From the NCBI GenBank assembly GCA_015232315.1, contig JADFZZ010000011.1, positions 1 to 64,000 on the forward strand: 64,000 nt of DNA, in the 5' to 3' direction. The stretch comes from SAR324 cluster bacterium (GTDB taxonomy: Bacteria > SAR324 > NAC60-12). The notes under the pieces were generated by a model. It saw nothing but the letters and a program-made list of their open reading frames with translations. It ran no database searches and had not been told where the DNA came from. Shown here in pieces: positions 1 through 64,000 of this stretch; within the stretch, counting starts at the first letter, position 1, and each line of letters opens with the position of its first letter. The position numbers and the translations under genes are program-made.

Positions 1-127
1 GACCGGACATGTTCCATGTTGACGGTGCCAAACAGCCAGGAGTCGCTTTTGTCCAAAAAGATTTCTCTGAATCTTCCATGCTCCTCTCTTCTCAAAACAG
101 GAATCCCATTCAGAGGCGAAAGGATTA
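1..127 (-). repeat. Direct repeat copy A: group II intron RT/HNH gene fragment
   Basis: This stretch matches 12124-12250 with about three mismatches and probably continues left of the window. Read on the minus strand it encodes the linker before the HNH domain of a group II intron reverse transcriptase (NPFASEWDSCFEKRGAWK, then LAVWHRQHGTC). It is only a fragment. The two copies are in the same orientation and bracket the restriction island. Confidence 0.7.
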
Positions 128-601
128 TGACACCCAAAAAGAGAACTATTCCGGTAAGAAGAAACGTCATAGTAAAAAAAATCTGGTCGTGGTGGATCTT
201 GACCGAAAAGTACATGTTCTCTCTCAAACACAAAATGGAAGTTCTCATGACTACCAAATGTTTAAGGACTCCAATATTGGGAATCAGATCCCTAAGGAAA
301 TAGTTGTCGCGGTTGACTCTGGTTTTACTGGAATTCTTAAAGATTATCCCAATCTTCGTGTGTTGATTCCCGAAAAAAACCGAAAAACGGGGAATTAACC
401 GCTCAACAAAAAGAAGACAATCGCTGGATATCAAAAATTCGAGTGATTGTTGAAAACACGATCGCGGGTATCAAACGATACAAAGCCGTCACGGATATTT
501 ATCGAAACAAAAAAACAGGTTTTGAGGATTCGTTGATGCTCATCGCATGCGGACTCTGGAATTGGCATCTAAAATCTGAAAAAGGTCTTGTATTTCAGTA
601 A
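128..601 (+). pseudogene. IS5-type DDE transposase, 5'-truncated and frameshifted
   Basis: The plus strand encodes the C-terminal half of a DDE transposase of the IS5 superfamily (DDE_Tnp_4-like). Visible blocks are YSGKKKRHSKKNLVVVD, then AVDSGFTGILKDYPN, then the C-terminal VIVENTIAGIKRYK followed by LIACGLWNWH. The first part stops at 396-398. The rest continues one frame away to a TAA at 599-601, consistent with loss of one base in the G run near 388. The N-terminal half is missing and replaced by the intron-derived repeat. The readable transposase-like sequence PIQRRKDYD already begins inside that repeat, so the exact junction is uncertain. No terminal inverted repeats are visible. The element is dead. 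Confidence 0.8.
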
Positions 602-653
602 GTATTATTTCACAACAAGTCTATTGATAATCAGAATATATTGAAAATGAGTT

Positions 654-3455
654 ATGTCTGAAACGGAAGCATTAACCAGAATTAAACGAATTGACAAGCA
701 ACTGGAACTCTCCGGTTGGAATGTTAAAGACCCTACTCAGGTCGTAAAAGAATACGATATTCATGTTGGGGTGGCTTCTGGTGTCGCGGAACCAGGAACT
801 CCTTATCAAGGACATCAATTCTCAGACTATGTTCTTTTAGGGAAAGACGCAAAGCCCTTGGCTGTTGTTGAAGCCAAGAAATCCAGTAAAGATGCCGCAA
901 TCGGTAGAGAACAGGCGAAACAATATTGCTACAATATCCAAAGAGAGATCGGTGGGGAACTTCCATTCTGCTTTTATACCAATGGGCTGGAAACCTATTT
1001 CTGGGATTTGGAAAACTACCCCCCACGGAAAGCAGTGGGCTTTCCCACTCGTGATGATCTGGAAAGATACAGTTACATACGGAGAAATCGCAAAGCACTT
1101 ACTCAGGAATTGATCAATACCGATATCGCAGGTCGTGATTACCAGATTCGGGCAATCCGTGCCGTTCTTGAAGGAATTGAACAGAAAAAACGCGATTTTC
1201 TGCTGGTAATGGCAACAGGTACAGGTAAGACTCGAACTTGTATTGCTCTGGTTGACGCTCTGATGCGTTCTGGTCATGCCGAAAAGATTCTTTTTCTTGT
1301 GGATCGAATCGCTTTGCGTGAGCAGGCACTTTCTGCATTTAAAGAACATCTTCCTAATGAACCTCGTTGGCCAAATGTCGGGGAAAAGCTGCTGGCAAAA
1401 GACCGCAGGATTTATATCTCAACCTATCCCACGATGCTCAATATTATTCGGGATGAATCACAAAATCTTTCATCCCACTTTTTTGATTTCATTGTAATCG
1501 ATGAAAGTCATCGATCCATTTATAATACCTATGGTGAAGTGCTGGACTATTTTAAAACCATAACCCTGGGACTCACGGCAACCCCCACCGATATCATTGA
1601 CCACAACACCTTTAATTTATTTCACTGCGAAGATGGCCTCCCCAGTTTTGCCTACACCTACGAAGAAGCCGTTAATAATATTCCACCCTATCTGAGCAGT
1701 TTTCAGGTAATGAAAATCCAGACCCGTTTTCAGATGGATGGGATCAATAAGAGAACCATATCTCTGGAAGACCAGAAAAAAATGATTCTGGATGGAAAGG
1801 ATATTGAAGAGATTAACTTTGAAGGCACTCAACTGGAAAAGCAGGTAATCAGCACCGGTACGAATACACTGATTGTCAAAGAATTTATGGAAGAGTCCAT
1901 CAAAGATCCTAATGGGGTTTTACCGGGAAAAACCATCTTCTTCTGTTCATCAATAGCCCATGCTCGTCGAATGGAAGAAATCTTTGACAAGCTCTATCCC
2001 GAATACAAAGGCGAACTGGCTAAAGTTCTTGTCTCCGATGATCCCCGTGTCTATGGCAAAGGCGGTTTGCTGGATCAGTTTACCAATAACGATATGCCCC
2101 GCATTGCGATCAGTGTGGATATGCTGGATACAGGAATTGATGTCCGTGAGATCGTCAATCTGGTGTTTGCGAAACCGGTGTACTCTTACACTAAATTCTG
2201 GCAGATGATTGGCCGTGGTACTCGCTTGCTGGAAGCCAAAAAAGCAAAACCCTGGTGTACTCAGAAAGATTTTTTCCTGATCATTGACTGCTGGGATAAT
2301 TTTGAATACTTCAAGCTCCAGCCCAAAGGGAAAGAACTCAAACCACAAATCCCATTGCCGGTAAAACTGGCAGGGTTCCGCATTGATAAAATAGAAGCAG
2401 CCCGGGATCAAGGACTTGATGAGGTTGTTTTTGCTGAGGTGGCTAAGCTTAGAAAACAGATTGCCTCTTTACCGAAAAACTCTGTAGTGATCAAAGAAGC
2501 GGCCAAAGCACTTCATTCTATTGAGGATGACAATTTCTGGATTACCCTCACTCATGAAAAAATGGAATTTCTACGCAATGAAATCAAACCGCTTTTCCGT
2601 ACTGTTTCTGACGCCGATTTTAAGGCAATGCGTTTTGAAAGAGATATTCTGGAAGTTTCTCTGGCAAAAATCAAAGAGGAAAAGACTCTATTCGACACCC
2701 TGAAGGAAGGAGTTGTCGAACTGATCAGCGAATTGCCACTGACCGTCTCTTTTGTAAATAAAGAGGAAGAACTGATTCGGGCCGCTCAGACAAACCGCTA
2801 CTGGTCAAAGATCAGCGAATCCGATTTTGATGAGCTGATAGAAAAGCTTGCCCCCTTAATGAAATTCCGTGAAAGCGATGCTGGAACAGTCGGGCCGATC
2901 ACACTTAATTTTAGAGATGAACTCCATAAAAAAGAGATGGTGGAGTTTGGCCCCCAAAATGAAGCGGTGAGTATTACCCGATACAGGGAAATGGTGGAAG
3001 AACTCATTGCCAGTTTAACGGAAGAGAATCCAATTCTTAAAAAGATTCGCGATGGCGAAGAAATTTCTCCCGACGAAGCAGAGAATCTGGCAAAGCTCTT
3101 GATCGAAGAACATCCACATATAACGGAGCTATTGCTGCAGAAAGTTTACAAAAATCGCAAAGCCCGCTTTATTCAGTTTATCCGCCATATTCTTGGCATT
3201 GAAATCCTCAAAAGCTTTCCCGATACCGTACAGGAAGCATTTGATCGATTCATACAACAGCACAGCAATCTCAACAGCAGACAGCTTGAGTTTTTGAATC
3301 TGCTGAAAAACTTTATCGTGGAGCGTGAAAAGGTAGAGAAAAAAGATCTGATCAACGCACCATTTACGGTCATTCACCCGCAGGGAATACGAGGTGTTTT
3401 CTCACCTGCGGAAATAAACGAAATATTACAACTCACTGAAAGACTTGCCGCGTAA
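654..3455 (+). CDS. hsdR: Type I restriction enzyme R subunit (HsdR)
   Basis: This 933-residue protein is the motor and nuclease subunit of a type I restriction-modification system, which translocates and cuts DNA lacking the host methylation. An N-terminal PD-(D/E)xK nuclease site is visible (D58, then E73-x-K75 in VVEAKK). Superfamily 2 helicase motifs follow: Walker A MATGTGKT at 186-193, DESH at 283-286, TATP near 309 and the motif VI-like QMIGRGTR near 520. The length and motif order fit the EcoEI-like HsdR branch. The C-terminal third is helical and probably contacts the methyltransferase core. The gene opens a plus-strand operon 31 bp before hsdM. No strong ribosome binding site is seen before the ATG. 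Nothing suggests inactivation. Confidence 0.95.
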   Translation: MSETEALTRIKRIDKQLELSGWNVKDPTQVVKEYDIHVGVASGVAEPGTPYQGHQFSDYVLLGKDAKPLAVVEAKKSSKDAAIGREQAKQYCYNIQREIGGELPFCFYTNGLETYFWDLENYPPRKAVGFPTRDDLERYSYIRRNRKALTQELINTDIAGRDYQIRAIRAVLEGIEQKKRDFLLVMATGTGKTRTCIALVDALMRSGHAEKILFLVDRIALREQALSAFKEHLPNEPRWPNVGEKLLAKDRRIYISTYPTMLNIIRDESQNLSSHFFDFIVIDESHRSIYNTYGEVLDYFKTITLGLTATPTDIIDHNTFNLFHCEDGLPSFAYTYEEAVNNIPPYLSSFQVMKIQTRFQMDGINKRTISLEDQKKMILDGKDIEEINFEGTQLEKQVISTGTNTLIVKEFMEESIKDPNGVLPGKTIFFCSSIAHARRMEEIFDKLYPEYKGELAKVLVSDDPRVYGKGGLLDQFTNNDMPRIAISVDMLDTGIDVREIVNLVFAKPVYSYTKFWQMIGRGTRLLEAKKAKPWCTQKDFFLIIDCWDNFEYFKLQPKGKELKPQIPLPVKLAGFRIDKIEAARDQGLDEVVFAEVAKLRKQIASLPKNSVVIKEAAKALHSIEDDNFWITLTHEKMEFLRNEIKPLFRTVSDADFKAMRFERDILEVSLAKIKEEKTLFDTLKEGVVELISELPLTVSFVNKEEELIRAAQTNRYWSKISESDFDELIEKLAPLMKFRESDAGTVGPITLNFRDELHKKEMVEFGPQNEAVSITRYREMVEELIASLTEENPILKKIRDGEEISPDEAENLAKLLIEEHPHITELLLQKVYKNRKARFIQFIRHILGIEILKSFPDTVQEAFDRFIQQHSNLNSRQLEFLNLLKNFIVEREKVEKKDLINAPFTVIHPQGIRGVFSPAEINEILQLTERLAA

Positions 3456-3486
3456 CAAGTACCAGTGAGGACCTAAAAGAGAAACG

Positions 3487-5220
3487 ATGCTGCAAAACAA
3501 CCCTGAACTGAAAAGCAAGATTGACCAACTCTGGAACAAATTCTGGTCTGGTGGAATATCCAACCCCCTCACTGCCATTGAACAGATCACCTATCTGCTC
3601 TTTATGAAGCGACTGGATGAACTGGATCAGAAGAGACAAGCCGATGCCGAATGGACCGGTGAAAAGTACGCTTCCAAATTTGAAGGCACCTGGATTCCAC
3701 CGGAATATCGTGCAAAATCCCGGGAAGATGACACCCAAAAAGAGACGGATAAAAAAGCTGAAGATGAAAAGCTGTATGAAATTGACAAACGAACTCTGCG
3801 TTGGAGCGAGTTCAAGCGAATGCACGCCGAAGAGATGCTACAGCATGTGCAGTCAAAGGTGTTTCCCTATCTGAAAGACCTCAACGGTGCGGAATCCAAC
3901 TTCACCCACCATATGAAAAATGCCGTCTTTATTATCCCAAAACCAGCACTTTTAGTGGAAGCCGTAAAGACCATTGATGAAATCTTTGAAGTGATGGAGA
4001 AGGATTCCAAAGAAAAAGGGCAAGCCTTTCAGGATATTCAGGGGGATGTGTATGAAATGCTTCTCTCGGAAATTGCCAGTGCCGGTAAAAACGGGCAGTT
4101 CAGAACACCACGTCATATTATCAAAATGATTGCCGATCTGGTACAGCCGCGACTTGGACACCGTATTGCTGACCCTGCCTGCGGTTCGGGGGGATTTCTT
4201 CTTGGAGCCTATCAGTACATTGTAACGCAATTGGCCCTCAACGCTGGAAGCAAAGACCTTGTTCCCGATGAGGACGGTTTTGTTCGTACCTCTGTTTCCG
4301 CAGGACTTACCGAAAAGTCGCAGGCGATTCTTAACGAATCTCTTTATGGCTACGACATTGACAGCACCATGGTTCGCCTCGGGCTGATGAACCTGATGAT
4401 GCATGGGATTGACGAACCCCATATTGATTATAAAGACACCCTCAGCAAGAGTTTTACCGAAGAATCCGAATACGATATTGTCATGGCAAATCCGCCCTTC
4501 ACCGGCAGTATCGACAAGGGTGACATTAATGAAAATCTCACACTCTCGACCACTAAAACAGAGCTTCTTTTTGTGGAGAATATTTTCCGGCTGCTGAAAA
4601 AAGGGGGAACTGCCGGGGTGATTGTGCCTCAGGGAGTTTTATTTGGAAATGGCGGAGCCTTCAGGGAATTGCGTAAAGCACTGTTGGAACGGTGTGATCT
4701 GAAAGCGGTAATTACCATGCCGAGCGGTGTCTTTAAACCCTACGCCGGAGTGAGTACGGCGGTGCTGCTCTTTACCAAGGTGTGGGGTCCAAAAGACAAA
4801 GTGACAAAACCGGCCACGGAACAGGTCTGGTTTTATGAAATGGCTTCCGATGGTTATTCGCTGGATGACAAGCGGAGTAAGCAGGACGGTTATGGGGATC
4901 TGGTTGATATTGTGGAGACGTTCAAAGCTCGTAATGCAGAGAAGGACACCGACCGTACCCGGAAATGCTTTATGGTACCCTATGCGGAAATTGCCAATGA
5001 TGAAAATAACTATGATCTTTCTTTAAGCCGTTACAAAGAGGATGTTTTTGAAGAAGTCGAGTATGAAAAGCCGGAAGTGATTCTGGAAAATCTTTTGAAG
5101 GAAGAAGTAGGTGAAGAGTTTTTTAACCGCAAAATACACGAAAAGCACGAAAAGGGTTTAGAAGGGTTAGAAAGCGGGATTGTGAAGGAGTTGCTGGAAT
5201 TGCGGGAGATGATCGGATGA
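3487..5220 (+). CDS. hsdM: Type I restriction system N6-adenine methyltransferase (HsdM)
   Basis: The 577-residue protein transfers a methyl group from S-adenosylmethionine to adenine N6 at the site chosen by HsdS. It has the HsdM N-terminal helical region, the AdoMet motif I DPACGSGGF at 229-237 and the catalytic motif IV NPPF at 335-338. The last 35 residues include FFNRKIHEKHEKGLEGLESG. This is a low-complexity repeat-derived tail whose 3' coding end is duplicated just before hsdS. The stop overlaps the next ATG (ATGA at 5217-5220), so the following gene is translationally coupled. A complete, apparently active enzyme. Confidence 0.96.
   Translation: MLQNNPELKSKIDQLWNKFWSGGISNPLTAIEQITYLLFMKRLDELDQKRQADAEWTGEKYASKFEGTWIPPEYRAKSREDDTQKETDKKAEDEKLYEIDKRTLRWSEFKRMHAEEMLQHVQSKVFPYLKDLNGAESNFTHHMKNAVFIIPKPALLVEAVKTIDEIFEVMEKDSKEKGQAFQDIQGDVYEMLLSEIASAGKNGQFRTPRHIIKMIADLVQPRLGHRIADPACGSGGFLLGAYQYIVTQLALNAGSKDLVPDEDGFVRTSVSAGLTEKSQAILNESLYGYDIDSTMVRLGLMNLMMHGIDEPHIDYKDTLSKSFTEESEYDIVMANPPFTGSIDKGDINENLTLSTTKTELLFVENIFRLLKKGGTAGVIVPQGVLFGNGGAFRELRKALLERCDLKAVITMPSGVFKPYAGVSTAVLLFTKVWGPKDKVTKPATEQVWFYEMASDGYSLDDKRSKQDGYGDLVDIVETFKARNAEKDTDRTRKCFMVPYAEIANDENNYDLSLSRYKEDVFEEVEYEKPEVILENLLKEEVGEEFFNRKIHEKHEKGLEGLESGIVKELLELREMIG
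5170..5220 (+). repeat. 51-bp direct repeat, copy 1 (3' end of hsdM)
   Basis: The terminal 51 bases of hsdM, encoding ESGIVKELLELREMIG and the TGA, recur at 6542-6592 with three mismatches. In both places the final ATGA provides the start codon of the next gene (DUF1016 nuclease here, hsdS there). The two copies bracket the DUF1016 gene. Confidence 0.9.
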
Positions 5221-6425
5221 GTAACCAGAATAATAAAAATATCTCAATTGACAACACTCTCTTTGACCGGGTTGTGTCCATTCTCGAACAAGCCCGTGGC
5301 AATGTTGTTCGTGCCGTCAATACCAATATGGTTACGGCTTATTGGTTGATTGGCCGGGAGATTGTACAGGAAATTCAGGGTGGTGAAGACCGAGCGGAAT
5401 ATGGAAAACAGCGAATAGAATCACTCTCGGCAAAACTCCAGCAAAGGTATAAAAAGGGGTTTTCCACTTCGAATTTATGGTATTTCAGACAATTTTTTCT
5501 CACTTATGAGAATAGAATACAGATTCCCCACCCGGCTGGTGGAGAAAGTACCCTTGAAATTCTCCACCAATCGGGTGGAGAATCACCAAAACACTACCCG
5601 TCGGATAGTGCATTCGATCCATCCAGTTCAATTCTCTCCCGGACGGGGAGAGAATTGATAAACGGTTTCAGTCCCCAGCTCTCCTGGTCACACTACCGTG
5701 CCCTGATGCGGGTGGACAACATGGAGGCCCGCGACTTCTACGAACGCGAAGCCATCGAATGCGGCTGGAGCAAAATGCAGCTCGAACGCCAAATCCACAG
5801 TTTTTACTATGATCGGATTATCGCCAACCAGGGAAAAAAAGGTCTGCTGCCACAAAGCCGGGAACGGCTGTCAGGTGAACGCATTGACCCTGCATCCATC
5901 ATCAAATCACCGCTCGTACTGGAGTTTTTAGGTCTGCCCGATCCACCGATACTGCACGAAAGCAAACTGGAGCAGGCGATTATTGATAACCTGCAAAGTT
6001 TCCTGCTGGAATTGGGTAATGGGTTTTCGTTCGTCGCTCGTCAAAAGCATATCCGTTTTGATGACGAGGATTTTTATATCGATCTCGTCTTCTATAACTA
6101 CATCCTCAAGTGCTTTCTGCTGATCGACCTCAAAATGGGAAAACTCAAGCATGCCGATATCGGACAAATGGATGGCTATGTCCGGCTCTACGAAGATCAG
6201 TTTAAAATTCCCGGCGACAATCCAACCATTGGACTGATCCTCTGCTCCGATAAATCTGAAGCCGTTGCCAAATATTCAATCCTGAACGAAAACAAGCAAA
6301 TCTTCGCCTCCAGGTATATGCTCTATTTGCCTACTGAAGAACAGTTGCAAAATGAGATTGAACGGGAGCGTCGGATGATTGAGGAAGTGATGAGTGAGAG
6401 AAAAGAGATTGGGGGTGAGGAATGA
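5217..6425 (+). CDS. DUF1016/YhcG-type PD-(D/E)xK nuclease family protein
   Basis: The 402-residue protein has the two-part architecture of the DUF1016 (YhcG) family: an N-terminal helical domain (about 10-200) with VVRAVNTNMVTAYWLIGREI and SNLWYFRQFF, and a C-terminal nuclease-like domain (about 225-390). Candidate PD-(D/E)xK residues are E252, D289 in YIDLVFYN and D304-x-K306 in LIDLKMG. Family members sit near restriction and toxin loci; their biochemical role is not settled. The start overlaps the hsdM stop by 4 bp. Residues about 101-150 are an insertion encoded by palindromic DNA. Because the gene is bracketed by a duplication of the hsdM end, it looks like a late addition to the operon. 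Nuclease activity is inferred from the family. Confidence 0.88.
   Translation: MSNQNNKNISIDNTLFDRVVSILEQARGNVVRAVNTNMVTAYWLIGREIVQEIQGGEDRAEYGKQRIESLSAKLQQRYKKGFSTSNLWYFRQFFLTYENRIQIPHPAGGESTLEILHQSGGESPKHYPSDSAFDPSSSILSRTGRELINGFSPQLSWSHYRALMRVDNMEARDFYEREAIECGWSKMQLERQIHSFYYDRIIANQGKKGLLPQSRERLSGERIDPASIIKSPLVLEFLGLPDPPILHESKLEQAIIDNLQSFLLELGNGFSFVARQKHIRFDDEDFYIDLVFYNYILKCFLLIDLKMGKLKHADIGQMDGYVRLYEDQFKIPGDNPTIGLILCSDKSEAVAKYSILNENKQIFASRYMLYLPTEEQLQNEIERERRMIEEVMSERKEIGGEE
5522..5657 (+). repeat. In-frame palindromic insertions inside the DUF1016 gene
   Basis: Several inverted repeats lie back to back in the coding sequence. One has arms ATTCTCCACC at 5559-5568 and GGTGGAGAAT at 5574-5583. 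Another has arms CAATTCTCTCCC at 5629-5640 and GGGGAGAGAATTG at 5645-5657. Weaker ones lie near 5522-5547 and 5592-5611. All are read through in frame and add about 50 residues between the N-terminal helical segments. Confidence 0.7.
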
Positions 6426-6592
6426 ATGATTTTAACCACGGAATGCACGGAATGCACGGAAAAGATTTGGAAGGGTTAGATAGCGGGCTTTTTTTTAACC
6501 ACGGAACACATGGAAGGCACAGAAAATTGTTGGAAAAGATGGAAAGCGGGATTGTGAAGGAGTTGCTGGAACTGCGGGAGAGGATTGGATGA
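6426..6592 (+). repeat. Repeat-derived spacer before hsdS, with second copy of the 51-bp repeat
   Basis: The gap between the DUF1016 gene and hsdS is built from the same sequence type as the hsdM tail. Two degenerate copies of an AACCACGGAA..CACGGAA unit occur near 6433-6462 and 6494-6523. The 51-bp repeat copy at 6542-6592 then encodes MESGIVKELLELRERIG and ends in the ATGA that starts hsdS. Read as protein it resembles the end of HsdM, but no start or upstream hsdM sequence is present. Confidence 0.8.
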
Positions 6593-8613
6593 AATCTAAT
6601 TATAAAATTGAACCGCTTGGAGAACATGTTAAACAATTTAGCCTTCGTAATAAAGATGAAGCTGATATTGAAGTTTACTCAGTAACAAACTCTGCCGGCT
6701 TCACTCTATCGACTGACTACTTTAGTAAAGAGGTTTTCAGCAAAGATGTGTCAAATTACAAGATAGTTTCCCGAGATCAATTCGCTTATAATCCATCTCG
6801 TATCAATGTTGGATCAATAGATTATTTACGCAATAAAGATAAAGTTCTAGTAAGCCCTCTTTACATTATATTCGAAACCGACTCCAAATTAAGTGAAGAC
6901 TATTTACTTCGTTTTCTAAAGAGCGATTGGGGAAATATTCAGATACGTGCAAATACGGAAGGTGCGGTTCGTGATTCGCTCAAGTTTAAAGGGCTGGAAA
7001 AAATCCAAATCCCCCTCCCGCCCATCGACGACCAAAAACGCATTGCCCATCTTCTGGGCAAAGTGGAAGGGATGATCGCCCGGCGTAAACAACACCTGCA
7101 GCAGTTGGATGAGTTGCTGAAAAGTGTGTTTCTGGAGATGTTCGGGGATCATTTTACCCAAGGAAACTATAAGTCTTTTGGAGAATACATTGATGTCCTA
7201 ACTGATTATCATGCAAATGGTAGTTATGAAATTTTAAGAGATCATGTTGAACTACAAACGACACCTGATTTTGCTTTAATGGTTAGAACTACAGACTTAG
7301 AAAATAAAAATTTCGTGGACGGTTGTAATTATATAACAGAAAAAGCTTATGAATTTCTTTCGAAATCAAAGGTTTATGGAGGTGAAATAATCATCAATAA
7401 AATTGGTAGTGCGGGTCGAGTATATCTAATGCCATTTTTGAATAGACCAGTTTCATTAGGCATGAATGCATTTCTTCTTAGGTTTAACAATAAACTCAAT
7501 AACATCTATATGTATTATTTGTTAACATCTGATTTTGGAACTAATGCTATACAGAAACATGTAAAAGGTGCTGTCACAAAAACAATTACTAAGAATGCAA
7601 TTAGAAGCATAAAGATTCCTGTGCCACCCATAACTCTACAAAACCAATTCGCCTCTATCGTCTCAAAAGTCGAATCCCTGAAATCCCGCTATCAATCCAG
7701 CCTTTCCAATCTGGAAAATCTCTATGGTGCTCTCAGCCAGAAGGCGTTTAAGGGGGAGCTGGATTTGGGAAGGGTTCCGTTGCCGGTGGTGGAAGAAGCG
7801 GAGAAACCTGAGGATGTTCCAGTGCTCCCTTTTGATGAAGGTCTGTCAGAAACAATGAAGAAAACACTGGCAGACCTGAATAAATTCAACAATAGCAGTG
7901 CTTCACTTAGGGCTTTGCAAGAAGCAATGGCAATCAATCTTGATAGCCCTACAATGAAAGCGGCTCAAATGCTGGCAGAACAGGCCCGGCTCTGGAAAAA
8001 CCCGCTGGATGAATTGAAGAATATGTCGTCCGTTTCCCGTGCAATGGCAGAACTTGCGAAACTTTCAACTCTTCCACAAATGACAGTGGAACAGTTGGAG
8101 GCTTTCCGAAGTACCAGTAGACTGGCACAGCAACTTGCGGCATCTCTTCCCAAAATCGATATGAGATTCATAGAACAACAAAAAAAGCTCCTGGAAAACG
8201 CCTCACGCCCTTTTATGGAAATGCAGAAGACTCTGGCAAATCTTAATCTTTCTCATACAACCCTTTCCGGAACACTGGATGATTCCGAAGCTGTAGCTCG
8301 CCGCTTTCAGGCCGCTATTCCCGATTTTTCAAGTTGGCAGCAACAGTATCGTACACCAGAGAATATTGATACAGACGAAGAGGATGAAGAGCCAAAGCAT
8401 ATTTTTACCCGTTATGATATTACCGATATATTGACAGACAAAACAGGGCTCTCTTTTGAAGAACTGTCAAAGAAACTATCAGAACTGGAAAGAATCGATC
8501 TTTCATCTTATGAACGAATCAGAAGTATTCTTTTTGAAATGCTGCGAGAAGAGGTTTTGACGCAGCAATTTGACGCAGAAAGCCAATCACTTCAGTTGAG
8601 GCTGACAAAATGA
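6589..8613 (+). CDS. hsdS: Type I restriction specificity subunit (HsdS) with long C-terminal extension
   Basis: HsdS selects the DNA target for both methylation and restriction. Two target-recognition domains are visible (about 1-185 and 195-385). Each ends in a proline-rich conserved segment and helical spacer: PLPPIDDQKRIAHLLGKVEG near 140 and PVPPITLQNQFASIVSKVES near 343. At 674 residues the protein is far longer than the usual 400-450. From about residue 405 it carries a mostly helical, Leu/Ala/Met-rich extension ending in a segment around FTRYDITDILTDKTGLSFEEL. That extension has no motif I recognise and could dock the ATPase/HNH pair downstream. The start is fixed by the coupled ATGA at 6589. 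The stop overlaps the ATPase start by 4 bp. Confidence 0.9.
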   Translation: MKSNYKIEPLGEHVKQFSLRNKDEADIEVYSVTNSAGFTLSTDYFSKEVFSKDVSNYKIVSRDQFAYNPSRINVGSIDYLRNKDKVLVSPLYIIFETDSKLSEDYLLRFLKSDWGNIQIRANTEGAVRDSLKFKGLEKIQIPLPPIDDQKRIAHLLGKVEGMIARRKQHLQQLDELLKSVFLEMFGDHFTQGNYKSFGEYIDVLTDYHANGSYEILRDHVELQTTPDFALMVRTTDLENKNFVDGCNYITEKAYEFLSKSKVYGGEIIINKIGSAGRVYLMPFLNRPVSLGMNAFLLRFNNKLNNIYMYYLLTSDFGTNAIQKHVKGAVTKTITKNAIRSIKIPVPPITLQNQFASIVSKVESLKSRYQSSLSNLENLYGALSQKAFKGELDLGRVPLPVVEEAEKPEDVPVLPFDEGLSETMKKTLADLNKFNNSSASLRALQEAMAINLDSPTMKAAQMLAEQARLWKNPLDELKNMSSVSRAMAELAKLSTLPQMTVEQLEAFRSTSRLAQQLAASLPKIDMRFIEQQKKLLENASRPFMEMQKTLANLNLSHTTLSGTLDDSEAVARRFQAAIPDFSSWQQQYRTPENIDTDEEDEEPKHIFTRYDITDILTDKTGLSFEELSKKLSELERIDLSSYERIRSILFEMLREEVLTQQFDAESQSLQLRLTK

Positions 8614-10334
8614 AATTGATCCGCTTGAAGATTACCGATCCTCACGGATTCAGAAGTTTGCAACCCGGCTTTGAATATCACTTTCGCAGGGAGTGGGAGC
8701 TTGACCGTGATGATGAGTTTGCGCCCTTCATTTGCGCCGGGCCAAATGGAAGCGGAAAGTCAAATCTGCTTGAATTATTAGCGGCAATCTTTTTTCATTT
8801 GGATTGCAAAGGATTAGTAAATCGTCCCGATCTATTTGAATACAACGAGGAAACTGTCCCTAATGGTTACCGGGAAGAGATTGGATCACCAGACGCTTTT
8901 GAATTGGAGTTTTATGGCAAACCCTTTGCGGACTTTGCTTTAGCAACGAATGAACATTATCCACGGGTTTTAATAACCAAAGAAATCGACAAGGGACCGC
9001 AATACTTCATTCTCAATGGACTTAAATTGGATCCTCATGAACCACTTCAAAGTCAATTAGTTAAAAAGATTCTGCCTGATTTTATCCTTGCCTACTCCTC
9101 AGGCGAAAATGAAATTCTCAGCCTGTCTTTCTTCAAGATGCGATTTATCCATTTTGATGAATATGCCGATTTCAGCAGAAAAAATATAGGATACTCATGT
9201 CCGCCCAATGGGGACCAGCCGGAGGGGCGACTTGCATTTTTGGACCAGGATTTCAGTCAGGCTATACTGTTGAGCAATTTCATTCTTGGTGAGAAATCAA
9301 CATTAATTCCATTTGCCCAGGAAATAGGCCTTGAGGGAATACACTTTTTTAGAATTATACTTCGGGACATTCAGTATCCTTCAGGGCTAGGGGTATCATC
9401 AAGCTCGACCACATCTCCAGCCACCAGCAAATCCGATGGTTCAACAGGGCTTCGTTCTGAATGGCCCCTTCTTGAAAAAGCGGCTCCCATTGTTAACAGC
9501 CTGAAAAGCTGTGCTACCTCTTTTTTCCGGGATGATAAGGACACCTTATACATGGATTTTTGGCTGGATGAACAATGCCAGAAAGCCTTCAGAGCTCATT
9601 TTGAAAGTCCATTGAAGCTTTTCCAATCACTGCAATTACTTCTGGCACTCAATCTCTATTCGGTTAGCAATCAGCAGAAGCTGGAAATGTACCAATCAAA
9701 TAGCCTTTATTTCAATGAAACAATTCCCGTTCTTCCTTCTGACCTTCGAGTGGTTCGTTTCAAAGATGTTATTCTGAAAAAACGAGGTGTAGATTCAGAC
9801 CGCATAGTCTACTGTAAAGCCCTTTCTGATGGTGAAAATCAATTTCTGCACACATTGGGACTTTGCACCCTCTACCGTGATAACAGTGTGCTTTTTTTAC
9901 TTGATGAACCTGATACTCATTTCAATCCGGATTGGAGATCAAAATTTATCTCCCGCCTTCGAGACTGCTTTCCCACATCCAATAGTTTCAGAGAAATGCT
10001 GATTACTACCCATACACCATTTTTAATTTCTGATAGCAAGCCGGAAAAAGTCCTGGTGTTCGAAAAAGATGAAGAGACTGGAAAAGTGGCAATTACTCGA
10101 CCCGATTACAATACCCTTGGAGCTTCGATAAATAAAATCACAATGAGTGTTTTCAATAAACGGGAAACGATTGGTGGTTTTGCTGAATCAAAACTTAGTG
10201 AAATGAAATCCCGATATGAAAATGGTGAAAATCCAGAGAATCTCATTAACGAAATAAATGAAACACTTGGTGACTCTATTGAAAAAATCCTGCTGATTAA
10301 AACGATGCTTGATATTGATAAGGGGGGAAAGTAA
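8610..10334 (+). CDS. Restriction-system-associated AAA/ABC-type ATPase
   Basis: The 574-residue ATPase has an SMC/ABC-like layout. Walker A GPNGSGKS is at 44-51, the signature-like SDGEN near 407 and Walker B LFLLDEPDTHFNPDW near 426, followed by an ITTHTPFLIS switch segment. It resembles the AAA ATPases described as associated with restriction systems and, more distantly, the PtuA/RecF-like ATPases of two-gene defence modules. It starts inside the hsdS stop (ATGA) and its stop overlaps the HNH gene start by one base, so the pair should be made together. The likely role is sensing DNA or nucleotide state and controlling the HNH nuclease. That role is inferred from neighbours. Confidence 0.88.
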   Translation: MKLIRLKITDPHGFRSLQPGFEYHFRREWELDRDDEFAPFICAGPNGSGKSNLLELLAAIFFHLDCKGLVNRPDLFEYNEETVPNGYREEIGSPDAFELEFYGKPFADFALATNEHYPRVLITKEIDKGPQYFILNGLKLDPHEPLQSQLVKKILPDFILAYSSGENEILSLSFFKMRFIHFDEYADFSRKNIGYSCPPNGDQPEGRLAFLDQDFSQAILLSNFILGEKSTLIPFAQEIGLEGIHFFRIILRDIQYPSGLGVSSSSTTSPATSKSDGSTGLRSEWPLLEKAAPIVNSLKSCATSFFRDDKDTLYMDFWLDEQCQKAFRAHFESPLKLFQSLQLLLALNLYSVSNQQKLEMYQSNSLYFNETIPVLPSDLRVVRFKDVILKKRGVDSDRIVYCKALSDGENQFLHTLGLCTLYRDNSVLFLLDEPDTHFNPDWRSKFISRLRDCFPTSNSFREMLITTHTPFLISDSKPEKVLVFEKDEETGKVAITRPDYNTLGASINKITMSVFNKRETIGGFAESKLSEMKSRYENGENPENLINEINETLGDSIEKILLIKTMLDIDKGGK

Positions 10335-11473
10335 TGCTGTTTCCCTATAAGTATGTTCCACACAAGATGGAAATGATGCAGGAGTTTATTGACTTCATAT
10401 TCTATGAAGTTTGGTGTAAGGCTTCATCGCTTCAATATGGAGCTGACATATTCGAGAAAGAGGGGAAGCCTTGGAAGCAAATTATGGAAGAGCTATTTCG
10501 GCTCGATGCCGCAGGAAAGATGAAAGATGTCGGGGCAGCAGCATTTTTCTATAACGATGTAAATCAAATATTCAATGAATTCAAAATATTAACAGCTAAG
10601 GAAATTGAATGCTATAAAACGATACACAAGATAAATAACAGCATAAAGGATGTTTGTAAAAAGACCTGTACACAGCCTCCCTCGAAATATTGTGATCTAT
10701 TGGCAACTAAAGAAAAACTGAATGAATTATTGAAAGATTTCTTTTCAAAGCTGTACTCTTCTGGATTCTTTCACTTAAAGCTTGTTAAAGATGCCTTTGA
10801 ATCAACACTCTCTGAATACTATACTGATTTTGTTCGTACGAATAATGAAGATATCTGTCCGTTCTGTGGGCTACAACCTCTTGATGGCGAATTTGATCCT
10901 ACCCGTGAGGCCTTTGATCACTATCTGCCAAAAAGCCTGTATCCATTTAACTCAGTGAATCTTCAAAATCTTGCACCCTCTTGTAACAAATGCAATTCCG
11001 GAAACAAGAAAGATAAAGACACGGTCTTTAATCAAGACGGGTCTAACAGAAAGGCGTTTTATCCATTTTCGACTGAACAATATAAAGCAAACATCGATAT
11101 AACAATTACAGAAAAAAAATGGTATAAAATGACCCCTGATTGCCTCATGTTGAATTTGTCATCTGATGGCTATGAAGAAGAGGTAAACACCTGGATAGAT
11201 TTATTTCGAATAGATCAGAGATTTGCAGCTCATTGTTGCGGCAAACGTGGCGAAATCAATTGGCTTAATAGGATTTTTACCGAATCAACGAATTATCAGA
11301 AAACACCTAAAGAAGTGCTGAGAAATGAGCTTGAGTATCTTTCGTCGGATCTACTGAGCGACGCTAATTTTCTCAAAAAACCCTTCCTTGAAGCTTGTGA
11401 ACAAGCAGGACTATTTAATGAAGATCAGCTTCCGCCGTCCATGGCTCCATCTGAAAAGATGGGCAAGTTTTAA
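10334..11473 (+). CDS. HNH endonuclease partner of the AAA ATPase
   Basis: The 379-residue protein has a long helical N-terminal region (1-165) and a zinc-bound HNH fold. The latter shows CPFC at 175-178, FDHYLPKS with D195-H196, NLAPSCNKCNSGNK with C217 and C220, and downstream asparagine and lysine residues typical of HNH/McrA-like nucleases. The ATPase-then-HNH order with overlapping ends is that of Septu-like (PtuA-PtuB) modules. It closes the operon; beyond it lie only intron remnants and repeats. DNA or RNA cleavage is likely but the substrate cannot be told from sequence. Confidence 0.87.
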   Translation: MLFPYKYVPHKMEMMQEFIDFIFYEVWCKASSLQYGADIFEKEGKPWKQIMEELFRLDAAGKMKDVGAAAFFYNDVNQIFNEFKILTAKEIECYKTIHKINNSIKDVCKKTCTQPPSKYCDLLATKEKLNELLKDFFSKLYSSGFFHLKLVKDAFESTLSEYYTDFVRTNNEDICPFCGLQPLDGEFDPTREAFDHYLPKSLYPFNSVNLQNLAPSCNKCNSGNKKDKDTVFNQDGSNRKAFYPFSTEQYKANIDITITEKKWYKMTPDCLMLNLSSDGYEEEVNTWIDLFRIDQRFAAHCCGKRGEINWLNRIFTESTNYQKTPKEVLRNELEYLSSDLLSDANFLKKPFLEACEQAGLFNEDQLPPSMAPSEKMGKF

Positions 11474-11614
11474 AAACTAAAGACCCGCCGCAGGAGAATT
11501 ACGATGAAAACCGGTTTACAAACGGCCCATAACAGCAGGTATACGCTACGCCATGCAGGCTTGGCATTCGGCACATTCGGATATGCCGCAATACCCGTGA
11601 GTGAAATCAGGTTC

Positions 11615-11671
11615 GTAGTCCCGCCTTTAGGCGGAAAGCCCTGCGGAAAAGCCGCCTGAAGGCGGAACTAC
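11615..11671. repeat. Palindromic REP-like element (GTAGT...ACTAC)
   Basis: An imperfect inverted repeat begins GTAGTCCCGCCTTTAGGCGG and ends with the near-complement CCGCCTGAAGGCGGAACTAC. It can fold into a long hairpin or act as a small non-coding mobile repeat. It shares the GTAG...CTAC ends with elements at 12499, 13536, 23799 and 45709. Confidence 0.7.
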
Positions 11672-11915
11672 AAACTTTTCGCCAGGATTTAATTGAAACC
11701 CCGAAATAAACTATAACTCACTGTAATTAGATTGCTTATTAATTATAATCCCAAATTCACTCACTGGTATTGGGTTATGCCGGACGTCACATACCGCAAC
11801 CGTTAAGAATTTGAGAAGTAAAATGAAAAAAATGTATAATCGGGTAGAGGGGAGCTTTTCTCTTCCCCCTCCCAGTCGGGTAAGAGGGTAGTGTTACCAC
11901 AACGCTTTCCCCTAA

Positions 11916-11949
11916 GAACGGATCGTACGGTTTTCACAGTAATCCGCTC
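11916..11949 (-). ncRNA. Group II intron domain V
   Basis: The 34-nt minus-strand sequence runs from GAGCGGAT to ATCCGTTC. It folds into the conserved domain V hairpin with the catalytic AGC triad in the lower stem, a two-base CG bulge on the 3' side and a GAAA tetraloop. One T-C mismatch interrupts the upper stem. Its position directly after the HNH remnant is the standard intron layout. Confidence 0.75.
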
Positions 11950-11967
11950 AAGCCTTGATAAGCGGGT

Positions 11968-12250
11968 TCAGCCGACAAAACCACGTTTGATAAAGGGTGA
12001 TACCTGGTTGTGACAAATAGAATGGAGCAGCGCCACATTGGATGACAGGTTCGTTCCTCCTTGAGATCGGGGAAGAATATGATGGACTTCAAATTCCTCT
12101 CTTTCAGTCAGAAGTCTTGAACAGACCGTACATGTTCCATGTTGACGGTGCCAAACAGCCAGGATTCGCTTTTGTCCAGAAAGATTTCTCTGAATCTTCC
12201 ATGCTCCTCTCTTCTCAAAACAGGAATCCCATTCAGAGGCGAAAGGATTA
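11968..12250 (-). pseudogene. Group II intron-encoded protein, C-terminal HNH fragment
   Basis: Read on the minus strand this encodes NPFASEWDSCFEKRGAWK, a CTVC zinc pair, then VHHILPRSQGG and LLHSICHNQ, ending at a stop at 11968. This is the H-N-H endonuclease domain at the C terminus of intron-encoded reverse transcriptases, which makes the second-strand cut during retrohoming. The upstream junction to the RT fragment is broken by a stop and a deletion, so it is not a functional gene. Confidence 0.8.
12124..12250 (-). repeat. Direct repeat copy B (matches 1-127)
   Basis: The 127-bp match to the window's left end, about 97% identical, lies inside the HNH fragment. It stops at the same base in both copies (before GCGTGTC here and before TGACACC at 128). 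The roughly 12 kb between the copies is the transposase remnant plus the whole restriction operon. Confidence 0.85.
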
Positions 12251-12255
12251 GCGTG

Positions 12256-12400
12256 TCAAGGGACAATACGGGTTTTTTCCGGAGATAACCTCAACCCTCT
12301 TTCCGCAAGAAACTTCTCGGTAATCGGCTTGACCCGATTTTCAAGAACTTCTTTGTCGTTTCCGGTAATAATCCAGTATCCGCTGTTTACGTATCACGAT
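12256..12400 (-). pseudogene. Group II intron reverse transcriptase fragment (domains 5-6)
   Basis: The minus strand encodes IITGNDKEVLENRVKPI followed by FLAERGLRLSPEKTRIV and a stop. This is the segment just after the YADD catalytic box of intron reverse transcriptases. The YADD position itself reads as NSGYW, so the active site has decayed. Confidence 0.7.
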
Positions 12401-12498
12401 GTTTATCAGAAGTTCAGATACCTTAACCCTGGGATGATGAAAATTCAGGTCACTCGATAGAATGGAATTGATCCCGTTTTTATCCCCATAATGGGATG

Positions 12499-12542
12499 GT
12501 AGTGGCGGCTTTCTAATTTGCCGCCACGTAGGGCGGCACTAC
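12499..12542. repeat. Palindromic GTAGTG...CACTAC element
   Basis: GTAGTGGCGGC is followed, after a short AT-rich spacer, by GCCGCCACGTAGGGCGGCACTAC. It forms a hairpin of the same general type as the other GTAG...CTAC elements in the window. It lies in non-coding sequence downstream of the intron remnant. Confidence 0.55.
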
Positions 12543-12839
12543 CGTTTTTATGGAATAAAACTTGGATCTCTTATTTTGAAATAAAAATATCATTCTTTAG
12601 TGCGATTTTCATCATCCCACCTTAACCCTATCATCTTAGCCTGGCTCCTGATCCGCCTGATGCTGGCAGAGTTGGTTTTTTCCTCGCGGAAAAACCTCCT
12701 ACCCGTTATGTGGATAAGGGATTCATTGTTTTGACAGCTTCACACCCAAGAATTACTACTGACGCATGTGTCAATAGGCTACCATGAACGGAATCATGGG
12801 TTAGGTCACAGATTTGAAAACCTATGCCTAACAATTAAT

Positions 12840-13450
12840 AAAGCGACCTCGTGTCGCACCACCACCTCGCATGCCGGTCCGCACGTGTCGGTTCATCGGG
12901 TCTTTTAAAAAAGTCTCTCGGTACAGTGAAACTTCCAAGGCCGGTTTTCTGCCTAACGCCGCATCTCACATGCCCGGTCGGGGTGAACACGGAAGTCGAG
13001 TTAGTCAGGACTCCTCCTTATTCTAAGATGTCAGGCCCTTCGCCATGTCTTACGCATTACCGCGAGCGTTCGACTACTACGGCATGTGCTGACTTCTGCT
13101 CAATCACCCGATGAATTGCTTCATCAAGCGCTACAAAATACAAAGAAGCATTCTGCCGCATATTGAACAGATCTCCCCAGATAAGGACGAGCTCTGTCTC
13201 GACACAACCGCCTCATTTACTCTATCTCGTAAGCCGCAGGGCTTTGACATGCTTGGCTACCTCGTCCCGGAGAAGTGAGCCTTTTATGAGGATCCTGTCC
13301 GTTGATTCGTCGATTTGCTCCGGGCTTCCTTCATACCGTTCCTCGCCGATTGGCCCTTGCCTTTCGCTAGTGGTTATGACATTCATTGCCCTTAGGTTTC
13401 GGTTTGTTTTCTCTGTTTGCCGCCTGCTGTCGCGGCGGTGCCACAATATT
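12840..13450 (-). mobile_element. ORF-less group II intron-like RNA remnant
   Basis: On the minus strand the sequence has stock phrases of bacterial group II introns in the right order. A domain I-like stretch (CCTAAGGGCAATGAA, then GGTATGAAGGAAGCC) lies at about 13300-13400. The pre-ORF segment CAGAAGTCAGCACATGCCG is at about 13080-13098 and a would-be ribosome binding site ATAAGGAGGAG near 13020. A domain V-like hairpin GAACCGACACGTGCGGACC is at about 12860-12895. No reverse transcriptase lies between the last two; the ORF looks deleted. The lower stem of domain V pairs poorly, so it is probably inactive. The 5' boundary is uncertain. Confidence 0.5.
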
Positions 13451-13535
13451 GAAACCATAGATAAAGAAAGCCAGCGGCTTTCCCACAGGAGACTTGCATC
13501 CCATTAGAACGCGCCCATGCTGGGCGTACCAAAAC

Positions 13536-13594
13536 GTAGGAGCGAACCTGTGTGTTCGCCCAACTTCCGGGCAGACACACAGGTCTGCCCCTAC
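13536..13594. repeat. 59-bp palindromic element (intact copy)
   Basis: Two short hairpins, each with an arm of the type GGGGCAGAC..GTCTGCCC or GCGAAC..GTTCGC, sit on either side of a five-base centre. The ends are GTAG and CTAC. The same 59-bp unit, split by an insertion, occurs at 45709-45933 in the opposite orientation. Confidence 0.85.
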
Positions 13595-13883
13595 AGTACA
13601 AAACCATGACCGAAAAGATGATCGTGCCTTCTTGAAGGATGCTGATTTATTTTTCTGAAACACTATTTTTCAGCCCATATTTCTAGAACTGCCGAAGATA
13701 TTTTCAAAGAAAAATTATAAAAATTTGTTTTCGTACTTGAATATTATCTGTCTGCTCGTTAACCACATCACATGAGTGAGACACTTTTATTTTATTCAGG
13801 GAGATTTATCTTGTGGTCGGGTGCGATCATTCCTGGAGCCTGAAGTTATTCTCATATAAGTCCGACCCTAAAAAGAGGCTGCC

Positions 13884-14333
13884 ATGATATTAAAAATTGT
13901 TGATGCTGGAGAAGAATATCTGTTGTCAGGCGCAATCACGCCCAATATGGATCTTTCTCTTCTTTTTGAAAGTACGCAGAAATACCTCACACTCAATCTG
14001 AAGGATATTTCGGCGATGAGTTCCACCGGAGTCAAGGTGTGGATTGATTCCATTAAAAAACTGCGGTCCATCGGTAAATTCATTGAATATCGTGAATGTT
14101 CAGAAGCTTTTCTGGAGCAGTGCAACATGGTTCCCATGATGGTCAAGGATGTGGATGTCACGTCGTTCTACGTCAACTTCATGTGTGAAGAATGTGAAGA
14201 GTATGATTTAAAGCTGCTGGAAACGGATGAACTGGATCTTGAAGACCTGCCACCGGGGTTTCCTTGTCCTAATTGTAACGAAAGCATGTTGCCAGAAGAG
14301 GATGACGCTTTCGATTTTTTAAGAAATATTTAA
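13884..14333 (+). CDS. STAS-like protein with C-terminal zinc ribbon
   Basis: The 149-residue protein starts with a STAS-like fold (about 1-95). TLNLKDISAMSSTGVKVWIDSIKKL corresponds to the strand-loop-helix that carries the regulatory serine in anti-sigma factor antagonists. A C-terminal four-cysteine zinc ribbon follows (CEEC near 102-105, CPNC near 132-135) with an acidic tail. STAS plus zinc ribbon is an uncommon pairing. It lies 25 bp upstream of the acyl-ACP-reductase-like gene and starts the unit ending with moaC. It may be a regulator or assembly partner of the enzyme; no function is known to me. Confidence 0.75.
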   Translation: MILKIVDAGEEYLLSGAITPNMDLSLLFESTQKYLTLNLKDISAMSSTGVKVWIDSIKKLRSIGKFIEYRECSEAFLEQCNMVPMMVKDVDVTSFYVNFMCEECEEYDLKLLETDELDLEDLPPGFPCPNCNESMLPEEDDAFDFLRNI

Positions 14334-14358
14334 CTCAACAAATTTTGAGGGGAGAATT

Positions 14359-16563
14359 ATGAAACGAATTGTCAGTATCAGTCTTGGGCCAAGCCGCGAA
14401 AATTATGAATTTGATACCGAGTTTCTGGGACAGAAATTCAATATCAAACGCTTTGGAACCAACAATGATGAGAAAAAAGCGGAAGAACTGATTTTAAAAT
14501 GGCAACATGAAGCGGATGTTATTGGTCTGGGCATGGTTCGGGACCATAATATCGTGGGAACCAAAAAATATATTCAGAAACCCACTGAACACCTGGAAAA
14601 GCTGGTAACCAAGATTCCTGTCACAACAGGCGCCAATCTGCGAACCATCGTTCAGGAATGGGTATTGCGGGATGTTCAGGCCCGGCTTGGTGGCTATTTC
14701 AACAATGCGCGCGTCCTGATTCTTTCTGGAATGACCAATTACAAAGTTGCGACGGTTCTGTCAGAATTCACAGAAAATATTTCGTTTGCTGATCCGATCC
14801 TGCAAATGGGGATTCCGAAATTGATCACCAATATGCATGCACTGGAATTGTATGCGAGGGGAAGTGACTCATGGACGAAACACGCACCCAGCAAAGATAT
14901 TGTGCCGTCTATGGTTCCCCTTCAGAAATGGAATAAATTTATCCTTAGAAAAGCCATGCAGAAAGCCTCTGTCGTGGTGGCCCCATTCAATCAGATTGAA
15001 AAATATGGTCTGGAAGAACTGGCAGGCAAAACGATCCTGACTTCCACGGTTTCAGAGGAACGACTCCGTTTTCTGGGCGCGCAGGGCGTTAACATGGTGA
15101 TTGACGGATCGCCTCAAGTGTTTGATGGAAAAACGGTGGGACTGAATGTGCTGGATGCGGTGATTATCGCCGCTCTGGATAAAGGCCCGGAGGCCATCAC
15201 CAATGATAACTATCTCGAAATACTCTCAACCCATCATGAACTGGAACCCAGAATTCTTTATCCTTCTGGTGAAAAACGACGATTCAGCCGGTTTGCGTTT
15301 GTAATTCATCCGTTGTCACAGGAATATTTCAAAAAAGTAAAACCTGTGGAAATTTTATCCAAACTGCCCTCCAACGCCGTCATGAATGCGCTGGAAAAAG
15401 CCATGGCCTATGCGCCTCCGTTTATTTATTCAGAAGTCAAAGGCATTCGGTCTCCCACCGGCGCGGAAGCAGAAGGCTGGCTGATTTCTGTCGGCGGAAC
15501 ACCAAAAGAAATCATGTCGCACAGTCCTGAATTCACCTATCGCCGTTTGCTTGCCGCCGCAAAAATGGCCAAGAAACTCGGGGCACAGATCATGGGTCTG
15601 GGGGCCTTCACCAAAGTGGTGGGTGATGCGGGAATCACCGTGGCCAAACGTGCTCCGCTGCCGATCACTACCGGAAACAGCTACAGCGCCTCGGGCGCAA
15701 TCTGGGCCGCCGCTGACGCGGTACGGCGCATGGGGCTGGTTCAATTGGAAGAAGGCAAGCGCATCAAAGGAAAAGCAATGGTGGTTGGCGCAACCGGCGC
15801 GATTGGTTCAGTGTGTGCCCGTCTGCTGGCAAAGGTCATTGGCGAATTGCACATGGTGTCCCCTGAAACTGGAAAACTGCTGGCCTTGAAAGATTCCATC
15901 CTGATGGAAGATCCGGAGTTGATCATTCATCTGTCGTCTTTTGCCGGCAAGGATCTGGAAGACATGGATATGATTGTGACCGCGACTTCAGGCGCAGGGA
16001 AAAAGATTCTTGACATCATGAAGGTTAAACCGGGTTGTGTGATCACCGATGTGGCTCGTCCACTGGATCTTCCCCCGGAAGAAGTCGCCAAACGTCCAGA
16101 TGTGCTGGTCATTGAATCCGGTGAGATTGAACTGCCGGGTGATGTGCATATGAAAAATATCGGACTTCCCAAAAAAGTGGCCTATGCCTGTCTGGCGGAA
16201 ACCATTGTGCTGGCCCTCGAAGGACGGTTTGAAAACTTCACTCTGGGTCGTAACATTGAATGGGAAAAAGTCCGGGAAATTTATAAACTGGGAATCAAGC
16301 ACGGCATGAAGCTCGCGGCGATTTCAGGGGTCAATGGCGTTTACTCGGACGAAGACATTGCCCGGGTTCGTGATCTTGCCATTGAAAAACGAAAGGCTGC
16401 CGCACCAAAGGTCGCAGAACAGAAAAATGAAGTGCCAAAGGCCGAAGCTCCAAGGAGTGCGGCGCCCAAAGTTGCCCCAACCAAGACGACTGCGCCCAAA
16501 GTAGCGAAAAAAGTTGCGGCACCCAAAAAGAAACCCGCTAAGGACAACGGTGAAACCAAATAA
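14359..16563 (+). CDS. Large acyl-ACP-reductase-like (COG5322-type) dehydrogenase
   Basis: The 734-residue protein has a C-terminal half (about 330-680) closely resembling cyanobacterial long-chain acyl-ACP reductase and the predicted dehydrogenases of COG5322. It shows GLGAFTKVVGDAG near 412, the TTGNSY box near 436, an NAD(P)-binding VVGATGAIG near 475 and the YACLAETIVLALEG block near 610. The cysteine in that last block aligns with the thioester-forming residue of the reductase. The N-terminal ~330 residues are an extra domain that I do not recognise. The C terminus (from about 680) is a Lys/Ala/Pro-rich tail with repeated APK units, probably disordered. Reduction of an acyl thioester or related carbonyl is inferred. 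It sits between the STAS/zinc-ribbon gene and a lipoprotein gene. Confidence 0.75.
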   Translation: MKRIVSISLGPSRENYEFDTEFLGQKFNIKRFGTNNDEKKAEELILKWQHEADVIGLGMVRDHNIVGTKKYIQKPTEHLEKLVTKIPVTTGANLRTIVQEWVLRDVQARLGGYFNNARVLILSGMTNYKVATVLSEFTENISFADPILQMGIPKLITNMHALELYARGSDSWTKHAPSKDIVPSMVPLQKWNKFILRKAMQKASVVVAPFNQIEKYGLEELAGKTILTSTVSEERLRFLGAQGVNMVIDGSPQVFDGKTVGLNVLDAVIIAALDKGPEAITNDNYLEILSTHHELEPRILYPSGEKRRFSRFAFVIHPLSQEYFKKVKPVEILSKLPSNAVMNALEKAMAYAPPFIYSEVKGIRSPTGAEAEGWLISVGGTPKEIMSHSPEFTYRRLLAAAKMAKKLGAQIMGLGAFTKVVGDAGITVAKRAPLPITTGNSYSASGAIWAAADAVRRMGLVQLEEGKRIKGKAMVVGATGAIGSVCARLLAKVIGELHMVSPETGKLLALKDSILMEDPELIIHLSSFAGKDLEDMDMIVTATSGAGKKILDIMKVKPGCVITDVARPLDLPPEEVAKRPDVLVIESGEIELPGDVHMKNIGLPKKVAYACLAETIVLALEGRFENFTLGRNIEWEKVREIYKLGIKHGMKLAAISGVNGVYSDEDIARVRDLAIEKRKAAAPKVAEQKNEVPKAEAPRSAAPKVAPTKTTAPKVAKKVAAPKKKPAKDNGETK

Positions 16564-17104
16564 TTCCGTCCTGTTATGGAGTATCCTGACGGTTCTGATC
16601 ATAGCAACCGTCGGGTGCTATCCCTCAAATATCAACCATCAATGGGGGTGGACCACCACTGAAATCCGTGGTAGCGTCCACCAGCCCAATCAGCAGCCAA
16701 TCCCCGGAAGCTTCATTCTGGTGCAGCAATACTATTCCCAGTTTGTTCAAATGCAGGATGAACCCCCGGTGTTTACTCCCCGCGCCAAACTTGTGTTTCC
16801 CGGTTCAGCGGGTCAGTTTGTGATTCCGTTTGATTATCGTGCCTCAAAAATTTCAATGGCAGTGATTGCGTCGGGATTTCAGACCGAGCATCTTTATTTC
16901 AATCGTCAGATCGGTGTGGGCAATCTGGAATGGAATGTTGAACTCCACCCGACACCAGCCTGGAAAGAACATTTTCTGATTTTGCTGAATCCGTTTCTTC
17001 AAGGACTGATTCTTGACAAACGTTATGCGCTGGAAGACGCCCATCAGTTGTTTCTGGGAGATTGGCTGGAACAACAAAAAGAAAATTTGAGCACAGGCCC
17101 CTGA
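16550..17104 (+). CDS. Putative lipoprotein
   Basis: I place the start at the GTG at 16550, which follows AAGGA and overlaps the end of the upstream gene by 14 bp. The resulting 184-residue protein begins with a hydrophobic signal (VLLWSILTVLIIATVGC) ending in a lipobox cysteine, so it is exported and lipid-anchored. The rest looks like a carboxypeptidase-regulatory or Ig-like beta domain (IRGSVHQPNQQPIPGSFI, then VELHP). No enzymatic motif is seen. It lies between the reductase-like gene and moaC, with 2 bp to the latter. Confidence 0.7.
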   Translation: MKPNNSVLLWSILTVLIIATVGCYPSNINHQWGWTTTEIRGSVHQPNQQPIPGSFILVQQYYSQFVQMQDEPPVFTPRAKLVFPGSAGQFVIPFDYRASKISMAVIASGFQTEHLYFNRQIGVGNLEWNVELHPTPAWKEHFLILLNPFLQGLILDKRYALEDAHQLFLGDWLEQQKENLSTGP

Positions 17105-17106
17105 TT

Positions 17107-17619
17107 ATGTCAGAATTCACACATCTTGATCAAAACACTCGTCATCCCCGAATGGTGGATATTTCCGCCAAACAGGTCACGCACCGCACCGCAGTGGCTG
17201 AAGCACAGGTTTTTCTGGGCGAAGAGTTGTTCAACCTTCTTCAGGAAACAGGTGCGACATCCAAGGGGCCTGTGATTCAAACCGCCGTGATTGCCGGGAT
17301 TCAGGGAGCCAAGCGCACTTCTGAGCTGATCCCCATGTGTCATCCTCTTTCGCTGTCAAATGCGTCAGTCGATATTACGCTGAATAATCTTCGTGCGGTG
17401 ATTCAGGTCACAGTCAAAACGACCGGTCCAACCGGCGTGGAAATGGAAGCCTTGACCGGTGCGTCTGTGGCTGCATTGACACTGTATGACATGTGTAAAT
17501 CCGTATCGAAACGCATCGTGATTGAATCGATCCGGTTACTTGAAAAAACAGGGGGGAAATCAGGCGATTTTAAATGGAATGAGCTACAGGAAACTCACCA
17601 TGAGTCTCCGGTGAGTTGA
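17107..17619 (+). CDS. moaC: Cyclic pyranopterin monophosphate synthase MoaC
   Basis: MoaC converts 3',8-cyclo-7,8-dihydro-GTP to cyclic pyranopterin monophosphate in molybdenum cofactor synthesis. The 170-residue sequence shows family blocks PRMVDISAKQVTHRTAVAEA, then SELIPMCHPLSLS and the C-terminal GPTGVEMEALTGASVAALTLYDMCK. The ATG at 17107 gives the usual N terminus. The gene ends a plus-strand unit facing slyD. No other moa gene is nearby. An inverted repeat (ACTCACC at 17593, GGTGAGT at 17610) covers the end of the gene. Confidence 0.96.
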   Translation: MSEFTHLDQNTRHPRMVDISAKQVTHRTAVAEAQVFLGEELFNLLQETGATSKGPVIQTAVIAGIQGAKRTSELIPMCHPLSLSNASVDITLNNLRAVIQVTVKTTGPTGVEMEALTGASVAALTLYDMCKSVSKRIVIESIRLLEKTGGKSGDFKWNELQETHHESPVS

Positions 17620-17639
17620 AAAAATCAGGGTTGAAGGCA

Positions 17640-17662
17640 ACCAGGCCGGAGTTCAGCCTGGT
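17640..17662. terminator. Possible bidirectional terminator between moaC and slyD
   Basis: ACCAGGC and GCCTGGT form a 7-bp perfect stem with a 9-base loop between two converging genes. No tight T-run follows on either strand, so the assignment is tentative. Confidence 0.4.
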
Positions 17663-17670
17663 AATGCTCA

Positions 17671-18156
17671 TTAATGATGGTGTCCACCTGGTCCATGGAC
17701 ATGGCCATGATGCAGTTCTTCGGCAGAGGCTTCCCGAATCTCCATGATGGTGACATCAAAATTCAGGGTTTGACCAGCCAGCGGATGATTGCTGTCGACG
17801 GTAATGTCATCGCCATCAACGTCTGTGACTGTGATGACTTGTTGGCCACCCTCTTCTGTTTCAACCTGAAACTGCATGCCGGGTTCAACCTGTTTGACAC
17901 CACGAAACGCGGCGCGTGGTACAATCTGCACTTGTTCTTCATCATGAAGCCCATAAGCCTCTTCAGGAGGAACGCTCACCTTGAACGAATTTCCAACGAC
18001 TTTACCTTCCAGTTCTTTTTCCAGTCCCGGGATCAGATTTCCGTTTCCATGAAGATAAAACAGAGGTCCATGCCCCTCTGAAGTATCCAGAACTTCACCT
18101 TCATTGTTGGTCAGTGTGTAGTTGATGGAAACTACAGAGTTTTTTGAAATTTGCAT
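17671..18156 (-). CDS. slyD: FKBP-type peptidyl-prolyl isomerase, SlyD-like
   Basis: The 161-residue protein is a cytoplasmic proline isomerase/chaperone of the SlyD branch. The FKBP half is visible around NEGEVLDTSEGHGPLFYLHG and LIPGLEKELEGKVVG. The inserted chaperone flap occupies about 70-125 (AYGLHDEEQVQIVPRAAF). A histidine-rich tail (HHGHVHGPGGHHH) could bind nickel or other metals, as in SlyD proteins involved in nickel enzyme maturation. It is a single-gene unit converging with moaC. Confidence 0.93.
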   Translation of the reverse strand: MQISKNSVVSINYTLTNNEGEVLDTSEGHGPLFYLHGNGNLIPGLEKELEGKVVGNSFKVSVPPEEAYGLHDEEQVQIVPRAAFRGVKQVEPGMQFQVETEEGGQQVITVTDVDGDDITVDSNHPLAGQTLNFDVTIMEIREASAEELHHGHVHGPGGHHH

Positions 18157-18353
18157 AATTTTCCTTGAATGGATGTCTTTTATCGATTCTGTGCGTCATA
18201 GGGCCAGAACATGAATGGAATTCAGTATTCCTGTATGCTTCAGGCGGAACTGTCTGCCAAAAGTTAAATAAAAAAACAGAAACAGAATGAATTTTCAAGT
18301 TGCTTGCAATTGAAGTGTGAAGTAAGGCTTTTTATGCAAAGTCAACAATAGAA

Positions 18354-18698
18354 TTATAGAGACAGTACCGTTTTCAAACCATCGTCAATATGTTGCATAT
18401 TGGTTTTTGATAATCTTCCTATTTTCTCTGATAAAAACGATTTATCCACTGTTAGAATTTGAGATACATTAGCAACAGAATCTTTGGGTAATCCCGTTTG
18501 CTTTGCTTTCAGGAATACATTGCCTGGAGCCTGTGAAAGTCCAATATTTGAAGTCAGAACAACTGCAATTATTGTGTTGATTCGACTTTTGTTAAAAGCA
18601 TCAGACTGAATAATGATCAATGGCCTTTTATATCCGGGTTCTGAGCCTTGAGGAATTGGCAATGTAGCCCACCAAACCTCTCCTCGATTAACTACCAT
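18354..18698 (-). CDS. MazF/PemK-type toxin
   Basis: The 114-residue protein has the MazF/PemK fold signature: NRGEVWWATLP with the conserved glycine, GYKRPLIIIQSDAFN, and a TIIAVVLTSN strand. The family cleaves RNA at short sequences. Its start overlaps the upstream antitoxin gene by 7 bp, the usual arrangement of a type II toxin-antitoxin pair, so expression should be autoregulated by the complex. Confidence 0.92.
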   Translation of the reverse strand: MVVNRGEVWWATLPIPQGSEPGYKRPLIIIQSDAFNKSRINTIIAVVLTSNIGLSQAPGNVFLKAKQTGLPKDSVANVSQILTVDKSFLSEKIGRLSKTNMQHIDDGLKTVLSL

Positions 18699-18928
18699 CT
18701 TTCCTCATCAATTGAAGCCAATTGTATTTCAATGTCTGCATGAGGAAGGGATGATGGTTCTACTGAATAAATTTCATTTAGTTTATTTGTGATATCTTCC
18801 TCACTGTGTTGGCCAACAAAAACAAGTACTGCTTTTGCATATAACTCACTACGTGAGATTCCCATTCTTTTTGCTAATTGCTCTGCTGATTCAAAAATTG
18901 GATCTGGAATTGAAATTGCTGTTTTCAT
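18692..18928 (-). CDS. Antitoxin partner of the MazF-type toxin
   Basis: The 78-residue protein (ATG at 18928) begins with a ribbon-helix-helix-like segment, TAISIPDPIFESAEQLAKRMGISRSELYAKAV. That segment should bind the operator DNA. An acidic, probably flexible C terminus would wrap the toxin. The longer reading from 18973 adds residues with no antitoxin character, and TACC-rich sequence before 18928 is compatible with this start. Pairing with the overlapping toxin supports the call. Confidence 0.87.
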   Translation of the reverse strand: MKTAISIPDPIFESAEQLAKRMGISRSELYAKAVLVFVGQHSEEDITNKLNEIYSVEPSSLPHADIEIQLASIDEERW

Positions 18929-19218
18929 GATACCTTTTGATAAAAAGGTGAAGTATTGAAGAGTATAACTCAATTCATACTACGCCCTAGTTATCCAGTC
19001 AATATCAAGTTTTGTGGAAGCTTAGGAATGGTAAAAGAATAAGTTGTAAAAGTTTGCTCGTGCCCTATGTTATTCTTTTGCCGTTCCTTAACGCCAGGCA
19101 TAATTTTAAGTTTTATGTTTTCATGCTCAGCATTGACTGGTAAAACATATTCAGGTGATCCGGAATGCGGATTTATGGGCATTCCGTTTTTTTCGATGTG
19201 ATAACTGAATGAGTGTTT

Positions 19219-20277
19219 ATGGCCGATCAGGATGAGAAAACGGAGTCCCCGTCTGATAAACGAAGAGACGACGCGCGCAATGAAGGTCAGGTGTCTTTCA
19301 GCAAGGAAGTGCCGTCAGCGGCATTGCTGGCCGGGGCGCTGATGATTTTTTTCATGCTGGGAGACAACATCGCTGAAAAAAACATGATGCTGTTTCAAGA
19401 AATTTTTTCCCACATCAATATGCCTGATTTCACAATTTCTTCCCTCTATAAATTTTTTATCGATACCGCTATCAGTGTGTCATTGCCCTTGATTCCTTTT
19501 GCGCTCATGGTGATTGTGGTGGGCATCATGTCGTCAGTGCTGCAAGTCGGCTTAAATATTTCGCTACAGACGCTGGAACCCAAATTTTCCAAGATCAGTC
19601 CGCTTTCAGGATTCAAACGGCTGTTTTCCATGCAGGCGTTTGCTGAATTTCTGAAAAGTCTGTTTAAACTGTTGGTGATCGGTTATATCGGTTTTGTTAC
19701 ATTCGAAGAAGAAATTCCACAATTGACCAGTTTGTCGACCCTGTCATTTCCGGAAATTATGAAGTACAATATTTCCGCAATTTTCGCGGTTGCGGGAAAA
19801 ATTGTACTGGCACTGGTGGTATTGGCAGTGCTGGATTTTTTTTATCAGCGCTGGGACCTTGAACAAAAACTGAAAATGACCAAGCAGGAAGTCAAAGAAG
19901 AAATGAAGCAACAGGAGGGGGATCCTCAACTAAAATCCAAAATCCGCCAGATCCAGCGTGAAATGTCCAATGCCCGCATGATGCAGGAAGTACCAAAGGC
20001 GGATGCCATTATTGTGAATCCGACACACTATGCCGTGGCGATCCGTTATGACCGTGAAATCATGATCGCCCCCGAAGTCATTGCCAAGGGCGTTGACTTT
20101 ATCGCATTGAGAATGAGGACTATTGCCAGGGAAAATGAAGTTCCTATTCTCGAAAGACCTCAACTTGCACGAGATTTGTATGGCTCAGTAGAAATGGGAC
20201 AAGCCATTCCTGACCAATTTTATAAAGCAGTGGCTGAAGTTCTGGCTTATGTTTACAAGCTCCGGAAAAAAAAGTAA
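19219..20277 (+). CDS. flhB: Flagellar type III export protein FlhB
   Basis: FlhB is an inner-membrane export-gate component that switches substrate class after self-cleavage. The protein (352 residues from ATG 19219) begins with the family signature EKTESPSDKRRDDARNEGQVSFSKE. It has four membrane helices between about 30 and 210 and the autocleavage site NPTH near residue 265 within IIVNPTHYAVAIRYD. A GTG at 19213 is an alternative start. It opens the flagellar block and is followed by flhA after 62 bp. All key residues are present. Confidence 0.96.
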   Translation: MADQDEKTESPSDKRRDDARNEGQVSFSKEVPSAALLAGALMIFFMLGDNIAEKNMMLFQEIFSHINMPDFTISSLYKFFIDTAISVSLPLIPFALMVIVVGIMSSVLQVGLNISLQTLEPKFSKISPLSGFKRLFSMQAFAEFLKSLFKLLVIGYIGFVTFEEEIPQLTSLSTLSFPEIMKYNISAIFAVAGKIVLALVVLAVLDFFYQRWDLEQKLKMTKQEVKEEMKQQEGDPQLKSKIRQIQREMSNARMMQEVPKADAIIVNPTHYAVAIRYDREIMIAPEVIAKGVDFIALRMRTIARENEVPILERPQLARDLYGSVEMGQAIPDQFYKAVAEVLAYVYKLRKKK

Positions 20278-20339
20278 GCCGTCTGGATGCGATGGAGCCG
20301 GTAACAACAGCAATCAATTCATATTAATTTGAGAAAATT

Positions 20340-22424
20340 ATGGCCACAGACGCTGGAACTATTGTGAAAAAATCAGGGGGAACCTCAGATTTGTTCCTGG
20401 CAGGTGGCGTGATCGGTATTTTGCTGATCATGGTTCTGCCAATGCCGGATATTCTGCTGGATATGTTCCTGGCGATGAGTATTTCGCTGGGAGTCTTGAT
20501 TCTGTTTGTGTCACTTTATACCACAAAAGCTCTGGATTTTTCTTCATTTCCCAGTGTCCTGCTGATTTCCACCCTGTTTCGTCTGTCGCTGAACGTGGCT
20601 TCCACCCGTCTGATTCTGCTCAATGGTAACAAAGGCCCTGATGCCGCGGGATCGGTGATCAAGTCCTTCGGTGAGTTTGTGATTGGTGGAAACCAGATTG
20701 TCGGTATCATTCTCTTTCTGATTCTGGTGTTGATCAACTTTGTCGTCATCACCAAGGGTGCCGGCCGTATTGCCGAAGTGGCCGCCAGATTTACGCTGGA
20801 TGCCATGCCGGGAAAACAGATGGCGATTGACGCGGATTTAAATGCCGGGCTGATCAACGAATCCCAGGCTAAAGAACGAAGGACTACGATTCAGCGAGAG
20901 GCTGATTTTTATGGATCCATGGATGGTGCCAGTAAATTTGTACGAGGTGATGCCATTGCGGGCTTGATCATCAGTGCCATCAATATTGTCGGTGGAATTC
21001 TGGTGGGGGTCACCCAGTATGACATGCCCGCAGGCGATGCCTTTAAAACTTATTCCATTTTGACTATCGGTGATGGACTCGTCTCTCAAATCCCGGCCCT
21101 GATCATTTCAGTGGCGGCTGGTATTGCTGTGACCAAGGCTTCAGCCGAAAACAAACTTTCATTGGACTTGAAAGGGCAGGTTTTTGGCAATGTTCAGGCA
21201 ATGTTTCTGGTTTCCGCAGTGCTGGTCATGTTCGGCTTGATTCCCGGACTTCCCACTATGCCATTTTTGATGCTGTCTGCTGTAACAGGCTCTATCGCCT
21301 ATTTTGCCAAATCAGGCAAAGCACAGGAAATGGCACAGCTTCACGCCGCTGAAGAAGCACAGGAACAAGAACGTGTGGAAGCCGAGCCAGAAGATATTGA
21401 GTCCCTGTTGCCGATCGACATTCTGGGGCTGGAGCTGGGTTATGGCCTGATTCCGCTGGTGGATGAGGAACAGGATGGCGAACTGCTCAAGCGCATCAAG
21501 GCCATCCGCCGTCAAATGGCGACTGACCTGGGCTTTATTGTTCCGCCCTTGCATATCAAGGATAATCTGGAACTGGCTCCCGGTGAGTATTCCATGACCA
21601 TCAAAGGCATTGAAATTGCCCGCAGTGAATTGATGGTGGGTTATTTCCTGGCTATGAAAACAGGCGATGTGGATGAAGAAATGTCAGGCATTGATACCGT
21701 GGAACCAGCGTTTGGATTGCCGGCCATCTGGATTGGTGCCGAGGATGAAGAACGCGCTCAGTTTTCCGGCTACACCGTGGTAGATATTCCCACGGTATTG
21801 GCCACACACCTGACTGAAATCCTCAAACGCCATGCATTTGAATTTCTGGGAAGGCAGGAAGCACAAAGGCTTCTGGACAACTTTGCGAAAAATGAACCCA
21901 AGGTTGTGGAAGAATTGGTACCAAACTTGCTGTCACTGGGAACCGTACAGAAAGTTTTTCAGAATTTGCTCAAGGAACAGGTCTCGATCCGGGATCTACA
22001 TACCATTCTGGAAACACTGGCTGATACAGCGACCATCACCAAGGACGCCGACCTGTTAACGGAATATGTCAGGCAGGCGATGTCACGAACGATCACTCGA
22101 CAGTATCAAACCGCTGATGGAATTTTACCGCTCATCACCATGAGTGCCGAACTGGAAAATCAAGTCGCAGGAGCCATTCAGGATACAGGTCATGGAACTT
22201 ATCTTGGTCTCGATCCATCGCTGGCTCAGACGATTATCAATAATATTGAGAGCCTCACTGAAGCGTTTGCCATGCAGAACTATCAGCCTCTGCTGTTGTG
22301 CTCACCGCTGATAAGGCCTCATCTTAAACGACTGACTGAACGGTTCATTCCCAACCTGGTAGTGCTGTCGCACAATGAAGTGACCAACGATGTGCGTATC
22401 GAACAACTGGGAATCGTCGAATAA
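20340..22424 (+). CDS. flhA: Flagellar type III export gate protein FlhA
   Basis: The 694-residue protein forms the nonameric export ring. The N-terminal half carries about eight membrane helices and the conserved FHIPEP cytoplasmic loop around VITKGAGRIAEVAARFTLDAMPGKQMAIDADL. The C-terminal cytoplasmic domain (from about 340) binds export chaperones. Length and layout are normal. It lies between flhB and flhF. Confidence 0.97.
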   Translation: MATDAGTIVKKSGGTSDLFLAGGVIGILLIMVLPMPDILLDMFLAMSISLGVLILFVSLYTTKALDFSSFPSVLLISTLFRLSLNVASTRLILLNGNKGPDAAGSVIKSFGEFVIGGNQIVGIILFLILVLINFVVITKGAGRIAEVAARFTLDAMPGKQMAIDADLNAGLINESQAKERRTTIQREADFYGSMDGASKFVRGDAIAGLIISAINIVGGILVGVTQYDMPAGDAFKTYSILTIGDGLVSQIPALIISVAAGIAVTKASAENKLSLDLKGQVFGNVQAMFLVSAVLVMFGLIPGLPTMPFLMLSAVTGSIAYFAKSGKAQEMAQLHAAEEAQEQERVEAEPEDIESLLPIDILGLELGYGLIPLVDEEQDGELLKRIKAIRRQMATDLGFIVPPLHIKDNLELAPGEYSMTIKGIEIARSELMVGYFLAMKTGDVDEEMSGIDTVEPAFGLPAIWIGAEDEERAQFSGYTVVDIPTVLATHLTEILKRHAFEFLGRQEAQRLLDNFAKNEPKVVEELVPNLLSLGTVQKVFQNLLKEQVSIRDLHTILETLADTATITKDADLLTEYVRQAMSRTITRQYQTADGILPLITMSAELENQVAGAIQDTGHGTYLGLDPSLAQTIINNIESLTEAFAMQNYQPLLLCSPLIRPHLKRLTERFIPNLVVLSHNEVTNDVRIEQLGIVE

Positions 22425-22491
22425 ATTTCCCGGGATACGCTTCCGGTGTGATCGTTCCGGAAACAGGCATCTTTCATTCTGAAGTGTGACA

Positions 22492-23778
22492 ATGAATCTC
22501 AAACGCTATCGTGTTAATAATATTCAGGAAGCCCTGCAACAAATCAAAAAAGATTTAGGGCCTGACGCTATCATCGTTTCGACCAGACAGGTGCGAGATG
22601 GCAAAGGCGCGTTTGGTTTGTTTGGCAAAACGATGCTGGAAGTCACCGCGGCACGTGATGAAAAACCTGCGCCACCGCCTCCAACCAGGAAAGAGGCACC
22701 TGTCACCAAAACTCCCTTGGGAACATATTCTCCCACATCATCGGCCAATCTTTCTCCGGAACCGCCGCCTATACCCGCTGTGTCGCAATTACAGGAAACC
22801 CGGCGTATGCTTTTGCCGATCCAGCAGGAAATTCATGAATTGAGAGATCTGGTGCAGAATCTGGGAAAGCGCCCCACTGTTTCAGAGGTGCAGTCAGTGT
22901 CTCAGTTACGGGGTGAACTCGCGGAAATGAAACATCTGTTGCACACCATGGCTGTCAGAAACCAGTCCATGTCTGATCTGGACCTGCCGGAAAACCTGCT
23001 GGTGCTGTATCAACAGATGACGTTCAACGGCATGGAAGAAAAATTCGCGCGTCGTCTGGTGATGGAAAGCCAGAAAAGTATTTCTCAGGAAGATTTGCAG
23101 AACTTTTCCTATGTCAAAATTTTCCTGGCCCGGATGCTGATGAAAATCATCAAAACCACCAACGGGATTGAACGGATTGCGTCGCGCCAGAAAATAGTCG
23201 CGTTGGTCGGGCCAACAGGTGTCGGGAAAACCACCACCACCGCGAAAATCGCTTCAGAACAGATGTTGCGCTACAAACGCAAAGTCGCGCTCATCACGGT
23301 CGATACCTTCAGAATTGCTGCGGTGGAACAACTCCGGACCTATGCCAAAATCATCAATGCGCCTCTCAGTGTTGTGTCAGGAAAAGCTGAACTCGACAGG
23401 GCCATTGCCGAATTCGCTGATTATGATGTGATCATTGTGGATACTGGCGGGCGTTCACAGCGTGATGAAGCCCAGATGTATGAATTGAAAGACCTCTTTG
23501 ACGGGCGGGACCGCGTTGAAAATATTCTGGTACTCAGTTCCACAACCAAAGATTTTGAAATGAACGAAATCACCCGGAAATTTGGGGAAATCCCCTTGAG
23601 CAGTGTGATTTTCACCAAACTGGATGAAGGGACGACCTATGGGTGTCTGTTCAACCATGTGATTCGCTTCAAAAAACCGATTGCGTTTTTAACGACAGGG
23701 CAAAAGGTGCCGGAAGATATTGAAGTGGCCACCAAGGAACGTCTGGTGGATTTACTGCTCAATATTTCAGGCAATTAA
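22492..23778 (+). CDS. flhF: Flagellar SRP-type GTPase FlhF
   Basis: FlhF is an SRP-family GTPase that sets the place and number of polar flagella. The 428-residue protein begins MNLKRYRVNNIQEALQQIKK and has a proline-rich linker (about 60-100). Its NG domain shows P-loop GPTGVGKTTTTAK near 239, VDTFRIAAVEQLRTYA, and DTGGRS near 320. The ATG at 22492 is preferred over a GTG two codons upstream because it gives the family N terminus. A repeat array now separates it from flhG. Confidence 0.95.
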   Translation: MNLKRYRVNNIQEALQQIKKDLGPDAIIVSTRQVRDGKGAFGLFGKTMLEVTAARDEKPAPPPPTRKEAPVTKTPLGTYSPTSSANLSPEPPPIPAVSQLQETRRMLLPIQQEIHELRDLVQNLGKRPTVSEVQSVSQLRGELAEMKHLLHTMAVRNQSMSDLDLPENLLVLYQQMTFNGMEEKFARRLVMESQKSISQEDLQNFSYVKIFLARMLMKIIKTTNGIERIASRQKIVALVGPTGVGKTTTTAKIASEQMLRYKRKVALITVDTFRIAAVEQLRTYAKIINAPLSVVSGKAELDRAIAEFADYDVIIVDTGGRSQRDEAQMYELKDLFDGRDRVENILVLSSTTKDFEMNEITRKFGEIPLSSVIFTKLDEGTTYGCLFNHVIRFKKPIAFLTTGQKVPEDIEVATKERLVDLLLNISGN

Positions 23779-23798
23779 TTCATAGGCCGCAAACAGCG

Positions 23799-24001
23799 AA
23801 ATCGTAGGGGCGACCCGCCGGTCGCCCCTACACAGGAAAATACGATCGCCCTAAAAAAAACATATTTCCATAACGGAAATCGTGGGGCGACCCGCCGGTC
23901 GCCCCTACAACCGGAAAATACGATCGCTCTAAAAAAATCATATTCATAATGGAAATCGTAGGGGCGACCCGCCGGTCGCCCTAAAAAAATCATATTCCCA
24001 C
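23799..24001. repeat. Threefold tandem palindromic repeat between flhF and flhG
   Basis: Three units of 78, 76 and about 50 bp begin AAATCGTAGGGGCGACCC or a one-base variant, at 23799, 23877 and 23953. Each has the hairpin GGGCGACC-CGCC-GGTCGCCC; the first two also share an AAAATACGATCG segment and all share a CATATT tail. The last unit is shortened and runs up to the flhG start. It is not a CRISPR array: no unique spacers exist. Confidence 0.9.
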
Positions 24002-24904
24002 ATGGATTCCATGAGTTTTGATCAAGCCAGTACCTTAAGACAAATTGTGAATAACAACGGTCGTGCGGCACCATCGCAAAATATCCGTGTTATGAGCGTG
24101 ACCAGTGGCAAGGGTGGCGTCGGCAAAACCAATATTGCCATCAATCTGGCCTATGCGTTGTCCAACCTGGGGAAAAAAGTGTTGCTGTTTGACGCGGATC
24201 TGGGTTTGGCAAATGTGGATGTGCTGCTCAACATCAGTCCTCGATATACCATCGAGCATGTGCTTTCTGGAGAAAAAGACATCAATGACATCATTCTGGA
24301 GGGTCCGAACCACATCAAGATTCTACCTTCCAGTTCAGGCATCAGCGATCTGGCAGAGTTGAACCGTGATGAGCAGATGTATCTGTTTAAAAAACTGGGA
24401 CAAATTGAGCATACTCTGGATTATTTGCTGATCGACACCGGTGCGGGAATCGCTTCAAATGTTTTAAGATTCAATGCGACAGCCAACGATATTCTCCTCG
24501 TGGCAACTCCGGAACCGACTTCGATGACCGATGCGTATTCGCTGATGAAAGTGCTGGCGACGAAATATAATGTACGGAAATTCCATCTGGTGGCCAATTC
24601 CGTTCAGTCTCAGGCAGAAGCACGGATGGTGTATGAACGCCTGCAAAAAGTAACACATGATTTTTTGAACGTTCAACTGCATTATGCCGGGTTTGTGATC
24701 AGAGATCCAACACTGATCAAAGCGGTACGCATGCAGAAACCACTGCTGGAAATTTTTCCAAACGCACCGGCCAGCAAGTGTCTGATGGCATTGGCCAAAC
24801 AGATTGAAAACAACTATGACCGCGGGATTGCGGGCGTTCAACTGGAACAGGAAAATTCTGGTAAATTTTGGGACCGCTTTTTGCAGTGGAAAAGAAACAA
24901 ATAG
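24002..24904 (+). CDS. flhG: Flagellar number regulator FlhG (MinD-like ATPase)
   Basis: FlhG is a ParA/MinD-family ATPase that limits flagellar number together with FlhF. The 300-residue protein has the deviant Walker A SGKGGVGKTN near 34-43, the FDADLGLANVDVLL block and LLIDTGAGIA near 145. A C-terminal basic and amphipathic segment (WDRFLQWKRNK) is suited to membrane contact. The N-terminal DQASTLRQIVNN resembles the FlhG activation helix. The ATG at 24002 lies at the edge of a repeat unit; ATG 24011 is an equally good start. Confidence 0.93.
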   Translation: MDSMSFDQASTLRQIVNNNGRAAPSQNIRVMSVTSGKGGVGKTNIAINLAYALSNLGKKVLLFDADLGLANVDVLLNISPRYTIEHVLSGEKDINDIILEGPNHIKILPSSSGISDLAELNRDEQMYLFKKLGQIEHTLDYLLIDTGAGIASNVLRFNATANDILLVATPEPTSMTDAYSLMKVLATKYNVRKFHLVANSVQSQAEARMVYERLQKVTHDFLNVQLHYAGFVIRDPTLIKAVRMQKPLLEIFPNAPASKCLMALAKQIENNYDRGIAGVQLEQENSGKFWDRFLQWKRNK

Positions 24905-24946
24905 TCAGAATGCAATCTGATTCCTTAAAAAAGGCTATGGAGGGCT

Positions 24947-25684
24947 GTGAAACCTAATCCCTATGCACAAAAAGCACAGAAAAACCGGGAAGATATGGCG
25001 CTGGAACACGCGCACCTGATCAAACGTGTGGTTGGCTACATGGCGGCACGATTGCCTCCGGGCATTGAGCAGGATGATTTGTATCAGGCAGGCTTTTTCG
25101 GACTCATGGACGCAATCAATAAATTTGATTCTGAAAAAGATGTTCAGTTCAACACCTATGCGGAATTTCGCATCAAGGGGGCGATTCTGGATGAACTTCG
25201 AGCAATGGACTGGGTGCCCCGTTCAGTTCGGTCCGCAGCACATCAACTGGAAGAAGCCCATTCGCAATTGACCGCTAAACTACAACGGCAACCCTCTGAT
25301 CAGGAAACTGCCAAACATCTGAACATGTCTCTCAGCGATTACCATGATTTTCTGGCCAAGGCACGGCCTGTTTCCATCATGTCGTTTGAGGATTTCGGAG
25401 GCGGTGACGACGATGAACACAACATTCTGGATATTCTGGAAGACACCAATACCGATGATCCATTCCAGGATCTGTCGCTGAGAGAATTCAGGGGAAATCT
25501 GGTGGATGCCATCAAGGAATTACCGGAACAGGAACAGATGATTTTGTCCCTGTATTATGATGAAGAAATGAACCTCAAGGAAATTGGTGAAATTCTTGGT
25601 GTATCAGAATCCAGAGTTTCCCAGATTCGTACAAAAACCATCATCAAACTTCGCAGTATGCTGCGGGTTAACGAGGAAAAATAA
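24947..25684 (+). CDS. fliA: Flagellar sigma factor FliA (sigma-28)
   Basis: The 245-residue sigma-28 factor directs transcription of late flagellar and chemotaxis genes. Region 2 is visible (QDDLYQAGFFGLMDAINKFD, then ILDELRAMDWVPRSVR), with region 3 in the middle and region 4 at the end (LKEIGEILGVSESRVSQIR). The start is a GTG at 24947 behind a GGAGGG ribosome binding site. Its stop overlaps the ATG of a small downstream gene by one base. Confidence 0.96.
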   Translation: MKPNPYAQKAQKNREDMALEHAHLIKRVVGYMAARLPPGIEQDDLYQAGFFGLMDAINKFDSEKDVQFNTYAEFRIKGAILDELRAMDWVPRSVRSAAHQLEEAHSQLTAKLQRQPSDQETAKHLNMSLSDYHDFLAKARPVSIMSFEDFGGGDDDEHNILDILEDTNTDDPFQDLSLREFRGNLVDAIKELPEQEQMILSLYYDEEMNLKEIGEILGVSESRVSQIRTKTIIKLRSMLRVNEEK

Positions 25685-25923
25685 TGCAGGATGTGATTGT
25701 TGCTATTGAAGCTGTCATTGAAGAAATGGTCGAATTTCAGAAAAAGAAGGTCCTGAAAGTCGCAAACCAGATTGATCCGAGACTTACGCCTGAAGACATC
25801 CGTAACCCCCAGGATATCCCCGCCATTTACAAGGATGCGATGTTCAATTATGAAGATGGCATTCTCACAGGCTACCTCTCCATGCAAACCGCGGTTCGGG
25901 TAAAAATCAGGGAAATGCAATAA
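25684..25923 (+). CDS. Small conserved-looking protein coupled to fliA
   Basis: This 79-residue protein has no motif I recognise. It is predicted mainly helical, with a charged N-terminal segment (IEEMVEFQKKKVLKVANQIDP) and a PEDIRNPQDIPAI stretch. It starts inside the fliA stop (TAATG), so its translation is coupled to fliA. It may modulate flagellar gene expression or assembly; that rests on position alone. Confidence 0.65.
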   Translation: MQDVIVAIEAVIEEMVEFQKKKVLKVANQIDPRLTPEDIRNPQDIPAIYKDAMFNYEDGILTGYLSMQTAVRVKIREMQ

Positions 25924-25932
25924 ACCCCTCCT

Positions 25933-27810
25933 TCAGGCATTTCCACTTTGCTTAACACGCCTTAGACTGTATATCACGTGACTGCCAAAATTTTTGGCTA
26001 GTTCTGTCTGTCCCACATAATCACAGATAAATTTTTCAGAGCATTCCTGTTCGACACTCAGCAAAGCCGCGAATTGTTCGCTCACATAGATCAGGCCCGG
26101 AGCTGTGACCGCTTCGATCCGGGCAACCCGATTTACATGCGCACCATAATAATTGGTCCGGCCGATGAGGGGATCCCACCCTTTAAAAACTGGTCCCACA
26201 TGCAGAGCAATCCGGATATTCATATTTGTCGGCATTCCGTATGCGGACCAATCGGTGTTGCACACAGATTCATTCAGTGCTGTCGCATAATGTGCCAGCG
26301 ATTCTGCGGTATCCATAACAGCGAAAATGGCATCGCCCCAGGTGTTCAGAAAGGAGGGTTGTTCTTCAAGACGTTTAAGATCATTGGCGATTTTTTCCAG
26401 AAACTTAAAAATAAACTGTGGCGTGTCCTGTTCCCTGAGTTTGCTGTAGCCCACAATATCGGCAAACAAAAGCGTCTTGATGATTCGGCGGCAGAGCTGG
26501 TCATCTTCAGTGGTTTTCGGACTTTCCGGACGGTTGGATTCCACAATAACAGAATCAGATTGTGTCGTGATTGGCTTATGGGATTTTAGCAGTTCATCAA
26601 TTCGGATCACATGCACGTGGTCTTGCTTCGACCAGCCGTTAATGATATCCGCTGTTCCGCCAACAAAAGCGGTTTTTACACCATCCCAGACCGTCAGCAG
26701 GTGCGGTTTGACAACCAGACTATCGGCTCTCAGGTTCGCAAAACCATGAAACAATTTTCCCGCAAAATTAAACAGGATTTCATCCCCCAGAAAAGGTTCT
26801 TCGGTTAAAAATCGAATGGACGCGGCCCGGTCGAGAACCGAGCGAAAACGTGTTACCCAATCGGCACCCGCATAGGCCACACTGGTATGAATAAAATCTT
26901 CAATGGCAAAGGGCAACATGATATTGACTTCCCAACCACGGGCCAGCATGGCTTCGGCAAACAGAATATCCGATCCGCAGGCGGCTGAACAGTATCCAAT
27001 CACTGAATGGAAGCCATCTAAAAACGACTGGATTTTCCGTGTCACCTGAGCTTCAAGTTCCGCAGGAAAACGTGGAGCCTTGCGACCGGGACGGTCAAGC
27101 ATATGACCGGTGAACTGCATCACAGTGGCTGGCGTCAGAATATTGAAAAGAATGTCCGGCACCAGGATCCCTTCCTTTTGCAGAAGAAACAGTTGTCGCC
27201 GTGATGAAACAATCCGTGAGGCGACACCATCCGCATGGTCCACTGCGTTGTGATAGGCTTGAATGGCTTTATCCCGCTCACCCAGAATCAGGCAGGCTTC
27301 GCCCATAGTTGCATAAATCCAGTACAAGGGGTCATTTTTATGGGACTCCAGGAGAGTCTGGCAGGTTTGGACCAGTTCAGTAGCCATTCGGCGCGCCTCA
27401 TCCGGTTCACCTGTTAAAAATGCCATCGTGGAGGCATTGATGCCGGGCCATAATCCGGCTGTGATCTGATAGCCCCGCGTATACGCTTCACGTGCTCGTG
27501 TTGCCCAAACAGGGTTCCCCGTCCGATGCCATAAATCCTTATACGCCCGTCCCAGCAGTCCGGCCGTTTCTTCACCGCTGCGGGAATCTTTGCATTCATC
27601 CGTTGGTAAGAGGGGTTCCAGAATTTCCCTTGCCTGATTTGTCGCACCGGTCAGAATCAATGTCCGGGCCATCAACAGTTTGAACCAGATATGATTCGGA
27701 TAGCGTTCCAGTGCGGTTCGTGCCATTTCACAGGCCTGGAAAAACCGTCCTTTTTCAATCAATCCGGTGATCTGACTCTGTATATCATCCACTTCATTTA
27801 GTTTTCCCAT
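25933..27810 (-). CDS. TPR/SLOG-like protein fused to a class III nucleotide cyclase
   Basis: The 625-residue protein joins three parts. Residues 1-220 are TPR-like, as in DUF4071/TRAFs-binding proteins. Residues about 240-400 form a Rossmann-like sensor segment with GYCSAACGSDILFAEAMLARG, resembling SLOG-type nucleotide binders. Residues about 440-615 are a class III cyclase. Metal-binding aspartates are present in LLFADIVGYSKL and TWGDAIFAV, and the N and R of HVNRVARIEA are present. The position usually holding the adenine-selecting lysine is Asn (NTWGDA), so the product cannot be assigned with confidence. It ends 10 bp from the convergent fliA-linked gene. Confidence 0.85.
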   Translation of the reverse strand: MGKLNEVDDIQSQITGLIEKGRFFQACEMARTALERYPNHIWFKLLMARTLILTGATNQAREILEPLLPTDECKDSRSGEETAGLLGRAYKDLWHRTGNPVWATRAREAYTRGYQITAGLWPGINASTMAFLTGEPDEARRMATELVQTCQTLLESHKNDPLYWIYATMGEACLILGERDKAIQAYHNAVDHADGVASRIVSSRRQLFLLQKEGILVPDILFNILTPATVMQFTGHMLDRPGRKAPRFPAELEAQVTRKIQSFLDGFHSVIGYCSAACGSDILFAEAMLARGWEVNIMLPFAIEDFIHTSVAYAGADWVTRFRSVLDRAASIRFLTEEPFLGDEILFNFAGKLFHGFANLRADSLVVKPHLLTVWDGVKTAFVGGTADIINGWSKQDHVHVIRIDELLKSHKPITTQSDSVIVESNRPESPKTTEDDQLCRRIIKTLLFADIVGYSKLREQDTPQFIFKFLEKIANDLKRLEEQPSFLNTWGDAIFAVMDTAESLAHYATALNESVCNTDWSAYGMPTNMNIRIALHVGPVFKGWDPLIGRTNYYGAHVNRVARIEAVTAPGLIYVSEQFAALLSVEQECSEKFICDYVGQTELAKNFGSHVIYSLRRVKQSGNA

Positions 27811-27839
27811 TCAGGTACTCCCTTCAATACAAATACACG

Positions 27840-28826
27840 TCAGTTCTGGTTGTGAGGGGCCACAGTGATGACAACTTTTCCTTTGTGCTGGCCTTCGCCA
27901 TAATACCGGAATGCTTCAGGCACATCACTTAAAGTATAGGACTTCTCGTCGATCACAGGTTTGACCTTACCGGCTTCGAAAAGGTCATTCATATAAGCCA
28001 AATCCTTGTTTGGCTTCAAAATAACAACACACATGCGCTTTTTACTGAACAGTGAAATCAGCGGCCCTAGCAGAAAAACCTGGAAAATTTTTGCTGTATC
28101 GCCTCCAGCTACAACATAAATTCCATTGGGACTCAAAGCGCGCAGATATTCGGAAAGAGAACGATTCATCTTGTTGTCAAGAATCAGGTCATAACACTGC
28201 CCGTTCCGGGTAAAATCTTCTTTTTTATAATCAATGACATGGTCAAACCCCATGGAACGCATCATGTCCAGTTTCTCGGCGCTGTCCACGCCTGTCACCT
28301 CAGCCCCGAACAATTTGGCAAGCTGCACGCCAAAGGTTCCGACACCGCCACCGGCACCATTGATCAGGATTTTTTGTCCTTGTTGAAGATTCCCCTTATC
28401 CAGCAACCCCTGAACTGCCAGCATTGCGGCCTGCGGAATTGCCGCGGCTTCCTCGAAGGTCATGCTGGCCGGTTTCAGTGCCAAGGCTGTTTCACGAGCA
28501 CAGACATACTCAGCAAAACCACCCCAGTTTCCGCTAAGATCCCCATACACTTCATCGCCAACTTTGAACTGTTTTACTTTTTTGCCCACCGCTTCAATGC
28601 GTCCGGCTATGTCAGAGCCGAGTATTTTAATTTTCTTGGGTTCGCGAAAACCGTTCTCAACGCGGTTGACAAACGGAATCCCCTGGAGAAGTTGCCAGTC
28701 CCAGTCATTGATGGAAACCGCATATACTTTTATTAAAACTTCCTCATCTTTGGGTGTCGGCTTTTCAATATTTTCCAGTTTAAGCTCTTCGTGTAATCCA
28801 TATTGGGTGTAGACAATTGCTTTCAT
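27840..28826 (-). CDS. Medium-chain dehydrogenase/reductase, quinone-oxidoreductase type (second gene)
   Basis: The 328-residue protein is a zinc-free MDR-family NAD(P)H oxidoreductase. An N-terminal GroES-like domain (DEEVLIKVYAVSINDWDW, then LGSDIAGRIEAVG) precedes a Rossmann domain with INGAGGGVGTFGVQLAK near 152. Catalytic-zinc ligands of alcohol dehydrogenases are absent. Its ATG overlaps the stop of the upstream paralogue by 4 bp, so the two are co-translated, and they look like an old tandem duplication. Substrate unknown; quinones or enones are typical of the family. Confidence 0.9.
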   Translation of the reverse strand: MKAIVYTQYGLHEELKLENIEKPTPKDEEVLIKVYAVSINDWDWQLLQGIPFVNRVENGFREPKKIKILGSDIAGRIEAVGKKVKQFKVGDEVYGDLSGNWGGFAEYVCARETALALKPASMTFEEAAAIPQAAMLAVQGLLDKGNLQQGQKILINGAGGGVGTFGVQLAKLFGAEVTGVDSAEKLDMMRSMGFDHVIDYKKEDFTRNGQCYDLILDNKMNRSLSEYLRALSPNGIYVVAGGDTAKIFQVFLLGPLISLFSKKRMCVVILKPNKDLAYMNDLFEAGKVKPVIDEKSYTLSDVPEAFRYYGEGQHKGKVVITVAPHNQN

Positions 28827-29803
28827 AATGATCCTTTCAGCGTGATGACTACATTTCCGGTTTTTTCACCTGTTCCCACATACCGATACGCCTCGATAAT
28901 CTGTTCCAGCGGATATGTTCGATCAATCACAGGCTTGAATTTTCCTTCTTCCAGCAGTTTCTGAAGCAACAGGATGCTTCCCCGCAGATCTACAGGCATG
29001 GGAAATATGGTTTTTTTGTTGCCAATCAGTGGTTTTATGATCGGTGTGATCATTGGCAAAAAGATATTTTGAGACATGTAACCCAGATCGGAAGAAATAT
29101 ATGCGCCTCCGGGTTGAAGGAGATGTCGGCATTTGAAAAATGAGCTTTTACCCACCGTGTCGAACACATAATCATATTTTTGCTCAATTTTTGTGAAATC
29201 TTCTTTGGTATAATCAATGATCTGGCTGGCACCTAAGGACTTTATCAATTCAACATTTTTCGTGTTGCACACGGCGGTCACCTCCGCGCCAAAATATTTG
29301 AGCAGTTGCACTGCGGCTGAACCGATCGCTCCGGTCGCACCATTGACAAGCACTTTCTGCCCGCTGTTCAAATCAACTTTATTGATGAAATTATAGGCGT
29401 AATGCGCTCCCTCAAGACTGGCCGCGGCCTGCTCAAAAGTTATGTTGGCAGGAACTATAAACGCTTTGTTTTCCGGTATGGCTATGTACTGGGCATGAGA
29501 GCCTGAGCCCTGGTCATCAAACCCGAAAACTTTGTCTCCGATTTTCAGGGATGTCACCTTTTTTCCAGTTTCTTCCACGACACCGGCAAATTCAGTTCCG
29601 GGGATTATTTTTTTGGGTTTCAACAATCCTGTGACGATCCTGGCGAAAAAGGGTATCCCGCCAACAGTCGCGTAATCGGTGCGGTTGACCGTGGTGGCGT
29701 GTATCTTGATGATGACTTCATCATCCAGGGGAATGGGTTTTTCCATCTCTTGGAGTTCAAGCACATCGGGTGGGCCGTATTGGGTGTAGACAACTGCTTT
29801 CAT
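28823..29803 (-). CDS. Medium-chain dehydrogenase/reductase, quinone-oxidoreductase type (first gene)
   Basis: The protein has 326 residues from the ATG at 29803, chosen because it is preceded by AGGAGA and gives the canonical MKAVVYTQYGPPDVLELQ start. It has the MDR fold: VNRTDYATVGG, PGTEFAGVVEETG, and a Rossmann motif VNGATGAIGSAAVQLLK near 150. No zinc ligands are present. It is first of a two-gene minus-strand operon, divergent from the adenylate cyclase at 30063. Likely an NADPH-dependent reductase of small carbonyl or quinone compounds. Confidence 0.9.
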   Translation of the reverse strand: MKAVVYTQYGPPDVLELQEMEKPIPLDDEVIIKIHATTVNRTDYATVGGIPFFARIVTGLLKPKKIIPGTEFAGVVEETGKKVTSLKIGDKVFGFDDQGSGSHAQYIAIPENKAFIVPANITFEQAAASLEGAHYAYNFINKVDLNSGQKVLVNGATGAIGSAAVQLLKYFGAEVTAVCNTKNVELIKSLGASQIIDYTKEDFTKIEQKYDYVFDTVGKSSFFKCRHLLQPGGAYISSDLGYMSQNIFLPMITPIIKPLIGNKKTIFPMPVDLRGSILLLQKLLEEGKFKPVIDRTYPLEQIIEAYRYVGTGEKTGNVVITLKGSL

Positions 29804-30062
29804 AAGTATTTCTCCTGATTCTGCAACATTATCCAAAGCGGTCTGTTCTGTTTCATCCGCAATCCACGAATAGAGGATGTTCAACTATTTGTATGAATCA
29901 TTAACACGCATTCGTAAAGCGGATTCATCTTCATGGTGACACCGGCGTTCAACAAAGTTAAATTGATTTTTCTGTAATTCAACATTGACCTCTGGACATC
30001 CAGTTCATATTTGTATATTTAGGGACCATAAGTATGCAATTCATTCCTGATCTCCCATTAAA

Positions 30063-32036
30063 ATGATCCTTATGCCAGAAAAAAAATTTCCAAGAACCGC
30101 TAATAATCTGTTTGATTCACAGCATCAGGAGCAGGATTATCTGTATAAAATGCTGGATTTCACTCTGATTCTGGACAGAGTTGAAGATGAAAATCCCCAC
30201 CTGATCCCATTTCTTTCAGAATTGTTGAGTCACATTGTGCCTGTTCTGGAAGTGGATGAAGTGGCTATCATTCTGAAAGATTATTCGTCCCAATTCTGGT
30301 TACCGTTGATGTCATGGCCTGTTTCTGAAGCCTTGCATAAGGAAACCGGATTGGATCTGATTATAGAAATGGCAGAAAACTGTTATACCCGCAAAGAAAT
30401 AGGTATTCAGCAATTGCCTATGTTGAATGGCGGTGTGCTGGCATATCCGATCGTGTTCAATGATCATGTTTTGGGGGTGTTGTTTGTTTTTGTATTTGAG
30501 GCGTTAAGAACTCATGATGCGCACGAAGCCCTGATGCCACCCAAACTTCAAAAAGGAACCCCGGCATACAACCACCTCGTGCATTTGCTGTGGTACATCA
30601 ATGAACTGGAAAATGATGCCATTGCGGAACGCATCGAAATGTCTGAAGCCCAATCCCTGTTTGCCAGATATATGTCACCGGAGGTCATGGCCAATGCGAT
30701 TTATGATCGCAGACCTGTGAATCTTGGCGGGCAGGAGGCTGATGTGACCGTTTTATTCGCGGATGTCTGCGGCTTCACAAAATTGGCCGAAACCCTTTCT
30801 CCCACAACACTGGTGAATGTGATCAACACCTATTTTTCTCATTTGGTGGATATTGTATTCAAGTATGAAGGAACTTTGGATAAGTTTATCGGTGACTGTG
30901 TGATGGTCGTGTTTAATTCTCCGCTGAGTCCGCAGGAAGATCACCATGTCAGGGCCTGTATGACGGCGCTGGAAATGATGGATTGTGTCCAAAAACTGAC
31001 AGCAAGTCCTGAGTTTTCCCCGTATCAGCTAAAAATGTCCATTGGCATTAATTCAGGCGTTGCCCTGTGTGGGAACATTGGTTCCAAAGACCGACTCGAC
31101 TACACTGTTATTGGCAACAGCGTGAATATCGCATCCAGACTGGAAACCCATGCTGAGCCTTCTGAAATTCTGATCGGTGAATCGGTGTATGAAAAAATTG
31201 TGGGTGGTTTTGACTGTCAGCAAAAAGTGCCTGTAATGGTTAAAGGAAAAGACACGCCATTACCAATTTTCAGATTGCGGGGGCAACTTGCCTTGCCGGA
31301 TGTCATTGCAGAGTTTCCCAAAAAAAATCAGGAACACCAGAAACAGTTTCTCGACGTATGTAATCTGCTTACGGTTCCAACAGAAATAGCACTATTGGTG
31401 GATATGCTGCCTTATAGTGACAGGGAAACAGGAATGAGAATCCTGAATCTTCTGGATAAAAATTTCTGTGTGGAAGCCGTGCCTTCGCTGGTGACATGGA
31501 TTCAGACAGCAACGGATAATCATTGTCTGTCAAAAGCGATAAAAACCATTGGACTGCTCGGTGGAGCTCCCTATTATAAACATCTGATCCCTTTTCTGGA
31601 ACACTCTGATTGTCGTGTTACCGCCAATACCATTGAAGCGATTGGTTTGACCAACTTCAAGGAAGGTTTCCAGATCATTGAACCGTTTCTTCAACATGAG
31701 AATCATCGCATCAGTCTTCAGGCGTCTATTTTGTATTGGAATGAAAACAGGGAAGCTGTGATGTCACGGTTTATGGATGCCTTGTTGTCGGATTCGTTCA
31801 TGATTCAGCGGGCCGCGGTCATTTTGTTATCTGAAACACAGGCCCGGCATATTTTTGCGGCGTTTTTGGATAGATACAATGCTTTACCCCGGGAATCACG
31901 TGATCCTGTAAAGCAGATTTTTAATACGCATGAATCATTTCGAATTTTGAGAATACTGAATCATCTGGATTACTCTGCGGAAAATAATTTGCCACTGGTA
32001 TCAGCCGAAACAGATTTTGGATTGCTCCAAAACTAA
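30063..32036 (+). CDS. Adenylate cyclase with GAF-like sensor and HEAT-like repeats
   Basis: The 657-residue protein has a GAF-like N-terminal domain (about 30-165) and a short coiled coil. The class III cyclase domain spans about 205-400, and the C-terminal ~230 residues form HEAT-like helical repeats. The cyclase has all determinants for ATP use: the metal aspartates in VLFADVCGFTKLAE and FIGDCVM, the adenine-selecting lysine in LDKFIGD and aspartate in LDYTVIG, and the N and R of NSVNIASRLE. It should make cyclic AMP in response to a bound ligand or partner. No membrane segment is seen, so it is cytoplasmic. Confidence 0.88.
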   Translation: MILMPEKKFPRTANNLFDSQHQEQDYLYKMLDFTLILDRVEDENPHLIPFLSELLSHIVPVLEVDEVAIILKDYSSQFWLPLMSWPVSEALHKETGLDLIIEMAENCYTRKEIGIQQLPMLNGGVLAYPIVFNDHVLGVLFVFVFEALRTHDAHEALMPPKLQKGTPAYNHLVHLLWYINELENDAIAERIEMSEAQSLFARYMSPEVMANAIYDRRPVNLGGQEADVTVLFADVCGFTKLAETLSPTTLVNVINTYFSHLVDIVFKYEGTLDKFIGDCVMVVFNSPLSPQEDHHVRACMTALEMMDCVQKLTASPEFSPYQLKMSIGINSGVALCGNIGSKDRLDYTVIGNSVNIASRLETHAEPSEILIGESVYEKIVGGFDCQQKVPVMVKGKDTPLPIFRLRGQLALPDVIAEFPKKNQEHQKQFLDVCNLLTVPTEIALLVDMLPYSDRETGMRILNLLDKNFCVEAVPSLVTWIQTATDNHCLSKAIKTIGLLGGAPYYKHLIPFLEHSDCRVTANTIEAIGLTNFKEGFQIIEPFLQHENHRISLQASILYWNENREAVMSRFMDALLSDSFMIQRAAVILLSETQARHIFAAFLDRYNALPRESRDPVKQIFNTHESFRILRILNHLDYSAENNLPLVSAETDFGLLQN

Positions 32037-32075
32037 AATATCCCATTGATTAATAAAATTATCTGAAAGTTTTAT

Positions 32076-32414
32076 ATGCTTCAATCCTCATTACGCAGAC
32101 GATTGTATGACCGGAAATTGTGTGAAATAACATGCTGTTTAACAGGCACTTCCAACAGTGTTGCCGATGTAAGCATGGTGAATATTTCACAGGGTGGGGG
32201 CGGTATTGTTTTGCCTGAAGATGCCATTGCCATAGATATCGGAAAACGCTTTCGAATCCAGCTTCCGTTACAACATCCGTATTTTCCCGTGTTGATTCTG
32301 GGGGTTGAAGTGGTCTATGTCCTAGAAAAGAAACGCGCAGGTCTGAAAATGATTTATAAAAATGTTCCCCCACCGGTGTTCATGCAGTTCATGGAATCCA
32401 TTCAAATTGATTAA
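32076..32414 (+). CDS. PilZ-like domain protein
   Basis: The 112-residue protein resembles a single PilZ domain, which binds cyclic di-GMP. It has an N-terminal arginine cluster (LRRRLYDRK) and the second motif as VNISQGGGGIVL. It lies 40 bp after the adenylate cyclase on the same strand and may be cotranscribed with it. Key residues are approximate rather than canonical, so ligand binding is uncertain. Confidence 0.65.
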   Translation: MLQSSLRRRLYDRKLCEITCCLTGTSNSVADVSMVNISQGGGGIVLPEDAIAIDIGKRFRIQLPLQHPYFPVLILGVEVVYVLEKKRAGLKMIYKNVPPPVFMQFMESIQID

Positions 32415-32576
32415 AATTTCTATTGATGCTGACACAGCCCCCCAAGGTATTTATCTTGAAAACGATAGAACTGAAAAAAGCACACCATACTAAATAATCT
32501 TGATCAGTAACTCATATTCAAATATCTGTATATCCATTTAAAAATATTTACAGTAACCAATTCTTGGAGAAGGACT

Positions 32577-32777
32577 ATGCCCCTATATGATTACCGATGT
32601 AATGAGTGTGATAATGTGTTCACCGAACTGCGCTCCATGGCGCAAAAAGATGACCCCATCAGTTGTCCCGAATGTGGGCAAATGACGCAATCCAGGGAAA
32701 TCAATCAGATAGCCATTGGTGGGAACTCTTCAAAATCAACGAGTCTTTCCGGATGTGGCAGTCGTGGATTCAGTTGA
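32577..32777 (+). CDS. FmdB-family zinc ribbon protein
   Basis: This 66-residue protein begins MPLYDYRCNECDNVFTELR and has a second CPEC pair, the zinc ribbon of the FmdB family (putative regulatory proteins). The C terminus is Ser/Gly-rich (SLSGCGSRGFS). An AGGA ribosome binding site precedes the ATG. It is a single-gene unit. Confidence 0.88.
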   Translation: MPLYDYRCNECDNVFTELRSMAQKDDPISCPECGQMTQSREINQIAIGGNSSKSTSLSGCGSRGFS

Positions 32778-32881
32778 GCTTCGTGACTTTGGGGATCGTG
32801 TATCTCTATTCAAAAATTTGATAGTTCACATTTCTTGATGATGCCAGGGAACACCAATGATTACGGATGTTCCCTGAAAAC

Positions 32882-33391
32882 TTACTTTTGTGTACAATTG
32901 CTCATGCGCTGGGTCATTTTTTCAGTGAATTTTTGGTGCTGTTCCTTGATTTCTGTGGCTTGAGCCGCAGTGATCGAACCGTCCTTTTCTGCTTTGTCAA
33001 TCATTTTGATCAATTCCGTACTCATGGCCGTATGAAACGCAAGGTGATCCACCTTGTATTCAGCCAATAGTTCAGGCATTGGAGAATCCTTCAGTTTTTC
33101 CTGAATCTCGGCTTCCGGTTTGTCTATCATGCCTGCCAGAATTTTTGCGGCAACATTGTTATGTTCTGTCATCCACAACAAGTGCATGCCACCACCCATC
33201 ATTCCCATCCCGGGGCCTCTCATTCCTCTTTTGCCTTTCCAATGCTGGCCGTGCATACCACGCTGCATTCCCATACAGGGTGGACCATCATTATTCATAG
33301 GGCAGTCGTCAGGTCCAACGGCCCAGACACTTCCAGCCGCAAGTCCGGTTGCGACCATCATAATTCCCATCCATTTGGTTAATTTTTTCAT
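32882..33391 (-). CDS. Periplasmic Met/His-rich Spy/CpxP-like protein
   Basis: The start is set at the ATG at 33391 behind GGAGGT, giving 169 residues with a signal peptide (KWMGIMMVATGLAAGSVWA). The mature protein has a Met/Gly/His-rich segment (about 40-75), which could bind copper or similar metals. A helical region follows with two LTxxQ-type stretches replaced by less typical sequence (SITAAQATEIKEQHQKF). The composition and position, divergent from a BaeSR-like two-component system, suggest an envelope-stress chaperone or metal-binding protein under its control. It is not a close match to CpxP. Confidence 0.7.
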   Translation of the reverse strand: MKKLTKWMGIMMVATGLAAGSVWAVGPDDCPMNNDGPPCMGMQRGMHGQHWKGKRGMRGPGMGMMGGGMHLLWMTEHNNVAAKILAGMIDKPEAEIQEKLKDSPMPELLAEYKVDHLAFHTAMSTELIKMIDKAEKDGSITAAQATEIKEQHQKFTEKMTQRMSNCTQK

Positions 33392-33441
33392 AAGACCTCC
33401 GAGAGTTGTTGTGTAATCAATACATGCCAGGTTGTTCCTGC

Positions 33442-33556
33442 CATGATTCAAGGTTACATGCAGAATGTGGAGAAATTATGGAGAAATCATGGAAAGAATA
33501 TGAGGATTGATGCATGATTCTTAAATAGGGGTATCATGATTCTTACCTCATGATTC
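33442..33556. promoter_or_regulatory. Phased direct repeats in the divergent promoter region
   Basis: Two repeat sets lie between the periplasmic protein gene and the kinase gene. TGGAGAAAT-type repeats start at 33468, 33479 and 33490, exactly 11 bp apart. CATGATTC occurs at 33442, 33513, 33535 and 33549. Direct repeats at about one helical turn are the usual binding arrangement of OmpR-family regulators, and the operon at 33580 encodes one. Autoregulation and control of the divergent gene are inferred. Confidence 0.55.
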
Positions 33557-33579
33557 AAACCTGATACAGGAGCTGTTAT

Positions 33580-35004
33580 ATGCGGTTTACGTTGTTGTTT
33601 AAATTATTTTCCATCTTCTTCATGCTGTCGTTGTTGATAGTGTGTACCATGATCAGTGGAATGAAATGGTTCGGAAATCGACATTTTGAAGAGTATGTGG
33701 TTCGGCGTGAAATGGAACGTGTCGGCGAACTGGTAAAAACTTACTATGATTCCCAACAGGGCTGGGGAATATTTCAGCAGAGCCCGCACCTGTGGCATTG
33801 GGTTCTCAGAGAATCCAGAGAAATGGTTCCGGGAAGTGTGAATCCACCTTTGTTTCCGCCTCCGCCACCGGGAAATCGTTGGCAGCATCAACGTCACATG
33901 CGGTTTATGCAATCAGGTGTGACGCTGTATGATACACATCATGAAATTGTGATTGGTCCTGAATTGGTGGAACCGTTGATGGTTCCTGTGGAGCTCAACG
34001 ACACGATTATTGGCTGGATCGGAATGAATAAGCGTGAGCCGCTGACACATCCTCTGGATGTTGGCTTTTTGAAGGAACAATCGGAAACACTCTATGTTTT
34101 TGGCAGCGGAATACTGCTCATGACACTGCTGGCATCGTTATTTCTTTCCCGGCATCTGTTGGCCCCTGTCCGTCAATTATCACATGGTACCAGAGAATTG
34201 ACGCAAAGAAACTTCAAGGTTCGTCTGTCTGTAACCACCACTGATGAACTGGGACAACTTGCCGAAGATTTCAATCGAATGGCAGAAACCCTGAATCAAT
34301 ATGAACAACTGCGTCAGCAATGGATTTCTGACATTGCACATGAATTGAGGACGCCTCTTTCCATTTTACAGGGAGAAGTGGAAGCTCTGCAGGATGGTGT
34401 GAGACCGGTGGATTCCAAAACGTTATCTTCTCTGCATGGAGAAGTGTTACATTTGAACAAACTGGTTCATGACCTCCATGAATTGTCACTGGCAGACAGT
34501 GGTGAACTTTCCATGAACAAACAACGGATTGATCCAGTTCAACTTCTTCAGCGGGTGCTGACAACGTTTCATCCCAGGCTGGAAAAACAGGGCATACAGG
34601 TGCACAATGAACTGATGCCGCAATCCACAGTAACTGTCGATGCGGATGCGGATCGATTGATCCAGGTATTTTCCAATCTACTGGAAAACACATTGCGCTA
34701 TACGGATGCGCCAGGAATTCTTTGTTTAAGGCAGTCGGTTACTCCTGAAAAATTAATGATTATTTTTGAAGACTCTGCACCTGGTGTTCCAGATGAATCA
34801 ATTCCCAGGCTTTTTGACAGACTCTATCGAGTGGATGTTTCCAGAAATCGTCAAAACGCGGGCAGTGGACTTGGACTGGCTATTTGTAAAAGTATCATGG
34901 TGGCGCATGGCGGGACCATTGAAGCAGGTCATTCTGACTTGAATGGACTCCGGATTGAATTATCGGTGCCACACACATGGAAACCTTTGAGCGAAGGATC
35001 TTGA
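33580..35004 (+). CDS. Membrane sensor histidine kinase, BaeS-like
   Basis: The 474-residue kinase has a membrane helix at about 5-25 and a periplasmic sensor domain with a Pro/His-rich loop (NPPLFPPPPPGNRWQHQRH). A second helix (about 163-186), a HAMP domain and a HisKA domain with the phosphoacceptor near H254 (DIAHELRTPLS) follow. The HATPase domain shows NLLENTLRYTD, DSAPGVP and GSGLGLAICKSIM. It is followed after one base by its response regulator gene. An AGGAG ribosome binding site precedes the ATG. The organisation matches envelope-stress kinases such as BaeS; the stimulus is unknown. Confidence 0.92.
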   Translation: MRFTLLFKLFSIFFMLSLLIVCTMISGMKWFGNRHFEEYVVRREMERVGELVKTYYDSQQGWGIFQQSPHLWHWVLRESREMVPGSVNPPLFPPPPPGNRWQHQRHMRFMQSGVTLYDTHHEIVIGPELVEPLMVPVELNDTIIGWIGMNKREPLTHPLDVGFLKEQSETLYVFGSGILLMTLLASLFLSRHLLAPVRQLSHGTRELTQRNFKVRLSVTTTDELGQLAEDFNRMAETLNQYEQLRQQWISDIAHELRTPLSILQGEVEALQDGVRPVDSKTLSSLHGEVLHLNKLVHDLHELSLADSGELSMNKQRIDPVQLLQRVLTTFHPRLEKQGIQVHNELMPQSTVTVDADADRLIQVFSNLLENTLRYTDAPGILCLRQSVTPEKLMIIFEDSAPGVPDESIPRLFDRLYRVDVSRNRQNAGSGLGLAICKSIMVAHGGTIEAGHSDLNGLRIELSVPHTWKPLSEGS

Positions 35005-35005
35005 A

Positions 35006-35692
35006 ATGTCAGCACCATACATTCTGATAGTGGAAGATGAACCTAAAATAGCCCATTTACTCAGGGATTACCTGCGCAAAAATGGTTACAACGTCATTTG
35101 TGTCAGTCAGGGCGATCATGCGCTGGCACAGATTCGTCGGCAGGAACCCCAACTGATGCTGCTGGATATAATGCTTCCTCAAATGGATGGACTGGAAGTT
35201 TGCCGTCAGGTCCGGAAATTCTCATCGCTACCGATCATCATGCTAACTGCCAGAGTTGAGGAACTCGATCGGATTCTAGGGCTGGAAATTGGTGCGGATG
35301 ACTATATCTGCAAGCCCTTCAGTCCCAGAGAAGTGGTGGCCAGAGTGAAGGCCGTTTTACGGAGAAGTCTGTTACCGGAAATTCAGAGACAACTGGTGGC
35401 CGGGCCTGTGGTGTTGGATGAACTTTCACGTGAAGTGAAAATCAATGACGTTCTGTTACGTCTCACCCCAAGTGAGTTTGATCTGTTGCGCGTGTTGATG
35501 TCATTTCCCAATCGAGTATTTTCCCGAAGCGAACTGGTCAATCACATTCAGGGATATGATTTTGACGGCTATGAACGAACGATCGACAGTCACATCAAAA
35601 ATCTGCGCAAAAAAATGGCTGAAATTCTACAGGAAGAATGGATCATTTCTATTTATGGAGTGGGCTACAAACTCAATGATCCACACAAATAA
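35006..35692 (+). CDS. OmpR-family response regulator, BaeR-like
   Basis: The 228-residue regulator has a receiver domain with the phosphorylation site D54 (LLDIMLPQMDG), conserved T (MLTAR) and K (CKPFSPRE). A C-terminal winged-helix DNA-binding domain includes LLRLTPSEFDLLRVL and GYDFDGYERTIDSHIKNLRKK. It starts one base after the kinase gene. The phased repeats upstream of the kinase gene are candidate binding sites. Confidence 0.94.
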   Translation: MSAPYILIVEDEPKIAHLLRDYLRKNGYNVICVSQGDHALAQIRRQEPQLMLLDIMLPQMDGLEVCRQVRKFSSLPIIMLTARVEELDRILGLEIGADDYICKPFSPREVVARVKAVLRRSLLPEIQRQLVAGPVVLDELSREVKINDVLLRLTPSEFDLLRVLMSFPNRVFSRSELVNHIQGYDFDGYERTIDSHIKNLRKKMAEILQEEWIISIYGVGYKLNDPHK

Positions 35693-35980
35693 CTGGGACT
35701 GTTCAGACGCTTGAATGTGGTCTCTTTGAGTTCTCTCTTCGTTCGAACTGACACGACGCGTTGCTGAAAGTGTTACCCTCTTCAGGTTGTTGATTAATCC
35801 GGTCGGTTGTAACCATTTTTTTCGGGGCGATGAAAGCGTTGCCCACTCATTGAAAACTCTCCCTTTGTTGCAGCAGGTTCATGCCTAGCTGGAAACATTT
35901 TTCCTTACAGCAGGTTTGTAATGATGTGATTTAATGGGGTTTGAAAGGCTTTTAGGCTTGTATGTATAATGCTTCCAGAG

Positions 35981-36057
35981 TGGTGCACCCGGAGCGATTC
36001 GAACGCCCGACCTTTTGAACCGCAATCAAAAGCTCTATCCAGCTGAGCTACGGGTGC
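35981..36057 (-). tRNA. tRNA-Arg (anticodon GCG)
   Basis: The minus-strand sequence folds as a cloverleaf: acceptor GCACCCG/CGGGTGC, D-arm GCTC/GAGC, anticodon stem TTTGA/TCAAA with loop TTGCGGT, T-arm with TTCGAAT, discriminator A and encoded CCA. The anticodon is GCG, reading CGC. Most bacteria use ACG (inosine-modified) for this box, so this is a less common arginine tRNA. First of three tRNAs in a minus-strand cluster. Confidence 0.9.
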
Positions 36058-36063
36058 ATTTTG

Positions 36064-36155
36064 TGGCGGAGAGAGAGGGATTCGAACCCTCGGAGCGAAT
36101 AATTTCACTCAACAGATTAGCAATCTGCCGCTTTCGACCACTCAGCCATCTCTCC
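36064..36155 (-). tRNA. tRNA-Ser (anticodon GCT)
   Basis: The cloverleaf has acceptor GGAGAGA/TCTCTCC, a long variable arm typical of serine tRNAs, anticodon loop TTGCTAA (GCT, codon AGC), discriminator G and encoded CCA. It lies between the other two tRNAs. Confidence 0.95.
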
Positions 36156-36168
36156 GTATTTCTTTTCC

Positions 36169-36254
36169 TGGCGGAGGGGGAGGGATTCGAACCCCCGGTA
36201 CTTGCGCACAACGGTTTTCAAGACCGCCGGTTTCAACCACTCACCCACCCCTCC
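36169..36254 (-). tRNA. tRNA-Ser (anticodon TGA)
   Basis: The acceptor is GGAGGGG/CCCCTCC. The anticodon loop is CTTGAAA (TGA, reading UCA), with a long variable arm, discriminator G and encoded CCA. It is the upstream member of the minus-strand tRNA cluster. Confidence 0.95.
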
Positions 36255-36335
36255 TGAGGCAAAAGTAAACAGAGTTGATACATGACAGCGTGATAGATTG
36301 CAAGGTGTTTTTTTAAGTTTGCGCAACTCTTTTTT

Positions 36336-36683
36336 TTAACGGCTCAGAGCATCCATGGCGTCTTCTTCCGACGGATAAATATTGATAATTAGGTCCAGCT
36401 TACTCATTTTGAACACTTCAATATGAGTATCACTCAAACAGCATAAACCAAACTTCAGACCTTGCTGAGTCGTTCTCTTATAAACTAAAATCAATGTACC
36501 AAGTAACTGAGAATCAATGAAATTGACTTTTTCGAAATTTAGAATCAACCCTTTGAATGTATGCTTTGAGTCGCTCAACAACTGGTCTACATATTTTTTT
36601 ATGAGATCTTTCAATTCCCAAGTAAAGATTTCATCTATATCAATAACACAAATACCATTTGTAATTCCATGTTGCAGTGGCAT
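36336..36683 (-). CDS. STAS-domain protein (anti-sigma factor antagonist-like)
   Basis: The 115-residue protein is a single STAS domain. NFEKVNFIDSQLLGTLILVYKRT is the strand-loop-helix carrying the usual phosphorylatable serine (in IDSQ), and the C-terminal KMSKLDLIINIYPSEEDAM matches the family end. Such proteins act in partner switching with an anti-sigma or anti-adaptor kinase and a PP2C/SpoIIE phosphatase. No kinase partner is adjacent; the SpoIIE protein at 56457 is one candidate. Confidence 0.85.
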   Translation of the reverse strand: MPLQHGITNGICVIDIDEIFTWELKDLIKKYVDQLLSDSKHTFKGLILNFEKVNFIDSQLLGTLILVYKRTTQQGLKFGLCCLSDTHIEVFKMSKLDLIINIYPSEEDAMDALSR

Positions 36684-36759
36684 TAGAACTCCTTGAGAAT
36701 AAGCTGAATTTACAGGTTAGGCCATACATAGTATTTTTCTTATAAGAAAGGCAAGTGTT

Positions 36760-37518
36760 ATGCTAACAGAATGGCTCAAAAGTTCCCCCTTGATTATTGG
36801 ACATCGTGGATATTGTGCGCGTTTCCCTGAAAACACATTATCTTCATTCAATGCTGCAATCAAGGCTGGAGCGCAGATGATTGAACTGGATGTGACCTTC
36901 AGCAAAGATCGGCGCTTGATGGTGATCCACGATGAAACTCTGGATCGCACTACCAATGGAACAGGTCAAATTCAGCATCATACCCATCAAGAATTAAAAC
37001 AACTGGATGCCGGGAGCTGGTTTTCAGAGATGTTTTCAGGAGAAAAAATCCCTGACCTGGAAGAAGTTTTTGACATGGTCCAGCAGAATTGTCTGATCAA
37101 CGTGGAAATCAAACCTGAAGCATTTGAAATCTCTGATGGCACACAAACCATCGAACAAATGGTGATTCAGTTGATTGAAAAATATCATCTTGAAGAATCC
37201 ATCCTTATTTCCAGTTTTGAACATCGCTTGTTTCATCGCATACAGCACCGGGCACCCTATTTACGTCTAGGGTTGTTGCATGATCCTGAAATTCATCCTG
37301 AAATGACAAAACTATGTCGGCATTATCCAGTCCATTCCTGCCACCCGGATGCAAGAACACTCAGGGCAGAGGATATCACAAGCTTACATGAGCAGGGGCT
37401 GAAAGTTTGCCCATATACGGTCAATAATGAAGATGAAATGAAGAAATTGTTGTCATGGGGGGTGGACGGGATGTTTACTGACGATCCTGTCCGATTACTG
37501 CAGGTGATTGGGGGTTAA
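36760..37518 (+). CDS. Glycerophosphodiester phosphodiesterase
   Basis: The 252-residue enzyme hydrolyses glycerophosphodiesters to sn-glycerol 3-phosphate and an alcohol. The GDPD signature is complete: IGHRGYCARFPENTLSSF near 14-31, then IELDVTFSKDRRLMVIHDETLDRTTNGTG. Metal ligands (the E and D of the IELDV block) and both histidines are present, and an IKPEAFE segment follows. There is no signal peptide, so it is cytoplasmic. Its stop overlaps the convergent prfA stop. Confidence 0.95.
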   Translation: MLTEWLKSSPLIIGHRGYCARFPENTLSSFNAAIKAGAQMIELDVTFSKDRRLMVIHDETLDRTTNGTGQIQHHTHQELKQLDAGSWFSEMFSGEKIPDLEEVFDMVQQNCLINVEIKPEAFEISDGTQTIEQMVIQLIEKYHLEESILISSFEHRLFHRIQHRAPYLRLGLLHDPEIHPEMTKLCRHYPVHSCHPDARTLRAEDITSLHEQGLKVCPYTVNNEDEMKKLLSWGVDGMFTDDPVRLLQVIGG

Positions 37519-38588
37519 TCTTCAGAACCTTTGAGCAGTTCAGCCTGATAGTTGGTTCGTAGTGCTTCAACTACGGGATGGAGGTAGCCTTCCATGATAT
37601 GTTCCAACTGATATAAGGTGAGATTGATCCGATGATCTGTCAATCGGCCTTGTGGAAAATTGTAAGTCCGGATTCGCTCACTTCGGTCTCCCTTGCCCAC
37701 CATCAGTCGTCGCTGTTCGCTGGTCTCTGACATTTGGGTTTCCATCTCAAGATCATACAATCTGGCTCTCAATACCTTGATTGCCTGATTTTTATTTTTT
37801 AACTGAGATTTTTCATTCTGGCATGTCACGACCAAACCTGAAGGAATATGTGTGACACGGACAGCCGAATCTGTTGTATTGACCGATTGCCCTCCTGGTC
37901 CAGAAGAACGGAACACATCAATTCTCAGATCTTCAGGATTGATATCAATTTCCACATCTTCGACATCAGGCAAAACAGCGACAGTAGATGCGGATGTATG
38001 AACACGCCCTTGTGTTTCAGTTTTGGGAATACGTTGAACACGATGCACCCCTCCCTCAAACTTCAAATGGCTATACACATCTTTGCCATGAATGGACACA
38101 ATGATTTCTTTAAATCCGCCAATATCTGTTGGACTTTCATCAATGACTTCATAGCGCCATCCGTTCAATTCTGCAAATCTGATATACATCCTGAATAAAT
38201 CACGGGCAAACAATGCGGCTTCATCGCCACCTGTTCCTGCACGAATCTCTATGATCGTATCCCGAGCATCATCGGGATCTTTAGGAATAAGCAAAAATTT
38301 GATCTGCTGTTCAAGATGATTGAGTTCTTCTTCAAGAGCAGGAATTTCCTGCTCAGCCATGCTCCGCATTTCCGGGTCTTCCTGGGAATTTCCCAGGATT
38401 TCACGGTTGCCCTCCAGATTTTTTTCAATGGCCGTATATTTATCAAAGACTTCTACAATCCCGGCAATATCAGAATGTTCTTTGGTGAGAGCCTGATATC
38501 GTTGTTGATCCGCATGAACATCAGGCTGACTGAGAAGAACGTTGAGTTTTTCAAAACGTTCTTTAATGGCGGTAAGCTTGTTCAGCAT
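37515..38588 (-). CDS. prfA: Peptide chain release factor 1
   Basis: RF1 ends translation at UAA and UAG codons. The 357-residue protein has the catalytic GGQ in SSGPGGQSVNTTDSAVR near 228 and the codon-recognition loop VQRIPKTETQGRVHTSAST. The tripeptide there is PKT, within the PxT pattern of RF1. The length is normal. It lies downstream of rpmE and rho on the same strand. Conventional RF1 in all visible respects except the K in the tripeptide. Confidence 0.95.
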   Translation of the reverse strand: MLNKLTAIKERFEKLNVLLSQPDVHADQQRYQALTKEHSDIAGIVEVFDKYTAIEKNLEGNREILGNSQEDPEMRSMAEQEIPALEEELNHLEQQIKFLLIPKDPDDARDTIIEIRAGTGGDEAALFARDLFRMYIRFAELNGWRYEVIDESPTDIGGFKEIIVSIHGKDVYSHLKFEGGVHRVQRIPKTETQGRVHTSASTVAVLPDVEDVEIDINPEDLRIDVFRSSGPGGQSVNTTDSAVRVTHIPSGLVVTCQNEKSQLKNKNQAIKVLRARLYDLEMETQMSETSEQRRLMVGKGDRSERIRTYNFPQGRLTDHRINLTLYQLEHIMEGYLHPVVEALRTNYQAELLKGSED

Positions 38589-38602
38589 ACTTTTTTTGAT
38601 GA

Positions 38603-38803
38603 TTAGCGATTATAACGTTTTTTGAATTTGTCAATCCGTCCAGCGGAATCAAACATTCGACCTTTTCCACTGAAAAAGGGATGACATTGAGAACAGATTT
38701 CAAGATTGCGGTCACCACCCAACACAGAGTGAGTCTGAAATACGGCGCCACAGGTGCAGGTGAAAGTTGTAGGCTGATAATTAGGATGAATATTAGGTTT
38801 CAT
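38603..38803 (-). CDS. rpmE: 50S ribosomal protein bL31
   Basis: The 66-residue protein begins MKPNIHPNYQPTTFTCTCGAVF and has the second cysteine pair CSQC, the zinc-binding form of bL31. It ends FDSAGRIDKFKKRY as expected. It sits between rho and prfA. Confidence 0.97.
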   Translation of the reverse strand: MKPNIHPNYQPTTFTCTCGAVFQTHSVLGGDRNLEICSQCHPFFSGKGRMFDSAGRIDKFKKRYNR

Positions 38804-38845
38804 AATCTCCTTTCCATCAAAACAGATTAATCGTTGAATAAAAAA

Positions 38846-40228
38846 TTATTTGTCCATCATGTCGAGAAACTCTTCGTTCTTTTTGAATTTATTAAGTTTT
38901 TCCTTAAGAAATTCCATGGTTTCCACCACATTGAGCTGAGACATCACTTTACGGAGAACCCAGATCCGATCCAGATCCTGCTTTGGAATCAGCAACTCTT
39001 CTTTACGAGTACTGGATTTATTGACGTCAATTGCCGGGAAGGTGCGTTTCTCCACCAGTTTACGATCCAGCACAAGTTCCATATTTCCGGTTCCCTTGAA
39101 TTCCTCAAAAATAACTTCATCCATCCGACTGCCTGTATCAATGAGAGCTGTCGCAATGATGGTGAGTGAACCACCTTCCTCAACATTTCTGGCAGCACCA
39201 AAAAAACGTTTGGGTTTATGAAGTGCATTGGAATCCACACCACCGGAAAGAATTTTTCCACTGGGAGGAACAACGGAGTTGTAAGCTCTGGCAAGTCGGG
39301 TGATGGAGTCCAGTAAAATGACAACATCCCGTTTATGTTCCACCAGACGTTTTGCTTTTTCGAGAACCATTTCAGCAACCTGAACGTGACGTGTCGCGGG
39401 TTCATCAAAGGTAGAGCTGATCACCTCACCGTTGACTGAGCGCTTCATATCCGTCACTTCTTCCGGACGTTCATCAATCAGCAATACAATCAGATCAATT
39501 TCAGGATTATTGACAGTGATGCTGTTCGCAATGGATTGAAGAATCATTGTCTTACCGGTTTTAGGCGGTGCCACAATCAGTCCACGCTGGCCTTTACCGA
39601 TGGGCGCGATCATGTCAATAATACGCGTGGTCGGATCCTCATATCCACGTTCCAGATTGATACGTTCTTCAGGATATAATGGTGTGAGGTTGTCAAACAG
39701 AACTTTATCAATGGACATTTCCGGTGGTTCAAAGTTGACATCTTCCACCTTGAGCAACGCATAATAACGTTCACTTTCCTTGGGGGGACGAATTTGACCA
39801 GAAATAGTATCACCCGTCCGCAGGTTGAATCGGCGTATTTGAGAGGGAGAGACATAGATGTCATCCGGACCTGGCAGATAATTGTAATCGGGGGCTCTTA
39901 AAAAGCCAAATCCATCGGGTAGTGTTTCCAGAACGCCTGAGCCATAAATCACTCCATTCTGACGAGTTTGGGCCTGCAGTAGCGCAAAAATCAGTTCCTG
40001 CATACGCATGCTGCTTGCATTTTCAACGTGATATTCCCTGGCGATTTTCAGCAGATCAGGCAGTTCCTTACGTTTCAGTTCTACAAGATTGAGCGTGGCA
40101 GGATTTTCGCCTGTGTTTACAGACTCGTTATTGCCCTGATCATTGTTTGAGTTTTCTGTATTCTGATTGTGGTTGGAATATTGATGGGAATTCCGAGTCC
40201 CTCGGCGAGCGGGTGGTTGATTTCTCAT
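38846..40228 (-). CDS. rho: Transcription termination factor Rho
   Basis: The 460-residue hexameric RNA helicase terminates transcription. After a 45-residue Asn/Gln-rich start ([19 protein letters not shown]), it has the Rho N-terminal domain ([16 protein letters not shown]) and an RNA-binding OSB fold around [20 protein letters not shown]. The ATPase shows Walker [25 protein letters not shown], and [15 protein letters not shown]. The rho-rpmE-prfA order is common in bacteria. The Asn-rich extension is longer than in E. coli Rho and likely disordered. Confidence 0.97.
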
Positions 40229-40536
40229 ATAGGCGGATTTGCTTTGAATGTCGCAAGTTGGGCATTTAGGAATTTATGCCGAAATTTGAAAAACAGGATT
40301 TCACTTGAAGAGGAGTTCCAGAACTAAACAGGGGACTTGGGAAAATTCATGTTGAGTGGAACATTTACTAATGTGGTATCTCAAGCCAAGGCGATAGAGA
40401 AACACCAATTCCAAAGGAATGTCAAGAATTTTTTAATGACACAAGACGCTCCAGATTCAAGTACTGGCCCTTCTCTAACAAACTCAATTTAAAAGCACAA
40501 CCCCTATTTGCGTTCTCCTTGAGAATCTCCACATTT
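40229..40536. other. Intergenic region between rho and the CinA-like gene
   Basis: The 308 bp are AT-rich and presumably hold the rho promoter on the minus strand. I see no RNA gene, repeat or long hairpin. Confidence 0.5.
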
Positions 40537-41295
40537 TTACACGACAGAGAGCCTGCGCACAGGACTTTTGTGCACCTCACACAACTGTATAATCAATTGT
40601 TCAAACTCAGTTTTAATCTGTGTTTCGTTTAGTGGATATCTCAACCTCAAAGTCACCCGCCATTCGGCATCCGCAGGATGTGGGTAAATTCCCAGGCGAA
40701 TTTCCGGCCATTGTTTGGAAAATTTTTCAACAACATGGGCAATCTCTCCTTCTGACATCATCATGGAAACTTCTTCCATTGCCCATATTGAAGGCTGAAA
40801 CTGTTTCAGGCAATGTTCCAGCGCAAACGTCGTCATGAGTTTGAGCATTTGTGGAAATCCGGGAAACGCATAAATGCCTTTGATAATAAACCCCGGAGCG
40901 CCCAAAGGATTGGGAAGCAGTTCACAGCCATGAGGCAAATGTGCCATCCGTTGTCGTGACTCATTGAAGCGATCACCATAACGTTGCCTCAGAATTTCAA
41001 AACATTCTTCATGGACAGTCAGTGCGACACCGGCACCTTTGGCGATTCCGTCCCTGGTACAATCATCATGCGTTCCGCCAATGCCCCCTGAGACGAATAT
41101 TGGAAAATATTCCTGATTCAGCAAAAGATTCATCCAATGAGCAATAATCTCAACGCTATCAGGCAATGTCATGGTGAGTTGAGCAGGAATCTGCTGTTTC
41201 CTGAATAGTTGAATGAGCCAGGCCTGATTGTCATTCACCTGATCGCCCCAGAGGATTTCATCACCCACAGTGATGATCGCCGGCTTGATATTCAT
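40537..41295 (-). CDS. CinA N-terminal/molybdopterin-binding domain protein
   Basis: The 252-residue protein has the MoaB/CinA-type molybdopterin-binding fold at its start: AIITVGDEILWGDQVNDNQAWL, then FVSGGIGGTHDDCTRDGIAKG, and PNPLGAPGFIIKGIYAFPGFPQML. CinA proteins usually add a C-terminal nicotinamide-nucleotide amidase domain, which is absent here. The isolated domain is associated with nucleotide pyrophosphatase activity in related proteins. Single gene on the minus strand. Confidence 0.88.
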   Translation of the reverse strand: MNIKPAIITVGDEILWGDQVNDNQAWLIQLFRKQQIPAQLTMTLPDSVEIIAHWMNLLLNQEYFPIFVSGGIGGTHDDCTRDGIAKGAGVALTVHEECFEILRQRYGDRFNESRQRMAHLPHGCELLPNPLGAPGFIIKGIYAFPGFPQMLKLMTTFALEHCLKQFQPSIWAMEEVSMMMSEGEIAHVVEKFSKQWPEIRLGIYPHPADAEWRVTLRLRYPLNETQIKTEFEQLIIQLCEVHKSPVRRLSVV

Positions 41296-41496
41296 CTTTT
41301 CTGCTCCTTATCAACAATAATGTTTACAAACTGGTTTCACTGAAATATAGACAACAATGATTTGTTTTTATCGAGAAAAAGCCATCTCATGAGTTAAATA
41401 TTTTTGAAACAACCTTTACCTTTCCCCATAAAAAAAGTATGGGAATGGCTAACATATGCTTTGAGGACAAACCAATCTTTTTTTTTGAGGAACGCT

Positions 41497-41877
41497 ATGG
41501 CTCAAAATTTAGAAAAACATATTTTACTTGTGGATGATTCCTCCATGATTCGCAAAAGCATCCGAAATATTCTCAAACAGGCAGGATATGAGAATATCAG
41601 TGAAGTGGATGATGGTGAAAAAGCCTGGAAATTTGTCAAGTCCCAGACCGTTGATCTGGTTATCTCGGACTGGAAAATGCCCGTAATGACAGGTCTTGAT
41701 CTGTTGAAACTGATCAGAGGTGACGAACAGACCAAACACATCCCCATGATGATGTTGACCGCGGAAGCGTTGAGTACGTCTTATGTTGACGCAGTTCGGG
41801 CAGGTGTGAATGCCTATCTCACAAAGCCTTTTGAACCACATCAGGTGCTGGAAAAAGTACAAAAAATACTGGAATGA
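41497..41877 (+). CDS. CheY-like response regulator
   Basis: The 126-residue protein (ATG 41497, preceded by TGAGG) is a stand-alone receiver: acidic pair VDDSS, phosphoacceptor in DLVISDWKMPVMTG, T in MMLTAEA and K in TKPFEP. No output domain exists, so it acts by binding a partner, as CheY does. The sequence is close to chemotaxis receivers; no che gene is nearby. Confidence 0.92.
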   Translation: MAQNLEKHILLVDDSSMIRKSIRNILKQAGYENISEVDDGEKAWKFVKSQTVDLVISDWKMPVMTGLDLLKLIRGDEQTKHIPMMMLTAEALSTSYVDAVRAGVNAYLTKPFEPHQVLEKVQKILE

Positions 41878-41886
41878 TGAAGGCCA

Positions 41887-43518
41887 TTACTGTGAATCGC
41901 GATTAGCAAACACGATCAGGCGCGAATATCCAGGTATCCGTTGATAGGTGTCTGAGGCTTCCAGTTGTCTCAGACACAAAGAAAAATCATTAATTTTGTA
42001 ATGCCCCAGATCGGTTGAAAGAACAATATAATCTATCTTCAATGTAGCGGTAAAACGGCTGTTTTCTACGGAACAATCTTTCCCCTCATGTTGAACAAAG
42101 GCTTGAATTTCTCGTCGATTGAAGTGTGGCCCCAAGGCATCCTGCACTGCTATTCTTGTTGATGGACTCAATGTTTTTTCGAAAGCATGCACTTCTTGGT
42201 ATGCCTGCCATTCAGGTGCCCCCGGAAGAACTTTTTGCAGAAGTTTCATGTTGCTGTTAGGCCATAACGCAACCCACCCCGCAAACCACAAAACGAAGCC
42301 TGTCCAGAATTTTCTGGAGGCCCTCCATCTTTCCAGAATTTTTTCGGGCTCGAGATCTTTCAACAGATAAATCATGGACAGCATGAGCAAGGTGGAGGGA
42401 ATGTCATCATAATGATAATGGCTGGAAAACATGGCGACTTTTCCGGCAATAAGATTGATCCCGATTGCCGGTCCGGCCAGAATGCCTTTTCTCCAGTAGA
42501 ATAAGGGCAAACCAGCCAACGGATAGATCAACTTGATCGAATAAATCAGCTTTTGATCCCATTGAAACCATAAATTGATCATCCGTTCCGGTGATTTGTC
42601 CACCATCTGAAAATGATTAAAAAACGGCATCACATAGAACATGATCGCAATCATAGCCAAGATCCCTCCGACAAACAGAATCCAACCCGTTTTGATATTC
42701 TGCCGATTGACAATCATGAAGATCCCAATTCCAATCCATACAGAACCAGTACTTTCCTTCAATCCCAGAATAAACACCATGCTCCCCCAGAAACGCAGCC
42801 AATGTCGTTGCTGGACACAGATCATGGAATAAACAATGGCGGGTGGCGCAAGCGAAGTGACCTGAAATTCATAGCGCATACTGCTCACGACCGGTGTATA
42901 AAATAACAACCACAGACTCCCCAGAAACAGACTGACCAGCCACGCTTTGTTTTCTGAACGGTAAATCAAATAAGACAGTCGGTAAAACAATACCGGGGTG
43001 AACACATACGCCAATGTTTTAGCGAGCATGAGCCAGTGAATTGAGGGATATATTTTATAAAGTGGAGCAAGAACCCATAAAGAGGGCGTGAAATGATCAG
43101 CGAGATTGTGCTCATTGAAGTAGGACAGATAAAAATCACCCCGGGATAAATTATAAAGAATATTGCTGTAGATTCCAGAATCCCAGATATGCAACTGAAA
43201 CGAATAATATTTCAGGATGGAAAAACACAACCAGACCAGACTCTGCAATATCAGCACTAAGATCAGTTTGCGTTTTCCCGACTCAGAAACACACCAGTCC
43301 ATCATCTGTTTAAGGCTTTGTTCCATAACAACTGTCTGGTTTTGCTGAATCAGGTACAGCGAATAGATAAACCAGAACAGGACGGGCAACAGGAACAGAT
43401 CATCGCCCCCTGCGCCAAGCCACCAGATCAGAGTGAAAATGGACAGCAAAACGAACCATCCATAGCGTTTATTGGAAGATTGAGGCTTCCGTATGAGGGT
43501 GATCATCTGGTCAACCAA
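41887..43518 (-). CDS. DUF2079-family polytopic membrane protein
   Basis: The 543-residue protein has roughly ten hydrophobic segments and the DUF2079 pattern SGIYSNILYNLSRGDFYLSYF, then HFTPSLWVLAPLYKIYP. This family resembles integral-membrane glycosyltransferases of the GT-C type, but no activity is established. It starts 8 bp inside the end of cyaY, so the two are coupled. It is last in the isomerase-cyaY-DUF2079 operon. Confidence 0.82.
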   Translation of the reverse strand: MVDQMITLIRKPQSSNKRYGWFVLLSIFTLIWWLGAGGDDLFLLPVLFWFIYSLYLIQQNQTVVMEQSLKQMMDWCVSESGKRKLILVLILQSLVWLCFSILKYYSFQLHIWDSGIYSNILYNLSRGDFYLSYFNEHNLADHFTPSLWVLAPLYKIYPSIHWLMLAKTLAYVFTPVLFYRLSYLIYRSENKAWLVSLFLGSLWLLFYTPVVSSMRYEFQVTSLAPPAIVYSMICVQQRHWLRFWGSMVFILGLKESTGSVWIGIGIFMIVNRQNIKTGWILFVGGILAMIAIMFYVMPFFNHFQMVDKSPERMINLWFQWDQKLIYSIKLIYPLAGLPLFYWRKGILAGPAIGINLIAGKVAMFSSHYHYDDIPSTLLMLSMIYLLKDLEPEKILERWRASRKFWTGFVLWFAGWVALWPNSNMKLLQKVLPGAPEWQAYQEVHAFEKTLSPSTRIAVQDALGPHFNRREIQAFVQHEGKDCSVENSRFTATLKIDYIVLSTDLGHYKINDFSLCLRQLEASDTYQRIPGYSRLIVFANRDSQ

Positions 43519-43834
43519 ATTTTACCGTTTTATGGAGACGTGATTCGATCAGATGGGACAGGCATTGATAAAATTCAATTTGCTCTGCCTCCGCAAACCA
43601 TATACCTTTTGTTTCCTGATATTTGAAATGCCAGCCTTTTCCATTTCCGGCCAACCAGAGTTCCTGAATCGCCTTCTGGGTATTCATCACAATTTTGGGA
43701 CCTCCGGCTTCAAATAAAATTTCCAGTTTGTCACTGGTCTGGTCAAAATCAATTTCATCTTCAAAATCTTCTAGTTTATCCTGTACCTTTTTGAAAGCGA
43801 TGTTGGTTTGTTTCAGATATTCTTTGTTTTCCAT
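43511..43834 (-). CDS. cyaY: Frataxin-like iron donor protein CyaY
   Basis: The 107-residue protein (ATG 43834 behind AGAGGTT) matches bacterial frataxin. It has an acidic first helix (FKKVQDKLEDFEDEIDFDQTSDKLEILFEAGGPKIVMN broken into helix and first strand), the IQELWLAGNGKGWHF sheet and a C-terminal helix. Frataxins bind iron and regulate Fe-S cluster assembly. It lies between the DsbA-fold isomerase and the DUF2079 gene. Confidence 0.88.
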   Translation of the reverse strand: MENKEYLKQTNIAFKKVQDKLEDFEDEIDFDQTSDKLEILFEAGGPKIVMNTQKAIQELWLAGNGKGWHFKYQETKGIWFAEAEQIEFYQCLSHLIESRLHKTVKFG

Positions 43835-43871
43835 AATAACCTCTGTTAAAAGAAAATTGAATTGGCACGGA

Positions 43872-44453
43872 TTATCCGTTGAAATCTTCGGGATGCTGAA
43901 GATAGTGTCCAAGCAGGGAAAGACGATCGTTGCCAAAAAACATGGTATCGTTCACAAACATGGTTGGAGCCCCAAAGGCGCCCCGTTGCACAGCATTTTC
44001 AGTTGTCTGTTTCAGTTGTTCCTTCACCTGGTCCTGTGACGCAAGAGCAAGGTTTTCTGGTCCAACTATCGATTCCAGAATATCCGCGTTGCTGATGTCC
44101 AGTCCATTGACCCAATAGGCCTGAAACAATTTGTGCGACATGGTTGTACATTCAGCTTCAGGAAGTGCTGTCAAAATTCGCATGGCCAGCAAGGTATTCA
44201 CTGGAAAGTGCACTGGAAAATTAAAAGGAACCTTGTAGTAGGATGCCCATAGTTTTAAATCCCGCAACATATATTTCCTTTTGGCTGGCAATGATGCCGG
44301 AGGCTGGTTTCCTGTTGCTTTGAAAACTCCGCCAATTAAAAATGGACGCCATTGTACCTTGGCATCAGCCTCAACCACGACCTGATCAATCCTTGTGGAT
44401 GCCAGATAACTGTAAGGACTTACAATGTCATAAAAAAATTCAACAACTTGCAT
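43872..44453 (-). CDS. DsbA-fold protein, 2-hydroxychromene-2-carboxylate isomerase-like
   Basis: The 193-residue protein (ATG 44453, preceded by GAGAGGAA) has the kappa-class GST/HCCA isomerase fold. EFFYDIVSPYSYLAS carries serine where DsbA has its CxxC, a GNQPP loop follows, and a C-terminal GAPTMFVNDTMFFGNDRL block is present. These enzymes use glutathione to isomerise aromatic degradation intermediates, but many members have other roles. First gene of a minus-strand operon, divergent from the GspF-like gene by 42 bp. Confidence 0.88.
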   Translation of the reverse strand: MQVVEFFYDIVSPYSYLASTRIDQVVVEADAKVQWRPFLIGGVFKATGNQPPASLPAKRKYMLRDLKLWASYYKVPFNFPVHFPVNTLLAMRILTALPEAECTTMSHKLFQAYWVNGLDISNADILESIVGPENLALASQDQVKEQLKQTTENAVQRGAFGAPTMFVNDTMFFGNDRLSLLGHYLQHPEDFNG

Positions 44454-44495
44454 GATGTTCCTCTCGCTAAAAAGACGATTCACATAAAGGCCGTT

Positions 44496-45659
44496 ATGAG
44501 ACCCTATTTCTGGACTGGAAAAAATACGCATGGCCATTCTGTCGAAGGTACCCTGGAATGTAAAACCCTTCAGGAAGGACGCCTTCAATTAAACCAGAAA
44601 GATATTTTTGATGTCCAGTTTTTTTCTGTTTCACCTCACTATCAGGATATCTTGCTGACAGATGAACACTTGCTTGATTTTCTCGAAACCCTGTCAGGAT
44701 TGCTGGCCTCAGGGATGGACCTACTGAATGCCCTGGAGTTCATTATTCGTTATCACAAACACACACAATTCCGATTCATCCTGAGCCTTGTCAGCGATCA
44801 ACTCCGTTCTGGCAAATCCATGGGTGAAGCCTTTCAGACATTTGCCTGTTTTCCACCAATGCTGACTTATCTCATTCAGGTTGGCGAAGTGTCAGGGCAT
44901 TTGCCTGATGTGTTGCGGACTCTGGTCGAGTTTTACACATTTCGCAGAAATACCGCACGGGAGCGGAGTCGGTTGCTACGTTATCCATTGATGGTTCTTG
45001 GCGTTGGAACCATCCTGGTCCTCGGGATTCTCATTTATATCATTCCCCGTTTCAAAAGGGTTTTCAGCATCATGGGCGATGACCTGTTCTGGCTCACCCA
45101 GATCATGGTATCCGCCAGCAACACTATCCTGAATCATCCTCTGGCGGTTATTTGTGGAAGCCTGTCCCTCCTCATGACCACTAAATATCTGCTTAAATGG
45201 TTTGGTCCCCAGGCTATGTCACTGTTACCATCAGGATATTGGAAAAACTTTCTATTGCTGACCTATTCACGGTCTATGTCCATCATGCTCCATTCAGGGG
45301 TGCCGTTAACCGAAGCCATACGACTGACAGAATCCCTGTTTCCAGAAACAAAACAGCATCAGATTCATCAGATTCACAGGAAAGTATTCGAGGGAGAAAC
45401 GCTGGAATCCGCCTATAGATCTTCGTCAATGTTTACACAGGAATTCGTTCACCTGGTGGCATTGGGGGAATCCAGCGGCTATTTGGCGTCTTCGTTTGAA
45501 CGCATTGCCGCATTTTATCAGAACCATTGGGAAAAGCAGACACAACGGTGGACACTTCTGCTGGAACCACTGGTCATGACGCTCCTATCCACAGTCATCT
45601 TCATGGTGTTGCTCTCTATTTATCTTCCCGTATTTAAAATGGCCGAGTATTATCACTAG
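44496..45659 (+). CDS. GspF/PilC-like inner-membrane platform protein
   Basis: The protein has 387 residues from the ATG at 44496, chosen because AAAGG precedes it and it begins the family segment PYFWTGKNTHGHSVEGTLE. It has two T2SSF domains (about 75-200 and 270-385). Their signatures are LLASGMDLLNALEF, LIQVGEVSGHLPDVL, SIMLHSGVPLTEAIRL and LVALGESSGYLASSF. Membrane helices lie near 170, 215 and 365. It is a platform subunit of a type II secretion or type IV pilus machine. No other secretion gene is nearby; it stands alone. Confidence 0.9.
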   Translation: MRPYFWTGKNTHGHSVEGTLECKTLQEGRLQLNQKDIFDVQFFSVSPHYQDILLTDEHLLDFLETLSGLLASGMDLLNALEFIIRYHKHTQFRFILSLVSDQLRSGKSMGEAFQTFACFPPMLTYLIQVGEVSGHLPDVLRTLVEFYTFRRNTARERSRLLRYPLMVLGVGTILVLGILIYIIPRFKRVFSIMGDDLFWLTQIMVSASNTILNHPLAVICGSLSLLMTTKYLLKWFGPQAMSLLPSGYWKNFLLLTYSRSMSIMLHSGVPLTEAIRLTESLFPETKQHQIHQIHRKVFEGETLESAYRSSSMFTQEFVHLVALGESSGYLASSFERIAAFYQNHWEKQTQRWTLLLEPLVMTLLSTVIFMVLLSIYLPVFKMAEYYH

Positions 45660-45708
45660 GTGTCAAAAAATTGATCTTTGATGTTCCACCTGATTTGTGT
45701 TTTATCCC

Positions 45709-45933
45709 GTAGGGGCAGACCTGTGTGTCTGCCCGGGATCAGGGCCAATGTTGTCAACTTAAGACGTTCTTCGCCTGGGAATCCCCCTTTTCAAAGGGGG
45801 AATGGGGGATTTAACGCTCAGAATTACATCCCCCTAACCCCCTTGAACCAAGGGGGAATTGAAACACAGCACCATTCAGAATGCTTAAGTTGATGACATT
45901 GGGATCAGGGCGAACACACAGGTTCGCCCCTAC
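45709..45933. repeat. 59-bp palindromic element split by an inserted MITE-like element
   Basis: The left part 45709-45744 and the right part 45911-45933 together rebuild the same 59-bp palindrome as at 13536-13594, differing in its five central bases and one other base. The intervening DNA is listed next. This places the insertion in the centre of the palindrome. Confidence 0.85.
45745..45902. mobile_element. 158-bp MITE-like element with terminal inverted repeats
   Basis: The ends are CCAATGTTGTCAACTTAAG and the complement of CCAATGTCATCAACTTAAG. It is flanked on both sides by the 8-bp direct repeat GATCAGGG (45737-45744 and 45903-45910), a likely target-site duplication. The interior has no ORF but holds C/G-run palindromes (CCCCCTTTTCAAAGGGGG and a related CCCCCTTGAACCAAGGGGG). 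It must be moved by a transposase encoded elsewhere. Confidence 0.8.
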
Positions 45934-46077
45934 AATTTGTGGACGAAAATATGACCACCCCCAAATAATGAAGGCTGAAGGTCAACGGATGACCCAAAGT
46001 TTTATTGACAAAAAGACTTTAAATCTGACATTTTTAAACTACCCGAGGGGGTCTGCCCCTACAATTTGTGGACGAAA
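45922..46077. repeat. Duplicated flank of the palindromic element
   Basis: GCCCCTACAATTTGTGGACG occurs at 45926-45945 and again near 46054-46073. A half copy of the palindrome end thus recurs together with its flanking sequence before the hybrid kinase gene. The region 45660-46205 has no supported gene. Confidence 0.65.
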
Positions 46078-46205
46078 ACAGGATCAACGTCAACCCGATC
46101 CACTCCGGATTCACAGGTCAGGTGAAGAATCCGTCAATCAATAAGTGCTACAGTATCCTGGAGACCTGGCTAACCACACACTTCTATCCACTTTGTAAGG
46201 TGCTT

Positions 46206-48500
46206 ATGTCTGATCTGAAAGTTTTGTTTATCGATGATTCGGAGAATGATGTCCTTCTGATCGTTCGGGAACTCCGCAAAGGTTTCAGGAATATCCACTA
46301 TGAGTTTGTTTCGACTCAAATTGATGTGAACGCGGCCTTTGACAAGGAATGGGATGTGGTATTGTGTGATTATAACATGCCCCAGATGGACCCCTATCGG
46401 GCACTTCAGTTGATGCGGAAGAACGGCAAAGAAATTCCGTTCATCGTTATTTCCGGAGCCGTTGGTGAAGAAATCGCGGTGGATGTCATGCGTGCAGGTG
46501 CTAAAGATTATCTGATGAAAGACGCGCTGACACGATTGATTCCCGCAATCCAGCGTTGTCTTGAAGGTCACGCAAATCAGCAAAAGAAAAAAGAAATTCA
46601 AAAGGAACTGGCAGAAAGTGAAGCCAAACTCAGAGTGATTACGGACTCTGCCAAAGATGGAATCGTCATGCTGGATCCTCAAGGTCGAATCACGTTCTGG
46701 AATCCTGCCGCTTCAGAAATATTCGGAATATCCGCAAACGATGTATCGGGAAAGAATTTTCACGCCCTGTTTGTACCGGAAAAATACCATAAAGAATTTC
46801 ATGAAGGCTTCAATCGTTTTCACCAGACAGGGAAGGGAAAGTTGATTGGCAGTACCATGGTGGTGCAAGGGTTAAAACAGGATCAATCGATTGTTCCCCT
46901 GGAAGTTTCAATCTCCGCTGTACAAATAAACGGAGAATGGAATTCTGTCGGTATTATCCGGGATATTTCAGAAAGACAACGCCGGGAAGAGGAATTCAAT
47001 CGACTGGCAATGGCGGTTGAGCAGGCCTCAGAATCCATTGTTATCACGGATATTGCGGGAAAGATTCAATATGTCAATCCCGCGTTTGAAAAAATATCCG
47101 GTTATTCACGCAATGAAGTGATTGGAAAAAATCCGAAAATTTTAAAAAGCGGCATTTATGAGGAACCGTTTTATTCCGAGTTGTGGAATACCATCCTGTC
47201 TGGTCAAGTCTGGCACGGAATTGTCACCAACAAAAAAAAGGATGGCTCTTTCTATGAGGAGAAAATGACTATTTCTCCAGTGCGGAACCACGAGGGGCAA
47301 ATTGTTAACTTTGTCGCGGTGAAATATGATGTAACCCTGCAACGGCAAATGGAAAAACAACTTCAGCAAACACGAAAGATGGAAGCTATCGGAACTCTGG
47401 CAGCAGGCATCGCTCATGATTTCAACAATATGCTACAGGGGATCATCGGCTATGCGGATATTGCCATGGAGAGCCTTCCCATACAGAGTAGGTTGACAAA
47501 CTACATGGAGCAGATTTTGAAGGCCGGGGGGAGGGCCGCCGATCTGGTCCGACAGATTCTGACTTTCAGCAGGCAGACCGAAGAGGAAAAAGCGCCTTTG
47601 CTGATCACGCCACTCATCAAGGAAAGTCTAAAATTTCTCCGGGCGTCTCTGCCATCCACCATTGAAATCAAAGACAACCTTTCCTCCGCATGCAGGCCTG
47701 TTCTGGCAAATCAGTCTCAAATTCATCAGATCATCATGAACCTTTGTACCAATGCCGGCTATGCCATGCGCCAGAACGGGGGCATACTTGAAGTTGATCT
47801 GTTTGAAACAGACCTGGATCACTTTTTTGAGTCCGTTTATAATGTCAGGCAGGGCACCTACCTGCAACTGGTGGTCAAGGACACCGGAGTCGGGATTCCT
47901 GAAGAATTACATGATAAAATTTTTGAGCCTTTCTTTACCACAAAACCACAGGGTGAAGGCACCGGAATGGGGTTGTCCATGGTTCACGGGATTGTTCATA
48001 ACCATGGGGGAACCATTGTTTTTGAGAGTAAAGTCGGGCAGGGAAGTACCTTCAATATTTATTTGCCCATTATTGAAAACAATCACCCTGAGGTTGAACA
48101 GGATTCAACAGAAGTTTTGACAGGCTCCGAGCATATTCTGGTTGTGGATGATGAACACACGTTGGGGCAATTATTACAAATTCAGTTATCGGTGTTTGGG
48201 TATCAGGTAACTGTTTTTCAAAACAGTCTTGAGGCGTTCCAATGTTTCAGTCAGTCACCCCAGATTTTTGATCTGGTGATCACAGATCTGACAATGCCCA
48301 TTATGACAGGGGATGTCCTTGTTGAAAAAATACGGAGCATCCGTCCTGACCTGCCAGTGATTTTAATGTCTGGATTCAATCAAATATTCAGTCAGGAACA
48401 GGCCAAGGCTATAGGGATCAAAAGTTATCTAAAAAAACCGTTTCAACTTCAAAAACTAGGTGTTTTGATCAGAACCATTCTGGATGATAAAAAAAACTGA
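46206..48500 (+). CDS. Hybrid sensor kinase REC-PAS-PAS-HisKA-HATPase-REC
   Basis: The start is the ATG at 46206, which gives a receiver domain from its first strand; the frame is open further upstream but that part is repeat sequence. The 764-residue protein has REC1 (aspartate near 55 in CDYNMPQMD) and two PAS domains. The HisKA phosphoacceptor lies near 404 in AAGIAHDFNNMLQGIIGYAD. HATPase boxes include GTGMGLSMVHGIVHNHGG, and REC2 has its aspartate near 694 in DLVITDLTMPIMTGD. There is no membrane helix, so it senses cytoplasmic signals. Output partner unknown. Confidence 0.92.
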   Translation: MSDLKVLFIDDSENDVLLIVRELRKGFRNIHYEFVSTQIDVNAAFDKEWDVVLCDYNMPQMDPYRALQLMRKNGKEIPFIVISGAVGEEIAVDVMRAGAKDYLMKDALTRLIPAIQRCLEGHANQQKKKEIQKELAESEAKLRVITDSAKDGIVMLDPQGRITFWNPAASEIFGISANDVSGKNFHALFVPEKYHKEFHEGFNRFHQTGKGKLIGSTMVVQGLKQDQSIVPLEVSISAVQINGEWNSVGIIRDISERQRREEEFNRLAMAVEQASESIVITDIAGKIQYVNPAFEKISGYSRNEVIGKNPKILKSGIYEEPFYSELWNTILSGQVWHGIVTNKKKDGSFYEEKMTISPVRNHEGQIVNFVAVKYDVTLQRQMEKQLQQTRKMEAIGTLAAGIAHDFNNMLQGIIGYADIAMESLPIQSRLTNYMEQILKAGGRAADLVRQILTFSRQTEEEKAPLLITPLIKESLKFLRASLPSTIEIKDNLSSACRPVLANQSQIHQIIMNLCTNAGYAMRQNGGILEVDLFETDLDHFFESVYNVRQGTYLQLVVKDTGVGIPEELHDKIFEPFFTTKPQGEGTGMGLSMVHGIVHNHGGTIVFESKVGQGSTFNIYLPIIENNHPEVEQDSTEVLTGSEHILVVDDEHTLGQLLQIQLSVFGYQVTVFQNSLEAFQCFSQSPQIFDLVITDLTMPIMTGDVLVEKIRSIRPDLPVILMSGFNQIFSQEQAKAIGIKSYLKKPFQLQKLGVLIRTILDDKKN

Positions 48501-48589
48501 CGCAACCGAGTCCTGGCTTTGTTTCCCGCTTTTGGTTTTGTACTGTAGAAGCCAGGATCGTTTAATTTTCTGTTTGGTATGGTGGGTAG

Positions 48590-48616
48590 GTTGGGTAGAA
48601 CGAAGTGAAACCCAAC
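48590..48616. repeat. GTTGGGT...ACCCAAC inverted repeat
   Basis: GTTGGGT and ACCCAAC flank AGAACGAAGTGAA. The combination GGTAGAACGAAGTGAAACCC is a recognisable dispersed repeat type of bacterial genomes. It lies in the 240-bp gap between the two hybrid kinase genes. Confidence 0.5.
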
Positions 48617-48740
48617 AAAACTCGAAGGGTTTCGCTAATGCTCTCCCCTGCCTACGCATCCTTTTGAGGCAGAAAATGACCAACCGGAAAAATTACATTT
48701 TATAACCTGTTCATTCAGGAATTTTTAACCAGGAGAAACT

Positions 48741-50720
48741 ATGAGAATCTTATGTCTGGAAGATTCTGAACTGGATGCCGAACTGATCTGTGAACAACTC
48801 CTTGAATCAGGCTATGAGATTCAATTTGAGCGTGTTTTTACCGAAAAAGCATTTATCGAAAAAATTCTGGAGAAGCATTACGACATCATTTTATCCGATT
48901 ATAATCTCCCGGGTTTCAGCGGTCAAATTGCCTTGAAACACGCACAAGCCCATTGTCCCAAAGTCCCCTTTATTTTTGTTTCGGGTGCCATTGGCGAAAT
49001 CCGTGCGGTAGAACTGCTCAAACAGGGCGCACTGGATTATGTACTCAAAAACCAGATGGAAAAACTTCCCTTTGCAGTACGTCGTGCCCTGGAGGAAGTA
49101 CAGGAGCTTGAATCCAGGAGAAAAGCCGAAGAGGCGTTGAAACGAAATGAAAAATTACTCAATGAAGCACAGCACATCGCTAAAATGGGAAGTTATGAAA
49201 CAGACCTGATCCACAATTACTGGGAAGGATCGGATGAGTTTTATAATATCTTCGGATTTACTGAAAAACGTAGATACACCGTGGAAGAATTTCAGTCGAT
49301 TGTGCATCCTGATGATTATCATGAAGTGATGACTGTTTTCGCAGAATGCCTGGCAACCCGCAAGCCGTTCAATCATGATTATCGCTGTGTCCATCAGGTA
49401 ACCGGCTCAACCATCCATGTGAGCAGTCGTAGCCAGATCCTGTACAATGACGCCGGGCAGCCAATCAAGGTTTTTGGTATCAAGCAGGACATCACGGAAC
49501 GCAAACAAGTGGAAGAAGAATTAAAGCAGGCCAGGGACATCGCCGAAAAAGCCAATCATGCCAAAAGTATGTTTCTGGCCAACATGAGCCATGAACTCCG
49601 TACTCCGCTGAATCCGATTATCGGTTTTTCAGAGCTTCTGGCCACGGATCAGGCGATCCCGGCAGAACAACGAAGCTGGATTTCCATTGTCCGGCAAAGT
49701 GCCAAAGAGTTGCTGGCCTTGATCAATGATGTGCTGAGTCTGTCTAAGATTGAATCAGGCAAAGTTGAACTCAACTGGTCTGATGTTCGCATCTCCCCCC
49801 TGATTGCCCATGCCCTTGAAACAGTCAGACCGTTGATCAAGGAAAAGCAAATCGAGTTGCGCTATCAAATTCAGGAAGGAACTCCGGATTTGATTTTTAC
49901 GGATGTCGTTAAACTGAAGCAGGTGTTGTTGAACCTGTTGAGCAATGCCGTAAAATTCACCCACGTTGGATTGATTGAGCTTCTGCTTGGACAGGAGGTC
50001 GTGAACTGGGGCAAGGACCTTGACGAACCAACCGGGAAAGCACTCCATTTTTGTGTGCGGGATACTGGCGTGGGAATTGATCAGGAGAAGTTGGCTGAAA
50101 TATTTGATCCCTTCGTCCAGGTTGATCAATCCTTCACCCGTAAATATGGGGGGGCTGGACTGGGACTGTCCATTTCCCGGAAGATCATTGAAAAAATGGG
50201 CGGAACCATTTGGGTTGAAAGTGAATTGAACAAGGGGAGCGCGTTTCATGTCACCATTCCGTTGCATGAGAAATTGCCTGATAATCTTTATGAATTCGGG
50301 ACGAAGGCGCAATCTTCCCCTAAAACAGGCACCCAACCACTGCATATTCTCGTGGTTGAAGATGATGAAGCAAACAAGGTGTTGATTGAACATTTATTAA
50401 AAATGGATGGTCACACCTTTAATTTTGCTGTGGATGGTCCCATGGCTCTTGAAAAACTGGAACATGAACAGTTCGATCTGGTGCTGATGGACATCCAGAT
50501 TCCAAAACTCAATGGCCTTGAAGTGACCAAAATGATACGGAAAAAAGAACAGGGAACCGATCGGCATATGATCATTGTGGCTCTTACCTCCTACGCACTG
50601 ACTGGAGACAAGGATTTTTTTATGAACCAGGGCATGGATGATTATCTCGCCAAACCGCTTGCTCAAAGTCTGCTGAGAGCTGTGTTGAAACGCTGGGCAG
50701 GAAAGTCCGGAAAAAACTAG
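48741..50720 (+). CDS. Hybrid sensor kinase REC-PAS-HisKA-HATPase-REC
   Basis: The 659-residue protein starts with REC1 (aspartate near 53 in LSDYNLPGFSG), followed by a PAS domain (HIAKMGSYETDLIHNYWEGSD region with IVHPDD). HisKA has its histidine near 284 in MSHELRTPLNPIIGF. The HATPase shows RDTGVGIDQEKLAEIF and GGAGLGLSISRKIIE, and REC2 has its aspartate near 583 in LMDIQIPKLNG. It is soluble. The gene order places it directly before a periplasmic binding protein and a membrane kinase, suggesting one signalling pathway. An AGGAG site precedes the ATG. Confidence 0.92.
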   Translation: MRILCLEDSELDAELICEQLLESGYEIQFERVFTEKAFIEKILEKHYDIILSDYNLPGFSGQIALKHAQAHCPKVPFIFVSGAIGEIRAVELLKQGALDYVLKNQMEKLPFAVRRALEEVQELESRRKAEEALKRNEKLLNEAQHIAKMGSYETDLIHNYWEGSDEFYNIFGFTEKRRYTVEEFQSIVHPDDYHEVMTVFAECLATRKPFNHDYRCVHQVTGSTIHVSSRSQILYNDAGQPIKVFGIKQDITERKQVEEELKQARDIAEKANHAKSMFLANMSHELRTPLNPIIGFSELLATDQAIPAEQRSWISIVRQSAKELLALINDVLSLSKIESGKVELNWSDVRISPLIAHALETVRPLIKEKQIELRYQIQEGTPDLIFTDVVKLKQVLLNLLSNAVKFTHVGLIELLLGQEVVNWGKDLDEPTGKALHFCVRDTGVGIDQEKLAEIFDPFVQVDQSFTRKYGGAGLGLSISRKIIEKMGGTIWVESELNKGSAFHVTIPLHEKLPDNLYEFGTKAQSSPKTGTQPLHILVVEDDEANKVLIEHLLKMDGHTFNFAVDGPMALEKLEHEQFDLVLMDIQIPKLNGLEVTKMIRKKEQGTDRHMIIVALTSYALTGDKDFFMNQGMDDYLAKPLAQSLLRAVLKRWAGKSGKN

Positions 50721-50749
50721 TGAATCATGTCCATTTTCAGGAGAAATTT

Positions 50750-51499
50750 ATGTGGAAGATCGTCTTGATGGTGTTGCTGACAATGCTTGTTGACAATGGT
50801 TTACAGGCACAGGAAGTTGAGGTTGTGACCACTGATTTTCCGCCATTTCAAATGCAGGAAGATGATAAGGTGATTGGCATCACAACCGATTTGGTTCGTG
50901 CTGTTATTCAGAAAACAGGCATCAGGGCAACCCTGGGTCTTTATCCCTGGAATCGGGCCTATGAACGAGCCTTGAACAATCCGAACATCCTGATTTATTC
51001 AATCGCGAGAACACCTGAACGGGAACCACTCTTCAAATGGGTGGGAACCATTGCCCCGTTCAATGTTTATTTCTGGAAACTGAAATCACGCACTGACATT
51101 GTCCTGAACGACCTGGAGGATGCCAAAAAATATAAAATCGGCGGAGTGCTGTCGGATGTCAAAACACAGTATCTGATTAAAAAAGGCTTTGGCACAGGAA
51201 CCCGGATTGAAACAGTCCATGGGGATCATCTCAATTTGCAGAAATTAATGACCGGCAAGTTGGATCTGCTCCCGTTTGATGACATGACTTTTCCCTTCAA
51301 AGCGTCAGCCGCAGGTTGGGATCTGTCATTGATTCCGGCGGAAAAAGCCTTGTTTTTACCGGAAATTTCTTCTGAACTTTACATGGCTTTCAGTCGTGGA
51401 ACGGAGGATGCGCTGGTGGACCGGTTTCGTAAAGCCCTTGAGGAACTCAAAGCAGAAGGGGTGCCTGAAAAAATTAAAGAAAACTATTTACCGCGATAA
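50750..51499 (+). CDS. Periplasmic solute-binding protein, family 3-like
   Basis: The ATG at 50750, behind AGGAGAAA, gives 249 residues with a signal peptide (KIVLMVLLTMLVDNGLQAQ). The mature part resembles family 3 extracellular solute-binding proteins: VVTTDFPPFQMQEDDKVIGITTDLVRAVIQK, then YPWNRAYERAL and a LPFDDMTF hinge. No transporter genes are adjacent. Its position before a membrane histidine kinase suggests it may be the ligand-binding partner of that kinase. Confidence 0.82.
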   Translation: MWKIVLMVLLTMLVDNGLQAQEVEVVTTDFPPFQMQEDDKVIGITTDLVRAVIQKTGIRATLGLYPWNRAYERALNNPNILIYSIARTPEREPLFKWVGTIAPFNVYFWKLKSRTDIVLNDLEDAKKYKIGGVLSDVKTQYLIKKGFGTGTRIETVHGDHLNLQKLMTGKLDLLPFDDMTFPFKASAAGWDLSLIPAEKALFLPEISSELYMAFSRGTEDALVDRFRKALEELKAEGVPEKIKENYLPR

Positions 51500-51516
51500 C
51501 GAACAGGAATCTTCCC

Positions 51517-53013
51517 ATGCCAGGTTTGCTTGAAATATATAAATCCGTTTTTAAAGACAATCGAAAGCTTCCGCATCGATTGGCCCTACGGTTAATCACC
51601 CGGACGTTATTGTTCAGTGCCCTCATCACACTGATAATTGTCTCCCTGGAGCTATACACCGAGTTCAGCCATGATAAATCCATTGTGGAAGCACATTTAA
51701 AACAGATAGAACGTACTGCAATCAAAAGTATCACACAAAGTTTATGGAACATGGACCCCCTTCAACTCAAACTCCAAATGGAGGGAATCCTGTCAGAACC
51801 TGATATCGTTTACATCGAAATCAGAGAAATAAACCGGACTCCAAGATTTACGGTGGGAATTAAACATCAAACACCTCATGTATCCACAGAATTCCCATTG
51901 ATCTATGAACAACAGATTGAGGATGTTAACGCGAACAAAACGTATGTGATGCCGATGGTTCTCGGTAATCTTTATGTTGAAGCAAGTCTGGATACCGCCT
52001 TTCAACAAACGAAGGATCGGGTGGCACTGCTTCTGGTTGCCCAGACCCTCAAAACATTATTGGTTTCAATATTCATTTTCTTTTTATTCTATAATCTGGT
52101 CGGTCGTCATCTGAGTGTCATGGCTGATTATGCGAGAGCGTTAAACATTGACAAACTGGAAGAACCCCTGCGCTTGCACCGAAGCGAGTTATCGGCTGGA
52201 ACCGATGAACTGGATGATGTTGTGATTGCGTTCAATGAGATGCTCAGTGGCTTGAAACAGGCAACCCTGGAGAATCAACAACTGAATGCTGAACTGGAAC
52301 GCCGTGTTCGGGATCGCACCACTCAATTGGAAGTGACCAATGCTGAACTGGAAGCGTTTTCATATTCCGTATCACACGATTTGCGTGCGCCCTTGCGGCA
52401 TATCTCCGGATTCATGGATCTCCTGAAACAAAGAAGCAATGCCCTGCTGGATGAAAAAGGACAGCACTATATCAAGGTCATTGAGAAGTCCGCTCAGGAA
52501 ATGGAACAACTGATTGACCATTTGCTGAATTTTTCACGCATGGGGAAAACAGAGATGAAAATGATTCCCCTCAAAATGGAATGGATCGTCAAAGACGTGC
52601 TTAACAATTTTCAGCAGGAACAGGAGGGACGACACATAGAGTGGAAAATTTCGCCGTTGCCGGAAGTCCGCGGTGATCGTTTGATGATAACACAGGTCTG
52701 GGTGAATCTGATATCCAATGCCCTCAAATATACCTCCCACAGGGTACATGCCGTCATCGAAATCGGTTGCTTCCGACAAGACAACGAAACGGTCTTTTAT
52801 ATCAAGGATAATGGTGCCGGATTTGACATGCGTTATGTGGATAAACTCTTTGGCGTGTTTCAACGTTTGCATAACGCGACCGAATTTGAAGGCACAGGAA
52901 TCGGACTGGCCAATGTGCGCCGCATCATCCATCGTCACGGAGGCGAAATCCGGGCCGAAGGCATTGTGGATCAAGGCGCGACTTTTTATTTCACTTTAGG
53001 AACCAACTGTTAA
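51517..53013 (+). CDS. Membrane histidine kinase, phytochrome-type HisKA
   Basis: The 498-residue kinase has an N-terminal membrane helix (about 26-48), a periplasmic sensor (about 50-170) and a second helix (about 172-193). A HAMP-like linker and a coiled coil ending RRVRDRTTQLEVTNAELEAF follow. The HisKA histidine is near 288 in SVSHDLRAPLRHISGFMDLL, and HATPase boxes are NLISNALKYTSH, IKDNGAGFDM and GTGIGLANVRRIIHRHGG. It follows the solute-binding protein by 17 bp. No receiver is fused; it may feed the neighbouring receivers. Confidence 0.9.
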   Translation: MPGLLEIYKSVFKDNRKLPHRLALRLITRTLLFSALITLIIVSLELYTEFSHDKSIVEAHLKQIERTAIKSITQSLWNMDPLQLKLQMEGILSEPDIVYIEIREINRTPRFTVGIKHQTPHVSTEFPLIYEQQIEDVNANKTYVMPMVLGNLYVEASLDTAFQQTKDRVALLLVAQTLKTLLVSIFIFFLFYNLVGRHLSVMADYARALNIDKLEEPLRLHRSELSAGTDELDDVVIAFNEMLSGLKQATLENQQLNAELERRVRDRTTQLEVTNAELEAFSYSVSHDLRAPLRHISGFMDLLKQRSNALLDEKGQHYIKVIEKSAQEMEQLIDHLLNFSRMGKTEMKMIPLKMEWIVKDVLNNFQQEQEGRHIEWKISPLPEVRGDRLMITQVWVNLISNALKYTSHRVHAVIEIGCFRQDNETVFYIKDNGAGFDMRYVDKLFGVFQRLHNATEFEGTGIGLANVRRIIHRHGGEIRAEGIVDQGATFYFTLGTNC

Positions 53014-53404
53014 TAAACCCCGCAACTCAAACCAGCAATCTTCCAACCTTGAAAGCTTGGATCTGTTTAGACGAAAGCCGGAAAAGAATGGCTATCAACG
53101 TAAGCCGATACACTTTTGTATTCAATAACTTAGCTCTTCGTTTCTTAGGACGCCCGCAAGATGTGCTTATACATGTGGTTCTTCTGTAAGAGCATTCCTT
53201 TTGAGTGCTCAGTCACACCAGATAACTGTATCGGCTTAAATTGGTAGCCAGAATCTTTTGGTCATCGCTTGCGTTGATGAACCCATTTAAGAACACCGAC
53301 TCTAAAATCATAAAGTTTGTGTGAGTCAATGAATGACGGTATAGTATTTGCTTCATCCGAAGCACTTAAAAACAATCAGTCTCCACTCTTTTTTCAATGA
53401 AGAC
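53014..53404. other. Intergenic region with a possible MITE
   Basis: No gene is supported in these 391 bp. An inverted repeat TAAGCCGATACA (53101-53112) and TGTATCGGCTTA (53227-53238) bounds a 138-bp non-coding unit that could be a small mobile element. The rest is AT-rich upstream sequence. Confidence 0.5.
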
Positions 53405-54727
53405 ATGGCACAGTCAAAATACAGATCAGAAGATGAAATGAGTTTGAATGAAATCGTGAATACCACGATTTTTGGAAAAACCATGGATTTGATCCGCCAA
53501 CCGCCAGAGGAAGGTGTGTCCAAACATCGCATCTTTTCTAAGGATATTGGTCATGTTCCCGGATCCATGAAGCATTGGACTATTGAACTGGAACGACGAA
53601 AAAAAGACATTCTGGAGTACAATGATTCTCAATTCATGCGCCGCGCTATGGCCTTGATCGGGAAAAAAGAAGACACGGCGGTGACGGGCAGGGATCTGGC
53701 CAAATATGTCGGCCCTAAAAATGAACAGAAAAAGAACGTCATGCTGGCCAATCTTGGAAAAAACCCAACAGAAGCGCTGGCCAGGATCACTTTGGCGGTG
53801 ATTGCGGCGGAGCCTGACCGGATTTACATGGAAGATGGCCGGAATAACACCTGTGAAGTCCATCGTCTGGCACTCCTGCATGCGACAGTTGCCTGTATGC
53901 TGGGCACTTTCAACGCCAAATATCTGATGGCGGTCCTGACCATTCAATACAATTATCTCGAACGATTCCGGCATAAATGCTTTGACGATCTGGCTAAACT
54001 GGATGCTTATTATAAAAGTCGGGAGGGAAATGAAAAATTTGAAGCACAGGTCAAAAGTCTGGAAGCCAGGATTCGTCGGACCATGAATTATATTGCCGCA
54101 TTACAAAGTCTATCCAACCCCAGCAAACTGAAACACATGGATCAGGGAGAATTTATTCTTACTCTTGAAGAACTCAAGAATATCAAATTTGAGGGAAATG
54201 AGAAAAAGGATGACAAACGCAAACTGATCATGAACAAGTCCATCCGGATCATCAGCATTCTCAAAAACATGCCGTTACTGCTGGATGAAGGACACAAACT
54301 GGTGGATCCATTGATGCAGTTGGAACCCAACAGTCCCATTCCATTTTTTCTCAAAGCCAGGCTGGAAAAAAGCAGGATGCTGTTTGCTAATGCCCAGTAT
54401 GAAGCTGGTGACCAGCGTAAGGAAATCGCGAAAACGATTGAGGAAAGTTTCAGGAAAGCGTTCACCCTGTATGGCAAAGCCAAAAATATTATCGGGAACC
54501 GGGCCGCCAATAACAATGAATGCACCATCCTGTTTGAATTTGCGGAACTGCCCCTGTTTTTTTACAAAATCGCACCACAGATGCATTTGAATCTTCCCAA
54601 AGCCTGGGTGAATTCTGTATTGAAACAATCCCAGAAAACGTTGACCATTGTGTCAGCCTCCAATCCAGCCACACCGGGTTTAATACAACTCCAGACCAGC
54701 ATCAACGAGATTGTGGATGGCGAATGA
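53405..54727 (+). CDS. Helical protein of unknown function
   Basis: I do not recognise this 440-residue protein (ATG 53405; an upstream ATG at 53348 would add 19 residues). It is soluble, charged and largely helical, with no signal peptide or membrane segment. A central stretch (about 190-230) is rich in Lys/Glu, and a helical-repeat-like C-terminal half (LEPNSPIPFFLKARLEKSRM) recalls TPR-type scaffolds. It is 18 bp from the STAS gene downstream and probably shares its transcript. That hints at a regulatory role in the STAS/SpoIIE network, but this is only context. Confidence 0.7.
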   Translation: MAQSKYRSEDEMSLNEIVNTTIFGKTMDLIRQPPEEGVSKHRIFSKDIGHVPGSMKHWTIELERRKKDILEYNDSQFMRRAMALIGKKEDTAVTGRDLAKYVGPKNEQKKNVMLANLGKNPTEALARITLAVIAAEPDRIYMEDGRNNTCEVHRLALLHATVACMLGTFNAKYLMAVLTIQYNYLERFRHKCFDDLAKLDAYYKSREGNEKFEAQVKSLEARIRRTMNYIAALQSLSNPSKLKHMDQGEFILTLEELKNIKFEGNEKKDDKRKLIMNKSIRIISILKNMPLLLDEGHKLVDPLMQLEPNSPIPFFLKARLEKSRMLFANAQYEAGDQRKEIAKTIEESFRKAFTLYGKAKNIIGNRAANNNECTILFEFAELPLFFYKIAPQMHLNLPKAWVNSVLKQSQKTLTIVSASNPATPGLIQLQTSINEIVDGE

Positions 54728-54745
54728 TATTACGACGGAGTTCCA

Positions 54746-55087
54746 ATGAAAGTATCCCATCGAATCGTGGGTAATCTGGCTATTCTCAAGATTGAAGCGG
54801 AGTCGTTGAATTTTGAGAATATCAATACTTTGAAACAATACGTCCAGACTCTTCTGGACGATCAAAATCCTGAAACCGTGATTCTCAACATGGAGCACAT
54901 CATTTTCATGGATTCTTCCGGCATGGGTGCCATTGTGACCCACTACAAAAATTTTTTGAAAATCCGGAAAAATTTTTATTTGTGTAGCCTCAATCCATTG
55001 GTGTATCAGGTTTTTGAATTTTCAGGACTCAACAAACTGATCAAAATTTTTCCTGATGAAAACTCGATGCTTAAGGAACTTCAATAA
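54746..55087 (+). CDS. STAS-domain anti-sigma factor antagonist-like protein
   Basis: The 113-residue protein is a classic single STAS domain. The key block VILNMEHIIFMDSSGMGAIV carries the target serine in DSSG, and the family C terminus VFEFSGLNKLIKIFP follows. In partner switching the unphosphorylated form captures an anti-sigma kinase, and a PP2C/SpoIIE phosphatase resets it. The large SpoIIE protein encoded at 56457-62504 is the nearest phosphatase. Confidence 0.92.
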   Translation: MKVSHRIVGNLAILKIEAESLNFENINTLKQYVQTLLDDQNPETVILNMEHIIFMDSSGMGAIVTHYKNFLKIRKNFYLCSLNPLVYQVFEFSGLNKLIKIFPDENSMLKELQ

Positions 55088-55108
55088 ATTTCCCCTCGAA
55101 TCTATCGC

Positions 55109-56410
55109 ATGCAACCATTTCAATTTCCTCAAGATTTTCTTTTTGGTACCGCAACCGCATCCTTGCAGATTGAAGGGGGCGACCGCAACAACAGTTGGTA
55201 TCGTTGGGCTGAGCAGGGTCACATCCATGATGGAACCCATTGCATTGTGGCCAATGATCACTGGAACCGTGTGGAAGAAGATATCGGGTTGATGCAAGCC
55301 ATGAATTGCCAGACTTATCGCATGAGTCTGGAATGGAGCCGGATTGAACCCAAACCCGGAAAATTTGATAAAAAAGTCATCAGGCATTATCGAAACGAAA
55401 TTGCGCTGCTCATTGCCTCCGGAATCCGTCCACTGGTCACACTTCATCATTTTTCAAACCCGTTGTGGCTTGAAGACATAGGCGCCTGGACCAACCCCAA
55501 AGTGATCCGCTTTTTTAAGCGTTATGCTTCCTGGTGTGTTAAAAATCTGGGTGATCTGGTTTCGGATTGGTGTACGCTCAATGAACCCAATATCTATCTG
55601 GTGAATGGCTACCTGTTTGGAAACTGGCCCCCTGGAAAAAACTTCCATCTGCCGTTGTTTTTCAAAGCAGCTAAAAACATGATTCAGGCGCATATCACCG
55701 TGTATCAAACAATCCACAAGATGCGAAAAAAACATCGCTGGAATAATACCAGTGTCGGTGTTGCGCATCATTTGAGGGTCTTTGATCCTGCGACAGGAAC
55801 CCTTCAGGAAAAACTGCTGGCACAACTCCATTATACAATCTTTCAGGATATGTTTGTGGCAGGTATGACAGAAGGAAAACTCATTCCGCCGCTGGGTGTT
55901 GGAAAGACTACCGGCAAAGCACGCTATAGCGATTTTTTCGGCATCAATTACTATACGCGGGATATGATCCGGCAAGCCTGGAATCCGCAGGAAATTCTGG
56001 GAATCCGTGAAGTACCGGCCGGCGCCCCTGTCAATGATCTTGGCTGGGAAATTTACCCGGAAGGATTGTACAGGACCTGCAAACGCTATTATGAGCGGTA
56101 TCAGGTGCCGCTCTATATCACAGAAAACGGGATTTGTGACCGAAATGACACTCAGCGTAGCCGTTACATTTTTGACCACCTCAAGGCGCTCCGGCAGGCA
56201 CTGGATGAAGGCATCAACATTCAGCGTTACTATCACTGGACGTTGATGGACAATTTCGAATGGGCTGAAGGTTTGAGCGCAAAATTCGGATTGGTTGAGG
56301 TAAACTATGAAAACCAGCGCAGAACCATTCGTCGCAGTGGACTGTTTTATACCGAAATCTGCCGGAACAAAGCAGTAACCCCGGATATGATTCAAAAATG
56401 GCTGTTGTAG
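55109..56410 (+). CDS. Glycoside hydrolase family 1 (beta-glucosidase-like)
   Basis: The 433-residue enzyme has the GH1 barrel with both catalytic glutamates: acid/base in WCTLNEPN near 158 and nucleophile in YITENGI near 339. The N-terminal FLFGTATASLQIEGGDRNNSWYRW and HWNRVEEDIGLM blocks are typical, as is WTLMDNFEWAEG near 375. It is slightly short for the family and has no signal peptide, so it should act on imported beta-glycosides or other intracellular substrates. Its gene follows the STAS gene by 21 bp. Its stop codon lies in a palindrome. Confidence 0.93.
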   Translation: MQPFQFPQDFLFGTATASLQIEGGDRNNSWYRWAEQGHIHDGTHCIVANDHWNRVEEDIGLMQAMNCQTYRMSLEWSRIEPKPGKFDKKVIRHYRNEIALLIASGIRPLVTLHHFSNPLWLEDIGAWTNPKVIRFFKRYASWCVKNLGDLVSDWCTLNEPNIYLVNGYLFGNWPPGKNFHLPLFFKAAKNMIQAHITVYQTIHKMRKKHRWNNTSVGVAHHLRVFDPATGTLQEKLLAQLHYTIFQDMFVAGMTEGKLIPPLGVGKTTGKARYSDFFGINYYTRDMIRQAWNPQEILGIREVPAGAPVNDLGWEIYPEGLYRTCKRYYERYQVPLYITENGICDRNDTQRSRYIFDHLKALRQALDEGINIQRYYHWTLMDNFEWAEGLSAKFGLVEVNYENQRRTIRRSGLFYTEICRNKAVTPDMIQKWLL

Positions 56411-56434
56411 AGACGCACGATCGTGCGTCTCTAC
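56407..56434. terminator. Perfect 28-bp palindrome at the GH1 stop, possible bidirectional terminator
   Basis: GTAGAGACGCACGA and its exact complement meet without a loop. The TAG stop of the glycosidase gene is inside the left arm, and the neighbouring gene converges from the right. The sequence (GTAGAGACGCACGATCGTGC) is of a dispersed type related to other GTAG...CTAC elements here. It could end transcription in both directions. Confidence 0.55.
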
Positions 56435-56456
56435 GATTGTTAATTTCTAAGATTGA

Positions 56457-59400
56457 TTAATAAATTTTCCCCACGATCAATGTTACATCATCTTCTGCCG
56501 GATTTTCCTTCCAGAAGATGTTTGCCTCTTGCATAATCCTGTCCCTGATTTCATGTGCGGAAAGATCCTTTGAATTTTCCAGAACATGCTTCAACCGTTT
56601 CATGCCAAACATGGAGCCTTCTTCATTGGTGTTTTCAATCAGTCCATCAGTAAACCAGACCAGCACATCCCCTTTTTCCAGAGATTCAATGTCAATTTTG
56701 TATACCGGATGCCGGTTATAGCCCAGGGGGGGTGTTCGTATGAACAAATCGCGGGTAAACCGACGTTTGCGCGGATATTTATGTTCAGTCTCAAATCCGG
56801 ACGGTCGCCACAGCAGGCAGGGATTGTGTCCCGCACTGGAATACAACAGCACTTTTTTCTCAAGGTCCACCACCGAATAAAAAAATGTCATGGCAAACGA
56901 ACCTTCGGTGGTGGAATACAGCACCTGATTGAGTAACTGGAGCAGGTAGGACGGGTGCAGCATTTGCGACCTCAAGCCTGTCGAAATGGCATGATGGACA
57001 TGTCCTTCCATGGAATGGTAAATACTGGCGGCCATGGCTGTGATGATTGCGGCGGGAGTGCCGTGTCCGGTCACATCACCGATCAGAACATCCAGGCGTT
57101 TATCCCCGGCATAGTGATGAAAATCGTACCAGTCGCCTCCCGTTTCTGACGCGGATTTGTAATAACTGGCAATTTCAATTTCATCCAGAACAGGATCCTC
57201 ACGGGGAATAAGAAACTGTTGCACAGTTTTGGCCGTTGCCAGTTCATGGCGCATTCGTTCATTCTGCTCAATTTTCAGGGAAGCCTGCTGAACCTTTTCC
57301 AGTGCCTGTCGAAGTTCATGGGTTTGTTCCATCACTTTTTGTTCCAGGGACGCGTTGATTTGCTGGATTTCCTGATTCAACTGAGCATTGTTGATAGCGG
57401 CGGCAATCTGATTCACATACCGGTCAGCCTTCATGATATCAGTATCAGTCAACAAAAATTCTTCATCCCTGTGGGAAAACACAATCACCCCGATCGTTTT
57501 GTTTTGCACATGCAACGGCAGCAACAGATAGGATCTGCAGGGACTCATGTCATATATTTTTTTGTCAAGGGGCAAAAATTGTTCAGAAAGCTCCGGAGTA
57601 ACGGGTGAAATATAATAAGGGTCATTATTTATGCAACATTCACTGACAAAACTCGTATAGCCGGCCAACGGTATGGAAAGCTGATAAAATTCAACGAGGT
57701 TGTCATTGTGGATATAGCCGAAATATCGTGACGCCTGCAAATGGGTTCGCTCCTTGTTGACCAGAAAGAGTCCTATCTGATTGAAGGCAAATACGGTGTT
57801 CAGGGCAATTTGGGCAGTCTTCATCACTTCATCCAGATCTAGGGTGGAATTGACTGTCTGTAGCACCTGATTGATATGGGTGATTTCACGTTCCTTGGCC
57901 ATGGTTTGTTCGAGCGATGCCTGGAGATCTTGCGTTCGCTGAAGGACACGATCTTCCATTTGTGAATACAAACGGGCATTGTCTATCGATACCGCGATCT
58001 GGGCCGATAACATTTTCAGCAATTCCAGACGGTCCCGGGTGAATACCCCCTGCATCAGATTATTTTCAAGATACAGGATACCGCTGATTTTTCCATGATG
58101 CATGACAGGCAGACACAATGCTGATTGAAGCTGATGCCGCTGAACATAGGGGTCATTCTGAAAACGGAGATCCTGTATCGCAGAGTCCAAAACCAGTGCG
58201 GTATGGGTGCGGACTGAGAACTGGATCATCGAAACAGGCAGAAATTCCCGGGTTTGTTCCTGTTCCAGTGGAATGGACTGCAACACATTAATTTGGTTCA
58301 ACGTAATGGAACTTTCAGCCTCGATCAACCAGTGCCCCTCCTGTTCCAGCAACAGAATCCCACGTTGTGCTCCTGCGCTTTCAATCACAATTTGCATCAA
58401 CCGTTTAAGCAGTCGTTCCAGAACAATTTCTTCAGAAATGCTATGGGTTGCCTTAAAGATGGTGTGCAGATCCAGAATATGTTCAGCGGTACCGCTCGAA
58501 CCGGTTTGCATGGTCAAAGTCAGCCCTATATCAGCCCTTTTTGATTCATTGACAGGATGACCAAAATGCTGAAGAAACATCTTGCGGAGTTGCATCACCT
58601 TGGCGGTTGCGTTCCACTGTTCATACAACCGATGGGCTTCGATGAAATAGACTCTTGCCACCTGAGTTTGCCCCTGTTCCAGATAAAATACTCCGGCCAG
58701 TTCATTCGCCAGGGCTTCTTCCTGCAAATATTGATGTTTCCTCGCACCGTCGATGGCCTGAGTATGATACTGGATGGCCTGATCAAGATGGTGATGCAGG
58801 GCATAGAATTCTGCCAGTACGAGATCCAGCTTGTGTTGGTAATTTGCAGGGGAATGCCTGCTCCACAACTTCAACTGTTTCAGGTTTTTCTTTACTTTCC
58901 CCAGATGGCTCCGGGCTGTTTTTTTATCGGCTGTTTTTGCTAATTTTAGCAATGTCAGACATTCATAAAATCTGAACAGCGGGATATGCACACAACCTGT
59001 CAGGCTATTGATATGTTTTTCAATTTCCAGTGTGTTTTCCAGAGCCTGCTGATAGTTGCCAAACAGATAATTCAAGACCATCTTGTGCATGAACAGAACG
59101 AATATCGCGGTCTCATCCTGGGCTGTCAGATGTATTTCCAACAATTTTGATTCACTATAATACGTGCCCTCCATGAGCCATGGTTCTTGTGTTTCCTCCA
59201 TCAGATTGGAAAGTGCCTGCATGAAGATGCTGTGATAATAATGGTAGGTCTGTTGTTTGTGTCTTCTGATCTGACTGCCGTAGGTCTGCATCTCTTCAAA
59301 TACCGACTTGAGGGGAATTCCGGCAAAATAGGAATAACCGCAATACAGATGGGCCGACAGGGTGCCAAAGGAGATGTCGCCGATTTCCAGACCGATTTTA

Positions 59401-62400
59401 TAATTTTTCAGCAAATCTCCCAGCGTGTCTCTCAGCGGTTCTTTCCAGTGACGAATCAACCCATCCACCAGAAACATGCTTCGCGCGTGAAACCGGCGGG
59501 TCATGGGACGTTCATTTAGTTTTATGGCAAGTTGCCCGATCCGATAGCCTTCATCCATGTCACCCAGTATGCCGCATAAAATCATGCCATAGGCAGAAAA
59601 AGCAAATGCGATTTCAGGGTAGTAGCCCATACGACTCGCAAACATGATTGACCGGAAAACCGCTACCGGAAACAAATTGGGAAAAGCCATGTAGGCCGAA
59701 TGTGCGGTGTGATGCATAATGCGGAGGACAGACAACGCATGAGCTGAACCGGTATCAGGAATTGACAGTATGTCCTCATCAGACCTCCCCCAAAGGTTTA
59801 ACTTCACTCTCAACAGATAGGCGACCAGATGCAGTTGGTTAGGCTTGGCAGGAAGGCCAAACCCGATTCGTTTTAGTAAACCCACCCCTTCCGTGACCGC
59901 TTTCCCGATTTGATTGCGGGCAAACAGCCATTGAAGCCTGATTTCATAGATCGGAATCTTGTCTTCCATTGATGTTGCATGCTTGAGTCCTGTTTGAATC
60001 AGCGTTTCTGTTTCCTCCAGGCGGGTGCTGAGAAACGATGCTTCAGCGGCGTGGGTGAAGAGTTCCAGACACAATTCATAATGTGTGCTCCAGTTTTCTG
60101 CATGGATCAACTGAATTGCGGTATACAGATAATTGAAAGCGGATTCATAAGCTCCCGACAATTTGGCTTTTTTTCCGGCAGTCAGATTCAGATGAATGAT
60201 GGTCCATTGTTCTTCCGCAGAAGCAAAAATAAGCACACCATGATTGAGTTGATTGACCAGGTCAAAAATTCGTTCTTCCTGCTGTTGGGGATTGGGGTAA
60301 TTCTTCAGAAGAATGCGGCCAATTCTGAGGTGATAAGGTGCTTTTTGTGTGTTAGAAATCAGGGAATAAGCGGCTTGCTGTACCCTGTCATGAATAAATC
60401 TGTATCTGGGATTGATGTACTGAAGTAAAATTCCATGTTTTGCTTCATCCAGAACTGGAGATTTTGCGTCAACGCCATGCAGGGAATGTAAAAGTTTATA
60501 GCTTTCATCCACAGGCAGAATCAGGCCTTCCTGGATTGCAGTACTCAGACAATGGATCAATTGATGTTGCGTCGATTCACAAACCATGAGTAGCGTCTGG
60601 AAATCAAAACTATTGCCCAGACAGGCGGCATTTTTGAGGGCTTCCTGAACCATTGGCAATAATTTCTGGAGTTTGGACGCCATGAGTTCGACAACATTTT
60701 CTGTGATTTCAGCCTGCTCAATCCTGTCTAAAGCCCAAATCCAGCCTTGTTTCTGACGTTCGAACCAGATCAGTTGATCCTCATACAGACGTTGCAGAAA
60801 CTGATTGACAAAAAAAGGATTTCCATGGGTTTTGTGAAAGATCAACCGGGCAAGTTCCTGACACTGAGTCCTCTCCACATGCAGGGTTTCTTCAATCAGT
60901 TGACTCACATCCTCCAACACAAGTGGATTCAGATGAATGTGTTCAAGGGTTGAGCCGTAGGCTTCCAATTCCTTGAGTGCTATCAGGAGCGGATGTCCCG
61001 GTAGAACCTCATTGTCCCTGTAAGCCCCAATCAGCAACAGATATTGGGTTCCATCATCCCGCATGAGCAGTTCAAGCAGTTGCAAAGAAGCCAGATCCGC
61101 CCATTGAAGATCATCCATAAACAGCACCAGGGGATGTTCCTGGCGGGCAAGGGTACGGATGAACTGATGAAACACCACATTGAACCGGTTTTGCGATTCA
61201 ATCGGCGGCAATGGAGGGACAGGTTCCTGCTTGCCAAGAATATACTCAATCTCAGGGATCACATCGACAATGATCTGGCCATTCGGTTCCAGGGCCGTCT
61301 GGAGTTTATTCTGCCATGTTTCCAACTGTTCATCGGATTCCGTGAGCAACTGTCTGACAAATTCCTGAAACGCCTGAATCAGAGAAGCATAGGGAGTGTT
61401 GCGCTGAAACTGGTCATATTTTCCTGAGATGAAATATCCCCGTTGTCGCACAATGGGTTTATGGACTTCATTGACCAGCGACGATTTACCGATTCCCGCG
61501 AAACCATCAATCAACAGCATGGCAGACCGGCCATGACTTACAACATGGAATGTCCGCATCAGTTGTTCAATCTGCGCGTCACGGCCATACAGTTTTTGAG
61601 GAATCTGGAATTTTTCGGAAATATCCTGATGCCCCAGATGCAATGAATCAATCCGGCCCATGGTTTCATACTGCTTGAGACAGGCTTCAAGATCAGCTTT
61701 CAGTCCAAAGGCGCTCTGGTAACGTTCCTCCGCAGTCTTTTCCAGCAGTTTCATGACAATGCTGGAAATTTCACGAGGAAAATCAGGAATCAACTGCAAC
61801 GGCGTGGGAGGGGTCACGGCAATATGACAATGAACCAGTTCCATGGGATCATGACTTTGAAAAGGGCGTTCACCGGTCAGCATTTCATAAAACGTGATTC
61901 CAAGCGAATACAGATCCGTCCGGTAATCGACGGTTCGGTTCATGCGTCCGGTTTGTTCCGGAGAAATGTAGGCCAGGGTTCCTTCCAGCGTGTTAGGATT
62001 CAACACGGTTTGGGCTTCACGGGAAAGTCGGGTGGCGATGCCGAAATCAATCAGTTTGATCTGTCCTGTGTCAGGATTCCATAGAATATTGGACGGATTG
62101 ATGTCCTTGTGAATGATTTGACAATGGTGCACCTGTCCCAGAATTCCAGTGATCTGAATGGCAATCCGCAGAAACTCACGCAAATCCGGAACTCCCTGCT
62201 GTTTCAAACATTCTGTCAGCGATTTGCCCCCGAAATCTTCCAATTCCATGACCCAGGAATTGTGATGCGGCTGAAAGTCATAAACCTTGATGATTCCAGA
62301 CAGCGATTCCTTCTGTTCCTGCAAACTTTGAAGAATCTGGAATTCCCGAAAAAAACGGTTGCTTTCTTCCGGCAGGGGCGGTGCTTTTGCCAGCAGTTTC

Positions 62401-62504
62401 AGCACTACAGGGATCTGGTCTTTAAGCCGGGTAGCCCTGAAAACCAGTGTTGACGGGCTCGCATGGAGCTGTTCTTTCAGGTGATAATGTTCCAGACCGT
62501 TCAT
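56457..62504 (-). CDS. Giant Ser/Thr kinase - AAA ATPase - GAF - SpoIIE phosphatase
   Basis: The 2015-residue protein reads as follows. A Hanks-type kinase (1-270) has VVLKLL with K36, the catalytic loop IIHKDINPSN with D134 and N139, IDFG with D153 and an SPEQTGRMN activation segment. A STAND-like predicted ATPase has Walker A GFAGIGKSSL near 330-340 and VLFMDDLQWADLASLQ. A long helical TPR-like region spans about 620-1340. Two GAF domains (about 1380-1540 and 1570-1720) follow, each with a coiled coil. A SpoIIE/PP2C phosphatase (about 1780-2012) has ETGGDWYDF and IGDVTGHGTPAA. Kinase and phosphatase in one chain suggest control of phosphorylation on STAS partners. All catalytic residues look intact. 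Confidence 0.92.
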   Translation of the reverse strand: MNGLEHYHLKEQLHASPSTLVFRATRLKDQIPVVLKLLAKAPPLPEESNRFFREFQILQSLQEQKESLSGIIKVYDFQPHHNSWVMELEDFGGKSLTECLKQQGVPDLREFLRIAIQITGILGQVHHCQIIHKDINPSNILWNPDTGQIKLIDFGIATRLSREAQTVLNPNTLEGTLAYISPEQTGRMNRTVDYRTDLYSLGITFYEMLTGERPFQSHDPMELVHCHIAVTPPTPLQLIPDFPREISSIVMKLLEKTAEERYQSAFGLKADLEACLKQYETMGRIDSLHLGHQDISEKFQIPQKLYGRDAQIEQLMRTFHVVSHGRSAMLLIDGFAGIGKSSLVNEVHKPIVRQRGYFISGKYDQFQRNTPYASLIQAFQEFVRQLLTESDEQLETWQNKLQTALEPNGQIIVDVIPEIEYILGKQEPVPPLPPIESQNRFNVVFHQFIRTLARQEHPLVLFMDDLQWADLASLQLLELLMRDDGTQYLLLIGAYRDNEVLPGHPLLIALKELEAYGSTLEHIHLNPLVLEDVSQLIEETLHVERTQCQELARLIFHKTHGNPFFVNQFLQRLYEDQLIWFERQKQGWIWALDRIEQAEITENVVELMASKLQKLLPMVQEALKNAACLGNSFDFQTLLMVCESTQHQLIHCLSTAIQEGLILPVDESYKLLHSLHGVDAKSPVLDEAKHGILLQYINPRYRFIHDRVQQAAYSLISNTQKAPYHLRIGRILLKNYPNPQQQEERIFDLVNQLNHGVLIFASAEEQWTIIHLNLTAGKKAKLSGAYESAFNYLYTAIQLIHAENWSTHYELCLELFTHAAEASFLSTRLEETETLIQTGLKHATSMEDKIPIYEIRLQWLFARNQIGKAVTEGVGLLKRIGFGLPAKPNQLHLVAYLLRVKLNLWGRSDEDILSIPDTGSAHALSVLRIMHHTAHSAYMAFPNLFPVAVFRSIMFASRMGYYPEIAFAFSAYGMILCGILGDMDEGYRIGQLAIKLNERPMTRRFHARSMFLVDGLIRHWKEPLRDTLGDLLKNYKIGLEIGDISFGTLSAHLYCGYSYFAGIPLKSVFEEMQTYGSQIRRHKQQTYHYYHSIFMQALSNLMEETQEPWLMEGTYYSESKLLEIHLTAQDETAIFVLFMHKMVLNYLFGNYQQALENTLEIEKHINSLTGCVHIPLFRFYECLTLLKLAKTADKKTARSHLGKVKKNLKQLKLWSRHSPANYQHKLDLVLAEFYALHHHLDQAIQYHTQAIDGARKHQYLQEEALANELAGVFYLEQGQTQVARVYFIEAHRLYEQWNATAKVMQLRKMFLQHFGHPVNESKRADIGLTLTMQTGSSGTAEHILDLHTIFKATHSISEEIVLERLLKRLMQIVIESAGAQRGILLLEQEGHWLIEAESSITLNQINVLQSIPLEQEQTREFLPVSMIQFSVRTHTALVLDSAIQDLRFQNDPYVQRHQLQSALCLPVMHHGKISGILYLENNLMQGVFTRDRLELLKMLSAQIAVSIDNARLYSQMEDRVLQRTQDLQASLEQTMAKEREITHINQVLQTVNSTLDLDEVMKTAQIALNTVFAFNQIGLFLVNKERTHLQASRYFGYIHNDNLVEFYQLSIPLAGYTSFVSECCINNDPYYISPVTPELSEQFLPLDKKIYDMSPCRSYLLLPLHVQNKTIGVIVFSHRDEEFLLTDTDIMKADRYVNQIAAAINNAQLNQEIQQINASLEQKVMEQTHELRQALEKVQQASLKIEQNERMRHELATAKTVQQFLIPREDPVLDEIEIASYYKSASETGGDWYDFHHYAGDKRLDVLIGDVTGHGTPAAIITAMAASIYHSMEGHVHHAISTGLRSQMLHPSYLLQLLNQVLYSTTEGSFAMTFFYSVVDLEKKVLLYSSAGHNPCLLWRPSGFETEHKYPRKRRFTRDLFIRTPPLGYNRHPVYKIDIESLEKGDVLVWFTDGLIENTNEEGSMFGMKRLKHVLENSKDLSAHEIRDRIMQEANIFWKENPAEDDVTLIVGKIY

Positions 62505-62738
62505 GAAAATCGCTCCGACATGTTGATTTCAATTCAAAGTGGATAAATAGTCTCTATCAAAATTTGACAAGATTTTACAAGGGATTATCAACGGGTTTTT
62601 GTGGCGGAGTAGTTCGCCAGAAACATCTGGACAAACCCATACTTTTGATTCATGAATCAATCACTGGACGATACGCGGTTCCAAACCCTTTTGAGGTGAC
62701 TTATTATTTTTGAGAACACAAGAACGGAAAGGACATAA

Positions 62739-63155
62739 ATGCCAAAAGATGTGGTAGAAACTCAATTTTTTAAAACATGGTTGGAAGAGGATGGAATCGT
62801 CTACTCGGAGGTTGTAAAAGGCAGTGATATCACCCTGGAAGTGGCCATAGAACAGCTTGAAATCATCAGAAAACTTTCAAAAAGCAACAAAAAAGTCCCA
62901 CTTTTTGTAGACAGCCTGCATATTGGCTCCATGTCCAGGGATGCCAGATTATATTTTACAGGTGAAGAATCTTTTAAAACCGTCAGTGCTGTAGCAATCC
63001 TTGTCGGGGGGCCTATCAGCAAGGTGATCGGAAACTTTTTTATTGGATTGAATAAAGGAGGATATCCCAACAAGTTGTTTGACGCCAAAGAAGACGCCGT
63101 TGAATGGTTGAAAGGGTTTCTGAATGAACAATATAGTGTTTCAGGAAAATATTAG
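62739..63155 (+). CDS. STAS/SEC14-like (SpoIIAA-like fold) protein
   Basis: The 138-residue protein has the alternating strand/helix order of SpoIIAA-like domains, with KVPLFVDSLHIGSMSRDARLYF corresponding to the strand-loop-helix of STAS proteins. The serine position is not clearly conserved. It ends with VEWLKGFL, as in the family of small proteins annotated STAS/SEC14. Divergent from the giant kinase/phosphatase gene by about 230 bp, it is a candidate substrate. Function unknown. Confidence 0.68.
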   Translation: MPKDVVETQFFKTWLEEDGIVYSEVVKGSDITLEVAIEQLEIIRKLSKSNKKVPLFVDSLHIGSMSRDARLYFTGEESFKTVSAVAILVGGPISKVIGNFFIGLNKGGYPNKLFDAKEDAVEWLKGFLNEQYSVSGKY

Positions 63156-63183
63156 TGATTCTATAAGGTTATGAAAATTAAGC

Positions 63184-63355
63184 GGATTTTAGATTTCTGT
63201 AAAAGTCAAAAAGTTCAAGGATGTCTTCTTTTCGCTGTTTGAAGTGTAGCAAAGTTTCCTCGATTTTTTGCTGGAGTGCCGCAAACGTGGGAAAGTAATG
63301 CAGGTGAATTTCATCCTGATTGATAATGATCCTGGAATCAGGTTTGTCACAGGTG
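63184..63355 (-). pseudogene. Possible IS630-type transposase C-terminal remnant
   Basis: The minus strand encodes about 55 residues with no start (IIINQDEIHLHYFPTFAALQ, then a helical FKQRKEDILELFDFYRNL) ending at a stop. It resembles the C-terminal tail of IS630-family transposases. The rest of the gene is absent. The match is weak and from memory. Confidence 0.35.
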
Positions 63356-63490
63356 GATATGTTTCAGAATAACAATATTTTCTGATATTGATCCCACCGA
63401 TTTATGATTTGCTTTTAACAATTTGATACGATAAGCAAATAGACAAATCAACCCCTTGTTCTATTATTTTAATCATACCAGAACTCGCTC

Positions 63491-64000
63491 ATGAAAGTAC
63501 TGATTGTAGAAGACGAAGCAGACTTACGGGAAGAGATTGTGAATAGTCTGAAATGGACTAACTACAAACTCCATACGGCGGATAACGGTCGTCAGGCATT
63601 TGATATGATTCAGGCAGACCCCGCCGAATGGGATGCTGTGATCACGGATATCAAAATGCCGGTCATGGACGGATTAACCCTGCTGAAAACACTCCGGAAA
63701 AAAGATTACCAGATTCCTGTGATCATCATGACCGGACATGGGGATTTTGAAATATCTCTTCAGGCGCTGAGACTTGGAGCTTTTGATTTCATTCTGAAGC
63801 CATTTGATCCTGATATTCTTGAAGAACTTCTGCATAAACTGGAAACCTTCCAGGAATCGCATGAAGTGTCTTCATTGATGCTGTCTTATGTGCGTCAAGT
63901 AGAACTGGATATTCCCAGTGACACTTCGCTGATCCTGAATGTGGTCAACTACCTTCAAAGTCATTTCCGCTATCATTGCAAACAATATCAAATCAATCTG
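63491..64000 (+). CDS. Response regulator, cut by the window end
   Basis: The 170 visible residues begin with a receiver domain (1-120). It has the acidic pair VEDEAD, the phosphoacceptor in AVITDIKMPVMDG near 55, T in IIMTGHGDFE and K in LKPFDP. After a linker the sequence continues with DIPSDTSLILNVVNYLQSHF. That looks like the start of an RsbW-like ATPase or another output domain, but too little is present to say. It lies beyond the STAS/SEC14-like gene and may belong to the same signalling set. Confidence 0.85.
   Translation, partial: MKVLIVEDEADLREEIVNSLKWTNYKLHTADNGRQAFDMIQADPAEWDAVITDIKMPVMDGLTLLKTLRKKDYQIPVIIMTGHGDFEISLQALRLGAFDFILKPFDPDILEELLHKLETFQESHEVSSLMLSYVRQVELDIPSDTSLILNVVNYLQSHFRYHCKQYQINL

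What the first reader, a model, noticed from the sequence alone, without database searches (positions are those of the whole stretch)
8610..11473. Septu-like ATPase-HNH module coupled to a type I specificity subunit
The ATPase has Walker A, an SDGEN signature and Walker B with DEPD. The HNH partner follows with a one-base overlap, and the ATPase start lies in the hsdS stop. ATPase+HNH pairs act alone in Septu-type defence. Here translation is tied to hsdS, which suggests that DNA recognition or stalled translocation by the restriction complex could trigger the HNH nuclease.
Basis: partly seen in the sequence, partly recalled or inferred. Interest (0 to 1): 0.62.

Follow-up and report, generated by a model that had tools for sequence, protein, structure and literature searches.

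The report
Restriction enzyme wired to second nuclease
A bacterial restriction system carries an extra ATPase-plus-nuclease pair, and whenever such a pair sits next to the DNA-recognition gene, that protein has grown an extra tail (here predicted to end in a small winged-helix domain), which suggests the pair is physically wired to the DNA-recognition part and can even replace the usual cutting subunit.

Summary
Observation confirmed. At 8610-11473 lie an intact ABC-type ATPase and an HNH protein, coupled by overlapping codons to hsdS. The operon is larger than reported: hsdR, hsdM, yhcG (PDDEXK), an unusually long hsdS (674 aa), ATPase, HNH. The ATPase already belongs to a named family, TIGR04435 'restriction system-associated AAA family ATPase'. 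Its nearest solved relatives are PtuA (Septu and retron effectors), but it falls far below the PtuA cut-off. It is therefore Septu-like and not Septu.

What is new here: HsdS that precedes such a pair carries a C-terminal tail of 60 or more aa in 30 of 32 loci, against 1 of 23 related HsdS without the pair. On an HsdM tree, 6-7 of 8 independent contrasts agree and none oppose (p about 0.016). Within the TIGR04435 group the tails share a conserved domain, predicted in the window to be a winged helix. Two loci found afterwards fit. On five complete plasmids the module is HsdM-HsdS-ATPase-HNH with no HsdR, and the methylase motifs are largely kept.

Best reading: HsdS is the adaptor that docks and gates a PtuAB-like effector on the type I methyltransferase. 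Stalled HsdR translocation cannot be the general trigger. Trigger and substrate remain inferred.

The parts
654..3455 (+). hsdR, type I restriction/translocase subunit (933 aa)
   Evidence: HSDR_N, ResIII, EcoEI_R_C in Pfam; PADLOC REase_I 6e-164
3487..5220 (+). hsdM, N6-adenine methyltransferase (577 aa), motifs DPACGSG and NPPF intact
   Evidence: Pfam N6_Mtase 6e-61; motifs
5217..6425 (+). yhcG/DUF1016 PDDEXK nuclease gene inserted between hsdM and hsdS (402 aa)
   Evidence: Pfam YhcG_C 5e-55 and DUF1016_N; PADLOC PDC-S02; also between M and S in L039
6589..8613 (+). hsdS, specificity subunit (674 aa) with two recognition domains and a long C-terminal tail
   Evidence: Pfam Methylase_S, two stretches; the standard HsdS profile ends at residue 391
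7762..8409 (+). HsdS helical arm (about residues 392-607), shared with L009 and L010 only
   Evidence: alignment A4; low-confidence helices
8410..8604 (+). HsdS C-terminal winged-helix domain (about residues 608-672), proposed adaptor for the ATPase-HNH pair
   Evidence: AlphaFold2 pLDDT 81-92, winged-helix topology; Foldseek hits are winged helices, probability up to 1.00, E 0.04 and weaker; conserved in held-out tails
8610..10334 (+). ATPase, TIGR04435 family (574 aa); overlaps the hsdS stop by 4 bases
   Evidence: NCBIfam 682 bits, cut-off 300; PDB relatives PtuA and AriA
8739..8762 (+). Walker A GPNGSGKS of the ATPase
   Evidence: translation, conserved in alignment A1
9822..9836 (+). ABC signature LSDGE of the ATPase
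   Evidence: invariant SDGE in A1; S[DE]GE in all restriction-linked homologues, S[ST]GE in stand-alone pairs where a signature was found
9891..9914 (+). Walker B LFLLDEPD of the ATPase
   Evidence: translation, alignment A1
10334..11473 (+). HNH protein (379 aa), one base shared with the ATPase stop
   Evidence: PADLOC PDC-M01B 2e-17, PDC-M62B 4e-17, PtuB 2e-9; TIGR02646 3e-4, below cut-off
10856..11008 (+). zinc-ribbon HNH core: CPFC, DHYLPK, N, NL, CNKCN, K
   Evidence: invariant columns of alignment A2

Best explanation
This is a type I restriction-modification operon with a second, PtuAB-like effector docked on its methyltransferase. The C-terminal tail of HsdS, ending here in a winged-helix domain, is the adaptor that holds the ATPase-HNH pair on the M2S complex. 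Shown: gene order, conservation, gain and loss of the tail together with the pair, a shared tail domain within the TIGR04435 group, loci without HsdR, intact catalytic motifs. Inferred: direct contact between the HsdS tail and the ATPase; M2S reading an unmethylated target (or being blocked by a phage factor) as the signal; ATP-driven rearrangement releasing the HNH nuclease; the substrate, which by analogy to PtuAB is either DNA or a host tRNA. With HsdR present the pair is a second line of defence. In HsdR-less relatives it is the only effector next to the methyltransferase.
For: Conserved M-S-ATPase-HNH order with a usual 4-base S/ATPase overlap, in loci from Chlorobiota, Bacteroidota, Verrucomicrobiota, Bacillota, cyanobacteria and Pseudomonadota. 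HsdS tail of at least 60 aa: 30 of 32 linked loci, 1 of 23 unlinked. On the HsdM tree, 8 supported independent contrasts: tail changes with linkage in 6-7, against it in 0, sign test p 0.016. L011 and L094 have nearly identical HsdM, with tails of 144 and 8 aa. Tail domain shared across groups: 20 of 25 held-out tails beat all 500 shuffles; control HsdS reach at most 5 bits. Two loci found later fit (tails 142 and 131 aa; 41 and 61 bits; 0 of 1000 shuffles). Winged-helix model. Tail type follows the ATPase rather than the methylase: L048 and L051 have distant HsdM but the TIGR04435-type tail. HsdR-less loci keep NPPF in HsdM, and all those aligned except L052 keep a recognisable motif I.
Against: No interface was predicted and no complex tested. 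Some tails (L015, L052, L053) do not score in the held-out test, and tails of the second ATPase clade (L117, L131, L132, L134, L135) are not detectably homologous to the first. L049 has a PtuA-like pair but only a 42-aa tail; L039 has 27, with its ATPase also truncated. A winged helix may simply bind DNA. L100 has a long, unrelated tail without the pair. HsdR could act from the chromosome in the HsdR-less plasmids.
Confidence: 0.6

Rival explanations
1. PrrC-like guard. The ATPase-HNH pair is kept latent by the intact methyltransferase and is freed when a phage anti-restriction protein (Ocr, Stp or similar) binds the complex. It then aborts infection, for example by cutting host tRNA. The HsdS tail is the silencing contact.
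For: PrrC is held silent by the type Ic enzyme EcoprrI and activated by T4 Stp (PMC2610378; PMC3874165). PtuAB of retron-Eco7 depletes tRNA-Tyr (PMC11555353) and Septu cleaves tRNA-Tyr (PMC13096335). The related ATPase AriA of PARIS senses Ocr and unleashes a tRNA nuclease (PMC12839542). The docking evidence fits equally well.
Against: HsdR-less operons keep methyltransferase motifs. That is expected if methylation protects the host from this effector, less so for a pure decoy. No tRNA-specific feature was identified in the HNH protein.
Confidence: 0.3
2. Independent Septu-type cargo. The ATPase-HNH pair works alone and is merely co-transcribed with the restriction genes.
For: Related pairs do occur alone on plasmids (L127-L130, L137, L138). 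Other cargo genes (YhcG, GIY-YIG, Abi) sit in the same operons.
Against: Stand-alone ATPases separate from restriction-linked ones in the tree (96/90, long branches) and differ in the signature residue (S/T against D/E). Cargo without a functional link does not predict the HsdS tail.
Confidence: 0.12
3. The tail only adds DNA contacts to HsdS, as winged helices commonly do, and makes no contact with the ATPase.
For: The nearest fold matches are DNA-binding winged helices. BREX methylases carry a C-terminal winged helix proposed to extend DNA binding (PMC12839542).
Against: Tail presence depends on the ATPase-HNH neighbour and not on the methylase family; in the TIGR04435 group the tail domain recurs even with distant HsdM.
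Confidence: 0.15

Closest known systems
TIGR04435, restriction system-associated AAA family ATPase (NCBIfam)
   Same: The window ATPase is a full-length member, 682 bits against a cut-off of 300. The family name already records the link to restriction systems.
   Different: The family covers only the ATPase. No paper in the searched library mentions the accession. HNH partner, HsdS tail and HsdR-less loci were not found described.
Septu / retron I-A effectors PtuA-PtuB
   Same: ABC-type ATPase followed by an HNH protein; nearest solved structures of the ATPase are PtuA; HNH core matches PtuB models weakly.
   Different: Far below the PtuA cut-off (48 of 500 bits); larger HNH protein (379 aa); no retron; fixed behind hsdS. 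The HNH model had no significant PDB match.
PrrC with EcoprrI (type IC restriction plus anticodon nuclease)
   Same: Toxic ATPase-nuclease effector built into a type I restriction operon (PMC2610378, PMC3874165).
   Different: PrrC is one protein with its own nuclease domain. Here the ATPase and the HNH nuclease are separate and lie behind an HsdS with an added domain.
OLD-ABC ATPase/HNH dyads near BREX, and PARIS (AriA-AriB)
   Same: ATPase-nuclease pairs proposed as back-up effectors of restriction-like systems (PMC12839542). AriA is a distant solved relative of the ATPase.
   Different: Those lie in BREX or stand alone. No type I HsdS adaptor tail is described in the passages read.
Type I restriction-modification (EcoAI/EcoEI-like HsdR)
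   Same: Complete HsdR, HsdM, HsdS.
   Different: HsdS is 674 aa, not about 390, and the operon adds YhcG, ATPase and HNH.

Membership tests
TIGR04435 restriction system-associated AAA ATPase | Whole-protein score above the curated cut-off of 300 bits | tested here: met
   682.5 bits, residues 1-570
TIGR04435 restriction system-associated AAA ATPase | Linked to type I restriction genes | tested here: met
   hsdR, hsdM, hsdS upstream in the window
Septu (PtuA-PtuB) | ATPase passes the curated PtuA model | tested here: not met
   48.2 bits, cut-off 500 (NF041760); PADLOC PtuA models do match, best 1.3e-44
Septu (PtuA-PtuB) | HNH partner of PtuB type directly downstream | tested here: inconclusive
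   HNH core matches PtuB models at 2e-9, PDC-M01B better at 2e-17; structure search not significant
Septu (PtuA-PtuB) | Two-gene system that acts alone | tested here: inconclusive
   The pair lies behind hsdS in the window and in the TIGR04435 loci examined, so it is not found as a free two-gene locus; whether it can act alone was not testable
Septu (PtuA-PtuB) | PtuA-PtuB assembly with ATP-controlled HNH activity | not testable with these tools
   no complex prediction or biochemistry available
Type I restriction-modification | HsdR, HsdM and HsdS with catalytic motifs | tested here: met
   Families; HsdM motifs aligned; HsdR Walker A GTGKT
PrrC-type guard of a type I enzyme | Anticodon-nuclease domain fused to the ATPase | tested here: not met
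   No such domain in Pfam, NCBIfam or PADLOC results; the nuclease is a separate HNH protein
PrrC-type guard of a type I enzyme | Silenced by the intact enzyme, activated by its inhibition | not testable with these tools
   needs infection or reconstitution experiments

The most novel reading that the evidence does not exclude
A form of restriction-modification in which the type I methyltransferase, through an added winged-helix tail on HsdS, directs a PtuAB-like ATPase-HNH effector in place of HsdR: DNA methylation status gates a Septu-type nuclease, and HsdR has been dispensed with several times.
Probability: 0.35. Interest if true: 0.8.

Novelty: new variant of a known kind. Interest (0 to 1): 0.6.

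Why it matters
How PtuAB-type effectors sense infection outside retrons is open. If HsdS is their sensor arm here, methylation status or attack on the methyltransferase becomes a defined, testable input. The HsdR-less loci would show that a type I methyltransferase can work with an entirely different effector. The tail is a small, deletable handle that tests the idea directly.

Tried and rejected
A first test of tail homology used overly wide groups (nearly all tails were linked into one group), so training sets were nearly empty and it was uninformative; it was redone with groups at E below 1e-3. The HNH structure search against the PDB was not significant; retron Ec78 PtuB was only rank 18. 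The HNH profile found no solved sequence. The ATPase has no match in the phage collection. Tails of the second ATPase clade could not be shown to be homologous to each other. The long tail of L100 looked like an exception but does not score on the tail-domain model. Literature searches found no description of the HsdS tail. Two papers likely to be relevant (the Septu structure paper and a classification of ABC ATPases) are not held, so earlier description cannot be excluded. Only two structure jobs were available, so no complex was modelled.

Full report
1. The ATPase (8610-10334) and the HNH protein (10334-11473) are intact, with the motifs named and the junctions described. The ATPase start overlaps the hsdS stop by four bases and the HNH start shares one base with the ATPase stop. 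The operon also holds hsdR, hsdM and a YhcG/DUF1016 PDDEXK gene. HsdS is 674 aa: a profile of ordinary HsdS ends at residue 391, leaving a 283-residue tail.

2. Family. The ATPase is a full-length member of TIGR04435, 'restriction system-associated AAA family ATPase' (682 bits, cut-off 300), and only 48 bits to PtuA, cut-off 500. Its nearest solved relatives by sequence are PtuA of retrons Ec78 and Ec83 and of Septu, then AriA. The HNH protein matches PADLOC candidates PDC-M01B and PDC-M62B (2e-17, 4e-17) and PtuB at 2e-9, through the HNH core. It is therefore Septu-like and not Septu by the curated models. The family name shows that the association with restriction systems is already known. 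The family is uncommon: over the cut-off in 2 of 58, 6 of 338, 7 of 394 and 2 of 398 genomes of four surveys, each count including the genome from which that survey started.

3. A conserved operon. In 27 loci from genomes and plasmids of several phyla, HsdS is followed by the ATPase and the HNH protein, mostly with a 4-base overlap between hsdS and the ATPase gene. Accessory genes are inserted at various places (GIY-YIG, Abi, YhcG). Some copies are decaying or carry assembly errors: split or truncated ATPases in L010, L039, L040 and L048, a split hsdS in L050, and HNH remnants directly after hsdM in L096 and L099.

4. The HsdS tail. Controls were HsdS of related type I operons found through HsdM. 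Among 32 linked loci, 30 have a tail of 60 aa or more; among 23 unlinked, one does. Relatedness was controlled on an HsdM tree. Of 8 supported independent contrasts, the tail changes with linkage in 6-7, against it in none, and does not differ in 1-2 (sign test p about 0.016). The cleanest pair is L011 and L094: nearly identical HsdM, tails of 144 and 8 aa. L116 and L117, another methylase family, repeat the pattern (11 and 100 aa). The tree was a quick one, and some long branches are unsure.

5. The tail is a domain. Profiles built without the group being tested recognised 20 of 25 tails above all 500 shuffles. Control HsdS reached at most 5 bits. Two loci fetched later from viral contigs (L139, L140) had tails of 142 and 131 aa scoring 41 and 61 bits, 0 of 1000 shuffles. 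AlphaFold2 models the last 65 or so residues of the window tail as a winged helix at pLDDT 81-92, the rest being low confidence. Foldseek matches are winged-helix proteins with probability up to 1.00 but E-values of 0.04 or weaker. The tail type follows the ATPase: L048 and L051 have distant methylases yet carry the TIGR04435-type tail, whereas a second clade of linked ATPases (L117, L131, L132, L134, L135) has tails that do not score on it.

6. Operons without HsdR. No HsdR was found near L045, L046, L048, L052 or L053. Nor is there an HSDR_N match anywhere on five complete plasmids that carry the module, while all four HsdR-bearing plasmids searched alongside gave one. Chromosomal HsdR cannot be excluded for those hosts, and the genomes of L045, L046 and L048 do hold HsdR elsewhere. 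The HsdR-less methylases keep NPPF, and all but L052 keep a recognisable motif I. So stalled HsdR translocation cannot be the general trigger. Retained methylase motifs fit a role of methylation in protecting the host from the remaining effector. That step is inference.

7. Mechanism. I propose that the HsdS tail docks the ATPase-HNH pair on the M2S methyltransferase and passes on its state. Two triggers fit: M2S meeting unmethylated DNA, or M2S blocked by a phage anti-restriction protein, as for PrrC and EcoprrI (PMC2610378, PMC3874165). PtuAB relatives deplete or cleave tRNA-Tyr in retron-Eco7 and in one Septu (PMC11555353, PMC13096335). [quoted passage not shown] The substrate here is thus open. 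I put docking at about 0.7 and the direct-sensing trigger somewhat above the guard trigger.

8. Relation to stand-alone pairs. In an ATPase tree, restriction-linked and stand-alone ATPases fall on two sides of one branch (96/90), with many long branches. Linked ATPases carry S[DE]GE in the signature; stand-alone ones with a recognisable signature carry S[ST]GE. Similar ATPase-HNH dyads have been reported near BREX as back-up effectors (PMC12839542).

9. Verdict. A new variant of a known kind: a type I system with a PtuAB-like effector whose link to HsdS is now supported by a co-inherited tail domain. Not shown: contact, trigger and substrate.

Noticed in passing
window 5217-6425: A YhcG/DUF1016 PDDEXK gene (PADLOC candidate PDC-S02) sits between hsdM and hsdS, overlapping hsdM by 4 bases. 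L039 has the same insertion.
   Followed up: partly
L096:7689-8033 and L099:4002-4346 (oriented on hsdM): HNH remnants of 114 aa follow hsdM directly with hsdS and the ATPase gone: deletion scars of the module in close relatives.
   Followed up: partly
L131, L132, L134, L135, L117: A second, distinct clade of PtuA-like ATPases (signature LSEGEQ) with small HNH proteins, mostly with a DHFRP motif, is also fixed behind tailed HsdS, often without HsdR.
   Followed up: partly
all restriction-linked ATPases, window 9822-9836: The ABC signature has an acidic residue (S[DE]GE) in restriction-linked ATPases and S or T in the stand-alone pairs where it could be read: a possible marker of the linked lineage.
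   Followed up: partly
L100:7683-9473 (oriented on hsdM): An HsdS with a 218-aa tail but no ATPase-HNH pair; the tail is unrelated to the winged-helix tail.
   Followed up: no
L136 (Herpetosiphon plasmid): A second N-6 methylase gene lies between hsdS and the ATPase; here HsdS has no tail.
   Followed up: no
window 9-398: IS5-type transposase fragment at the left edge of the operon.
   Followed up: no
window 11474-13883: About 2.4 kb without a convincing gene downstream of the HNH gene; one inverted repeat at 13536-13594.
   Followed up: partly
window 14359-16563: A 734-aa protein matching long-chain acyl-ACP reductase and PigE models below their cut-offs.
   Followed up: no
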